From positions 31,178,368 to 31,242,367 of the forward strand of contig CP099841.1 in assembly GCA_030062745.1 (NCBI GenBank): DNA of 64,000 nucleotides, given 5' to 3'. How positions within the stretch are numbered: the first letter of the stretch is position 1; every line of letters begins with the position of its first letter. The translations under genes and the position numbers were made by a program. Source of the stretch: Capitulum mitella (Eukaryota > Arthropoda > Thecostraca > Pollicipedomorpha > Pollicipedidae). Under the pieces are notes generated by a model. It saw only the letters and a list, made by a program, of their open reading frames with translations. It had not been told where the DNA came from and did no database searches. Positions 1-64,000 of the stretch are shown piece by piece.

Positions 1-2515
1 GACGGCGGGCGCGGCCGACCGGGGTCGGCCTGGGCCGCGCCGGCCATCGGTCACCGACGGCGGCCGCTCGGAGCCCGACGGCGAGCTGTTTGTTCCTGCG
101 CCCGAGAGCCCGCGCCGCCGTGATTGGGGAACGGCGGCCGGCCGCGGCCGGCCGCCGCGGGCCGCCGCCGCGACCATTTCCCGGCCCCGAGCTGTCGTTA
201 CGGCCGGCCGCCCGTCTGGGGAGCGCCCGGCCGGATGAGGCGACACCAGGTGAATACGCGAGCGATGGCCGGCCGGGCGACGCGGCCTCATCCGCGGTTT
301 TATCGGTTTCCCGCCGACGCGTTGCGTAACGTTCGCCCGAAGCCGGCGATCGTTAGGGCCGGTGCGCGGCTCTCGCGGCGTGCTCGTTAGTCGTCGCTGC
401 GCGCTGTCGGGCGGCGCCGTCCGCGGCGGCCGTCGAGGACGGCCCGTCGGCGGCGACGGGGCTCGCGTCCGATCGGCGCCGCTCAGACATCGATCCCGTC
501 ACGGCCGGCGTCAGCCAGACGACGCCTCCCACGCGCCGCCGGCGCCGCTTGTCTTTTATGGGCCAGACGACGGCCGCGCGGGCCGGACGCCGGGGAGGTG
601 GCGGTCTGGCGGCCGGCCCCGGTCCGCCCCCGCCCCCGGTCCGCCCCCGCTCAGCCTCTGCCGCCGGAGGCCACTGGGAATCTGTGTCTCGCTCGGGCTG
701 CTGTGATTTTTCGATTTCCCGTCTGGACATTGTCGGCAGGATTGCACTGCGGTCTGGTGCCCCCATCGGGGTTCGCGGAACGGTCTGGCGGCCCTGTCCG
801 GGGTCGTGCGTTGGGCCGGCCGCCGTGTTCGAGTCCGTGGATGTGATCACCCCGCTGCCCGGTACGCACCGTGGCGGTCGAGCGGAGGGCTGCTCCCTGA
901 GACGGCTCGCCTGATTATCGGAGACAGCGCCGTCCGTCTCGGACTGTCTTGGTCTCTACGGCCGTCTCTGGGTCTGCGGCCGCCTCTCGATCTCTTTGGT
1001 CATGTATCGGTTTCGGCTGACATCGCTCGGTCTCCGTCGTCGTGTATCGGTTTCCGCTGACTCGGTCTCCTTGGTCGTGAGTAGATTTCGGCTGACGTCT
1101 CTGGGTCTCCCTGGTCATGTGTCGGTTTCCGCTGACGTCTCTCGGTCTCCTCGGTCGTGAGTGGTTTTGCGCCGTCGTCTCTCGGTCTCCGGGCCGTCTC
1201 TGTGGTCTCCGGCGGCGCCCTGCCGTCGATCACCGAGACGAACGAGGCCGGCAAGTGCCGCGGTCTCGCACTGGGCGCGGCCGGCGCCGGCGGCGGCGCG
1301 ACTGAACTGGCGCCGTTTGGGCCCGGGTCTGCGGGTCCGGCCCGGGGGTCTGCAGCAGCCCATTCTCGCTGCCTCTGTGACCCTGCACTCGGAACGCAGC
1401 GCGTGGGTGCCGAACGCCAGCCGTAGGCGGCTGTTGGATACCATGGTCAGGTACAGCGCGGCCGAGCGGTCATGGTGTTGGCGGATTTAGCCCAATCTGG
1501 TGCGCCTGTTGGGTTCTTTGGGATAGTGTTGTGTTGGTAAGTATATGAGTGCGTGTGCACGTGCTCTGAGCGGGAGAGGGTGGTGGTTCGTGTTTGAGCT
1601 TTGCGTCCGCCAAACTTCATTGTCGGCGTCTTCGTATGATCACCTCGTGTGTTCGACTGTATCTGTTGTTCTTGGATACTGCCATTGCGCGGGTTTGTCC
1701 GTGATTGAAGGACAGTCTCTTTGCATCTGGTTGTCCGCACGTGCTGGGGATGAGCGGGAGCTGGTGCTCGTGTTTCGCACCGCTGCTGGGATCGTCAGTG
1801 CGTGCCTGTGTGGGTGATGTTGTGCTCTGTGTAATGGGACTGGCGGCGCGCTCGGTGCCGGACGTATGCGGTGGGCGGCGCGCGGTCGGCGTGTTCCGTC
1901 CGAGGAGCGCCACTTCTTGCAGTCATTTCTCAGGCCGTCTTTTGTCGTTTAGAGTCGCGGCTCGGACGCGCCGCCGGAGCGCGCCGACGCCGCGGCAGCG
2001 AAATTGACAAACGGCCGGCGGCCGCGCCGGCCGCCGCCGCCGGGGTGTTGCCGGAAGGTGGGTGCCGCTCCAGCTGGGTCTGGCGGCGCTGACCGTCGCC
2101 GCCGTGGCCGCCGCCGCCGGCCGGTGTCGGCCGTGTCTCCGGCAGAGGCGCCGCGCCGGTCACGGCGGCCTGGCGGGAAGCATGGCAGCGCGCGCGGTAT
2201 CGGCTGGGTGGGTGTAGACACACCAGCCGAGTGTCGGCCGTTCTGGACGTCCGGACGTCGGCCGGCGGCGCTGGCTCGCGGGCCGGGCTCGCAGCCTCGG
2301 TCGAAGCCCGGCCGGTGCCGGGAGGCTAGGGGACACACGGGAGAACGCGTGGCGCGGCGGCCTGGAAGACACATGTCGTTCTCCGCTGGCTCGCCGGTCT
2401 CGATGAGTCGTGGAGAGCTGTTGCGTCGGGTCGCTGTCGACCCTGGCCGCGGCTCAGGCTCAGCTCGGCGTCGAGGCCCTCTGCCAGCACACTGATCCCG
2501 TGGCGCGACACCCAA
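1..2515. other. GC-rich, CpG-dense block
   Basis: This block is dense in CGGCCGGC-type words and has no depletion of CpG. Several overlapping open frames exist on both strands, but their translations are Arg/Pro/Ala/Gly-rich with no recognisable domain, as expected of stop-poor GC-rich DNA. I searched for the missing upstream Rsk kinase exons (the HRDLKPSN, DFGFAK, APEVL and DIWSLGV regions) in this block and down to 4818 and did not find them. It is probably intron of the Rsk gene or upstream flank. Confidence 0.6.
940..1200. repeat. Degenerate ~40-bp minisatellite
   Basis: About five diverged units carry the words TCGGTTTC(C/G)GCTGAC, GTCTCTCGGTCTCC and TTGGTCRTG at about 40-bp spacing. 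It lies inside the GC-rich block. Confidence 0.7.
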
Positions 2516-2889
2516 GTATCCGATTAAATAAGACTGAGTACACTTCAGACTGAGTACCGCAAAACACCTGTACTGTTTGCTTTGCGTTGACCGCCGTCGG
2601 TGTATGGTGGTTTCTCCACGACTTGCTCTCGATAAAGAGACGTCGATCAGGAGTCTGTCAGGCTGTTGACCTCAGATATTCATGGCTTCCTTGGAAATGC
2701 TCCAGGCTCAGCACTGCAAACTTTGAAAGCTATCGGAGCAGTCGTTAAGCGTCAACTTACGAAAAGAAACTCGGAGAACTTGTAGAACTTGTACTATCTT
2801 TTCCCCTTTTCTGACCAGGCTCAAACGCAGTGTTCCACCGCAACAAGCATGTTTCGATATATGTATATGATTATATGTATATGTATAAA

Positions 2890-2891
<2 letters not shown>

Positions 2892-2965
<74 letters not shown>
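2892..2965. repeat. (AC)n(AT)n compound microsatellite
   Basis: A pure AC run to about 2926 is followed by a pure AT run to 2965. It sits directly against the hairpin at 2969. Confidence 0.98.
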
Positions 2966-2968
<3 letters not shown>

Positions 2969-3009
2969 GCTACATCATGGTCATTTATTTATGACGGCCA
3001 TGATGTAGC
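2969..3009. repeat. Short inverted repeat (hairpin)
   Basis: The 12-bp arms GCTACATCATGG (2969-2980) and CCATGATGTAGC (2998-3009) are perfect reverse complements. Inside the 17-nt loop TCAT and ATGA can extend the pairing. Confidence 0.85.
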
Positions 3010-4494
3010 TTGTTGTCTTCGAAACCAACCTGTAATGGACATGATATCTTGGGATTATACACCTACGGAGGTTGAAAGCGATTTCGTATGGTTTTCTTGT
3101 GTATCCTAATCTTGTCCTATTTACAGCTGTTGCATGAACGCGAACGCTTGCTGTCATGGGCTTGCACATGTCCATATAGCATAACATCAGTGAATGTCTG
3201 CAGGTTTTAGTTTTTATTTAATTGTGTTTGTGGATAAATATTTCTGGGAAAATGGAACCTGGGCTCATTATCGGCGACATTTTCTGCAACCAAGTAAGCC
3301 TATTTACGAGAAGTCATTCCAACTTGCAACATTCTGCAAAACAAATGGTTTTAATGTGGATTCCAAGGCTTCCTAGATGAGATTATCTCTTCGTTTTTTG
3401 TTGCCTTTGCCACGACGTTTACTTTGGATGCTCCTTGTTTTTGTTAAGCGAAAAACAGGCCACACACACAGGTTTTTTGTTTGTAAATTGCAATGGTTCC
3501 AGAGAACGAACGACACTGGTTTTGCATGTGGTTTAAAACCGGCATCCATGAGGTCCTTGTGCCGGATTGCTCCGCGTCTCAGCGAACAAGTCGGATGGCC
3601 CAGCGCCCTTGTCAGCACGCTGGTCGAAAGATGCATTGCAGTGGTGACCTTTACGGAAGCAGTCGCCTTCACATTTGTATTGCATCTCCGAGACTCTCAT
3701 GAATACATCTCGACAGTTTCCATTCATGTGACAGTGGGGGGAAATGTACGGCGTTCGGTGTCAAGAGCCGTTACCCGGGAACTGTGCGATCGGGTATGGG
3801 TCGGGAGTCCATGCAGCAAGCCTTCATTTGCACGGCCTGTGACCCCTCACCGAACATGCCGGTCCGATTTGAAAAAGAGAGTTAACTCGTTTGCGCTGGA
3901 TTGTCGCTGGCACTGAAACAGGCGCGCAGTAATTTCCCTGGTTGTGTAGGGGCACCTGGCAATCAAATTAGCACAATGCCCTTGGTGTCGCCGTTTCGAC
4001 TGTCGTGAACACGCGCTGGTTTGGCGGAGGAAACCGCTCGACGTGTCATCACGTATGCATCCCGCCGTCGTTATTCATGAAGACAGATTCACGTGATATG
4101 AATCCACGCCTCTTTGGCCATGTGCAGGAGTTTTCACCGGCGCAGTGGTCGTCGTGCCGTGATGAGATCGACCCCTGCAGTGTAGCCGTATGACGAGCCC
4201 TGTTCCTGGGACACGCGATCGGAGGCTGGACCGGCTCAGACTCGGCAGGCCCTGCTGGCGCTGTAGTCGACGTGCTCGGGTGGCCGAGACGTCTCTGGAA
4301 GTCGGTCAGCTATCGGGGATAGAGACCTTCGACCATGCGTACTTTTTCCACTGACCTGCTCTTGCCTGTGGCATCGTCATTGAGTGGTGAATGTTTGACT
4401 TCGCCTGCGGCTGGCGCTGACTGTTGATAGTTGAATCTCGATGACACGTCAGAAGGGGAAAGGTTTTTTTACGTATGATGAAAGAGCTGGCCTG

Positions 4495-4720
4495 CACGTG
4501 TGTGTGTTCGTGTTCGTGCTCGTCTTTGTGCTGGTGTTCGTGTTTGTGTTCGTGTTCGTGTTTGTGCCGGTGTTCGCGTTTGTGTTTGTGTTCGTGTCTC
4601 TGTTTGTGCTTGTGTTCGTGTCCGTGTCTCTGTTTGCGTTTGTGCTGGCGTTCGTGTCCGTGTCTCTGTTTGCGCTTGTGTTCGTGTTATTGTTTGTGTC
4701 TGTGTTTGGCCCGTGTATCG
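4495..4720. repeat. (GTGTTC)n-type hexanucleotide array
   Basis: A degenerate 6-bp period (GTGTTC, GTCTTT, GTGCTG variants) runs for about 225 bp and ends about 100 bp upstream of an Rsk exon acceptor. Its translation (VFVFV...) is a period artefact and not a protein. The T-rich plus strand lies within the distal part of the intron. Confidence 0.9.
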
Positions 4721-4818
4721 CTTGTTTGCTCAGTACGGAGCGATTGAGTCGGGTCGGCTGGGGCCGCGGGCTGGCCGTTGTCTGCACCATGACGAGCCGA
4801 ACCTCCCCCCGCCGGCAG

Positions 4819-4936
4819 GAGGACGCCGTTCACCAACAGCGAGGACGACAGTCCGGCGACGATCCTGCGCAGGATCGGCGAGGGCCGGCCCGACCTGAGC
4901 TCCGGCAGCTGGACGTCGGTGTCGGCGCCGGCCAAG
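4819..4936 (+). CDS. Rsk: p90 ribosomal S6 kinase (RSK), exon encoding late C-terminal kinase domain
   Basis: RSK is a MAPK-activated Ser/Thr kinase with two kinase domains that acts downstream of ERK in cytoplasm and nucleus. This exon is part of the C-terminal (CaMK-type, autophosphorylating) domain. Translation begins in phase 2 (one base finishing a Gly codon) and reads RTPFTNSEDDSP, then ATILRRIGEGRPDL and SSGSWTSVSAPAK, 39 whole codons. From memory it aligns with vertebrate RSK [23 protein letters not shown]...WNSVSDTAK, i.e. the segment after the DIWSLGV helix (kinase subdomains IX-X). The acceptor CCGCCGGCAG follows a C-rich tract, and the donor AAG|GTGGGT is strong. It joins in phase 0 to the exon at 21756, which starts with [10 protein letters not shown] as expected. 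The donor is duplicated 18 bp downstream. Preceding exons are not in the window. Confidence 0.93.
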
Positions 4937-4966
4937 GTGGGTCCGCCGGCCAAGGTGGGTCCGCCG
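4931..4966 (+). promoter_or_regulatory. Rsk: Duplicated Rsk splice donor (18-bp tandem copy)
   Basis: The 18-mer GCCAAGGTGGGTCCGCCG occurs twice in tandem (4931-4948 and 4949-4966). It contains the exon end and the donor, so identical GT donors lie at 4937 and 4955. Use of the second would add 18 nt in frame (VGPPAK) between the AK of this exon and the DLV of the next, with no stop. Confidence 0.9.
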
Positions 4967-7102
4967 GACGGGCCGCCGTCCCACGTTCGCCGGCCCGCTG
5001 CCGCCGGCGGCGCCGGGCGCTGACGTTTTAGTCGCTCTTGTCGGCTGGACGAGGCTGCGTGCGTTGTGTCTCGTTTCTGTCCGTCTGTCGGTCGCACCTG
5101 TTTTCGCAGGGGAGTCATGCGGTTCTGCCGTCGGTGCATGATAGCAGAATTTAATTTACACGTGCCGTCTGCTCCACTTCAGTGATGCTCGCCGACTTAA
5201 TGCCGTCGCTTAACGCATTAAGCTCCCTGTCCATGCCACGGAAAATTGCCTGCCTCGGCTCATTTGGCCGCTGGCGGTCGGGCGCGGTGTCGCCGCTCTT
5301 TCCTCGCGCCCCGTGAGCGCGGCCGTTCTCGCCGTGCTGGTCCGGGCTCAGCTGATTGTCGCCCCGCCGGCCGGAAACGGCGTCCGGCCGGCGGGGCTGT
5401 CTGCGTAATTGGACCGGAAATGGATGCACGCGCGTCCGAGAGGCGTCCACGTGACGCTGCCCGGGCCACGGCTCCGGCTGGGCCGAGGGACCGGTGATGA
5501 CGTGGGCCGCCGCCGCCCCCTCACTGGACCGCCTCCTGGGTGCTGGGTCGGTGTGGGAAGCCGAGACCTGCCGGCGCTGCTGAAGCCGTGCAGGGAGGAC
5601 GGCAGAGAGACGTGGGATTGCTGTTCCGATTCCTAAGACTTACGAGAGCATCAGAAGTGGTGAATGTGGAGGTTGTGGAGTGATGTTCTGTGAGTTGCAG
5701 TTAATTTACTGCGAGGTTGAACAACTGCTTCTCGCGGAGCCGGCAGGCGCCGAAACGCGGTTGGCTTCGGATTTGTGGAATTCCTCGATCTGCCGTATCG
5801 TTCGAGATGACGTGACAAATTCTCTGATCTTGTTCGGTTTAATGACCACCAGTACCATGGGTTCCGTGCTGTTATCATGGCACGTTTCGAAGTGATAGTA
5901 ATTCCGGCTTTAACATCACGACTCGTCTTTTTCTGTATAGATGGTTTGTGTTCGTTGCATTGGATTTGGCAGCTTTTAGCATGAGTTAAAAATAATGACA
6001 TCAAGTTGTTGGCACTTAATGACAGCGATGTGCGGTGTTTTGCAATTGAAGAAATGGGTCGCCCAGGTCGCTGATAGCTGAATTACTACACAGTACAACG
6101 TTACGGCTACTCACGTATTCCGAATACTTAAAAACATTGGCGTGTCGTAGCGCGTTAATGCAGTTCGACGTCGAAGCTCGAGACCTGGTGTTCGCAGCAG
6201 AGCGATGGTGAGCCGTTTGCCAGGCTGAACGCCGCAGCACTGAGCCGTAGCGGGAATTGTTCTCAGGGCGGCGACCAATATTCAATATTGGCCGTCTGGT
6301 TCGGCTCAGGGCACGTCTCGATTTATGTTATTGCCTGGTAATCGGGAGATAAATTCGGGACCGGCCATCGACCGGCCGACGCCAAGTGACGCCTGGTAAC
6401 AATGGCGCGACCGTTTCGTCCCGGCGGCCCGCGGGTGTCGGTCGCGCTGGCTGTTTCCGGCCGGCATCTGCGCGCCGCGGCGGCCGAGCCCGGGCCGGGG
6501 CCGGGGGCTGCCGCCGCTCGGTCACGTCGGCGGTTTTTAGACGGCCCCGGCCGTTTCTGGACCGCTTGTTATCTGTTCCGGTCAGCGGCGACCGCGGCCA
6601 GGATCACGCTCGGCCGCGCTCCGGAATCGCTGCAAGAAGTGCGCGTTGCCTTTGACGTCATAGCGCGTCTGTCAGGAGGCAGTCGCAGAATCTTCTGCGT
6701 CAGTCTCCAGCCTTCGCACAAACGGTGTCATGGACCCTTCTCTCGCTTTACGCCGCGAAGGGAAGTTGAAAGGCCTAGCAGCGGAATCGAATGCTTATTG
6801 TTCCTCAACAACAGGTTACTGCTTGCACGTCATAAGCGTCCACCATAAGTTACTAGAAGCCGTCTGTAAAACAATCCCATTCTAGCTTCGCCTTTACGAA
6901 GACTTGAGGCATGGCTGATTGAGATGCTCTCCGATCTCTGGCCTTCCGTGAAAAGATGTTTGTTGTTAAGCAAGTCCAGAAGATTGGGTATTCCTTTGAT
7001 CCGCAACACTGTTATGGGTGATTGTTTCTGGCAGAATGACAAAAAGCCAGGATTTCGGTGAGGTCCATCCAGGTCAGGTCATTGGTGTTATTTATTGATT
7101 AA

Positions 7103-8305
7103 CCCTATTCCCGGCAGGGGGGGGCGGAATCCGCCCCCCCTCGGGTTTTTTGCTTAGCCGATTCCAAGGCTTTTTAACGCAGCTTCACGAAACTTGGTCA
7201 CTTTTCCTAGCTATTCTTTCTACGTGCTGTGACAAAATTTCAAAATCCTATTTTGCTCAGGGGCGGAGCCAGGCAACGTTTTTGGGAGGCACCTCATGCC
7301 ATTTTTGGCCATGTTTGAGGGTAAAATGAAAATGTCTGCCAAAAACAGAGTTTTAAAGCTAGAACTTAAAACTTTATATGGATGTATAGCTAAATAGTTG
7401 GGCAATGTGCAGATTTAATTTTGTTTATCTGAGATCATTTTACAAGGTCAGGTCAAGGTCCAAAGTCAAAATTTGTTTTTTTGCAATAGTTTTGGCGCCG
7501 TTTTTTCAAATGCCAAACTCGGAATATAAATGACGTAGAAGGGTGCCTTCTACTTGTATACCAAGTTTCAGCTTGATATCAGGTCGGGTCACGGAACTAT
7601 GACCTAAAATGCCAGTGCGCGTACCCTATATCGCAATAGCCATAAAATGATTTCTTTTAAACAGAGTGAATTCAAATGATTGAAAACGTTTGCAGATAAT
7701 ATTAAATGTACACGAGGTCATTTCAAGGGACCCCAAGGTCACTGGAGGTCATTTAAGGTCAAAGGTCACAAGTTGATCTGAGAAACGTGTGACCGTGACA
7801 GTTCCCCCTTTTTCATGTCCTTGGCACCGCCTATGCTATCATTATACAAACATTGTAATGCGATTTGTACTTCTTTAGTACAACATGACTAGCAGAAGCC
7901 AAAAAAGGGTGTTTGCCTCTTTTGTTCATTCATTTGTTAGAAAACTAATCCTCCTATTTTTGAAACCCTGTGAACGCCCATCAATTTTCTCAAAATTTCA
8001 GATTTGCGGGCCCATGGTAAAAGTCCTATCCATAATCTCTCGATTCATGCCAGTTTCATCGAAATCGGTTCAATAAACAACGGAGTTATAAGAAGTCCAA
8101 AAAGTACCCCCCATTTTGACATTCCCCCTGTATCCACAAATTTCAAAATTTTGAATTTTTTTTATAAAAATGTAGTTCACGTCACGGCAAATCGATTGCC
8201 GTTTGTTGCGATGAAATCGGACAAGTAGTTCTCGAGATCTCAGGGGGGGCCGAATCCGCCCCCTGCCGGGAATCGACCATACCGTCTAGCCCTCCGGGAA
8301 TAGGG
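7103..8305 (+). mobile_element. TTAA MITE family 1, copy A (piggyBac-like, non-autonomous)
   Basis: The element is flanked by TTAA at 7099-7102 and 8306-8309. Its termini are CCCTATTCCCGG and the reverse complement CCGGGAATAGGG. The TTAA target with CCC...GGG ends is the hallmark of the piggyBac superfamily. Near each end is a G/C palindrome (GGGCGGAATCCGCCC type). It is 1,203 bp long and has no transposase frame. It carries a perfect DR1 (AGGTCAAAGGTCA) at 7756-7768 and further AGGTCA half-sites near 7445 and 7735-7750. It lies in Rsk intron 1 in sense orientation relative to copy C. Confidence 0.88.
7756..7768 (+). promoter_or_regulatory. DR1 nuclear-receptor motif in MITE copy A
   Basis: Two AGGTCA half-sites are separated by one base. 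This is the consensus recognised by RXR/USP- and HNF4-type receptors in animals. Function here is unproven. Confidence 0.55.
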
Positions 8306-8310
8306 TTAAA

Positions 8311-8430
8311 TTACGTATATGCATACATATATATATGTGTGTATACATTAGTATTATATACGTATTGATATATATATATATATATAGATATATATATATA
8401 TATATATATGTATATACACGTGTATATAAT
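8311..8430. repeat. TA-rich microsatellite
   Basis: Interrupted (TA)n directly abuts the right end of MITE copy A. Confidence 0.95.
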
Positions 8431-11400
8431 AGCAAAAGATACGATTAAAAGGCGTTCGTACAAAAGTTTCTTAAAAGAGATGCAACTGTCTCAGACGTGG
8501 CAAGGCAGAGCATTGGTGGTCCCGCACCGGACAGGACTGAACAGTAACTGTAGACAGCCGGCCGCGACGCACTGCACCGGCCCAATTATTCAGGCTGTCC
8601 CTATTTCGTCGTTGGGGGCGGTGCAGATTCGATTTGGTGTGGCCGTCGATTGCGTCGATCGACACGCGCCGGCGAGGGGCCCGCCGGGCCGCCCGGCTTC
8701 CGGTTCCGCGCCAGACCGGCCAGGCTCCCAGTCACGGTGGAATTGGCACACATCCCGGGCGGAGCAGTCCGGTGCACGTGGCGGTGGGCATGGTGATGCG
8801 TCGAACGAACTCCTCGAGAAATGTATGTAATGATGGATTGAGGGTAATGATGGACTGATGTGCTAATGTTCGTGTGATTACAGTTAAAAAAAAATGCCAG
8901 GAATTCCCGAAGAATCGTTTGCAGTAACTCTTCGCTCCCTCCCAAACCGAGAAGCCAGCTCCGAAAATGGAAAATTCCGTTTGGCTAAACGTTAACGGTG
9001 TCATTGCGATGCTGGCGTGCATAAGCGCACAATGCTATTACAACTGAGTGGTGGTTAATGAGTGCAGTGGTTCACGTGTAAACGGGGGAATTGTTCCGAC
9101 CGTTCGCAACGGGCGCTGGAGGCTGAACTCTAGTGGTAGTATAACCCGTTTTGCATCGATGTGCTGCGGCACAGCATACCAGTACAGTTAGAAACGAGAA
9201 CGCCATGGCTTCCCCTGCTTGCAGCACACAGATGCTTGCTGGTATGCGGAAGGTTCTGGCATGTATTGGTTCTGACCATTTCTAGTTTTCTGATTAGCTT
9301 TTCAGAGTAGAAAAGTAGATGGTTGTTTGCATAGTACATATCCCAGTCTCAGCGTCGCAGCCACATTTTTACGGGGGAAAATGTAGTAAAGGAGCACTGT
9401 TGGTCCGCGCATTACGGTATAGCATTCATACTGGCCAAACAAACAGAGAGGAGGTCGAGCAGGGCCTGGTCGAGGAATTTGAGGATGCGGGTCAGGTCGT
9501 CCAGCCTGGTATTCCAGTTGCACTTACCTGCTACGATATTGTGAAAATAAAATCGCGGAAGATCTGCATATACCTTAATGTAGCCCCTAGTTTCGTTTAC
9601 TTGTTTGTATGAAGTGGTTTGCGACGCGAAACTGGCCGTTTTTAAACCATGCATGTTTGCCCTGAAACGACTTTCCCCACTGTTAACCTTTTCTTGAACC
9701 ATCGCGTCATTTAGATCTTACACATCTACGTTTTGATTCCCGTCAATTCAAACGTGGCCCTGCATTTTGTCCCAGATAGCCTCATTAACCTTAAGGTGGG
9801 GTTTTGGGCTCACAGATGTACCAAGAAAGCATTTTTATAGAAGCGGAGCCAGGTCTGCTGGAGCATGTCGTTAATGCTCAGTTCGGGAGATAAATGTGGA
9901 CTGCATAACAACGTGCAGCTATATGATGCATATGAGAACCGTATGCAACATGCAGCAGAGGAAATCGCACAGTAACATCATTTAACATAATGCAATTCCC
10001 TCGCACAACCGGCCGGAATAACTTGACCTTATCGAGTGTTGTTCTACCACGTCTTTTTCGTGCACTGCAATACTCATGAAGTCGACTTGCGCGAAACTGG
10101 GAGTCTGGCTAAGCCAATGATGCATGTCACCATGTTACTGCAGTGCTTGACTGGCCGTGTTTCTTGGGAGTCCAGGGACACCTGAATGATTTACAGGAAC
10201 AATTTCAGGTCTTCTGGTGTTATTCGTACGGTGCAGGTGGATCCATACAGTCTTTCTTTGCTCCAGGATATTAATTGTGCGACCTGTGTGGTGCGTAGCG
10301 ATCACATTCCGAACAGAGACCGGAAATTTCCGGACAGGATCGTCCGTGACACGTCTACAATATGTAACAAGAGGCTCACTACCGTTTCTTTGGTGGATTT
10401 GCATTCATCGGCGAGTATCGAGACGAGACTATGCTCCTCTCGTTGTTCCTAGCCTCCCAAGTCACTAGCGTGTGCAAAGTAATTTGTGAGTTGTGTGGAA
10501 GGTAGAGGTGGCTTCGTGAGCGATAGGGACTTCAAAAAATGATGGTATTGTGAGATGCGTAGGGATGCCAAACACTGTTACTTGCAAGTACAAGACTGTA
10601 GACATCTGCACTGTGCGTCATGATCAATAGATTTACATTTTCAGCATTGGAATAATTGCGAGAAAAATCACTAATGGTAAGGATAAGACTGTGAATGGAC
10701 GAACAGTGCTTGGAAGGAAAACGCTGCAGGCATGTGCTCTCCGCGTCATGACCAACTATTTTGATTTTGGAACATTGGAACAGACGAAGGGAAAATCAGC
10801 AATGGTTAGGATAAGACATTGTGCGAACAGAGCACATTTCTGCCATTTTTCGTGTGCAGTATTGGTTTCTGGTCTACGTTTGTCTTCGGAACTAGGACGA
10901 CACGTCTACTCCGTAAATTCTTCATGGCGGGAAATCGAATGCAGAAATACTGGAAACAAAATGCCAGAAGCAAAGTAGTGGTCAGGATAAATACGAAAAG
11001 CAAAACATCGAACAGGGTGTCGACAGAGATGAACACCAAACGGGGAAATATCGTAGGGCAAAATATTGAATATGGATAACTGTCGAATAGCGATATTTAT
11101 TGTAATGGAAAAGTATTGCCGGACAAAATATTGGATGAGCAAGAAATCAATGTAAGATATAAAACTGAAAAATACGGACCTCAATTAACATCCAAACGGT
11201 AAAGTGCCGAATTACAGAGTATCGCGAGGTCATACATTGTATCATAGCATCGGGGACGAGTATGACGTATGGATGGATATAAAATGACCAACTTTTGCAT
11301 TGGAAAATATGGAGTGGAACAATATGTGATAGCTTAATATATCAAAGGATGAAGATTATTCCCGAACATGGGCCTGATGATGAGGAGATTAAGACTTTCG

Positions 11401-11971
11401 TCTGTCGTGATCACTGGCGGAATTCAGGCCCCGGTTGTTCGAGATTTTCCCATTCCTTCTTCCTAAGCTGAGAGTGTTGTTGGCAGATGCGGTCATCAGC
11501 GCGGGCCGCCGGAGACCGACGGTTGTTCTACGATTCTTGTATCCGAGACGCTCCGGGAGAGAACATTTTCCAGCTCACTGCTGTGCGTTTTTACCAGATG
11601 GAAGATCCTTCGCGGCAGTAATTACAGCATATCCTCAAAAGACCACTGGGAAAAGAGGAACGGATTTTTTCGACACCTAGTACTCGAACCCCGCATACTC
11701 TGTGATGCAAAATGTCATTATTTTTGCATCAGGTCCAGTGGCGCGACCAAGATATTTGTCTGGTCGGTTCGGTTAAGCAACCCGTGAATCAACCGAGATA
11801 TTAAGTTCAGGGAGTAGTAACTAAACGGTGAAGACGCTTGAAGGTTTGTGTAAGCCATGGGAAACTTCGTCCAGGTACCTGCTGGGATGTCCCCGTACGA
11901 TTTCCGGGAACGGTCAGTGCCGTGCTCACCACGTTGCTCTGTCAGTGGTCTTGCGGTGTTTTTCCATGTAA

Positions 11972-13182
11972 CCCTATTCCCGGAGGGTCTAGACGGTATG
12001 GTCGATTCCCGGCAGGGGCCGGCGGATTCGGCCCCCTGAGATCTCGAGAACTACTCGTCCGATTTCATCGCAACAAACGGCAATCGATTTGCCGTGACGT
12101 GAACTACATTTTTGTAAAAAAAAACTCAGAATTTTGAAATTTGTGGATACAGGGGGGGGGGCAAAAAAATGAAAATGGGGGGTACCTTTGGATTTCTTAT
12201 AACTTCGTTGTTTATCGACCGTTTTCGATGAAACTGGCATGAATCGAGAGATTATGGATAGGCCTTTTACCATTGGTACAGACATCTAAGTTTTGAGTAA
12301 ATTCATAGGCGTTTACAGGGTTCCAAAAATAGGATTAGTTTTCTAACAAATGAATGAACAAAAGAGGCAAACGCCCTTTTTTTGGCTTCTGCTACTCTTG
12401 TTATACTAAAGAAGTACAAATCGCATTACAATGTTTGTATAATGATAGCATAGGCGGTGCCTGGGACACGAAAAAGGGGAACTGTCATGGTCACACGTTT
12501 CTCAGATCAACTTGTGACCTTTGACCTTAAATGACCTCCAGTGACCTTGGGGTCACTTGGAATGATCTCGTGTGCATTTAATATCATCTGTAAACGTTTT
12601 CAATCGTTTGAATTCACTCTGTTTCAAAAATTTCATTTTATGGCTTTTGCGATATAGGGTACGCACACTGACATTTTAGGTCATAGTTCTGTGACCCGAC
12701 CTGATATCAAGCTGAAACGTGGTACACAAGTAGAGGGCACCATTCTACGTCATATGCATTCCGGGTTTGGCATTTGAGAAAAACAGCGCCGAAATTATTG
12801 CGAAAAAACAAATTTTGACTTTTGACCTTGACCTGGCCTTGTAAAATGACCTCAGATAAACAAAATTACATCTGCACATTGCCCAACTATTTAGCTATAC
12901 ATCCATATAAAAGTTTGAAGTTCTATCTTTAAAACTCTGTTTTTGGCAGACATTTTCCTTTTACCCTCAACATGGCCAAAAATGGCATGAGGTGCCTCCC
13001 AAAAACGTTGCCTGGTTCCGCCCCTGAGCAAAATAGAATTTTGAAATTTTGTCACGACACGTCAAAAGAATAGCTAGGAAAAGTGACCAAGTTTCGTGAA
13101 GCTGCGTTAAAAAGCCTGGAATTGGCAAGCAAAAAACCCGAGGGGGGCGGACTCAGCCCCCCCCCCCCCACCGGGAATAGGG
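11972..13182 (-). mobile_element. TTAA MITE family 1, copy B (inverted)
   Basis: This is the same element as copy A in reverse orientation. It starts CCCTATTCCCGGAGGG after GTAA (11968-11971, one mismatch from TTAA) and ends CCGGGAATAGGG before TTAA at 13183-13186. It is 1,211 bp and keeps the G/C palindromes and the DR1 (reverse, TGACCTTTGACCT, 12515-12527). Similarity to copy A is high over most of its length by eye. It lies 3.7 kb from copy A in the same intron. Confidence 0.87.
12515..12527 (-). promoter_or_regulatory. DR1 nuclear-receptor motif in MITE copy B
   Basis: TGACCTTTGACCT is the reverse complement of the perfect DR1 found in copies A and C at the corresponding place. Confidence 0.55.
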
Positions 13183-13544
13183 TTAAATCTTTATCTGGTG
13201 GGTTATTGATCCCATCCCCGATATTTTGTCATTCACTTTGCTGTCATTTCGTATATAGCCAATCATTACTTATGCTGCTTCGATATTTCTGTTGACCGTT
13301 TTGCATCCGATTCGTTGTTTTTTGTTTTGTTCAACGAAACATTGGCTTTTCACATTAATTTCCTGATCTTTATTTGATGTCCCATATTGTCCCGTTTAAG
13401 GTGTACTACCGTGGTTATTTACTTTGTTTGATGTTTTGTATTCGTTGACTTGCTTTCAACATTTTCCATTTGATATCATACTGTATTATGCGCTGTAATG
13501 GAACTACGGATGTCAACGCCTTTGGTTTCTACTTGTAAGAAAAT

Positions 13545-13620
13545 GACTGGTTTGGGACTGTTATTATTTTGCATCAGGAAATACTGGTTTGGGACTGTTA
13601 TTATTTCGCATCAGGAAATT
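13545..13620. repeat. ~36-bp tandem duplication
   Basis: Two near-identical units of CTGGTTTGGGACTGTTATTA followed by TTT(T/C)GCATCAGGAAAT stand side by side in AT-rich intron sequence. Confidence 0.85.
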
Positions 13621-15039
13621 ATGTAGGCCATGTGGGGTCAAATATCAGGCCATTTTGCGCTTCATTTAACTCAAGTATATTGGGTTGGTTGGGTTTAAAC
13701 GAGCTTATGCCTCATAACAAGGCAAGAAGTTGTGAAAACGGTCATTTTTAAGGCAAAAATGCGTGGTTTAAAAGAAGTTTATTCTTCGGAAGCAGACCAC
13801 TTAAAAACAGGGCAGTCATGGCTTCCGGGATATTGCTGCATAAAAATAGCTTTTTCTAGACCTCGTTTTTCTGTGTCTCTAACGTGCTATGTGCTCAGCC
13901 TTTTCCCCCTCATATTTCGACCGCATTGTTTTGGGCTTTCCCGTTATCGGTGTTATCGCAGCTTAAAAAATGTTATCAGCATATGCCGTTTGCATACACT
14001 TCCAGTGGTGATTAAAGCAGACGAAAAATTGTTTTACGAGGCATTTGTGTATTTGGAAAAATCTGATGTCTCCACAGAAGACCCTGGTTTTATTGCATGA
14101 GCGTACATATGTAGTTTACATGGTTCTTTTCTTAGCATGCATAACCCTGCGTTTGTAAACACTACCACCGAGTGATACAAGCGTCGCTGAAGAAGTGGAT
14201 AGACGATGCATTTTTCCAGTGACTGCATTTGAAAAACAGTGTTAGGTCTCCTTGGAAAACACTGTATTAGACTATGTGTTCGATCATTCCATCTCCCCCT
14301 TACTCAGTTTTGCCTTTACCGAGGGGCTGGTGATTCCACTGCGTGGTCTGAGTCCCCATCGTTGTCTTTTTAAATCTTAGTGGCTCATTACGTTGTCTTT
14401 TAAAATTTGTGTTTCTGTTTATTGACCTGCAGCGCATAGAGTGCCTCCAACTTCGCTTGTAACCATTAGCCAACGAGAAGGCCTGCTCTTTTGTCACAGG
14501 GCATGCATGAAAACGTCGCCAACGATGCTGAGGTGGAGAAAAAACAACGAAGTGCTCAAAATTATTCTGTGTGTTGTCATTCCATGCGTTTTTTTTTCTC
14601 TCATTTGATTACGACGTATTATTCGCGCCGTGTTCGCATCCCGGTGTTCTACGTGCGCTATGAGTATGAAACCGGGAAGCAGACCTGGCTAACGCGTTAT
14701 TCAGTATGATTTTAGGAGGGCCACCGGTTCGTGCCAATCACTTGAGCACAGTGGGAATTCTAAATGTCACATTAATTGACATTTTCTGAAACCCGAAGGG
14801 TGTTTGGTCCATCAGTAAGTGCCCTGGATACTGCAGCCGCTCACGGGCACTTGTGCTCTCAGTGAGTGGTCGATTGATGAGGGCGCTGGCCCCCACGTGG
14901 GTCAGTAGGCGGTCAGGTATCACTTGGACTTGTGCGGCGGGGACGCGTCATAAACATAACGGTCACGTCGGAATGGCGGGCCGGCAATGTGCTGTGCGGA
15001 TAAAGAACGTATGGATTGCGTGACGGCCCTACACCCCGA

Positions 15040-15760
15040 GCACAACAGGGTCCGAAGCTCCGGGTGTTGCGCGCAAATCTGTTATCGCTCAGCCCGAGTT
15101 GAACGGGAGCCAGGGGCGCAGGCTTCGACTTCCCCCCGCCCTGCGTCAGACCGGGCGCCCCGGCGTCCGGGGCGGCGGGTCGGCCGGCGCCGCGCCGCGC
15201 CGCGGGAGCGCCGGCCGAGATGAGCCGGCCCGGCGGCGCCGCCCGGCCGCTGACGGCCCGATCGGCCGGTCATCGATCTCCGGCCGCCCTGAATGGACGC
15301 CGGCCGGGCAGGTGCGCCACTTCCGCCGCCACTGCTTCCGACGCTGCCACGATCTGACGGCGCCGCGACCGGCCCTCCCGGGGAGAGCAGGAGGACCCTG
15401 TCCGCGATCCGGTCTAGTCTGACGGGCTCCGGTTCCTGCCTGGTCTGTGTGGCCCGCCGTTCGGCTCGCCGGTGGTCTCCGGCCCGGTCTGGTCTGTATG
15501 GTCCGCCGGTCTGCCCGTTCCGGCCGGCTCCGCTGCGGGCGGCGAGACGGCTGGCGGCGCTGCCAGATCCGGCTGCCGTGACCTTGCCCTTGCCGGCCGT
15601 TTGGCGGCGGTCGCGTTTTGGCGCGCCGCTGGCTGGAGCCGGGCCCTGACGGATGACCCGGACACGGGCACTGTTGCGGTGATCCGACTCTCGGCCCGGC
15701 GCCGCCCGCCGGCGATGAGCCGGGCCGGAGCGCACGGGCGGGGAGAGGAACGAAGGTAGA
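15040..15760. other. GC-rich island in Rsk intron
   Basis: This island is very GC-rich, with long stop-free frames on both strands (one of 299 codons on the minus strand). The translations are Arg/Pro/Ala-rich without a domain. I read it as a compositional island and not a gene. Confidence 0.6.
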
Positions 15761-15900
15761 CACCGCCTGGTCGGTACCGCCACGCAACAGTGAGGCGCCA
15801 CCGAACGTCGTGGCATCGTGCCGTGCTGCGCGGCCGCGTGTAACGGTTTTGTACTTTTATTTGTGCAAGATATATTGAAGACGTCTTCTACATGTTTTAA

Positions 15901-17100
15901 CCCTCGGCTAGCCGGGGTGGGGACTCTTGAGTCCCTCCGGTTTCGTGAAGATGGCCAGAAAACGAATAGATGCAAATACATGAAACTGGGAGTACCTTTT
16001 CATACGTCATTTTTACATGTTTGGTTAGCTTTTGTACTTAAGACTGCCTCAGGTCACTGACCCAGAACAGGTTAAGTAAGACTGTTCCAGAAAAGTAAAG
16101 TGCCATTACGTTTTGTCAAAGGTATCGATCAGTTAAAAACTTGCTGCAGTGGCAAAGCACGGCAGATACAACAGTTCTGTTATATCGAATTTTTCGGAAA
16201 TGTCAAAGTCAAAGTGACTTTAGAACAGCTAATTTTTTGGCCTTTTTGCGCTATCAGTTGGGATTGTGAGCCTTGTTCAACGGTTTTGAAGTTTGAATGT
16301 ACGCCCTGTTGCTTCTCCTCACGTCCTTTGTAAATATTACTGTACTTTTTGGCCTGTGAAGTGAGGTCAGGTCACGTTTTACTCCAAATTTTCAGATCTG
16401 AGACCGAATATAATTAATCAGATTACAGCCCTTCATTGTTTATCAGTCGCCGTATGCGCTTTAAAAACACTGATATGTGGTAAGGACTTGTTTTCCAAGA
16501 TTGGCCTAATCCCACGTCATGTAGTGTCTGATCACTGGAAATGCGGCAGAGATGATACGACATATATCAGAAACCCGGACTTTTATGCATCTGAATTTCA
16601 CCTAGGTTGACCTTGTTTGACCTTAGTATGACAACTGCAGGCTTTATACGCATCCTAAACACATTTGCGGCGTCATCTAGCCAAGACAGTTTTTGCAATG
16701 AAAAAAGCTGTTCCTGACCGTACGAAAAGGAAATTTTTCGTTCGCTTTCGGTGTCGTGAAAAATGGCCAAATTGGCCACCTCGGGTGCTCTTTTACCGCA
16801 CAGAATAGGTAAATCGGCCTTCTTCGTACGTATAATCTCTTTGGAGTCACGTAAACTGCTTGATTATCACACTTCTGCCAAAAATGCCAAATACGATTTA
16901 ACCTAAGGTGACCTCTGGTGACCTCAATATTGGCCTGATGTGGCTAAATCTGGGTGCTTTCGTTTGTTTTCGCCTAGACCTTTCCAGTGGTCGTTTTTCT
17001 TTTCCTGTGTGACGTGTGGTTTTCGAGATCTTGATTAGTTCTCATGACCCCCCTTCCCCCGACCTGACGAAGGTGGATCCGAATGCCGGTCCGGCGAGAG
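15901..17100 (+). mobile_element. TTAA MITE family 2, copy 1
   Basis: It starts with TTAA (15897-15900), then CCCTCGGCTAGCCGGGG and a subterminal palindrome GGGACTCTTGAGTCCC. It ends near 17100 with the family signature of GAGATC, a CTCATGACC box and CCGGTCCGGCGAG, and the right TTAA has decayed. No transposase frame was found. It is rich in TGACCT/AGGTCA words, for example TTGACCTTGTTTGACCTT near 16608. Its terminal organisation is the same as in the copies at 25191, 32666 and about 46190. Confidence 0.7.
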
Positions 17101-17989
17101 AAATCTTGAGGAAAATAATTGATAGATATCAGGCAGGTGCTTGGCAAGCCAACGGAAAATGTCTCAGCATTGGATTCCAAGCTAAAGTTAGATTATACCA
17201 GATTATATCTGCTGCGGTTGGCAGGTTCTGCCTGCGCTGGCACCACGTTGAACAGGCATTTGATTGCCTCGGCGCATTGCCAAAGGGCGAGCGGTTGTTT
17301 AACCGCCGACCCCGAGCAGTCCTCTGCTCGTGAAAGACAGCTGGAAGTGTTTTCCTGTGTCGAGTTACAAGCGACTTTAACTGCCTGTGTTCCGAACTTC
17401 ACAAGCATTAATGGACTGCTTCGGTGCTCGCCGTTTTCTTGTCCAATTTTCAGTAGCATGCAGCCTCGCACTCGTTACTCTTGAAATAAACGACGAATAA
17501 ATGCAATAACGGGCATACGTCACCGCCACCGAATTAATTGTCGATATCCCTGAGGCAGTATTACCGTCTCCGCTGGGCGGGAAATACGGTCGTCGGAAAG
17601 TATCTCGCGTCTGCGTACGTAAGTCATGGCGGGAAATTACGGAACGTATGAATAACGTGCTTGTCTGAAGCCGACATTAGGGTACCGGAAGTCCAGTGTG
17701 GCGGTGGGCGGTCCCTTGGGCCTCACGGCAGTGTCGGTACGGAAGTGTGGTAGACCAGCGGCACCAGAGATCCCTGAATTGGCTCGACGCAGGAGCTCTA
17801 CGCCGAGGACGTCTCGGCCGCCTGTTTCCGGAGAACGCGTCACTACGGACGTTTCCGTGGGCTACTTTTTGGAAGCGCAATGTCCAGAGCACCTCGGCGT
17901 GGACTCGACCCGGGAAACACGGCACCGGGGGCGTCGCGGTCGGCGTAGTGTGGAAAACACAGACGTTGGCCGTCCGCGAAGCTGCCAGT

Positions 17990-18395
17990 GGGTGGATGGA
18001 GAGGCGGGTAGGGACCGCGAAGCTGTCGGGCGGTTGGAGACGTGGACAGGGACTGCAACGTTGTCGGTGGGCGGTTGGAGACGCGGGCAGGGAGCGCGAA
18101 GCGTTGTCGGTGGGGCGGTTGGAGACGCGGGCAGGGAGTGCAGCGTTGTCGGTGGGCGGTTGGAGACGCGGGCAGGGAGCGCGAAGCTGTCGGTGTTCGG
18201 TTGGAGACGCGGACAGGGAGCGCGAAGCTGTCGGTGGGCGGTTGGAGACGCGGGCAGGGAGCGCGAAGCTGTCGGTGGGCGGTTGGAGACGCGGGCAGGG
18301 AGCGCGAAGCTGTCGGTGGGCGGTTGGAGACGCGGGCAGGGAGCGCGAAGCTGTCGGTGGGCGGTTGGAGACGCGGGGAGGGAGCGCGAGCCGGC
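17990..18395. repeat. 41-bp GC-rich minisatellite, about nine copies
   Basis: The unit contains GCGGTTGGAGACGCGGGCAG, then GGAGCGCGAAGCTGTCGGTGG. Nine occurrences of TTGGAGACG are seen. The central units are nearly identical, while the 5' units differ by small indels. The period is not a multiple of three and the unit has no stop codons, so several frames stay open through it and give a false 361-codon protein. Confidence 0.95.
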
Positions 18396-18507
18396 CGGCC
18401 GGCTGACATGCCGCATCCTGGCCGCCCCCGGCGGCGTGCGGCAGCCGCGCCGAGACGCGGTCGCCGACGCTGGCGTCTCTTCAGCGAGCTTAAGGGACCT
18501 GGAAATA

Positions 18508-18587
18508 GCGCCGGGCGGCGCAAAGGTCAGGGCGGCGCGGGCCGGTCGCGCTGCGCCGCACAGTCTGACCTTTGCGCCGCCCGGCGC
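18508..18587. ncRNA. 80-nt perfect-arm hairpin in Rsk intron (function unknown)
   Basis: The outer arms 18508-18530 and 18565-18587 are 23-bp perfect reverse complements (containing GGCGCAAAGGTCAG and CTGACCTTTGCGCC). An inner 7-bp stem GCGGCGC/GCGCCGC (18532-18538 and 18553-18559) leaves a 14-nt terminal loop. The size and shape are those of a small-RNA precursor hairpin, but it could equally be an unexpressed inverted repeat. Either strand would fold. Confidence 0.4.
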
Positions 18588-20912
18588 CGTCTGCGGCGGC
18601 CGGCCGCCGGTCTGCGGGCGGCCGCGGTCTGCCGGCCAGCTGCAGGCGGTGCGCTGGTCTCCGCGGCGGCCGGCTGTCAGACCGCCTGCCCCAGGCTGCG
18701 GCCAGCCTGCAGGCGCTGATGTTCGTCGTGGCCTCGTTGGGACCCCTTGGCTTTATTTTGTGAAGTTCCCCGCCAGTGCCTGAGCGGCTGTCGCTGTAAG
18801 CACGTCATCCCCGTTATGACCGTCATCACATCGCCGGAGCCCAGCGTGGGCCTTCTGGATAGCGATCAAACCCGCCGACCAGACCGTCCTTTTACTCGTT
18901 CGTCTGGCTGACCAGACTGACTTGCTTCGTCGTCTGTGCCGCCGACCAGACTGCTGCTGGTCCGCACGGCCGGCCAGACTGGCCTGCTTTGACAAACGCT
19001 CGTGAGGGGCGTGGTGCCGACGTCATTGCGACGGCCGGCTGGTGTGATTTCGGGACCTTATCTTCATGGGAAAAGTTTTTGCCTGGACCATTGGACGTCC
19101 GCATTTACCGCCTGGCTATTGGCGCTGGAAATAGAACGGGGACGCCGTTTGCCGCCAATTGATGGCGGCTTTGTGTCGGCAACTTTATGTGGACAGATAA
19201 TACTGTATCTTGAACGAGGCTCCGACTGCGGCGATAATATAAACGAGCTCAGATGGATTGGTTCCTGGTGTATTTTCCCGGTATGTTGCCGTGGTGTTAA
19301 AGCAGGGGCTCAGTCACCGGCGCCGCATCTGCCGTTCCGCGCCACCTTTTGTTCACCGTCCTTCGGTGCGGAACGTCAGTTTTCAACGCGTTTCGCGGGT
19401 ATACATTGCAGCCCAACAGGAAAATGAAGTTCCTGATCTGTGCGCAAACACTGGCCTGATAGACTGCGCCGCTTTCCCCGCAGTGTAGCGGAACGCACGT
19501 GATCAGGCGGCTGTTGACTCGCGCTGGACGTATCGATTGACCACCCCACTTCTCCGCTGGGCGGGCTGGAGAAGCTGAATATGGCTGCAGCACGCGTAAA
19601 AAAGAAACACGTGCAGGTGGCAGAGCATGTGTGGCGAGTAATCCTTTTGACGGTGCAGTAGTTAGCGGTCTCGTAAATCATCCAGCATGCCCTCAACAAC
19701 GGCGTATGAACGCACCGACATGGCAGGACCTAGGAAAGGGAACAAAGAAAGTTTGAAACGTTGGCAAATAGGACATGACGTCGGTTGTGACGGATTTTTT
19801 TGTCCCTGACTTAATGTGTACCGGAAATGAGACAAGAAATGTGGGGATGGCATCCATACATCCCCCTGAGATGGTAAAGGTTACTTCTCGCACTTGTCCG
19901 TCGATGGTAGATTCTGTCTGTGGTGGATTTATCGCTGAGAAGCCTGTTTCGCTTGCAACTGAGCGTTTTTGGGCCATTTATCTCCGAAACTCAGAAGATG
20001 TTTGGTTTTGGCTATCCGACTACATGGGATGTAAGTATCATTTACTAAAGAAGAATTCCATTCATATCAGTATGTTTTGCCTTGCCTCGCCATCCTTTTG
20101 CATCTGAAAGTGTCTTTATGCAGCAGTGATGACTTATCCTTGTCGCAATTGGGAAAAGAATGTGTACAGTTTTCATTGGTATTCCATATAAATATAAAGA
20201 CGCTTGTGATGCTCTGAATGTTCGATGCGTTCAGAGAACCTTTTGACCAAATTTGGATTTGATGAGAAGTAGATGACATTGTCCATTATTTTCTAAAGGA
20301 AGGACATTTCCCACCGCGACATCTGAACATACTTTAATATCGTCATATATGTCGTATTGACGGGGCTTTCAGAGCAATCTCCCCTCACTTGAATATGTTT
20401 GCTGGCTGAGGAAAATGGCTTTGGTTACGTATACCGCACATTCAGTACCATTATTGCAAGCCAAGTTTTGCCTATGACCGACTGGCCTGTCCCCTGGCCG
20501 CGTCAGCTCTTACATTGGGCGTCATTTTCGGCGCACGATCGATGAATACTTTACGATCAGCCGTGCGGGGATTAAATCGTTGCCGTATCAAACTGCTCTG
20601 TCCCGCTAAAACCAGTGGCAGAAATGGGCGCCGGGCGGCTCACGGGCCGCGGCTATTTCGGTGCGGACGGCCCGGTGACCAGGCCCGCTCAGGTCGGTCG
20701 TCACGCCGGCCGACGTGACGCCGAGCGTCACGGCCCGTCACCGGGCGCCGGCCGCCGCGGCCCGTCCGCCCGATGCCGGACGGCTGGCTCATGCCTGTCT
20801 CGCCCGTAATCCCGCCGCTGTTGGGCGTCACCGCCGCGTCCGTCGGGCGCTGCGACGCGGCCGGTTCGGTCGGCGTCGGGACTGGTGGTCGCCGACGCGA
20901 GCTCTCCGCGTC

Positions 20913-20940
20913 ACGTCACGGCGTCGTGATGCCGTGACGT
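20913..20940. repeat. Small inverted repeat
   Basis: The 10-bp arms ACGTCACGGC (20913-20922) and GCCGTGACGT (20931-20940) surround an 8-nt loop. They sit in a GC island with several further CGTCACG/CGTGACG words. Confidence 0.75.
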
Positions 20941-21480
20941 CGTGATGCCGGAGACGCCGGCCGGCCGCCGTCACGTCGCTCGTTGCGATCGACGCCGGGT
21001 CCCCTGTTGGTCGACGCCGGGTCGGTGCCGCGGACCGCCGCTCCCCAGCACCGCAGCGCGTAATTTTAGCACTGTTATTGTGCCGCAAAACCAATGACAC
21101 GTTCAGGTTCTCTCGTGCCAATTACTGGCGCTCAGTGATGTGAAATGGCCCGTACCCTATCAGCTGAAAGGCAGACAGTGCCCGGCATTATTGCGGACTG
21201 CGCGGTAAGCAGTGGCCGCTATCGCGGTGGCCTGCCGTGGACTCGTCATCAAACAGTGGCCGGTATGACGGTGTGGTGCAGACTCACCGATACACAGTGG
21301 TCGGTATCGCGGGCTCGCCGACAAGCCCGGCACGGGCAGCGCGGCTCCGGCTAATCTGCTAATGAAGCAGGTGTCGTCGACGGCGCGAGTAGGCCGCCAT
21401 CAGCTTGATAGGTGGTCCGGCTCGCCGGGAGCCGAGCGAGACGGCTGCGCAGCTGGCGCCCCGGCCCCGGTGTCTGTTGG

Positions 21481-21755
21481 AGGACCTGGTGCGTCAGACC
21501 CTGACCGTGTGTCGGGTGTCCGTCAGAGGACCTGGTGCGTCAGACCCTGACCGTGTGTCGGGTGTCCGTTAAAGGACCTGGTGCGTCAGACCCTGACCGT
21601 GTGTCGGGTGTCCGTCAGAGGACCTGGTGCGTCAGACCCTGCCCGTGTGTCGGGTGTCCGTCAGAGGACCTGGTGCGTCAGACCCTGACCGTGTGTCGGG
21701 TGTCCGTTAGAGGACCTGGTGCGTCAGACCCTGACCGTGTGCTGGCTCTTTTCAG
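21481..21755 (+). repeat. 46-bp minisatellite built from the Rsk acceptor/exon edge
   Basis: AGGACCTGGTGCGTCAG recurs at 21481, 21527, 21573, 21619, 21665 and 21711 (period 46 bp), then at the real exon start 21754 (43 bp later). Each unit ends in a TCCGTCAG- or TCCGTTAG-like acceptor followed by a copy of the first codons of the next exon (DLVRQ), then ACCCTG(A/C)CCGTGTGTCGGGTG. So six decoy acceptor/exon-start units precede the true exon. Confidence 0.93.
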
Positions 21756-21899
21756 GACCTGGTGCGTCAGATGCTGCACGTGGATCCCGGCCAGCGCCTG
21801 ACGGCGGCTGACGCCTTGCGACATCCCTGGGTGGTCGGCCGTGCCACCCTGCCGGACGTGCGGGTTGGCCTTGCGACGCCAGACCTGCGCTCAGTCAAG
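21756..21899 (+). CDS. Rsk: p90 ribosomal S6 kinase (RSK), exon encoding end of C-terminal kinase domain
   Basis: Its 48 codons in phase 0/0 read [19 protein letters not shown], then [15 protein letters not shown] and end PDLRSVK. This is the subdomain XI signature of the RSK C-terminal kinase domain: vertebrate RSK2 reads [27 protein letters not shown] with a following LVKGAMAATY (from memory). The conserved Arg of QRLTA and the HPW motif are present. The acceptor CTTTTCAG is good and the donor is AAG|GTGTGC. It follows exon 4819-4936 and precedes exon 28220-28345. The 5' edge has been amplified as a 46-bp array, and the 3' edge (DLRSVK plus donor) is repeated 71 bp downstream as DLRSVR. Identification is firm. 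The exact donor choice is slightly less so because of that duplicate. Confidence 0.95.
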
Positions 21900-22030
21900 G
21901 TGTGCCCTTCTCTGTCTGTCTGTCTTCTGTTGGTCGCCACTTCCGCATGCTGGACTTGCGTTCAGTCAGGGTGCGGCCGTCTTTCTCTCTGTCTCCTGTT
22001 GGTTGTCGCTTCCTCACGTTGAATGCCCGG
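21862..22030 (+). repeat. Imperfect ~65-71-bp tandem duplication over the Rsk exon 3' edge
   Basis: The segment GTTGG...GACCTGCGCTCAGTCAAG|GTG...TCTGTCTGTC is followed about 71 bp later by GTTGG...GACTTGCGTTCAGTCAGG|GTGCGG...TCTCTGTCTC, and a partial third unit starts at 21998. The copied piece includes the last six codons and the donor. Use of the second donor (21971) would add 71 nt and shift the frame. Confidence 0.8.
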
Positions 22031-23519
22031 CACTCCGTTTTGGTGCATCATCTTCACCCCTCTGTCATGGACCTTGAGCGATTATGCGTTATGAGAAGCC
22101 GCTCTTGAAATATCCACTCTTCTCCCTGCTTTCTAGTTCCTATGTACCTCCTGTACATTGCCCACATGCGTTTTCAGTTTTTTTTTGGATGGGAACAGGA
22201 AGAGGTGCCGGTTTTCAGCGGTCCGCTGGCTGCCGGTAACTGTGGAGCCGCGCTCAGTCGGCTTCTACTGTAAATGTGCTCCCGTTTGCCCCGCCAGCTG
22301 CCGATGCCGGCTGTTGCAGGTTTTGAAAGTGCGTTTTTGCCTGTTGACTACGCTGCACTTCTGATTAGGTTTCTGGCCGGCTTGTGCCGTTTCGCGTGCG
22401 GCTTCGGTTTTCATCAGATGTCCGTCTCGCGAAGCCCTGTTAGTGGCCGCAGATTGCGGGGAGCCCGTGCCGACATCGCGCCTCCGTCCCCGTGGCGTCA
22501 GCAGCCGACGGTGCGGGCGGGTCGTGGGGCGGCGACCGAGGCCTGCGGCCGTCCCCCTGTCGTTTCGGGGCCCTGCGGTCGGCCGCGTCTGCGGCCGGCT
22601 CTGCCCCGGCTCCTGACGGTCGGCCGAGGCCGTGTGGAGTCTGGTCTGTGGCGGGGGTGCGGGCTGCGTTAGCGTGGCGGCTCCCCGGGTGGGAGCGGTG
22701 GCCGACCGCGGGCTGAGATCAGCTAGGCCCGAGGCTGAACAGGGGCCGGCTCGACCGTCAGCGGTGGGCAGGACGGAGATGTTCAGGACAGCGGAACGGT
22801 CGGGAGATGGAATGGAAACGCTTTGTTTCCCAGGCCCTGCTCTTCCCTCTTTCGTATTCATGTCCAATTTGCAGTTGGGCTAGGTTCCGGGAACGTCTAG
22901 ATAACATTGCCACTCGGCTTTTTGAAATGCGATCCGTGTGCCACCGTCCGTCGGGCAGCGGCCGTAATGGTGAGCTTTGTCAGCCGAGTGCCATGGCATC
23001 ACCGTGACAGGGGCTGCCCAGGCGTCCGCCAGTTACCAGCTGCGGTTTGTACTACACCAATCTGTCCTGGCGCTTCCCAGCGATCTGCTGGGGCTTCTGC
23101 TGCACTAAGCTGCACGTAATTGTACGGGTGAGCTGCAGGGAGTGGATGCTGTTTTAGACTACCTTTGGTTTCGCCACATAATTCTACATTGTGCTCCGTG
23201 ATCTAACCGAATCGAGACGTTTAGACGAGCCATACTTCCGCAAGCGACGTTTGTCCTGTTCTTTTGCCGTCAAGCATCCGTTATGAACGGTGCTGTTAGT
23301 AAGAGGCTTATTGTGGGTAATTTGTTCAGTGGTTTGTGGATATTGATTGTTTATGATTTGCGTTCATTTAGACCCATGTGGCCGACAGCTACTTCTCCTT
23401 TTTGTTTGCTTTATTCGAAGTATGAGTTCATGCTTGGAGCTTGGTCAGAAAATTTAGTGGCTGCAGCACCAGGGCTACCTTGTTGTCTTTGTTTTTTACG
23501 CACACTCACACATATATAG

Positions 23520-23520
<1 letters not shown>

Positions 23521-23579
<59 letters not shown>

Positions 23580-23675
23580 GGGGGGGGTGTGTGGGTGTGG
23601 GTGTGTGGGTGTGGGTGTGTGGGTGTGGATGTGGGTGTGGGTGTGGGTGTGGGGGGGGGGTGGGGGGGGGGGTGG
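23521..23675. repeat. (TA)n followed by G-rich GTGGG tract
   Basis: Pure TA runs to about 23576, then GTGTGGG/GTGGG repeats and two runs of nine or more G. The plus strand has many G-triplets and is quadruplex-prone. Confidence 0.95.
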
Positions 23676-25190
23676 ACCCGTATGTTAGTGCCACCGCCCA
23701 GTGTAGCAGTTTGATTGCAGCATGTAGGTGTGATTCACGTGATTAGTTTAGCACGCCTTCTGCGTCCAATGTTCATTCCATGAATGACGATGCAGAAAAT
23801 ATAGACCTTGGCACACGTAAGAAAACATCTAGAAGACTGTCAACCCGTACCAACTCGAACGCAGCACAGTGCCAGTATGTTGGCAGCACCTATGTCTGCG
23901 GCCTGCGCAGGCATAAAGTTGAAAGACGGCTCTGATGTTCGTGGCTGGAAACCACACCGAGTGTTTGTTCTTCGCCGGGCGTTGGAAGGTCTGCACGTCT
24001 CGATATCATCTGTGTGAAACTCATCCAATTTTAGCCGAAACGTTCCTAGGCGCAGCCGTGCCATTCGGGACGTGTCGGGATTCCAGAGCGGGCCGCTGGG
24101 TACGGGCGTGGGTGTCAGACACGTTTGGCATGGCGCCGGCTCTGCGGTTTTAACAGGCGTGCTGCGGCGCCCGGCCTGGCCAGTGTATGGTTCATTGCTC
24201 TCCTGGCCGTGGTTGCTCAGGCTTCGGCGTGGCCGGCTGAGTGGGCGCTGACGGCTTCATGGAATGACAGATGTGCGTGTTGTGCAAGACTAGTCGACGT
24301 GGCGCTGTTGGGGGTGGTGTGAGCTGTGTGGGCAGGCGATAAGCGCGGACAAACAATCTCCTCATTTTGTGGATTAATGGTTCGAGAATGTTTGAGGTCG
24401 GTGGTGAACGCCCATATCACGGCAGCTTGCCCGATTAGTAGCAGGGTGTCACCACACGTTTGGCTGCTTTACGTATTAAGTTCAGTAAAGGTGCGTATTT
24501 TAGGGACAGGCAAAATCGTGGTGGAGATGTTACCGGATTTTACGTAGCGTATCTTAACAGCGTAGAAAAGTCTGCGAGTCGAAACAGATTAAAATCGGAT
24601 TGAATACGTTGTTGGTCTAGAAGAGTGTTAAGGTAATAGTATTTCCGAAGTGAAAGCTTTCCGGAAAACATACCGCTTGCCGTCTTACGGTTTCCTTGCG
24701 TGACAGTTCTAGTTCTGGAAATATTTTGTATTGTTTTGCTACGATGTTTTGGAAATGCAAATAACAATAATGTATTTTCATCCCAAAGGAAAAGATGAAA
24801 GTTAGGGCACAACACGGCTTTTTCCAATGCATTTTTTTTCACAATCCGTTGTGTGCGTTGCTTCGTCGTAAGATAGCGGTTTGCAAACGCCAGATTGTGT
24901 TTGAAATGTATTGTCAGTCTTTATACCACAGAACCACAGGACACGGCTCACGACACCACAGATTATGTTCCGAACATTGTAACGTCATGATATGTCGCCA
25001 ACATCTGTTCAATTCTTCCCAAAGAGGACTGGGGAAAAGTGTCTGGATGTCGCGTAAAACGTTAGCAAATGGCGGGTTATGGAGCAGGGCTCTTGTCAAG
25101 CTTATTTGGACTACGAGAATGTGATGAGCGCGCCGTGGTTTGCGCCACAGCACGGTCATGCGTCCCTGGATGTATGCTTAGCTTCCTTAA

Positions 25191-26682
25191 ACCTCGTCGG
25201 GCCGGTCCCCGGTCCACCTTCGCCGGGTTGAGGTTTTCATGAGAACCCAACGCCTCCTCCCAAGATCTCGAGAACTGCAATTTGCACAGAAAAAAGTGGG
25301 AACACTGTTAGAAGTGCCATAGCAAAATCAAGAGAAAGCATCCAGATTTAGCCCAGTCAGGACAGTGTTTTGGTCACCAGAGGTCATCTTAGGTCAAATC
25401 ATCTGCTGACTTGTTCCTGGCAGAAAACTGATACAATGAAGTCGTTTACGTAGTTCCAAAGGTGTTAGATGCAAAACAGAGGTTTGATTTACCAATTTGT
25501 TGCAGTGCTAGAGCACTTAAGGTCAGATTCGGCCATGCCACCTGAGACTGGAAGTGAAGGAAAAAATTGGTCTTTTTGTAAGGGCAGTATCGTTTTTTCT
25601 CTTTGAAAAGGCTGATTGGGTCAACCCTGTAACCATCATTATAAGGGTCAGGCAAGGTCAACGTACGTCAAACATTTGACGCATATAAGTCAGGAGTTTC
25701 TGGTATCTGTCGCATCTTCCGTCGCTTTACCATTGGCCCGACTCGACACAGCATGAAATCCTACATTGGTTCATGCAATATCCCTTCTCCATCATAGACC
25801 TTTGTCTCAAAGTATTTTCTTAACGTAAGTCCCACAGACACCTGGCGGCTGGCGCTGCTGCAATGTAAAAGCTCAGTGTTTGACGGGAAGTTATTTAACA
25901 TAAGACCAGGGTTTTTGTTTTGAGGGTAAAAAATGAGATGACTGGAGAGGTGAAAATTGAACTGAAATAGAAAACAAAAACAAAAAACTGAAATAGACGG
26001 TGAGATTCTTATCATGTATGGCTAACAAAGTGTGTACGCGTTGAACACAAGCAGCATTTTTCAGAATTTCAAAGCAAGTCAGCCCGAGTCATATGGGATT
26101 AGGTCAATCTTGGAAATCAATTTGTTATCATACATCAGTGCTTCTAAAGCACACATATACTGATGAACATTGAAGGACAAATCGATGAATTGTAGTCGGC
26201 CACGTGCTTGAAAACTCGTTATAAAACGTGGCCTGACGCCAGCTGGTGGGGCAGAGAACAAATATATACGTCCAAAGAATGAGAAACACCAAAGCGTGTA
26301 TTCAGGCTTCAAAAGCTCCCAATTGGACCCACAATCTCAGCCGATAGCGTAAAAAAGGTCGAACGTGTAGTTGAGCCAAGGTCATTGAGCTTGACAGCTA
26401 CGAAAATTTCGAGATATTAGAATTGTGGCATCAGTCGCGTTTTGTCAGTGGAGCAGTACTTACTTTAATAAACACAATTTGACAAAAAGTTCTGATACGT
26501 TGTTTTTTTGGAACATGGTCATAGTTGACCTGAGGTGACCTCAAGTTGAGAAATTGAAGAAATATGTAACGAGGATGTTTGAAAATGGACTTCACGTTTG
26601 ATGTCTCTGCAGCTCTTGGTATTATGGTCATCTTGGAAAAAAACGAAGGGGCCGTTATGACCCCTCCCCCTCTCCCGCCGGG
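25191..26682 (-). mobile_element. TTAA MITE family 2, copy 2 (inverted)
   Basis: It is flanked by TTAA at 25187-25190 and 26683-26686. The left end reads ACCTCGTCGGGCCGG, the right end CCCGCCGGG. A subterminal palindrome GGTTTTCATGAGAACC and the CAAGATCTCGAGAACTG box near the left end mark it as reversed relative to copies 1 and 3. It is 1,492 bp with no transposase, and contains several AGGTCA/TGACCT words. Confidence 0.75.
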
Positions 26683-27179
26683 TTAATATGAATTGCGCTT
26701 TCGTGGTGGTGAAACAACCACGAACTTAGCAAAATAATGGGCATGCAGTTTTCCGTGATATAGTCACGTGAGCGCTCTTGCATCCCATGCAGACTCGGCA
26801 CTGTCATGCGCAGTGGGACTGGCGTTTATCCAACATTGCGTAAGTCATCTTTTGCTGGGCGTTCATTGGCTTTGGCGGATCATTCATTGTTCAGATGTCG
26901 GAAGGAAGACAAACGACGGAAGAAATGCACTTACATTTCTAAAGGCCAAGGTTTGCTGTCATTCATTCTTACACGAAGCTAGATTGCGCCTACAAGACCA
27001 TGTATCAGTATCATCAGAGGAAGTGAAGGCAGTTGATGCGGGCGAGAGGTGCATAAATTTGAAATGTAAGTTCCGACTGCTGGGCCGATTTCGTTCAAAC
27101 TTGCAATTTCCTGTTGGGGAAGCGACTATGATTGCCGGAATTCCGATCACCCGATTTTCACCAGCGAACAATGATGTAC

Positions 27180-27720
27180 GCCAATGACGGCATTCCGTCC
27201 GCTCGGGCGTGGGCGGCGACGCCGCCGAGATATCTCCGACGACGCCGGTGGATCTCGCGAGACTGCGCAAAACCGGCAGACAGCGGAGGAAAGGTCACGT
27301 CTGCTGACCGTGCGGGCGCCGGCACGGTAACCGGCCCTGCTGGTCTGCGGCCGAGCTGACTCGGCTCCGGCTGGCGGTATTCGGCTCGCCCGGGCGCGGC
27401 GCCTCCTGAGCCGGCCGGGAGCGGCCCACGGCCCGAGCGTCAGGGGGACGCGTCTGCCGGCGGCGTCCGGGCGGCCTCGGAGGCTGGGTCGGGCTCTGGG
27501 CTTCCCGGCCGGGAAACGCCGGTCGTCCGAGGTCCGCTGTCTGCGGGCGGGTCTCTCGGGCCTCCGCCGCCGCCGGAGATGGGCGTCTGCTGCCAGTCTG
27601 CTGCGCGGCCCGGCTCTGCCCGGCCTGGCCGCCGGTGGCCGGACGGCGCCGCGGCGTGCAGGGGCCTGCGGCAGTCGGGTGCCTCCCACGCTGGTCTGCA
27701 GGATCGTCCGCCTAGCAGAA
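27180..27720. other. GC-rich island in Rsk intron
   Basis: This is a CpG-dense island. A 180-codon minus-strand open frame is low-complexity (Arg, Pro, Ala) and is not supported as a gene. Confidence 0.55.
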
Positions 27721-28219
27721 GGACACGCCAGTTTTCCAGTCGGTGTTCTTAACGGGTCGCACCGTCTGTGGACTTGTGTTAAATGAACGAGGAGGCGCAG
27801 GAGGCGTTGTCTGACTGTGCAACCGGGACCTGGCCCGCGCCCCAGCGCAGTGCCGGCTGGGGCTTGTCATGATCTGCGGCAGGTGTTTCAGCCTGATGCA
27901 CCGGCGCGGGGCTCGCGTGTCCCCGTCATCACTTTCCGGCCGCCGTACTGTTGATTACACTGCGGCGGCCCCGCCTGTCCCTGACCGGACGACTGTGTGT
28001 CTCTGACCGGAACACGTGACCGCGTGTGTGTTTTGCCCGGCGGAGTGTTCGATTGGATCATGCGGCCATGTGTGCGTGTTTGGGCCGCGTGGCTGGGTTT
28101 GGCTGTGTCCGACTTCTGACTGGACCTAGTGCGTGTTTCCGACCACCCCGCCTGCCGTGGCCGTCCCAGCCGAGTCCGTGACCTGCCGCTGACCCGCCGC
28201 GTGTCCGTGTCGCCCGCAG

Positions 28220-28345
28220 GCGGCGATCTCGGCCACGTACCGCGCCATCAACCAGAGCGCGCACACGCCCAACCTGGGCCCGGTGGCACTGTCGGAGCTG
28301 GCGCGGAGACGGCGCAAGTCGCGCCGCTCCTCGTCCGACGTGTAG
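28220..28345 (+). CDS. Rsk: p90 ribosomal S6 kinase (RSK), terminal coding exon
   Basis: It has 41 codons plus TAG (28343-28345), phase 0. It starts AAISATYRAINQSAHTPN and ends SELARRRRKSRRSSSDV. Vertebrate RSKs end (G)AMAATYSALN...LEPVGRSTLAQRRG-, so the ATY motif of the autoinhibitory C-terminal helix is kept, followed by (L)GPVALSELA and the LA-R-R basic ERK docking motif. The very end, SSSDV, replaces the vertebrate ST-L tail but still fits a class I PDZ-ligand pattern (S-x-V); that reading is inference. The acceptor is CGCCCGCAG|GCG. The exon is very GC-rich, like its surroundings. No AATAAA was seen just downstream, so the 3' end is not placed. Confidence 0.93.
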   Translation, partial: AAISATYRAINQSAHTPNLGPVALSELARRRRKSRRSSSDV

Positions 28346-29340
28346 CCGCCGGCGCCGCGCCGACCCGCACTGCCGCCGCCGCCCGGGCGCCGCCGACCGC
28401 CGGCCGTCCGCGCCTTGCGGCTACCTCGCCTCGTCCGCGCCGCGCGCCGCCCGGAGGCGCCGCCGAGCCGCGGCCGGGCTGTTTTGTACCGGCCGGTCTT
28501 CTTCCAGGAGTGACGTGGGTTGGCAGAGCGCGCGGGCCGGCTCCGAACCCGTCCGATGCGTGACGTTCGACATTCCATTTCTTCGGTGTACGGATTACGC
28601 TTTAAAGCCGGTGCGGTTCATTGCGAGCGCGTGCTGGGAGCGAAATGAAGAGTGGCGGGCGGAGACGGCGGGCTGTGTCGCGCCCGCCGCGGCCGTCTCG
28701 GTCCGCGGCGCGATCAGGTGTGTGATCTGGTTCTGGATGGGCGATCGACTCTGTTTAGAGCTTAGTAGTCTGATTAGTGTGGTGAGTCCCGGGCCGCGGA
28801 GGAGGTGGACAGCGCCCCTGTTTTATAATCGAGCTGGCGGCCGCGCGCCTGCGGCCCCAGGCAGCGGGTAGGGTGGGGAGTTTGACAATGCACGTGCACT
28901 GACGGGTTCGGCTGGGCTGGCCGCCGCGGCCGGCGCCCGGTAGCCGTCTTGCCGGCCGTCGGACCGCAGCTGCTGCCGCCGCCGCTCCCGGCCGCTGGGC
29001 GGGCGTCGTGACCTGGTCGGGGCCCACCCCGCGCCAGCCGCCGCTGCGACGCGCCTCACATGTCGCGGCCGGCAGCCGGCGGGCGCGCCGTTTTGCGCGC
29101 CGCCGGCGCGTTTGTGGCGCGGCGCCGCCACCGCCCGCGGACCGACTGTACCGTTGATGTTCTCGAGTGAAATATACCAGCGTCGTTATGAGCGCGGTCT
29201 GTTGCTGGGCCGGGGTCCGGCCGGACGGCGCCGGCGGCCGACTGAGATACCGGCGTCCTCGTGCCGGCCCGTCAACGCCAGAGGAATGACGCGTTGCCGG
29301 CTGCGGTGCGACTGCAGGGATGAACGCTGACGGCCGACCG
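28346..29340 (+). other. GC-rich island, likely including the Rsk 3' UTR
   Basis: CpG-dense sequence follows the Rsk stop. No canonical polyadenylation hexamer was recognised in it. Open frames on both strands are low-complexity. Confidence 0.4.
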
Positions 29341-32300
29341 TCAGCTGATTAGGCGTTTCGGGAATGAAAAGAGAAAGAGGTAACACATGGGGATGTTTTG
29401 ACGCGTAAAATTAGTTCTTAATTTGGGTGCATAACTTGGGTATCTGTTATACATAATCAAGCTATGGTTCGGCTCCCGCTAAATTCTTCTGGTTCTGAAA
29501 CAGGAATCGCGCTTCATACTTGGCTATGTTCTTGACAAGAAGTTACCTATCGTATCGTAATCATGCGTATGGAGGATTTTCGTAGTTATGTTACATAAAC
29601 TAGTTAGTAATATGAGGATAAGAGACAATTATATATAAAGTGGAATATTCTGTAGCGTAAAAAGCACTTTCATACTACAAGGCACGGTGAAAACGAAATG
29701 GTAGAATTCATTAGCTTGCTGGTGCAGAATGATCAGCCGGGTTTCATTTTAATGGACGTCTCCGGAACGCCAGGAAAAGCGAAGTTAGCTTGTCGCAAGT
29801 CAGCTGCCCCATTGGCGAATATCGCGGTGTTCAGGAAACTTGGAACAAACGTTTGCATATGATGCCGTCAGCATTGAGGACAACCGCATGATGCACCTTG
29901 TCCCGGCCAGTATACGTCCACATTGTGCACCTGAAATATAGTGGCAAAAGCAACCCAGTCATGAACTCCGCAGTCATACCATGGTGGCCATGTAACGGAA
30001 ACACTTCTTGCCGATGAAAGCGCTGTGCACATACACCAACCATTGCTGAGCAACATGCACGGCTAAAAACGAGCGTAACCATTAAAAGTCGTGGTCACTC
30101 AACATAGCAGGAAACAGCTTCATCTTCATATGGGGATGAAGCACCGTCTATCACCACAAGTGCGACGAGAGTTCCGGCCTCGATAACGTCCAAGACCCCT
30201 CGACTGGCACCGTGGACGGAACAGACCTCTGGACTGAGATGACAGCGCTCCAGCATCTCAGTCCCCAGTAGTCCGCCGCGTAATCAATCGCGACACCTTC
30301 CTGCGACACATCGCTGGCCTGACAGGCACCCGTCGAGCGAGACGAGACAACGTTGCGACATGACTAGCAGGCGTAAATAGGATCCTTTGCAGCCGACCGG
30401 ACTCACTCTGGTTCAAACCAAGGCAAGGCGTTTCGCAACGGACCTGACAACTCTCGTTCTTCAGTGGAGACATTCGCGTGAATGCGGTGCCAGCTGCACA
30501 GGGTGGCGAGTTCCGCAATGGTTGCCGTTTTCGAGCGAAACAAAAACTCGCGAAGTTCCGGCTCAGCGGACTCAACTTTCTGTTTTCAACGTCGTTGTTG
30601 GAAGTTTGCACTTCCGCCAAACTGTTTGGCGGATGCTAGGGACCGTGTGGGTCGAGTAGAACGCAAATGAATGCCGAAATGAAGGCAAAACCCATCAACC
30701 GGTGAAATGAACCGAAATGTACTGCCAAGTAATATTAGGAAAGCTTTAGGTGATAAAAGTCTGATGAAAGTCTCAACAGACGAAGTTTGTTTGGAGAAAG
30801 CTTGAGAAGACGAAGAAAACCAAAAAGTTTGCACTTCCGTCCAACTGTTTGGCGGATGCTAGGCACCGTGTGTAGCGAGCAGAACGCGAGTGGATGCCGA
30901 AACGAAGGCAAAGCCCAACAGCCGGTGAAATTAGCCGAACTGTCTCGACAAGTTTTATTAGGAAAACTGCAGATTATAACAGTCTTATGAAAGCCTCAGC
31001 GGATGAGGGAACCTGCAGCTGAAGATTTACTCCTTGGGTAAGTGACGTGGGTAAACCTCCACCCGATCTGAATACTTCCGAGTCGAAAGCATGCACCTGC
31101 ACACTGATCTACATACGGCCTTTCCCGCGATCGGGTCGACCCTGAGAATCCAGCAGTATTTAAGGGATTCACTGTACACAACTGATATGCGTCGCAGGTC
31201 CTTGGTACGAATATTTCCCCGAGTCTGGGCCGCAACAGAAGCATTGATCTGAAAACTGGCATTCTGTTCTTGGACGAGTATGTCGATGAGCATGAGGGTC
31301 ACAGGGTGACGTTGAATTTCCAGAAATTTGCATTGGTTTCAGACGGTAGCCTTTGCGAATGCTTTGGCACCAAATCTGCCCTCCCGACAATAATGCATGT
31401 TCAGTGAATGTGCGGGCCGGGCTTCAAGCGCAGCATTATCGCGTATCTTGTAGGTCGCGTTCTCTCTGTGCCATCGTCGGAATGGAGTGTTAAAGCGTAT
31501 GATGCACTTATCATGCGAAGCGACGACTTGTTACACAGGTGTGCTGCGACAAACGTGCAAGCTTTCACGCCCATTTAAACCCGTCTATGTTTACCTTTCC
31601 TAACAACAACAGACGTGATGCCATTGTTCAGGTCAAACGTCCTTGGCAGCGTTGTGCACGACATTTCTTGGCGTTGCTCTCGTAGAAACTTCGACACGCT
31701 GGCCAGCCCCTGGGGCGGAATTACTGACCGTGCGTGTGTCCCTGACGATTCCTACACACGGGGCAAGTGCGAAGTAAATAAACGCCGAGAGTCTAGGAAC
31801 ATAGCGAACAACGAAAATGTTGCGGCAACATTTTTTCTGAAAACAACATACCCTAGCCTGGTACAGTGAGTAGTGCTGTGATGAGAGTCTGAGCCGAACT
31901 TGCGTCAAATATTCTGGGGACTGAACCGCCAGATCTTAACCGTATGATGACGGCACAGCTGCTTTCCCGCAGACCTCATATCTCAACGTCGGCTTCCTTT
32001 TCTCCGACACAACAGAAACTTGCTGGGGTATTTCACCATCTTCCACTTCCAGCGTCAGCCGCCAAGAATGCCGCAGCCAGTGTGAACCGATTCGGCCCAT
32101 TCGAACGGTAAGCAACTTTCCTGGATGATACGATTACGGGCATGCCACATTCTTGGGCTTCAAGTTGTCTCAGGTGGCGGATTTCGCCCAAGTTCAACAA
32201 TATTCAACATCAAAGAGCATTTGATCAATTTGGGAAAATGCCGTTTTGCGTACTTTGTAGGCTGTTCCTCCATATATGACATATGCCCCTGACTGACATT

Positions 32301-32661
32301 CGGACAATGATTAGATCTCCCTTGGAAGCCAGCCTAATTCTCATAAGGAGGCAGCGGGTCCTCACGCCATATATTCTTTCGCGTCTTCCGCAAAGACACG
32401 ATTTTATAAAACCAGGGCCTTTATAAAACCAGAGGAGCACTGAAAAATGTGGTAGGCTTCCGGAAAGATCTGAAGGCACGTCTTATCTTACTAGATTTTG
32501 CAGGAAGCTCAACACAATCTGTTCGCTGTCATAAAGCTTCGAGAGTTCGTAAGGCTACTTGAAAAAGGGTTAACACCTTTCCAGGGGGACTTACAGGCGT
32601 TCCATTGGGCCTCAAACATCTCTGATGGCTCCCACGAAAATATGAAGACTCTCCTTAAGTC
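29341..32661. other. Intergenic, no gene recognised
   Basis: This is mixed AT/GC DNA with a 223-bp tandem duplication at 30604. The short open frames (such as 29831-30082 on the minus strand) match nothing I know. Confidence 0.5.
30604..31010. repeat. 223-bp tandem duplication (two diverged units)
   Basis: GTTTGCACTTCCG(C/T)CMAACTG, then TTTGGCGGATGCTAGG and ACCGTGTG, occurs at 30604 and 30827. Similarity then continues through GAATGCCGAAA-, CCGGTGAAAT and TTAGGAAA- words to about 31010. Confidence 0.85.
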
Positions 32662-32665
32662 TTAA

Positions 32666-34610
32666 TTTTCGCCGGGCCGAGGGTGGTTCATACGAACCCC
32701 CCCCCCCCCGCCATCGGTTTTTTGAGGATGATCAGAAAACGAAGAGATGTAGGCTCGTGAATCTTTTGATAGCTTTTCATGCATTCTTTTTACGCATTTT
32801 GCGAACTTCTCAACTTCACGTCACCTCAGTTCATGGACCTAGGACATGTCAAGTAGGACCATGATCCGAAAAAGCAAACTGTCATGACGCTTTTTTAGAC
32901 ATATCGATAACTTGGAAACTTGTCATATTGACAAAGCGCGACGGATGCAATGGTTCTCTTATCTCACGTTTTTCGGGAATATCAAAATTAGTGACCTTAT
33001 GTTAGGTAAGCATTCGGCCTTTTCAGGTTAATAATTGGGACCGTGGGTCTAGTCCGGTAGTTTTAGACTCTGAATGTACTATTCGTGCTTCTCACGTCTT
33101 TTGCACGTGTACGTGTTCCTCTCCATCCGTGACATGGAGTCAGGTCACGTTTTACACCGAATTTCAAGACCCTTGACCGAATGTAATTCATCGATTTACA
33201 ATGCTTGTACGTTTATCAGTAGCCATGTGTGCTTTAGAAGCACTGCAATACGGTAAGATCTTATTTTCCAAAATCGGCTTAATCCCACTTGACCAAGGCT
33301 GACCTTATTTGACATTTTGAAAAGGCCTGCTTGTTTTCAATGCGTACACACTGTATAGCCGCAAGTGGTAAAGACCACATCCATGCTTGCTTTCTGTTAA
33401 TTTTGTTACTGCCCTCAATCCTCTTATTTTTGGTTGCCAAGATAAAACCCTTTGCCATAGCTAAAATGACGTCCCGTCAAACATCGGGCTTTTCTACGTT
33501 GCAGCTGCACCCGCCGCCCAGTGTCTGTGTGACTTAGGCAAAGGAAATTATTTGGATCATTTGTTTCATGATGTAAAAGAGATACTGCATGAACCAATAA
33601 TGTAGGATCTTAAGCTGCGTCGTTTCTGATCGATGACAATGCGGCAGATGTTACGGCAAACACAAGGAGCTCCCTATTTATAAGCGCAAACGTTTGACCT
33701 AGGTTGACCTTGTTTGATCTGAATATGATGTTTTCAGACTTGATGTGCACCCTGCACACACTCGTGATGTTTTTTTAGCCTAAGTACAGGTTTTTGCGAT
33801 GAGAAAAAAGGCGATACTTGCCATTACAAAAAGGCAATATTTTTCCTCAATTTCAATTTTTGCACGAAGCGGCTAAACATGATCTCATATTTAGATATTA
33901 TTGCACCAAACAGGTAAATGAAGCCTTCTTGTTACGCGTAACATCTTTGAGGCCAAGTGAACGACTCGATTACTACGGTTTTCTGCCAAAAATGTCAAAA
34001 AATGGTTTGACCTAAGATGACCTCGGGCAGGGGCCTCGATTTCTGTAAATGATTGGATAGAGGGAGCCGAGCCGACAGCCTAACCTCCGTCCAGATGTGG
34101 GAGCCCACTTTATTTTGACCAGTGGAAATGTATAAGATTTTTGTTACTATATGAAATAAAAAAATTCATATATCCTCATGTATGTATATATATACGTGTG
34201 TATATATACACATACACATATAAGATGTAAACACAGATGCATCATTTAACGCTTTATTCGATCCTTTCTGTGTATTTCTTATCTTTTGAGGCTGTCCTTT
34301 TCGTTCTTATTGCGTATTTTCCTTTAAAACCGGCAGAAAATATTGGAGAACCCAAACCAGCATGGCAGCCAAAGAACATGGGGGCGGGGCCCCGTAAAAG
34401 AACACAGTTTAACACCTCTAATGTCTGGTGACCTCATTATTGATCTCACTGGACTTAATCTGGGTGCTTTCTTCTAGTTTTGCGAAGGCCTTTCCAATGG
34501 TGTTTCTATTTTTTTTTTTGCATGCAGCTTATAGTTCTCGAGATCTTTGGGGAGGTCTCATGAATCCTCCGGGCCGGCGAAGGTGAATCTGGAGACCGGT
34601 CCGGGGAGGG
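32666..34610 (+). mobile_element. TTAA MITE family 2, copy 3
   Basis: TTAA at 32662-32665 is followed by TTTTCGCCGGGCCGAGGGTGG and the palindrome GGTTCATACGAACC. It ends CCGGTCCGGGGAGGG before TTCA (decayed TTAA). It shares with copy 1 internal words such as GGTTGACCTTGTTTGA, CTGCCAAAAATG and GTGACCTC, and the GAGATCTTTGG / CTCATGAATC box near the right end. At 1,945 bp it is longer than the others, partly from an AT-rich microsatellite insert near 34140-34240. Confidence 0.7.
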
Positions 34611-34859
34611 TTCAGGGGAAGTGTATTCTAGTTCGAGGGCCAGGCACCGGAGGGTTTTTAACTTCAGGACGATCTTCATCAACAAGATAGGAGCCATTCT
34701 AAAAAAGACAGCTTTCCAGTGCGAAAATTCCGTTTGTGTATCTGTTTCAGAAAAGGTATGTCTGTCCTGTTTCAGTCTCCTGAACTCTCTCCAGTGCGGA
34801 TACAGAGTGCCCTGTGCATCGTAAGCTGATACTGGGCCTTTGACACGGGAACAAATTGC

Positions 34860-35300
34860 TCACAGCTGGAGCAAAACCTGCTGCCGCTGGGCGACTTCTG
34901 AAACTGATGAGAAGTCGGATTTTTCCCCTGCACTGGCAATACCCCGCGGAGCCGTACACACAGAGAGCGGCTCCGCCAGACGGCCAGACAGGTGGGCAGG
35001 TGACTGACGTCTGCGGCCGACACCGTTGCCGAGCGGCGCCGCCCCCGCTGTAGTGATGCGGTACTCGCGCGCCGCCGTGTCGTCAGTAGTCAGTAGTCAG
35101 TAGGCCGAGCTTCCGCATGGCAATGGCTGTCGTGGCTGGGAAGCGAGACGTTATGCATTGATCCGAGCCACGTGCGCCCCCGCACTGTCCAGGTGGACTG
35201 CCGGATGAGCCGCGCAGCCAGGAGCCGGCCGACCAATGGTTTCCCAGCCCAGCGCCCGGCCAGCCGGGCACTCCCACTTCTGCCGGGTCGAATTTTGAGG
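34860..35300. other. GC-rich island
   Basis: This is CpG-dense sequence between repeats. The open frames are low-complexity. Confidence 0.5.
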
Positions 35301-35341
35301 ACATTTCGACGAAATGGCGTCCGGTAAATTCACATTTCCCG

Positions 35342-35900
35342 TCGGCTTAACACGCGCAGCGGGAGGGGGTTTCGTGCTTACGGACACTGGAAGGGAGGCA
35401 CTTTTATACCTCCCCTCCTATATCTCCAAGGTTAAATAAGGTCGAAAAGGTCAACTTTGGGCATTTTTTCGGCCCGCATAGGTACTCCTGTACGGCTCTT
35501 CGGACGAAACGGAAAAAGGCGCGTGTTGGAGTGCTAAAATGTGAAATACGACAATTTCCATTCATTTGAGGTCTTGAGTGAAGATTTCCGTTCCATACCA
35601 TGTTACATCACTGATCTATACCGTCATTTTTATCTTAAGAAACCAGATTTTGGGATATTGGTGAAGCCTAAGTGTAAATAAGGGCTCCAAACGTATCATT
35701 TAGCGTACCTTCATTTTAGATAGCCGTCATCTGTACATTTGGTCGCTTCCAGCTTCCACGGACCTCCACAAAGTCAAATGAAATGAAGTGAGGCCATTGA
35801 ACTTGGATGAAGTTTTTGAACCACAGTAAGTTCTATCTCAGCTGTTTGCATCTCAGTCACCTCGTTATAATGAACCCAATTACATGATTTGATCGCTTTA
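35342..35900. other. Possible decayed repeat with GGTCA words
   Basis: A TTAA followed by a GC-rich palindromic leader (GGGTTTCGTGCTTACGGACAC) and AAGGTCGAAAAGGTCAAC is reminiscent of family 2. The other end is unclear. Confidence 0.25.
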
Positions 35901-35931
35901 AAATCAAACATTATATATATACGTTTGTCAT

Positions 35932-36265
35932 CATGTTGCCATCAAGTCTTCAGTCAACAGCACCCGCCGCTTGACCCGTAATCGTGATTGACCGAATTCT
36001 GCATAGGTGCGGCTGGCGCCACGAGCCACGTGCCACACGCCACGAATCGTCTCGAAATCTGCGCCACAATCTGGCCACCGACTCGGTGCACCCGATGCCG
36101 CCACTTGTGTCACGATGTTCGTTCGGGCGCTAGACGCCCGGAAAGAAGGATTGACTGGCTGACTGACTGACCTCGATCTGAATTTTTTTTTATTTCGAGC
36201 GACTGCCATGTATCAAACCTCACTCACTAAAAGCGGGCAAAGCACCTTTTCAGCTCCTTCGGTTT
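35932..36265 (+). repeat. Direct repeat pair, left copy
   Basis: It matches 37127-37473 in the same orientation by eye: CATGTTG-CA-CAAGTCTT, CCACGAATCG, GACGCCACTTGTGTC (with GCC for ACG), GGGCGCTAGACGC, TGACTGACTGAC, then a 3' hairpin-like AAAAGCGGGCAAAGCACC. Confidence 0.8.
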
Positions 36266-37126
36266 TGGACAAGAGGCAAACCAACGCGTCACAAAGCTGT
36301 TTGGGGGTCAAAATCGAAGCGTTGTATCGCACACAGACCTGTGCACCCGCTCAGTACCAGCATTAACCCTACGAAACGCCACTTACCGTTCTTGTCATGC
36401 AGGTAGAAATGAATCGTGCACCTTACCGCAAGCGGAGGATCCCAACTCCAACACGTTGGACGCTCACATGGGTGGCACCTTGTACCTAATTATCCTAAAC
36501 CTTGCTTGTTCTTGATGTCGTTTGTGACTTTGTAGCCCACTACAAAGTTTGGCGCCTCCAGCAGCAACGATTCTCAAACCAAACGCCTGAGTGACAAATA
36601 GACAGCACGTGCGTCTCCCATACACCAGGCTGAAGCTATTGGTATGTAAAGCAGCCTGGTGCATCGAATACCACGAATCACGTGCTTCTGTCCACCAGTT
36701 TTCAGCATCCCAGCTTTAGTAGTTTTGCGTCAATGAAGGACGGGTGTTAATCGCTTAGGTACCACACGCTTCACGTGCAAGCTGCACCTCGGTTTCAGCC
36801 TGAATTCATCAAATTGGTCGCCCAGCTGTCCGTCCGCCTTTCCAAGGCATCATTGCACCAAACTGCGCCATTTGCACCTCGGCCATTGGCCCATAAGAAA
36901 CACAGTACAAAAGAGGTGCACGCGCGGTGCACGTGACCCGTTGCACCTTGCCCATCATGTGGCATATCGTCGGATAGCCCTGGTGCTGGTCTATCCACCC
37001 ACTAAACTTCAGCCGCTTAGGTCGCTGTTTCCGGTACTCGGAGGCCCTCCAGTCCGCACTGAAACAAGTGTCTGTGGATCGTCACGTGGGTGCCGACCAC
37101 AAAAGCAAGTGCCCGCAAATGGGACC

Positions 37127-37473
37127 CATGTTGTCACCAAGTCTTGAAACAACAGCGCCCGCTGTTTGAGCTTTACCGATAATTAATTGAATTCTGCAGA
37201 GGTCCGGCTCGCGCCACGCGGTACGTGCCACACACCACGAATCGCATCGAAACCCACATCACAATCTGTCCGCCGAGTCGGCGCACCCCATGACGCCACT
37301 TGTGTCGCGATCGGCTGGCGCGTTTGGGCGCTAGACGCTCGGAAGCTGGGACTAATTGACTGACTGACTGACTGGCTAACAAAAACCTTGACCTGAGCTT
37401 TTCCGAGCTACCGCCATATTTGAAATCCCACTTGCTAAAAGCGTGCAAAGCACGCTTTTGCCTCCTTCGATTC
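37127..37473 (+). repeat. Direct repeat pair, right copy, with terminal hairpin
   Basis: This is the second copy, about 1,195 bp after the first. Near its end is a perfect hairpin, AAAAGCGTGC (37437-37446), AAA loop, GCACGCTTTT (37450-37459), which is degenerate in the left copy. The 860 bp between the copies contains no recognised coding sequence. It could be a dispersed repeat inserted twice or a local duplication. Confidence 0.8.
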
Positions 37474-37841
37474 CGAACTACTCAATCTCATTGTTTGTGA
37501 TAATTGCATATCGACCCTGGGAACCGGATGTTGTCCCTACCATGTGTGTAGCTTGAGTTACGATATGCAGCCACTTGCAAATGAAACCAACGTGACAGCG
37601 CCGTTTGATAAACGCTATGAGGGTGATGTCACGAAAACTTTCTGCTTCACGAACGTGGTCCGCTGCGCCGGAATGTCGGGTCACGCCACAGACTGCGCTG
37701 TGCCACCCGGCGCCAGTTAGCTGGTGAGAGGCAGCTTGGTGTGACCGGCCAGCACGAGAGCGCAGTCACCGCCGCCGCGGCAGTGCCGGGATTCGCGGCC
37801 GCTCTGGCAACGGCCAACCGGCGGGGCCAGTGAGGCGGGTA

Positions 37842-37935
37842 CCGACTGAGGGCGGGGGACTGGGACCGACTGAGGGCGGTCAGTGGGACTGGGACCGACT
37901 GAGGACGGGCAGTTGGACTGGGACTGACTGAGGAC
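37842..37935. repeat. GGGACTGGGACCGACTGA minisatellite
   Basis: About four degenerate units of GACTGGGACYGACTGAGG(G/A)CGG(G/T) stand in tandem. Confidence 0.85.
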
Positions 37936-38341
37936 GGGTGGCTGGCGGATGGACTAGTGAAGCGGATGGAGCCTCGATCGGTTTGAGACCTCCAGTGAAA
38001 AAGAATGCATGAGGACTAGTGGGTGGACGATCTGGACAGCAAAAGAAGAGAATGATATGGCAAACTGTTGAAAGAAAATGCCCAGGGAAGTACCAAAGTC
38101 CGCTTTTGTTCAGACGCATGCATTTCCGTGCCGCGTGTGTGGGCTGCAGGGCTGGCGAGCGCATCCGTGACCTCTGGATGCCTGCCGGGGTTCGGTGATA
38201 CCGAGGACTGTCTGCCGGCGGCCGCGCGTGGTTCGTGCATGTCGAGGCCTGGTCCCTACGGCCCTGGGCCTGCCACGAAACTGCCTGCAGTGCGGCCCGT
38301 TCGGGGAAGGTTCTCGATGCCGCAGCCGGCACTGCTTCCGG

Positions 38342-38511
38342 CAGGGGCGCAGCCAGGATTTTCTTAAAAAGCGGCCCGGAGCTCAGTGCGAGCTGAAATG
38401 GTATGAAAAACTCCTGCTGGGAAGACGATGTGCAATGATTTTCGCAAAAATGCGGGCCTAAGGGGGGTCAGGCTCCTCGCCCCCCCCCCCCTCCTCATGG
38501 CTGCGCCGGTG
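38342..38511 (+). mobile_element. 170-bp hAT-type MITE with perfect 8-bp target duplication
   Basis: The termini are CAGGGGCGCAGCCAGGA and TCATGGCTGCGCCGGTG, matching at 14 of 17 positions as inverted repeats. It is flanked on both sides by GCTTCCGG (38334-38341 and 38512-38519). An 8-bp duplication with CAGGGG-type ends is the hAT signature. A run of 14 C and a GGGGGG/CCCCC pair lie inside. It has no coding capacity. Confidence 0.82.
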
Positions 38512-38799
38512 GCTTCCGGCACATAACAGAGCCGCAGCTTTGCGGCGGAGGGAGCGTACGGGCTAAGTCCAGCCCAGGTCTTGAACGCGCACAGCACCAC
38601 CGGCAAGGCTTCACCAAACGTCCAAAACCCGAATAGACCGGAGACCTGTAGTAGTCCCGTTCTTCGGTGGTTAAACAGGTTAGCGTCTTATGCCCTAGAT
38701 CTTGCCGTGAACAGTCAGGCAACTGGGGTTTGCTGCCGCTCCTTTCGGCCTGACTTATGCCTTTTCCCATACCCATTACGCTTTGTTGCATTTCCGTGT

Positions 38800-39911
38800 G
38801 GGCGGCTTATTCGCCCCCGAGGTCTCGAGAACTACGCGTCCAACTTCATCACAGCAAACGGCAGTCCATCTGCCATGACGTAAACTACATTTTTGTAAAA
38901 AGAAGTTTTGAAAATATTGAAAGGGATGGATACAAGAGAACAAAAAGCCAGAAGGAGGGGGGGGGGGAGTTTTGATTTGTTTGAGAGCCATTCGATAGGA
39001 ACTTTCCCAGTGACCCAAGCGTTTGGAGCATTGAGAAAATTCATAGACGTTCACAGGGCATGGAAAATGAAAGAAATCTGTTTTTGCGCTGAATTAACAT
39101 AATAGTAAAAATACTTTCTTAGCTTCTTTTTATCATGCTGCATTTAAGAAGTACAAATCATATTACATTGTTAGTATAATGTTGTCATAGGCGGCGCCAG
39201 GGACATGAAAAAGGGGAACTGGTCATGGTCACATGGTCATCAGGTGATCTTACAAACTTTGACCTCAAATGACCTCAAATGATCTCAGAGTCACATGTAA
39301 TGGCCTTTAGTCCATTTTATAGTGTTTGAAAACGTCCCCAATCCCTGTAATTGAGCATATTTCTTAAAGTCCTGTTTATGGCCATCGTGCTTTATAGGGT
39401 ACACTCTCGGACATTTAAGGTCATAGCTCCGTGACCTGACCGAATATCAACCTGAAACTTAAAACGCAAGTAGGCAACACCATGTTGAGTTACATGTTTT
39501 ACGATTTTATTCATTTTGAAAATTGGTGTCAAAAATATAAACGTAAAACCAAATTTTGACTTTGGGCCTTGACCTTACCTTGTGGAGTGGCATCAGATCA
39601 ACAAATATACCTTTTGTGTTTAGCCAGTTACTGATGTATACAGTCATACAACGTTTTAAGCTATATCTTAAGAACTCTTTTTGGGGGCATATTTTGCCTT
39701 TAATAGTGCCAGAAATGGCCTGAGATGCCTCCCAAAAACAAGGCCTGGCTCCGCATCTGGGCACAGTAAAATTATGAAAATTTGACAAAAAACATAGGAA
39801 AAACAGGTAGGAAAGTTCAAAACGTTTCATGAAGCTGCTCCAAAAGCGCTATAAATGGCGGGCAGAAAAACAAAGGGAAGCTTCTGAAGCCTTCCCTCTA
39901 TGCGACTGGAG
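38800..39911 (-). mobile_element. TTAA MITE family 1, diverged relative (copy D)
   Basis: It shares with copy B, in the same orientation, the GAGGTCTCGAGAACTAC start region, CATGACGTAAACTACATTTTTGTA, the AGGCGGCGCCAGGGACATGAAAAAGGGGAACTG-type block (read in parts), GTCATAGCTCCGTGACCTGACC and GGCCTGGCTCCGC. It ends before TTAA at 39912-39915. The left end is not clear and the DR1 is not intact. It appears much older than copies A-C. Confidence 0.7.
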
Positions 39912-39915
39912 TTAA

Positions 39916-41410
39916 ATCCCACAGGGAAACTGTGAAGGTCTAAGGCCGCTGAAGCCGTTCCGAGCAGCTGCTTGAGAAAAGTCAAAGCAGACCCGTGTTG
40001 CTGTTGGTTTCAGTCAGAACCGAAGGTTTTGGTAATGCAAATGTCAGAACCTGAGCTGACTTTCCCCTTTGGCTCCAGTAAAACGCTTTCGGCAGCAGTC
40101 CCATATGGCTTATAGGCCTATGTTAATCACACCTGCTTATGCCACCATTCTTGGACCTAGCGCAGTTCAGGTGTATGGAATACTGGCCCAAACATGGAAA
40201 CCTTTCCTCGTCATGCATGGATATCTTTATGATAAAAGAACATCGCATATTAATCGCAAGTAATCGCTTGCCATGCATTGTAAATATAAAGATAAGTTTC
40301 GAACGTAGAAACAATAAACGTCACGAAATACTTTATATCTGGGCGTTATGCACGGCTATCAAAACAGTACTACCTGCTTGTTATGACGCAGCGAAGGGGA
40401 AACGAACTTCTTTTGTTGTTCACAGGCTTTTTTTAAACGAACACCGGATGCCTTAGACAGATCCATGAAAGTATGGTTGATTCTGATTTCCAGCGATTCA
40501 AGGTAAAACAATATCAGAGACAACTAGGAACCCAAGAAATGTCATCTCAAACCTCACAAAGGAACGCAGTCAGTCCGGAGCTTTCGATATCAAAACTTAA
40601 TGATGCAAGCGCCAAGGTGATGATAGTCATTCATTTGCATTCGCCGATTCGAAACCATTTGTGGTTTAATGCCAATTCATTTTGGTGTTAAACAATGAAA
40701 ACAAGCGCTGATTAGTTGTGTGACCTATTACACGTGCGTTCGTTGATCTATGAGGAATGCGTAAGAGTTATGCCATGTGACGTCTCATCAGAACAACTTC
40801 AATCAAAATCATGATGGGGGCCGATTTATAGGCATTGTTTGTTACTGCAGGTGATCTGCCTGCGAGTAGAGTCATTGAGGGTTATTTCTGGTTATTCCCC
40901 TCCATTCTGGCTCTTCCAACACAATTACTGGACAACAAAAGTCATGCAATACATGCTCTCAGTGCCGCTACCCGAAAACTAAAGCTTCTTTCGCAGAACG
41001 AAAATGATTGAACATGGCATCTTTGGTCGAGTGATTATAACACCATAGTCTAAATCATAGATGAATTTTTATGAGTGTTTTGCACACCGCATCGGTCCTT
41101 TCCGTGAGGTACAGTTCCGAAAAAAAATGATCAGGAGGGCCACAAACGTCGATATTAAATCATGCAGACCACATCGAACCCTACGTATTAACAGAGGTCT
41201 TTTTACGTATTAACAGAGGTCGTGGGCAAAGCCATTGCTGAGTTAGTTTCTTTTTTAGACGAATGAGCTCCCAATGACCAAAGCATTACGGATGAAGTAC
41301 ACAACGGTCATAAAAATGCAAACAAGGAGAGACAAATAACCCCAGCAAACCTGAATGCGTTTTGCCATCTGTCAGTCCGCGAAGTGCCGGGCTCGAGGCA
41401 GATCACTCGC
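39916..41410. other. Intergenic, nothing recognised
   Basis: This is AT-leaning DNA with a small tandem duplication of TTACGTATTAACAGAGGTC near 41185-41222. No gene was identified. Confidence 0.5.
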
Positions 41411-41808
41411 ATCAAGGTCAGTTAGGCCAGACCATTCAGATCAGGTTGTTCAGGTCAGGTTAAGTCACCCAAGCCAGATCGGCCAAGTCAGTCAGGTCAG
41501 GTCAGTCAAATAAGCCTGGTCAACCAGGTCGATCAGGCCAGTCAGGTTAGTTAGGTCGGATCAGGCAGGTCAGGTCAATCAAGTCAGACCATTTAGATTA
41601 GGTTAGCCAGGTTATGTCATGTCAGTCAGGTCAGTCAGGTCAGCCGGTTCAGGGTAAGCTTGGTCGGGGTTAGTCGGGAGTTATATTGCATTAAAGCGAG
41701 ATCAGGTTAGTCAGGTCAGTCAGGTCAGTTGGGTCGGGTTAGTCAGGTCGGATCAGTTAGGCCAGGCGGAATCAGGTCAGTCAGGTCAGGTCAGTCAGGG
41801 CAGGGTGA
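41411..41808. repeat. GGTCAGTCA-type array
   Basis: About 400 bp is made of 5-, 9- and 14-bp mixtures of GGTCA, GTCAG and TTAGG, with many AGGTCA words at irregular spacing. The unit is degenerate at the edges and purer in the middle. Confidence 0.9.
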
Positions 41809-41819
41809 CGGATCACATT

Positions 41820-42230
41820 AGCCCGGGCGAGACTGTCCGACCCGCCTCCGTCCGGCTCGGCTGCGGGCCACGCCAGGCCGGCGGCGACAGTTCGGAGCGC
41901 GTGGGTGTCGCGCTGGCGACGGACAGTCGCGGCGGAGATGCCCCCGCATCATAACTTGTCAACTGTCGCCGGTCCCGGAGAAGAGCTGGTGACGTGCTGT
42001 CTTTCGGGCTTCAGCGGACGCATCGAACGTTCATTGTCTGCGGACGTGTCTGCTGACGACCCAAGTCTGAGAGCTGTCAGCAGACGGCGACTCCTTCGAG
42101 AACTCGGCGGGGCGGCTCGGGCTCGAAATAAATATAGTGCACCGAAGAAACTTAATATTCAAAGGAAAGCAGGGCGCATGGTAGACGGATCCGAGACGCG
42201 TGGCCCTGGGAGCGGGAGATTTCACGTGAT
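41820..42230. other. GC-rich island
   Basis: This is CpG-rich sequence beside the GGTCA array. The 147-codon open frame at 41905 has no recognisable domain. Confidence 0.45.
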
Positions 42231-43871
42231 GCGGCAGCAGGGCCTGGACTGTCTTTTTAGCGGCATATGTCGAACCCTCTGGACCACATACGGATCATAC
42301 CCACTGATCACCTCACAAACAGATGGCGCGCGAACCAAAGCCGTCTGAATTGCAACCAAACAGAATGCTTTGTATGTATTAGCAAACAGGACGGTTACCT
42401 GAGGCCGAAGGCGACGAGTGTCAACTTGGAAAGCGCAGCAAGTCCGAGTAATGCCAGCTGGCACTGGAAAAGTTTCTGCATCCCCTGTGCACTGGGCAGG
42501 GGCGGGGTCGTGAGGCGCATTTTTCCTGCTAACTCGCGAGGCTAGTCGGCGTCTGTGCAGATCCTGCAAACCAGGCAGCTGGGGCCCCTTGCACGACAAT
42601 CCTAAAAAGCTGTCCCTACATTCCCGGCAACTGGAGCTCATGACAAGCTCAAGACACTATATACCCGCATCCTAACGTTTCCAGCAGTTCGGTCCGTGCT
42701 TAGGCCATGCATGTCAGCTGGACCTCTTTGGACACTTACTTCTCTTGTTCCGTGAAAGGCTGGAGCAATGTATGACCTCCTCCTCTTGGCAGGCGCTCTT
42801 TAACTGCATCACGGCGGCTATTGGTCAGTGCTCAAGCCAGACAGGCGATGTCGTAACTGGGCTGGGGCAGGAACGCCGCTGCGAGGCCACAGGGGCACGG
42901 ACGGGACCACGTCACTGGACGGGAAAGGGGACACCACTTTGGCAGGGACGGTGACTTCACTGACGCAGAGACCATGACATTGCAGATAAAGCGGCCATGG
43001 CGTCACTATGGTAGGGGTGGCGGTGACTGACGCACATGCAGTGGCGGAGGAACCGGTTGGTGAACTCAGCCGGCGGCGGGCAGGTCGGCCGTCCGTTCAG
43101 GCTCCGGTTTCCTCCAGCCGCCGCTGCCATGCGGGGGCGGTCACACCGCCGTCATCGTTGTGGGCGTCAACGTCACAGGACGTCCCCGCTCTGAGCGCAT
43201 TTCAGACCGCGTCGCCTGCTCACTGTGAAGCACTGTCTTTGCGGTACTGTGGTCGATTCCACGTTTTGTTTTCATGTCAAACATTGCAAATAAGAAAGGT
43301 TTACCACAGTTTGTTTGATGTGCTCACAATACGCGCTGCTTACTAGTACGCTATACGCTTAATTGGTCATTTAGATTCTACCGAATCCCAGACTATTTGG
43401 TTACTCCCATTATAATTTCGCCCTACGGCGTTTTATACTGACGTCATCATGCAGGTTGGCTACGTATGCTTTTTGTTCACAGCAATGCTATTTGAAAATT
43501 GATTATTCTTCTAAAGTCTGAGAAAACAGTGACATGCAGCTCACCACGCGCACCCGGACGTTGGAAAGGCCGCTCGTTTTTTTTTTTTTAAGAGCACGCA
43601 CGGTCCGGCTGCGGCGGCCAGCGTGGGCGTCGGTGGGCCTGGGCGGCGAGGAGGGCTGGTAATTTTAGCGGCCGTGTCAGCGGACAGCGAGTTACGACGG
43701 CGCGAGAGCTTCTGATCGTGACGTCAGGCGGCCGAGACAAAAATGGCGCCGTAAATCCGGCGCGGTCGCTGTGTCCGCCACTTTGATGAATGAATGCGAC
43801 ATAAATTAGCCGAGTCGCAGTCAAATGCATCTGTGTGACGGGGGTGGGCTCCGAGCGACGACGCCGTCAGC

Positions 43872-44090
43872 AGGGCCGAGCCGGTCAGAGGGAAGAGGCT
43901 GTTCAGAGGGACTTTGTCAGCTGGGTGATGCTGATCAGAGGGACTCTGTCAGCAGGGCGGGGCTGGTCAGAGGGACTCTGTCAGCAGGGTGGGGCTGGTC
44001 AGAGGAACTCTGTCAGCAGGATGGGACTGGTCAGAGGGACTCTGTCAGCTGGGTGGGACTGATCAGAGGGATTCTTTCAGGAGGACGGAG
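43872..44090. repeat. 32-bp minisatellite, about six copies
   Basis: CAGAGGGACT (or one-base variants) recurs at 43904, 43936, 43968, 44000, 44032 and 44064, exactly 32 bp apart. The unit reads CAGAGGGACTCTGTCAGC then AGGGTGGGGCTGGT. Confidence 0.95.
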
Positions 44091-46189
44091 AGAAGTACCT
44101 CCAGGCGTCAAATTCTATTCATAAAAGTTATGCCTTTCATCATTAGTTTGGCATTTTAAACGGGCCAGTTTTCGTTTTCAGATAATGTCTCCTTGTTGTT
44201 GTATTGTTAAGCATATATCTGTGTCCTGATCTGCGTATGTGCGTATATTTATCTGTGTATTTTGCCTTATCCTTAGCGCCCCCCCCCCCCCACTTCAAGG
44301 CCAGACAATGTCATTTAGTACCCACTATCGACATTACTTTGGCAGAGGTACAGCCAAAACAAGGACCCATGAGTGGCTCCGAGCCCTTCCTTTCCGTCGA
44401 CATGCATGTTAAACTAAAAACATACGATTCTGAGTTGGTGCAAAGCCATGGAAGTCAACTTCAGTTTCCTCTGATGGTGGCAGATTTTTAACTTCCTGCG
44501 TGATAGAGCAGCTAGTGATGACCTCCGTCGTGCCAGTCTTTCTCGCGAATCAAGGAAAAGGGAAATGCTTTTAGTCCAACTTCTATTCACTTTACATTCA
44601 AGTATCAAACACCTACACCAGCACCAGCACTACACAGAAGTCTTTTCACTACGCATTCAAAAGCACAAGAGCGTACGCAATGATGAGCGGCTCGCCTTTT
44701 ATATTCTCGCAAACGGAAACGGTCAGGACCAGTTGGTACAAAAATGACGTGATATCAGCCAATAAAAAACGACGGATGTCACTCTGCACTGTTGGCCTCT
44801 GAGACTAAGTTTTTCAAGAGAAGTATCGAGTCACATAACTGATAAATAATGATTTAAAATTTTGAGATTCTGGAGGTTTTATGTACTAGATTTTGTTTAA
44901 AAAAACCGGTGAAGCACGTATTAGTTATTTGTTTGCCATGTTGGATTTGTACATGTTAATTAAAAATCCGCTTCCAGGTGAAAAAGTCCGATCGATAATA
45001 TTTACGACAATCCGGATTTCATTTTTCGTCCTTAACAGCGTAGTTAGTTGTGCCCGTTACTCCACCTTTGCCTGTGTCGTCTGGACACAAAGTCTACAAA
45101 CACTGATGCCCTTTTCCTTATTTATTCTTCTTTAAGCTATATTCCGTGCGGTTCACTGATCCCTGTGTGCTCTTTCAGAGACGGCCTGCATACCGATGAT
45201 ATGTTACCGATGTTACGTCATACGCAGTGGCAGCAAGGTGCGATTCAGTTTTTCAAACGAAATGAACCATTCCACCACAGCGGATGCCGGATTTATGAGC
45301 ATCCATGTCCCGTGAACAGGATGATGAAACTTCAGAAGGGCCCAATATTATTCTCCAAAAATAGCCAATATGTTGCGAGCAAACGCATCGCATCGATTCA
45401 GCGACCTCAAAATCATTTCATGCGTGAACTACAAATGCTGAACAAACAATTGTCGGCATGCATATATTTCTCCCAATTTAAATTAACAGGCTGTACATCA
45501 GCAGCGGAAAAAAGACGAAAATCCATTGCTTGAAATATGAAGACTACATGAAGAAGAATGCCCTCATTTTGTAACAGAATTAGACAGTTGTGAAAAGATT
45601 AATGTTCGTGTTAACTACTCAACAACGACGCTGAACTTTACACTGAAAATCAATATTACTAAACTGCTTTCAGCTTCCAGTCCTTATTACGTTTCCAAAG
45701 TCTTACCTCGCCAAAATTCAAACCACTGTCACCTACCCCAAATCCTGGCAGAAGGAAAGTATCTTCTCCGTCTGGTCATGTGCGCTCTCACGAGCGCGGG
45801 ATCGTGACGGCGTGACTCGGACGGTGGCTGCGCCGAGTGAGCTCGTGACCGGCCCCGTCGCCCACCGCGACAACATGGCTTGCTCAGCGCACATTGCTGA
45901 GCTCTCACAGACTAGCAGGCTCCGGAGGCCGTCCGAGTCTTTTTTTCTGCGTGCCGACGTTTCGGGCGCCTCGTCTGGTCCACGGTCACGGACGAACTGC
46001 AGCCGCCACCGTTTACGTGGGGCATGAATTTCCTTGCCAAGCAACCACGTCTTGAAGCCGTCAGCAATGCGTTACGATTGTGTCGTGCCACCGGTGGGAT
46101 TTTACCTGACGTCTTGACCGCGACCTTCGTTACGTAAGACTGGCGCATTGCTGGCGTTTGCTGGACGTGCTGGAGGTGCTGCCATTCTA
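44091..46189. other. Intergenic, open frames of unknown meaning
   Basis: A 161-codon plus-strand frame (45048-45533) is the longest non-GC-rich frame here. It has no similarity I recognise, no evident signal or domain, and its composition does not argue for coding. Confidence 0.4.
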
Positions 46190-47846
46190 CTCTACTCTGA
46201 CAGGACAGGCCTCCGGGTCGAGCTTCGCTGGGCCGTGGGGTGTAGACAAGACCCCCCAGATCCTGAGAACTATGAGTCACACAAAAAACTAAAAAACATT
46301 GGAGGGAAGGCCTTGTCGGAACTAGAAGAAAGCACCCGGATTTTATCCAATCGGCACAGTATTGAGGTCATCAGGGGTCATCTTACGTCAAATGACCTGC
46401 TGGCATTTTGGGCAGAAAACTGTAGTGACTAAGTCACTTGCATGGCTTCAGAGAGGTTAGACGTAACAAGAATGTTTGTTTTACATGTACGATGCAGTAA
46501 AAGAGAACCCCAGTCAAATTTAGCCATTCACCCGAGACTGAAAGTAAAAGAAGAATTTTGTCTTTTTGTAAGGGCAGGAGTCTCATTTTGTCTTGTTGGT
46601 AAAGCCTGTGTTTTGGCAAGATCACGCCGCAAATGTGTTTAAGGCGTATATCTTGTCTGCAGTTACCGTATTAAGGTCAAACAAGGTCAGTCTAGGTCAA
46701 ACTTTTGATGCTTATAAGTCGGAAATTTCTGGTGTTTGTCGGTATCGTCTGCCGCATTTTCATTGATCGTACACGACATAGCGTAAAATTCTCCAACATC
46801 GGTTAACGCAATATTCGCTTTATGTCACAAAACCCATACCTCAACGCATTTTCTTCACAGAAGTCACACAGTCACCGGGCGGCGGGCGCGGCCGCGTTGT
46901 AAAAGCCTATTATTTGATGAGAAGCTATTTTAACAATGGCCAGGGTTTTTATTTCGGCGGCCAAAAATGAGAGGACTGAGGCAGTATGTTCTAGGCAGAA
47001 AGGCAGCATAAGCTCGACTCTCATGATTTATAGCCATATGAACTGATTACGCGTTGACAACAAGCAGCATTTTTCAAAATGTCAAATCGGGCCAACCTGC
47101 ACCAAGTGGAATTAACGTCGGCCTTGGAAAGTAAGCTTATACCATTCATCAGAACTTCTAAAGAACATATGGTGACTGTTAAACATGGGGCGTAGGAGCG
47201 GGGGAGGTGGCCATGGGGCCATGGCCCTCTCCCCTACTTATGGAGAAATTTATCATTAGCTCTGCGAGGAAAAGCGTCTTTTTCTGGATGCTTCTACGTC
47301 CCTGCTAATAAGCATTCAAAAAAGATAAACTGTATTCGGCACCGGGTCTGCAAAAGCCGTTAACACGTGGCCTGACCTCAGGTCACGAGCAAAAGGTCAA
47401 TTTCTGCCTGCAGTGAAACGTGAGAAGCATCAGAGCGTTTATCTAAACTCCCAAACCACCGCATTAGACCCGCAATACCAACTGATAACGTAAAAAGGGC
47501 CGAATAGTTCACTGACCTAAGATCAATGACTTCGACATTTCCGAAAAAATCCGAGGTAGCAGAACTGTTGCATCTATCGTCTCCGTCAATGTTGTTGTCA
47601 ATGATGTTAATCGGTATATTTCGTAAAAAGTTGTGACACATTAATTTTTCGGAACATTCCCTTACTTGAACTGTTCTTGGTCAGTGAAATGAAGTGACCT
47701 CAATCCAAAAGAATGGACACAATGTGTAGAAAAAGGTATATAAAAAGTTACTCTAAATTCCCTGTCTCTGCGCCTCTTCGCTTTCCGGTCATCCTCGAAA
47801 AACAGGAGGGGTTCTCGTGAACAACCCATCCCCGACTCGGCGAGGG
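46190..47846 (-). mobile_element. TTAA MITE family 2, copy 4 (inverted, left end decayed)
   Basis: The right end is CGGCGAGGG then TTAA (47847-47850), with a subterminal palindrome-like GGGTTCTCGTGAACAACCC. It shares long segments with copy 2: the CAGAAAACTG block, CAGGTT/GGTCAAACAAGGTCAG words, CCAGGGTTTTT and CAAGCAGCATTTTTCA. The left boundary is estimated by alignment to copy 2. Confidence 0.65.
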
Positions 47847-48249
47847 TTAATGTTCATGTATGACACTTCTTTACCTATGTATATGGTTCGAATAGAATAT
47901 GAATCGTGCCCTGGCAGGATTCGTGGAATAACTTAGTGTTGATTTGGTGAAACTTCCCGTCCGGTCCCGGAACATGTTTCTTAGTTGAAACAATTTAACA
48001 GGGAGCATTGCTTTGGTACCTAGTGTTTGGTCTAGATCTGTGTTCTTGGTTCCTGTTTCTTTTATCTGCAGTTTTGTCCAGAAGTCGTGATATGGTTTTC
48101 TGCTAAGAACTCTGTTGTACAACACACGTAATAATCAAAGCATGCGTGACAAAATTACATTTTTATGATAACATGGGTCACATCATGGATTATTTCCACC
48201 GGCCGCTGGAAAAATTCCGCATGTTATCTTGATAACAAACGGCGAAAAT

Positions 48250-49120
48250 AACTGCCGTTTTCGATCAATTCAAAGGGGTCCCGCCGCTGCGGCTACAATT
48301 ACAGACGTGCATTTTTCACGCCGTAATCAGCTGGGCTGGGCGCGGCCCGCCGTGGTCGGCCGGCGGCCCCGACCGCCTGCCGGCTCCGGACGGCACCGGC
48401 GGACGGCGGCCGCAGCCGCCAGCTGCAGCCGCCAGCTGGCGGGGGCGGCCGCCGGCTGAGCGGGGCACCAGTGTGTGCGCGTGTGCCGGCGGCCGCCGGT
48501 ATCGACTGGGCGGCGGCGGCGCGCGCACGGCCGGCCGCGGCGTGGGTGGCGCCGGCGGCCGCGACACTCGCAGTGCGGCGACGCGGCCCTCCGGCAGCCC
48601 GCGGCGAGCAGCGGTCCGGCCCGACCATGTGGCGGCATGCGAGCGGCAGCCAGTGAGCGGGCGGACGGTGCCCGCAGCCCGTGACAGTCCGCCGACGCGC
48701 CCGCTGCCGCCATGTCCCGCCGCGCCGCGCTGACGGCGCTGCTCGCCTGTCTGGCGGCCGCCCGCTGTCCGGCGGCGGCGGCCGCGCCCCAGCCGCCCGC
48801 CGCGAACCTGCTGCACCGCCTGGCCGACCCGGCCGAGCCGGCCTGGCGGCGGACGGCGCGCCTCCAGCCGGCCCAGCCCGGCCAGCAGGCGTCGCAGGCG
48901 CTGGCCCGCACCGGCAGCGCGCTGGCCCAGCAGTTCCTGCGCAGCAGCCGCGCCGGCGGCCGCAAGCAGTACGACGTGCCGCTGATCGGTGAGTCCCACT
49001 GCCCGCCGGCCGGGCCGACCCAGTGAGTCACCGCGCTCCTCCAGCTCGCCTCGATATCTGCGCCGCGACGCCCGGACCGCGTGACGAATCTGCTCTAGAC
49101 GTTTTGGCGGCGCTGCTGCC
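48250..49120. other. GC-rich CpG island around a first exon
   Basis: This is a very GC-rich block with the secreted-protein first exon inside it. The 277-codon minus-strand frame across it is a shadow of base composition. Confidence 0.6.
48712..48988 (+). CDS. First coding exon of a secreted (neuropeptide/LDLa-type?) precursor
   Basis: ATG lies in a strong GCCGCCATG context with an in-frame TGA ten codons upstream (48682-48684). The 92 codons start MSRRAALTALLACLAAARC, a signal peptide (charged start, hydrophobic Leu/Ala core, Ala-rich cleavage zone near residues 20-26). An Ala/Gln/Pro-rich stretch follows, then RSSRAGGRKQYDVPLI, and the exon stops after one further base (G) at a consensus donor GGTGAGT, phase 1. 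GRK could be a basic cleavage site. From memory, arthropod precursors with an LDL-receptor class A module have a QYDVP-IECP sequence at this kind of place, and G|AG would supply the E. That family link is tentative. No downstream exon (Cys-rich LDLa) was found in the remaining 15 kb. Confidence 0.65.
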
Positions 49121-52100
49121 GCCGACGCCGCCGGGGAGTAAGACGACATATGAAAGAATGCCTACATTACTCTAGTTTGAACTACAGTGTAAAGGTTTTA
49201 TGTTGGCCATTCTGTTCTTTAGCCCGTGTTTTGACTCGGCCCAAACTAGGCGTGGTGATCTGGAGGCTGTTTGTTAGTTATTGGAATAAAAGGACGCTCT
49301 GCGCGGCACACGGTAAAGTCAATCCAATCGAAAGGTGTACTGTATCAACTAGAGATAGGACGATGAACCAGTACGTTGTGAGCGTATTGTTCCTATTAAA
49401 TCTCTCTTTATCTGTTACAGCTGGTATGTGCTTTATTGGCAGGAAGTTCCTGTCAAAGAAGAGCAGTGTTATATTTGTATTCCCCGTTCCCGTTATGAAA
49501 TGCTCCGACAAAAGAAAAAAAGACAAAAAACAAAGAGGTGCCTACATGGCATGCCCTGGCCTTTAGCAAGCGTGATGTATATGATACACGACAGTGCACC
49601 GGAAAATAGGCTGGCTCGATATTGTTGCCATGAATCGCGTGACAAGATAATAACTCTATCGTAAATTATTCTGACAGAGGCCACCGAAATAGATACATGC
49701 GAAAAGTTGTAAAACTTGGTTGCCACATCAAAGCTACCATTTTCCGCGATTTTTGGCATGCTTCCTTTCCTCTGAGTTCTCTTGCCACAGAGTTTTTAGC
49801 GTCGTTTTGTCGGATCTGCTACTGCGGAAAGCAAACCCCTTCAACTCTTTTAGCATTATTGGCAATCCTCAGCACGGCGACGTAGAAACCGATAGCAACG
49901 CGTGCAAATCACGCGCCAGTACTGAATTACGCGATCATGCCGTGATAGCCATGCGCAGTGTCACGGGAGGTCTATTTTTGTAGGTTACGTCGATCGCGAT
50001 GGCCCGCACCCCACATCAGCGTTCGGGGTGGCGCTCAGCCAGCCGACGCTGCGGCCGGAACGTGCTCTGTTCACAAAGGCCATCCCGATCCATCCCAGCT
50101 GTTGCGCCCCCGGTCACGCCAGCGGCCGGCCGAAAAGGGTTCCGGTGAAATCTGCGGCGCCGCGCCGGACGGCGGCGGTGGACAGGGCTCCGACGGCAGC
50201 GGTCTGGCCTCGGGCGAGCGCCGCCGGTCCCGCTGGCCGAGTTCGGGGCGGGCGCGGCCGAGGCCGGCGCCAATCGACAAACCACCACCCGTCGGCCGGC
50301 GTCGGCCAACATTGCCCGAGGCGACGCGACCACTCACAGGCCGGCGCCCATTGACGTCACGCGTAGATGCCTGCGTAGTGCTAAATGGGCGCCATATCCA
50401 GCCCGGCCAGAGCGGCACCGGCCTGCGACGCAAGGTCACGCAAGGTCGGGGCCGGCCGCTGGCGGATATGATCGGGTGGCGGTCTGTTTGTTGTCGCGCC
50501 CGACGGGCCTGGGCCGCGCTAACGCCGGTCGGGCCGGGTCGATATCGCGGAAACTGAGGGAGCCCGGTCCGGTTTAGCACCGTGCCATACGGCGTAGTAT
50601 GGCTACCGCCCGATCTATAAATAACGCGCCGGCTATTTAGTATGTATGAACGACGCCGGTCGGCGTTAAGTGATACAAATGGAGACCAGCTGATTAGAGG
50701 ACGGATGTGGAGGGGCGGCTGCACGGGCTGGGCACGGCTCGTGGGTGGAAGCTGGCGGCAGGCAGCCGCTGCGCCTAGTTAGCGCGACCTCGCCTGGCTG
50801 CGCATCCAGTACCAACATGCATCGCTGCCTTTTTGCGCTTGCCGACGTAAACACAGTTTCCTGGTTTTGTTTCAAGTGTGTGCACAGCTCAGCCTCAAAT
50901 CTGCGCAGCTGTGGCCAGAGTCAAGCAGGGATTTCAGGACGATAAACCAGACGAAGGCATAGACGAAGGCATAGACGCCAGACGTGGCGGATAAGAGCAA
51001 TATAAAAATGACTCAGCCTCTTGCCGTTCAATGTCAAAGCGTATGCAACTGCTCTGAGTGCCTGGAGCTTTGGGTGTAGTGGACTTTTAGTGTAGTTCCG
51101 TTGTCCTTGGCGTTGGTGGTTAACAATGCATTTTTCCCCGATAATGTCATCACTGCCGCCACAGAATGCAAAAACATTTCACGAAACATTTCGTTCATCA
51201 TTTCCACTACATTCGCCCATTGAATGAAACCCGTCGTAAAAGTACCGGCTGCTGAGGTCCCCAGAGAGCACTGCAGTGTACCCGGTTACGTAATATGACC
51301 CATATGCTCGACTGAAATGTTTCATTTTATTTTCATCCGAATGCAGGTCTAGCTGTGCTGTAGACCTGGTAAAGGATGTACAAGGAACGCCACTCCGCAG
51401 ACTGCGATTGCGAAGATCAAACTTTAATTTCGCTGTTCGACTATTTGTGAACCCGGCACCGTTTGGGAGGCATCAAATAGGGTACCCCTCGGTTTTTTGT
51501 GGATAACTTTTGAACCGTTGAACCCATCCCAACCAAACATTCAGTACCCGTCCATCAATCAATTGTACACACTGACATCAAAACCATTTTCATGCTAGGC
51601 CAGGCCATGGAGATTTGACATCATAAATGAACTATTGCATGCATGTTTTCACCTCTTCGGGCGGTGGCGTGGACATGCTTCGTTTTTTGCATGGATTACG
51701 AGGATTTACACAGGAAACGGTTCCCAAAACGATATACAACCGTGCCATGTCAACATAAGAGGTCAGGTCAAGTCAGAGGTAAATGTCAAAACGGAATTAT
51801 AGGCATCTTTGTCGGTGGAAGGTCGTTCAGTAACATCAGAAAGCAATTATTGTTCCTGGCCATAAAAAAAAATAACTATCTGTCCTGAACTGGCTTCACC
51901 TTGACCCGATAAAGAGGAGACAGAATAGACTTGATTATCACCAGATTTTATTTCAGTTCTGTGTCTGACATGGTTAAAAATCCTAGCGAGTAGTTATTAC
52001 TCTTTGGCAGGAAGAGTACTGCAGCCTTATCTAGTCTGATCTTATCTGATGTCTGACCTTGGCTTGATGAAAAGCAGTCATTGCAAAAATGATAATCAGA

Positions 52101-53350
52101 AAGTTTCACTTCAGTCTTTTTTGTGCAGTATGTCAAAACGGCTGCGAGTTTGGCAGATAAAGTAAGGCCGGTATCTCACCCAACTAGGTTGACTTTAACC
52201 GGACATTTTAACATACTTCTGATGCATAATACTGTGACCTTTAATTAGGTACCCAGCTGAAGGCTCTAAACCGAATATATGGTGCACGAAATGGTGTCAG
52301 TTTTTCCGACGTCGTGGTACACGTTCGACGTGACCTGTGACGTTCTGAGTCATGTGACCAGAGCCGACGTAACATTTTCTGAATCGCAAGACTCAGGGTT
52401 ATCGATTGATGGTAGACCGGCTCAGATCCGACGGTTAGATCCTCAGATAACAGGGGTGCCCTTTTTAATCAGGAATCATCAGCCAATTTGCTACTTTTAA
52501 CACAAACCTTTTATCAAGAACCGATCTGCATATCATTTTCGGCCTTTCTGTTTCCCGAGTGTACTATGTGGGGGTGTAGACACCGAAAGGCCACAGAATT
52601 TACGTTCACAAATAGGGTCTTTGTGGTAAGCAACGCCACACATGGCTTAGGGGAACAAATAATCCCCCTTCCATGCGTTTTTATTTTTGTCTATCTCCAT
52701 TGTATTTGTGTGTGTGCTTTCCTTGCAGAGGGGCACCTGCAACATTTCTCTCTTGAAGGTGTGCAAGACATTAGAGCTGGTCTGTTCTCAGTAGGTCATA
52801 AAGAGAGAAACTAGATGCTGGAGCATTAACATTCGCATTTGTGGACGTCGTCAAGCAGTTTCTGCGTTAAACTAGCTTCCGAAATGCCTTTTGATGGGTG
52901 AAAAATTGAATTACGTCACCAGGACCAACCGAAACAATGCGACGTGGATCAAGGTGGCCATGATGTGCTCTTTTTCTGTCATTGTGAGGGGCTACTGTTC
53001 TCTACCGTCTACCAGTCTATGGTGTCCGCTTTTCACTCAACTCAGTGTAAATCATCCTTACGCACTTTCGTCACTTTTCGGAGCCGTTTTGGACCGCTCT
53101 CCGACCTTGCGCAGAGCGGCTTGTCAAGCTCAAACCGGTCCTGAATACCTCTGAATGCCTTGAATGACTGTGCCTGGCCCAGCCTTGAGCAGGTTCCGTG
53201 GATATGCCGGTCCCAGCTGCCGACGTAAGCACCGCCTGTCGGAGGGTAATATTACCCGTCTCCACATCGGTTAAGTTATAATTGTTATCTCGCGTACAAA
53301 CCGAAATGACCTGTCATATTTTCAACCATGCCGGTACAGGTGGAAGGTTG
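48989..53350 (+). other. Intron or intergenic sequence downstream of the secreted-protein exon
   Basis: It contains a GC island (49980-50800) with a TATA-like box, and AT-rich sequence with scattered GGTCA words. No coding exon was identified. Confidence 0.45.
50616..50623 (+). promoter_or_regulatory. TATAAATA at the edge of a GC island
   Basis: A TATA consensus lies immediately downstream of a 600-bp CpG-dense island, followed by ACGCGCCGGC. It could be a core promoter on the plus strand. No gene downstream was recognised. Confidence 0.2.
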
Positions 53351-53835
53351 TTGAGTTTTTGGAATTTTTTTGCAAACCACCCCAGAATAATTGTTCTGAT
53401 CCCCCCAAAATTTTGTGTAGCTGGGTTAACCTTATCAAAGAGCTTCTAAAAATTTAAGATCAATGCTTTGACATGTAACCGACCTTTGACCTCTTTATCG
53501 AGAGTTGAAGGAAGGAAGTTGAGTTTTTGGATTTTTTTTGCAAACCACCCCAGAATAATTGTTCTGATCCCCCCAAAATTTTGTGTAGCTGGGTTAACCT
53601 TATCAAAGAGCTTCTAAAAATTTAAGATCAATGCTTTGACATGTAACCGACCTTTGCCTCTTTTCGAGAGTTGAAGGAAGGAGTTGAGTTTTTGGATTTT
53701 TTTTGCAAACCACCCCAGAATAATTGTTCTGATCCCCCCAAAATTTTGTGTAGCTGGGTTAACCTTATCAAAGAGCTTCTAAAAATTTAAGATCAATGCT
53801 TTGACATGTAACCGACCTTTGACCTCTTTATCGAG
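53351..53835. repeat. 165-168-bp tandem repeat, three nearly identical copies
   Basis: Units start with TTGAGTTTTTGGA at 53351, 53519 and 53684. Each contains CAAACCACCCCAGAATAATT, GATCCCCCCAAAATTTTG, GGGTTAACC and a final TGACCT. The copies differ by only a few bases. Confidence 0.97.
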
Positions 53836-54859
53836 TGTATGTCTAAGGGAAATCACGATACGGCGACGGCTGTCTTCGAATAACAAACGTTTGAAATTAT
53901 TACACCATCAAGTGTTACTAAATTTTATCCAGTGACGTCACTAGTCTCACTGGCCTCCGCACTTTTGTCCTTGGTTAGGTCAAGGTCATCTTAGATTGAA
54001 ATAATGAACTGAGGCAATTGAGCTCTGGCCTTTCATTGACCTCAGTGTGGGCACGATGTAAATCTGAACGCTGATTACATAGCAACGGTAAATTTAGTCT
54101 GTGTTCGTTGTAAGGAGTCGTTTTGGGACCCTAAAAACGCAACATATGTGTCTTTCATACGACCTGATGAAAACATGAATCTCCTGATATGATTTTTTTT
54201 TCTTTTAGGTAGCCTATACGGTAGCTGCATGACTTAAAGGGGCCAAGCTAGATGTTGTATGAAAAAAAATAGTTTGACGCTGATTTCTGACTCTTGCTCT
54301 TTCACGTCAGGTGTGGAAATAGCTATGAGAGGGGTTGTACCAACCGACCCTCTGCACTGTGGAATGTGGCCAACTGGTGAATATTGGCGAGGTAATGCTG
54401 AACGTTATTACTTATGCTCAAATTCATCTTGAAGTCTGAAAGACAACAGTTCGGACCACTTATATAACTAGACCATATAAAATTTTACTCTTCTCTGTGA
54501 AGGCTAAAAATAAGTGGTCATATCGTGTCATATTTGTAACTTCGCCGTTTTCAAGACGGCTACCCGGTTCGTTAGCTGTTGCTTCCGTTCAGTTGCAGTT
54601 ACAGTTGCAGTTGCAGCGTTGCAGCTTCTCACGATACTTTCAGTTCCGAGACTGGCTTGTTCTGCCCGTCTGGGAAACATGAACTCCGGGATCGCACTGT
54701 ACCAGGACAACCATAGCGAGCAACTGCGCCTAGCCCCCGCCAGCTCCCACCCTCCAGCCTCCGAAGAATGGGGAGGCTGCCCACCACAGACCTTCAGGGG
54801 CCTCACCGACCAAGCCTGACGAGAAGCTTCCTCTGGTCGGCGCACAGTGGCCCCGCGGG

Positions 54860-55400
54860 TCTTGACACGGTCTGCGGGTCATCTGGCCAACTGCGGCGCA
54901 GTTGCAGCCGGCGGGGACAGAGGACGTCCCTGGGTCTGGCGCAGGGCTCAGCGGCCGCGGCCCGCGCCGCCGCCCGGGCGGAGGCAGCGGCTTCAGGCGC
55001 CGCTGGCCACCTCGTATCGGCCGCCTGCAGCTCGGCTCGGCGGCTACAGCCGGCTGGTATAAATAGGCGCCTATTATGGCCGGGTCTCACGGAACGGGCG
55101 CAGCGGCGGCGGCCGGCCGGGCACCGCCGCCGCCGCCGCCGGCCTCAAATGGTCGACTCAGGACGTGACTGGCCGTCCGGCCGCGGCCGGGCGCCACGTG
55201 ACCTCGTGAAGCGGGCGCTCGTCCCACCCTGAGGGGCGCTTACCCACGAGACGTGGCCGCTCATCCGACCGCCGAGAGGGCGCGGCCCCTTACCCGAGCC
55301 GAGGCGTGATCCATGATGCTGCTGCCCGGGCCGATTCATAATCTGTGATAATCTGTGACACTGGTACCCGGGTTGATTCGTGACCTGTGGTCGCTTGACT
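54860..55400. other. GC-rich island with TATA-like box
   Basis: This is CpG-dense DNA. The open frames are low-complexity. TATAAATAGGCGCC lies inside it. Confidence 0.45.
55058..55065 (+). promoter_or_regulatory. TATAAATA inside a GC island
   Basis: A TATA consensus is flanked by GGCTGG and GGCGCC. It is a plausible core promoter, but no following gene was identified. Confidence 0.2.
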
Positions 55401-58366
55401 GCCCCTCAGGTGGTGGCCTTAGGCCCGAGACGTTTCGAGGAAATAAAAGCTATGTACAACGTCAAACAAGCACCCGTGATCTTTACAAAGCGCATCACCT
55501 ACATTTCTTTGGTTTCTTGACTCGAAGGCATTTTCACCGCTAAGAAGCTAGATTAATGCTTTTAAAATGCATACAGGTTACACATAACTGTGCGTCTTAT
55601 GTCATTTTCCTTGAAGTACGCAATTGGCTTGTGTCTGAAAGCATTTAGATCCGTCGGACTGCGCTATTCAGGACATCTTATTACGCAGCTCGCTTTATCA
55701 GTCAAACGCGTGCTTTGTTATTCGAATCTGCAGTCGTATTGCAGTCGGACTAAGAGCTGAGAAAGTCTTTGACGAACGTCTTCACAAGCCTGCTGCTCCA
55801 CGTCCTCCCTGTGACCTTTTGCCAGCAATCACCACTTTTCTCGGAGGCAGGTGCCAGTGTGATTGCAACGAGGCCGAAACAGCCTTCCGGAAATTGTGAA
55901 ACCTTATTTACGCGACTATACCTTGTTTACGGTGAGTGGGGCGAGCGAAGTAATGCAGGGTTTGGATGGACTGTATTTACGTTCAACATCGTTTTTTCGA
56001 GAGACGTTTAAAAAAATCCTGTTGAGCATGAACATACCTCTTAAGTATGTTCGGGGCCTTGCATGACCTAACGCTCTTTACGATTTTGTCTCCATTTAAG
56101 ACAGATATGTACTGTTGCAATGGATGTCCAAACTGTGTGCGAAGACACACATATGAATAATAGTACCGGTTCCGCGCTAAACTGTTCAGAATCAAGCATA
56201 TTAATTTTGAAGAGTTCAGGGGACTTTCGAAGAATATAACATTTAATGAATGGAAACCATCTTGACCCATGGACCTAATCTAATATGTTAATCGAGCGCC
56301 GTCGCAGTCGTCCTATGACTATGATATCCTAAGCTTAATCGGCGAACAGGTAATAACTAGTAATAATGTATTGCATCAGTGCCGGGTAACAGTATGTCTT
56401 CGCTCGTTATGCTCTTCAGTATCCTTTCCAAAATCAATATTACCAATGGCGGTGCCAGGAGCCTGAAGTGGACGATAAAAATGGAAAACCTTGGCACAGT
56501 TATTGTACATCTGTGTCCTGGTAACGATGGTAAAGGTCTTACCGCCACGTATGGGCACGAATTAAGGCTGTCATGAGACCGCCCATGACAAAAGTCATGT
56601 CGGGCAATATGTCAAAAGGTATACGCTAAACGAGAAAGTCAGAAAATGTTACCAGTCGTCTCTGCACACCATGACTATGTCTGTTAGAGCCTTTCCTGAA
56701 ATAATAACGTTTATCAGCTAATTTTACTTAACAAGTCGTGTCGAGTACAACTTTTGGATCCTCCGGATCCGTCACTGTCATAAAATGTAACAAATGTGTC
56801 AGTGGACACGACATGAACAGCTACATTGTACGAACATGGTCTGATTTTCGTGACATCAGAGATATACCATTGAAAGCGTAGCCTTCAAAGTCGTGCAAAC
56901 TTGAACAAGACTGCTTTCAAAAACCCAGCTCTGAAAAACTGAAGGCATGGATATAGCAAAAAAGTGAAGAAAAGTTTGTAACAATCCTAGTTCTCCGTGG
57001 TTTTTAGGAAATGGTGAACGAACTAACTTTTCAGGAGGATTAATATGTCCAGCCCGTATGAAGTTAATTGGCCTTATGTCAGATCCTGTAATTCAAGGAA
57101 AGTCTATGCAACGTTGGTAAATGAAATGTTGTATATGGAAATAGAATGGCAACCCATCTTTAAAGATGTTAGGTCTGTCAGATCTTAGCGTAACGTTTGG
57201 ACGAATAACATACGTGGCACAAATGCAAGTGCCTAATTTTAGGCAAGGTTAATTAGAGATGCTTTTATTCTAATTTGCCATCATCTTCAAATGTTTTTTA
57301 TCTTGACATTGTCAATAAGTGATCCGCATTTCGATAACAAAGCGACATGTGTTCTGCTATCTACTTTGTTAAAAAATCGATGCCCTAGTCAATCGCAACT
57401 GCTGCTAGTTCACGTTAGTCAGTTGAGCTGAGATATTGCGTTTTATTTCAGCATCCTTAAGTCTTCTTCCTCAGTTATTGCAGCATTGACATGCCGCATG
57501 CCGCAAATTATAGTCATCAAATGCATCTGAAAGTCCAGGGCAACCAAAGGATTGGAAGACAAAAAATACCAACGAGTTAGATGGTACTAGAGGCCTGTAC
57601 ATAAAACAGCGAATAGGCCCATATCCAACTTCGGGCTTGGGCCCCTAGTGTTTCACCAATGATTCTGTCGAAACAGGGCTACAGACATTTCCCGATCGAT
57701 TGTGCCGTGCTCAGATCCGATTGATCCAGAGCTTGCTATCGTTAGCTGGCCTGGGGTCCAGCTAAGATCCCAGAATAACCTCTGTGCAAGCAAGCGTGGC
57801 CGGCATAACGGGAACACCAAGACGGATCCAAATGGGTCGCCCTTCTTGCCGAAGGCCCAAAAAGGCGTCTTGTTAGCAATGCCCGGACTTCGCTCTCTCC
57901 CCAGCGCTGGCTTCCATCATTAATGATGTGCATCACTCTTGCAGCATAAAATAAAATGTATCTGGGGGTCCATCATTAGCTTTTATCCCGACCTGTGTCA
58001 GGCTGACGACAAACGGTGGAGGTTAACGGAGACAGCTTGTTCAGCTTTTCCTCAAATAAACACAGTCATTTAAAGAAAATGTATTCAAAAATTTAGTGGT
58101 AGACATTCAATACTGCTTTTTCTCATGGCGTATTGTTTAATTAGGTTGAGTTTTTAAACACATCGACGTGACATGTACATGACATACAATGACATTTAAA
58201 TACATGATGTTCATAATTTTATGTATGAACGTCAGCCAATTCACTGGAGCTAAAAACAAACTGTCCTGAAAGCGAAGCAACGCGATATTAAAACGAAGTT
58301 CCCTTTTTCCTTTTAGTATACTTCTACTCATGACAAATGTATTTTTCGTCGTTTTGGTTACTGAAG
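55401..58366. other. Intergenic, nothing recognised
   Basis: This is AT-leaning DNA. Only short open frames without recognisable similarity are present. Confidence 0.5.
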
Positions 58367-58370
58367 TTAA

Positions 58371-59581
58371 CCCTATTCCCGGCAGGGGGGGGCGGAATCC
58401 GCCCCCCCTCGGGTTTTTTGCTTGCCAATTCCAGGCTTTTTGACGCAGTTTCACGAAACTTGGTGACTTTTCCTAGCTATTCCTTCTACGCGCCGTGACA
58501 AAATTTCGAAATTCTAATTTGCTCAGGGGCGGAGCCAGGCAACGTTTTTGGGAGGCACCTCAGGTCATTTTTGGCCATGTTGAGGATAAAAGGAAAATGT
58601 CTGCCAAAAACAGAGTTTTTAAGATAGAACTTAAAACTTTATATGAATATATAGCTAAATAGTTGGGCAATGTGCATATGTAATTTTGTTTATCTGAAGT
58701 CACTTTACAAGGTCAGGTCAAGGTCAAAAGTCAAAATTTGTTTTTTCGCAATAATTTCGGCGCCGTTTTTTCGAATGCCAAACCCGGAATATGTATGACG
58801 TAGAACAATGCCCTCTACTTGTGTACCAAGTTTCAGCTTGATATCAGGTCAGGTCACGGAGCTATGACCTAAAATGTCAGTGCACGTACCCTATATCGCA
58901 AAAGCCAAAAAATGAATTTTTTGGAATAGAGTGAATTTAATCGATTAAAAACGTTTACAGATAATATTGAATGCACACGACATCATTCCAGGTGACCCCA
59001 AGGTCACTGGAGGTCATTTAAGGTCAAAGGTCACAAGTTGATCTGAGAAACGTGTGACCATGACAGTTCCCCCCTTTTTATGTCCCTGGCACCGCCTATG
59101 CTAACATTATACAAACATTGTAATGCGATTTGTACTTCTTTAGCATAACATGATTAGCAGAAGCTAAAAAAAGTGTTTTGGCCTCTTTTGTTCATTCCGT
59201 TATTGGAAAACTAATCCCCCTATTTTTGAAACCCTGTGAACGCCCATGAATTTTATCAAAATTTCAAATTTGCATACCCATGGTAAAAGCCCTATCCATA
59301 ATCTCTCGATTGATGCCAGTTTCATCGAAATCGGTCCATAAACAACGGAGTTATAAGAAGTCAAAAAGCACCCCCCATTTTGACATTTTTGCCCCCCTGT
59401 ATCCACAAATTTGAAAATTTTGAAAATTTCTTTTTATAAAAATGTAGTTCACGTCACGGAAAATCGATTGCCGTTTGTTGCGATGAAATCGGATGAGTAG
59501 TTCTCGAGATCTCAGGGGGGGGCCGAATCCGCCCCCCCCTGCCGGGAATCGGCCATACCGTCTAGCCCTCCGGGAATAGGG
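58371..59581 (+). mobile_element. TTAA MITE family 1, copy C (best preserved)
   Basis: It is flanked by perfect TTAA at 58367-58370 and 59582-59585. The ends are CCCTATTCCCGG and CCGGGAATAGGG, with G/C palindromes at both subterminal positions. It is 1,211 bp with no transposase. The DR1 lies at 59021-59033, with a further AGGTCAGGTCAAGGTCA cluster at 58710-58726. Confidence 0.9.
59021..59033 (+). promoter_or_regulatory. DR1 nuclear-receptor motif in MITE copy C
   Basis: Perfect AGGTCA-A-AGGTCA at the place corresponding to copies A and B. Confidence 0.55.
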
Positions 59582-59585
59582 TTAA

Positions 59586-60640
59586 AGTAGTAAACAGTGA
59601 GACAATGGTACCCAAATAGACTTTCTAATTTATGCCGTATTTCTTCCTTTAATAAACACTAAAATCATGTCTACTGGAAAAAGTAATTCAAGAAGAATCC
59701 AAAATAACCATTATGACCTAATTTTCTTTCCATTTATGTTTCCACTCTAAAGGCCATTAGCAACCAGAGATAAGGTGAGTTTGTGTTACCATTTGGTTAA
59801 AATTTCCACTAATCCCTTGTGATCCATTGCTGCTCTTCAGGCAGCTTTTAACTTGAAACAGTTATTCAGAGTCTATAGAAGTTGCAATGTTTCTGACCAA
59901 TAGTCAAAACTTAATTGTATTCCCCTGAAAAAATCAGATTTTTCAAAATCCTTTATTTGCAATGTTTCAAAAGAGACTGACAGACTTGGAGGCACATAAC
60001 AAGTATATCATATTAAAATCAGGAGGGGACTTTTGCTCATATTGTATCTAAAACAATAATGTGAAGATTTCCCGATAACTGACGTGGTCGTTAGTCGCTA
60101 GTACTCCCCAGTCAGCTGTACATACATAATATACATACAGTTATCCTCCAACAACCTTGTATGCGATTTCCGTAAAAAGCCGATCCAATCTACCACCTCT
60201 GATGCATACGCAACACGGAAAAACAAACTGGTCCCCACCGTTACATTTTCACCAAATTTCTCCTTCATCGTTCTACACATCTACCTGTTATCGACTTAGC
60301 ATAAATATACGATAGAAAACACACGTTTGTCGCGTTCTACTCATAAAATGTCTGACAATGTTATGATATTATATTTGATTATGTTATGTCCCCTGATTAT
60401 AAACCCTCCACTCATGTCTTGGTCGTATCAGCTTTTACCGTCCAAACGCATCGTGCCGCTGTGGTGCACTATGAAGCTGGTCACGCCTGCGACTTGTCCT
60501 CCTTTGTCCTCCTGCGTGTCGCGTAGCGTGTATTGGGCGCCTTGTCAACGCGATGACGTCACTGGTTTGTTGTCATCGGTCCGACGCGGAGCTGTCAAGG
60601 AATGACGTCATACAATGGCGTCATCACGGCTAATGCTTCT
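59586..60640. other. Intergenic, nothing recognised
   Basis: This is AT-rich DNA with no supported feature. Confidence 0.5.
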
Positions 60641-61560
60641 GGTTGGATGACGTGCTTCATTGTCAACGACCGCGGAAAACCGTGTCGGCCGGCGGCGACA
60701 ATTAGGCACGCCAATAGCGTCGCCAGAGCGGCGGTAATGGCCCCTTTTCTGACCCGGGGTCGCTATTTACAAGATAAATTTCACATTGTATGCGCCAAGC
60801 TTGGACGTTCGAAACAGAACAGGGCTGTGAAAAAGTACCCTCTGCCAGCGCGCGGGACGGACTGGCTTCCACTCTCACACCCCGAGGAGCGCAACCGCAC
60901 ATCCATCAGCAAACGCGAGCCGGTTAGGGCGCAATGTTTCTGGACGGCTGAAACGGGCGGCGGCGGCCGGCGCCGCCTCTGCCGCCGGGGCGGCCGCTGG
61001 CACGGTGCCAGCTCGTCCGCGGGCTAATAATAGTGCCGAGCTGGCGGCAGGGCGGCGGGCGACCCTGCTTATAGACGTTCTGGCTGGACGCGCCGCCCCG
61101 GCGGCCGCGCGCTCGGTCGCACGACGACCTGGTGACCGTAGCGAGACGTCCGTGCACTCCGCCGTCCCGCCGGCACCGCCGCCCCGGACGCCGCCGCCGG
61201 CTAACGCCTCCGCCGCCCGGCCGCCGCCGCCGCCGCCGCCGCACTGCCGATCCATAGACGGAGGCGCTGGCGCTCGGCCAAGGGCGTCCCGGCCGCCGGC
61301 AGTTTCATTCATGGTTTCTTGCCATTCAGATGGGGTGGCGCGACGGCGTCGGCAGTCTGCCAGGGCTGCGGGCAGGCCGCGCCGGGGCCTTGGCGGACTC
61401 CGCGGCACCGTGCCGGCCTCTGGCGGGATGCAGCTGGCCTATGGGAGGCCCTCTGCACACTTCTGGAGGCCACTGAGTTCTGCCATGAGGCTACTGAGCT
61501 CTGCGTAGACAATCCTGGATGCGACGTCACTGAGCCCTGCTGGAAGACTCTAGTTTTTTG
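60641..61560. other. GC-rich island
   Basis: This CpG-dense island contains a (CCG)n-like stretch near 61212-61242. Long open frames on both strands (up to 177 codons) are low-complexity and not supported as genes. Confidence 0.5.
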
Positions 61561-61744
61561 TTTCGAAGCTGTGAACCTCTATGCAATATGACTCACCTTT
61601 TAACAGGAGGGCGCTGCTGGAGGTCTTAAATACGGCTGACAACTGTGAACTGTGAGATCCGGGGTCGGAACAAATGGATCAGAGATGGGCTTGTGAATGG
61701 CGTCACGGTGCTTCTCCTGGACTCGATAAACGGAACAAATTACC

Positions 61745-61796
61745 TCCTCCTCTCTCTCTTCTATCTTCCTATTCCTATCATGCCTTCTCTCTCTCT

Positions 61797-61841
<45 letters not shown>
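61745..61841. repeat. (CT)n microsatellite
   Basis: An interrupted CT tract becomes pure from about 61799 to 61841. Confidence 0.97.
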
Positions 61842-61845
<4 letters not shown>

Positions 61846-64000
61846 TCCGTACCACGTGGCATAATCAGCAATTTTGTCTTGGAACATTAAACTTCGGAAG
61901 AATTGGTATGATCTTTAAAGCTCACAGAACACCATGTGCTTAGGAGCGTCGTTGTGCCTGCACGCACCATATCCCTAATAAGGAAACCTTAGTCAGCTGT
62001 GAAATACAGTCATGAATGGTTACCAAATGCTGTCGTCCGTAACCACTCTACTGAAATTCATGTGTCAGGTAAATCTGACAGCAAGAATTAGACCATGACA
62101 CAACGTGCGAATTACTGCACATTGCACAGTGTCAGGATCCTCATCGTTTGCCACAGCATCGTATCAACTGTCTATGCTTTTCTTTTGTTTGCAACGAAGT
62201 TCTTGAAGAAATATTACTACCACGGATAAGATTTGAGCTTTTCGGATCCGGTCGATGAGAGTATCTGCTGAGGATGCGATGGTGAGAACTGAAGAGAGCC
62301 TTTGCATTTGGATGAATGTATGGTGGTTCCGTTTTTGTACCGGGCTGAACACTCAAAATGATGCGACTCTGGCGGCAGCTGACTGGGGTCCGCTGTTTAG
62401 AGCAGAAAGATAATGCAACATGACCATATCCCTCCGCGCCGTCTTGGACGAGCACTAGCCCTGTTCTGCCTCCGTTCTGCTATGGGACAAGGACCGACAG
62501 CGCCGTCTTGACCGACGGGAGCCGGGCTTGAACAGGCTGCAGATTGTCAGCAGACGGACGGGAAAACACTGTCGCCGCGAGGCCTCCCGGGCAATTTCCG
62601 ACCAGTGAGATTATGAGTCCGGGTTTTGGTGTCGGCTGCGCGAGTTTCCGCAGCGGCGCTAATTGCAGCGTCATCAGACGAGGACACCGAGCCGCGGCGC
62701 CGCTCCGAGATCTCCTCTCAGGCCGGGCTGCAGATGAGGATGTGCCCCGCCAGCTGAGACTGGCAGACTGGAGCACTTGCCACTTCTGACAGGTCTTTTA
62801 CATATCTCTTTATAGATATATTTATGTTTATAGACGTAATATAGTTCAATATTTAAAGATACATTAATTTTATGGATATGTTTTCCCTCCGAACTTAACG
62901 TTGATTATTTTTCGCATTTCTTTCTTATCATATATAGATTTATTAATATTCAAAGACGCCACTTAGTGCCTGTGTTAAAACGTAACGGTGTACGGTATGG
63001 CACAATGATACTGCAACCCTCGCTCGCCTTTTATATATGGCCATCTTCATTAGTTCAAGGAGGCCCGCCATCCCCAGCTTCTTCTAAACCTGGCGATGTA
63101 GAAAGAGGAAAAGCAGCCAAACATATTGCTCTTCCGGCTACAGTATGAGGCCTCGTTTGCCCCTTAAAGTCACACGATAACCCTATATGTTTCTACTGGA
63201 TCTAAAAAAAAAACAGTCTGCCAAACATTCCATGTGGGGGAAAATGCAATTAACAACTTTCGCTAGTCCGCCAAACATTCCCTACACAGATGTCGTAAGT
63301 CCTTTCAGACTCAAGGGTTATTTCGACTAGAGCCAATTCATGATGCAGCCCGTTTACAACGTTTCTGAGTCTCAGGACTGATAGCTCGCTGGCATGACAT
63401 GGGGTAAAAGCTTCCACATGTAAAACTCTAGCAATGCTTTTGCTTGCAACGTGCAGAATGCTCTTATCGCCTTCCTATCGGCTTTCCTAAAGACCCTTTC
63501 ATGCTGTCAACTTTGTTGTTGAAACAAGAAAATTACGTCTCCCAAGATGCTAAATTTGGCGACCTCAGGCTGGGAAGCATTCTACTCGAAGGCTGAGCCG
63601 GAACAGATAAGCTCCTTGGCCCTAATAATGGCCGTAAACTACACAGGCCAATGACGTCAGTACCAAACCATGACCCAACACTATCCAGATACCGTTTAGG
63701 CTGTCACACATCACAAGAATGGCGCTGGCGCGCGAGCGCGTGGTGCGTACCATTACGGACGATTCAGATCGGAATGATGGGAGTAAGGGATTGCAGGGAT
63801 GGTAGGGGAAACCACCGTGCATCACAGTGCCGCAGCACGTGCGTATTCCTCACGGGAATTAACCACGTGAGTTTTTGGCAGCACCCTCTTCTGCAAGACA
63901 AGGCAACAGACAGGCAAAGAAATAAAGAACGTTGCGGGCGAGGAACCGCTATGTGCGGAATCTCGGCATCCAAAATAAATGCCAGTATACTAGGAGCACG
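61842..64000. other. Intergenic with a small GC island
   Basis: A GC-richer patch lies at 62440-62760, with an AT-rich tract at 62800-62960. No gene was recognised. Confidence 0.45.

Follow-up and report, generated by a model that had tools for sequence, protein, structure and literature searches.

Minisatellites that run across exon-intron boundaries, known as mirages, have been described in lancelets, where they occupy Adh3, the globins BflGb6 and BflGb9, troponin C and PGBD5 (PMC3087553, PMC3902484). According to excerpts of these two papers, lancelet mirages are reported to leave splicing intact, their units are 10-72 bp long in Adh3 whereas those of the globins span 150-160 bp, either end of the intron may be affected, and many units, though not all, keep an AG or a GT. 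A length that is unstable from one haplotype or tissue to another is a further trait of the class. In humans, as related in part of a secondary source, the IFI6 (6-16) gene holds a minisatellite of repeated splice donors, some of which are used for isoforms (Turri 1995 via PMC4526556). For potato, the excerpted account of an RdRp gene describes a tandem duplication that carried the branch site, the tract and the 3' splice site (PMC4974935). A search of open-licence papers for boundary-spanning minisatellites in arthropods found none, the cases described being from lancelets only. Here we describe such an array in an RSK gene of the arthropod Capitulum mitella, whose genome gave 150 matches of PF00379, the family of the arthropod cuticle domain. 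Its tandem unit spans an intron-exon boundary (27-30 intron and 16 exon bases) and is of minisatellite size and present in several copies (46 bp x 5.9), as in the lancelet mirages insofar as the excerpts describe them. We read it, at a probability of roughly 0.8, as a mirage-type minisatellite that would have arisen by passive duplication of a boundary module and whose last copy would be the one spliced. The structure would then be one already known from lancelets, and its occurrence in an arthropod would be new.

The window, by which we mean the whole 64,000-nucleotide stretch of DNA analysed, contains several exons of this gene. Window positions 4793-4942 match RSK2 (8xey_A) at residues 217-254 (phmmer, E 1.4e-6), and the exon at 21756-21899 matches the C-terminal kinase domain of the same protein from residue 255 (E 2.1e-8), bearing out the gene identity proposed by an earlier sequence-only reading. 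Because the two exons are adjacent in RSK2, the intron between them is of phase 0, and splicing is predicted to join them across 4937..21755. The start of the upstream exon is placed at 4819 by the CAG just before it (acceptor score 5.73) and should be taken as probable. Further parts of the gene were picked up by motif searches in the 70 kb preceding the window, namely motifs pointing to one N-terminal kinase exon, a linker exon and one more exon of the C-terminal kinase; ten long open reading frames of the window had no match in Pfam. All splice scores come from acceptor and donor matrices that were not trained on this species. The features on which the argument depends are as follows.

4819..4936, plus strand: upstream RSK exon (C-terminal kinase domain, TPFTNSEDDSP...SAPAK), from the phmmer match to RSK2
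4926..4967, plus strand: duplicated donor, GCCAAG/GTGGGT twice, so that the exon ends at 4936 or 4954, from TRF and scores
4937..21755, plus strand: phase-0 intron of 16.8 kb, flanked by exons for adjacent RSK2 residues
21469..21482, plus strand: leading partial unit, intronic part only, from the TRF array start and the sequence
21483..21528, plus strand: unit 1, 46 bp
21529..21574, plus strand: unit 2, 46 bp, with the decoy acceptor CAG/AG/GACC ahead of it (scored)
21575..21620, plus strand: unit 3, 46 bp, with TTAAAG ahead
21621..21666, plus strand: unit 4, 46 bp, CTGCC replacing CTGAC; its acceptor is in frame (+135 nt) but meets a TAG
21667..21712, plus strand: unit 5, 46 bp
21713..21755, plus strand: unit 6, 43 bp, with the 16-nt exon copy, CTGAC, the pyrimidine tract and the true CAG (sequence and scores)
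21731..21735, plus strand: putative branch point CTGAC; the A, at 21734, precedes the first exon base by 22 nt
21754..21755, plus strand: AG of the true acceptor (CTCTTTTCAG/GACC), score 9.46
21756..21899, plus strand: RSK exon ending ...SVK, then AAG/GTGTGC, from phmmer and a donor score of 7.72
28220..28345, plus strand: probable terminal coding exon of RSK (AAISATYRAINQ...SSSDV, stop), from motif search and reading by eye

The array lies in the intron, directly 5' of the exon that starts at 21756. TRF delimits it as 21469-21741 (period 46, 5.9 copies, 95% matches), and by its sequence it consists of six head-to-tail units (21483-21755). The 15-mer GACCTGGTGCGTCAG occurs at 21483, 21529, 21575, 21621, 21667 and 21713 and again at the exon start, 21756, with spacings of five times 46 and then 43, and a search of both strands found it nowhere else in the window. 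The six units of 46 bp claimed by the sequence-only reading are thus correct in number, five of them having that length and the last measuring 43 bp; its placement of the true junction at the seventh copy agrees with the exon start at 21756. The part identical to the exon amounts to the first 16 nt, which are exact in all six units. Past these, nine of the next 16 bases match the exon, a level reached by 1.1% of random 16-mers from the window and near chance. An exon copy of 27-29 nt was considered and set aside on this ground, even though an alignment runs that far; the bases beyond the sixteenth read better as the intron's own branch-point region.

A full unit therefore comprises 16 bases equal to the exon start and 30 bases of intron (27 in the last unit), the intron part running from CCCTGACC... 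through a pyrimidine-containing stretch to an AG. Each unit had been said to carry a (T)CAG- or TAG-like acceptor. An AG does immediately precede GACC in all six copies, but the bases ahead of GACC are CAGAG in three and GGAG, AAAG and TAGAG in one each, so that a CAG or TAG stands two nucleotides further up in four copies only. The original proposal that the array grew from the edge of the exon is supported. Every unit carries the 16 exon bases, and a local alignment of unit to junction scores 38 (2000 shuffles: mean 14.6, SD 2.5, maximum 29). We read the repeat unit as a complete 3' splice site together with the first 16 exon bases.

From this anatomy we infer that slippage or unequal exchange produced a tandem duplication of a segment of some 43 bp, comprising 27 bases of intron and the first 16 of the exon. 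The intron part of that segment would have held the branch point, the pyrimidine tract and the AG. The upstream copies would have become intronic, grown by 3 bp, acquired a weaker tract and then been amplified, while the most downstream copy would have retained branch point, tract and AG. The protein would have been left undisturbed because the duplicated segment carried the whole 3' splice site. With minisatellites as abundant as they are here, duplications covering an acceptor are to be expected; complete modules would leave a working acceptor and a full exon and so persist, and incomplete ones would break the gene. Such a survival filter would account for the common anatomy of the units without any function. 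The 16-nt copy is exact in every unit although the remaining bases show slight variation, a contrast not required by a purely neutral history.

Splicing would be expected to take the last copy, which has a strong tract, a branch point of its own and the complete exon behind it. The true acceptor (9.46) ranks 19th among the 3344 AGs on the plus strand of the window, whereas the decoys score from -0.92 to 2.82, the best of them ranking 663rd. The 26 nt before the junction AG are free of AG and contain only two As, at 21728 and 21734; the latter lies within CTGAC, which is the only good branch-point motif of that stretch and is located in the last unit. Taking CTGAC for a branch-point motif appears reasonable in this genome, as the frequency of CTRAC in 80 other acceptors is 0.0091 per site in the interval -45..-15 against 0.0018 in -120..-45; it occurs in the nearer interval at 20 of the 80, so that most acceptors are without it. 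With respect to frames, the arithmetic given earlier (46 being 1 mod 3, successive upstream acceptors enter the exon in different frames) is correct, as is the finding that the acceptor three units up adds 135 nt and meets a TAG. The copies 135 and 273 nt upstream are both in frame and both meet a TAG, and the remaining four copies, together with the four CAG or TAG sites two nucleotides further up, all reach stops. Any tested upstream acceptor leads to a frameshift or a stop, and use of an upstream copy would do the same to the transcript. Choice of the last copy at RSK is thus what ordinary signals predict. Since the true site is far stronger than its decoys and has a private CTGAC, the suggestion that the cell must specially discriminate the last copy here, or else tolerate noisy splicing, finds no support.

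The other end of the same intron is also touched by a tandem repeat, one that the sequence-only reading did not mention. The donor duplication at 4926-4967 (18 bp x 2.3, 100% matches, TRF) offers two donors 18 bp apart and in frame, the second adding VGPPAK; both score 9.66, a value reached by only 6 of 4137 GTs. A special link between this duplication and the acceptor array was entertained and dropped, since arrays cover 7.5% of the region and two touched edges in one gene are therefore not clearly beyond chance. This cover was measured over 134 kb around the RSK gene; around 50 kinase loci, minisatellites cover 6.25% of the flanks as against 1.3% of matched exons. Further large tandem arrays occupy 17975-18389 (41 bp x 10), 43897-44084 (32 bp x 6) and 53342-53835 (168 bp x 3), and no link to an exon was seen for these three.

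A survey of exon starts elsewhere in the genome sought the first 20 exon bases in each exon's own upstream sequence, up to about 300 bp. Its input was 97 exon-start pieces, 77 from kinases and 20 from myosins. The kinase set began with 50 loci, from which 13 spanning the whole domain or nearly so were left out, and the 37 kept were joined by 40 further pieces; matches interrupted by a stop were passed over. Thirteen of the 97 pieces had no acceptor above a score of 3 and were dropped, leaving 84. An own upstream copy at 17/20 or better was present at 4 of these 84 exon starts, in three gene families and with RSK not counted, in a survey that is small, confined to kinase and myosin exons, and based on exon starts called by score and not by annotation. 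Mismatched pairs reached at least 17/20 in 3 of 6972 comparisons, two of which set the GSK3 loci against each other, and the opposite strand did so in 0 of 84 (Fisher P 6e-7; Poisson P 8e-6 with the two GSK3 loci counted once). At 14/20 the excess is weaker, 5/84 own against 78/6972 mismatched, which indicates that the signal sits in near-identical copies. An earlier survey set had given a copy within 600 bp at 3 of 35 exon starts. Two more RSK exon starts of the window, D and F, were put through the comparison and had no upstream copy. The third mismatched match (18/20) pairs the L101 exon start with sequence upstream of the L097 exon; these are probably paralogues, or perhaps the match marks a further array.

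The four loci with copies vary in what they offer the splicing machinery. L048 belongs to a GSK3 gene (E 1.3e-45 for the best match) and has two upstream copies, a 60-bp unit and a CTGAC 22 bases before the AG. Its nearer decoy and its true acceptor are identical at 8.03, with equal branch-point distance, and the in-frame decoy reading meets a TGA. L052, assigned to GSK3 by matching sequence, has the same exon start and one copy 62 bp up, with a poorer CCGAC and a decoy of 5.18 against a true site of 7.02. Both GSK3 loci (L048 on C9, L052 on C7) thus share an array on the acceptor side; because the two loci agree in the exon copy but have diverged in the intron part, the array may be older than their split. 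At L049, which is MRCK-like (E 7.4e-53), several degenerate copies of the exon start lie at about 1261-1518, and the true site scores 3.98, below one decoy at 7.57. A donor-side mirage considered at this locus was dropped as an intronic minisatellite at which the score had called a false donor. L070 is a myosin exon, again with CTGAC before its true acceptor; its single copy, 56 bp up, has no AG before it and is therefore a copy of the exon start and not a decoy acceptor. By eye, the exon copy at the four loci is 15 to about 35 bases long, and a branch-point-like motif follows within a few bases of its end. Among the myosin heads, several exons for one and the same profile stretch (about 377-440) were seen at C16:5450234-5453643, C15:16425920-16428593 and C14:17197973-17199021, and these are probably mutually exclusive exons.

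Acceptor strength cannot decide everywhere, being equal in L048 and higher for the decoy in L049, and at these two loci special discrimination or noisy splicing may be needed. Exon definition is a ground for preferring the acceptor nearest to a complete exon and its donor. Such proximity is the likely answer to how the last copy would be used where copies are equal.

Recurrence of this kind bears on the rival explanations. An array produced or inflated by the assembly, a concern raised from the outset, has a precedent in one lancelet mirage that was aberrantly assembled in the draft genome (PMC3087553, excerpt). Nothing at RSK suggests an artefact, however: distinct variants separate the units, the array measures less than 300 bp, the exon has a single full match in the genome at 100%, and like arrays stand at unrelated exons, all of which makes this explanation very unlikely. 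The sequence-only reading had also asked whether the shared 15-mer might belong to a dispersed repeat. In the 477 Mb searched (16 contigs), a two-unit query gave four alignments among the matches listed, all at the RSK array locus, which is strong but not absolute evidence that the array is no dispersed repeat. Least credible of all is an unrelated minisatellite that resembles the exon start by chance. The 7.5% cover of the region means that, judged by position only, an array meeting the edge of some exon is no rarity, but the 16 exon bases recur unchanged in each of the six units and always in register with an AG, and these facts, with an alignment score of 38 against a shuffle maximum of 29, come close to refuting it already.

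Decoys might sometimes be used, yielding stop-containing RSK transcripts that are degraded, with the copy number tuning RSK output. The AG before GACC in all six copies, the stops that end every open frame from them, the three decoys that combine a CAG with a CTGAC 23-29 nt, or a CAGAC, upstream, and the identical decoy in L048 would all suit such regulated or poison splicing. We nonetheless regard it as improbable, given decoys of at most 2.82 against a true site of 9.46 and given that chance alone would place stops in frames read from intron sequence. Very doubtful, and about as much so as an artefact, is the view that the array marks the beginning of an intron or exon gain, in which units turn into small exons or are taken into a new intron. 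A model of this kind was proposed for the lancelet globin mirages (PMC3087553, excerpt), and a tandem boundary duplication made an intron in potato (PMC4974935, excerpt). At RSK, by contrast, no unit is an open in-frame exon, and the sole visible change to splicing is a working acceptor downstream of its copies. An RSK paralogue was sought as an outgroup and rejected, since the only other exon match (C5, minus strand, 50% identity over 36 aa) is by eye a different kinase.

Passive duplication of the boundary module remains the reading we favour. The same anatomy at other exons argues for a by-product over a device specific to RSK, and in a genome so rich in minisatellites the arrays seem to have formed repeatedly as a side effect. 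A broader proposition, to which we give slightly less than an even chance, is that acceptor mirages form a common and ongoing mutational class here, affecting roughly one sampled exon start in twenty, with units bounded on their 5' side before the branch point and each event shifting the acceptor one module downstream and leaving a decoy, possibly one as strong as the true site, as at L048. The reason for a boundary just 5' of that point would be that the gene survives a duplication only when the 3' splice-site module is copied in full. If this is true, introns of this genome repeatedly test how the spliceosome chooses among like acceptors and would be a source of stop-containing transcripts. 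The arrays in any case may serve as natural experiments on 3' splice-site choice, with a clear difference in strength at RSK and identical rivals at GSK3. They also carry a risk for annotation, as a gene caller could begin an exon at a decoy.

Placed beside the systems described above, the RSK array is closest to the lancelet mirages. Splice signals are kept in many of the lancelet units, as far as the excerpts go, and here an AG is kept in six of six and a CAG or TAG two nucleotides further up in four of six. The recurrence at several genes that marks mirages is found here as well, at 4 of 84 exon starts in three families besides RSK. The hosts differ, lancelets there and an arthropod here, which suggests that mirages are no lancelet oddity and have arisen or persisted in distant animals. 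IFI6, in the partial account available, is similar as a minisatellite at a splice site offering several sites, but it repeats donors, whereas the 46-bp units of RSK hold acceptors; the donor repeat at RSK is limited to the separate 18-bp duplication at 4926-4967, present twice. The potato RdRp gene, again from the excerpt, likewise has a duplicated segment carrying branch site, tract and 3' splice site, yet it gained an intron, whereas at RSK no new intron is evident and an existing one has become longer. To the mirage picture as given in the excerpts, the RSK array adds the position of the putative branch point within the unit and the differences in score between copies.
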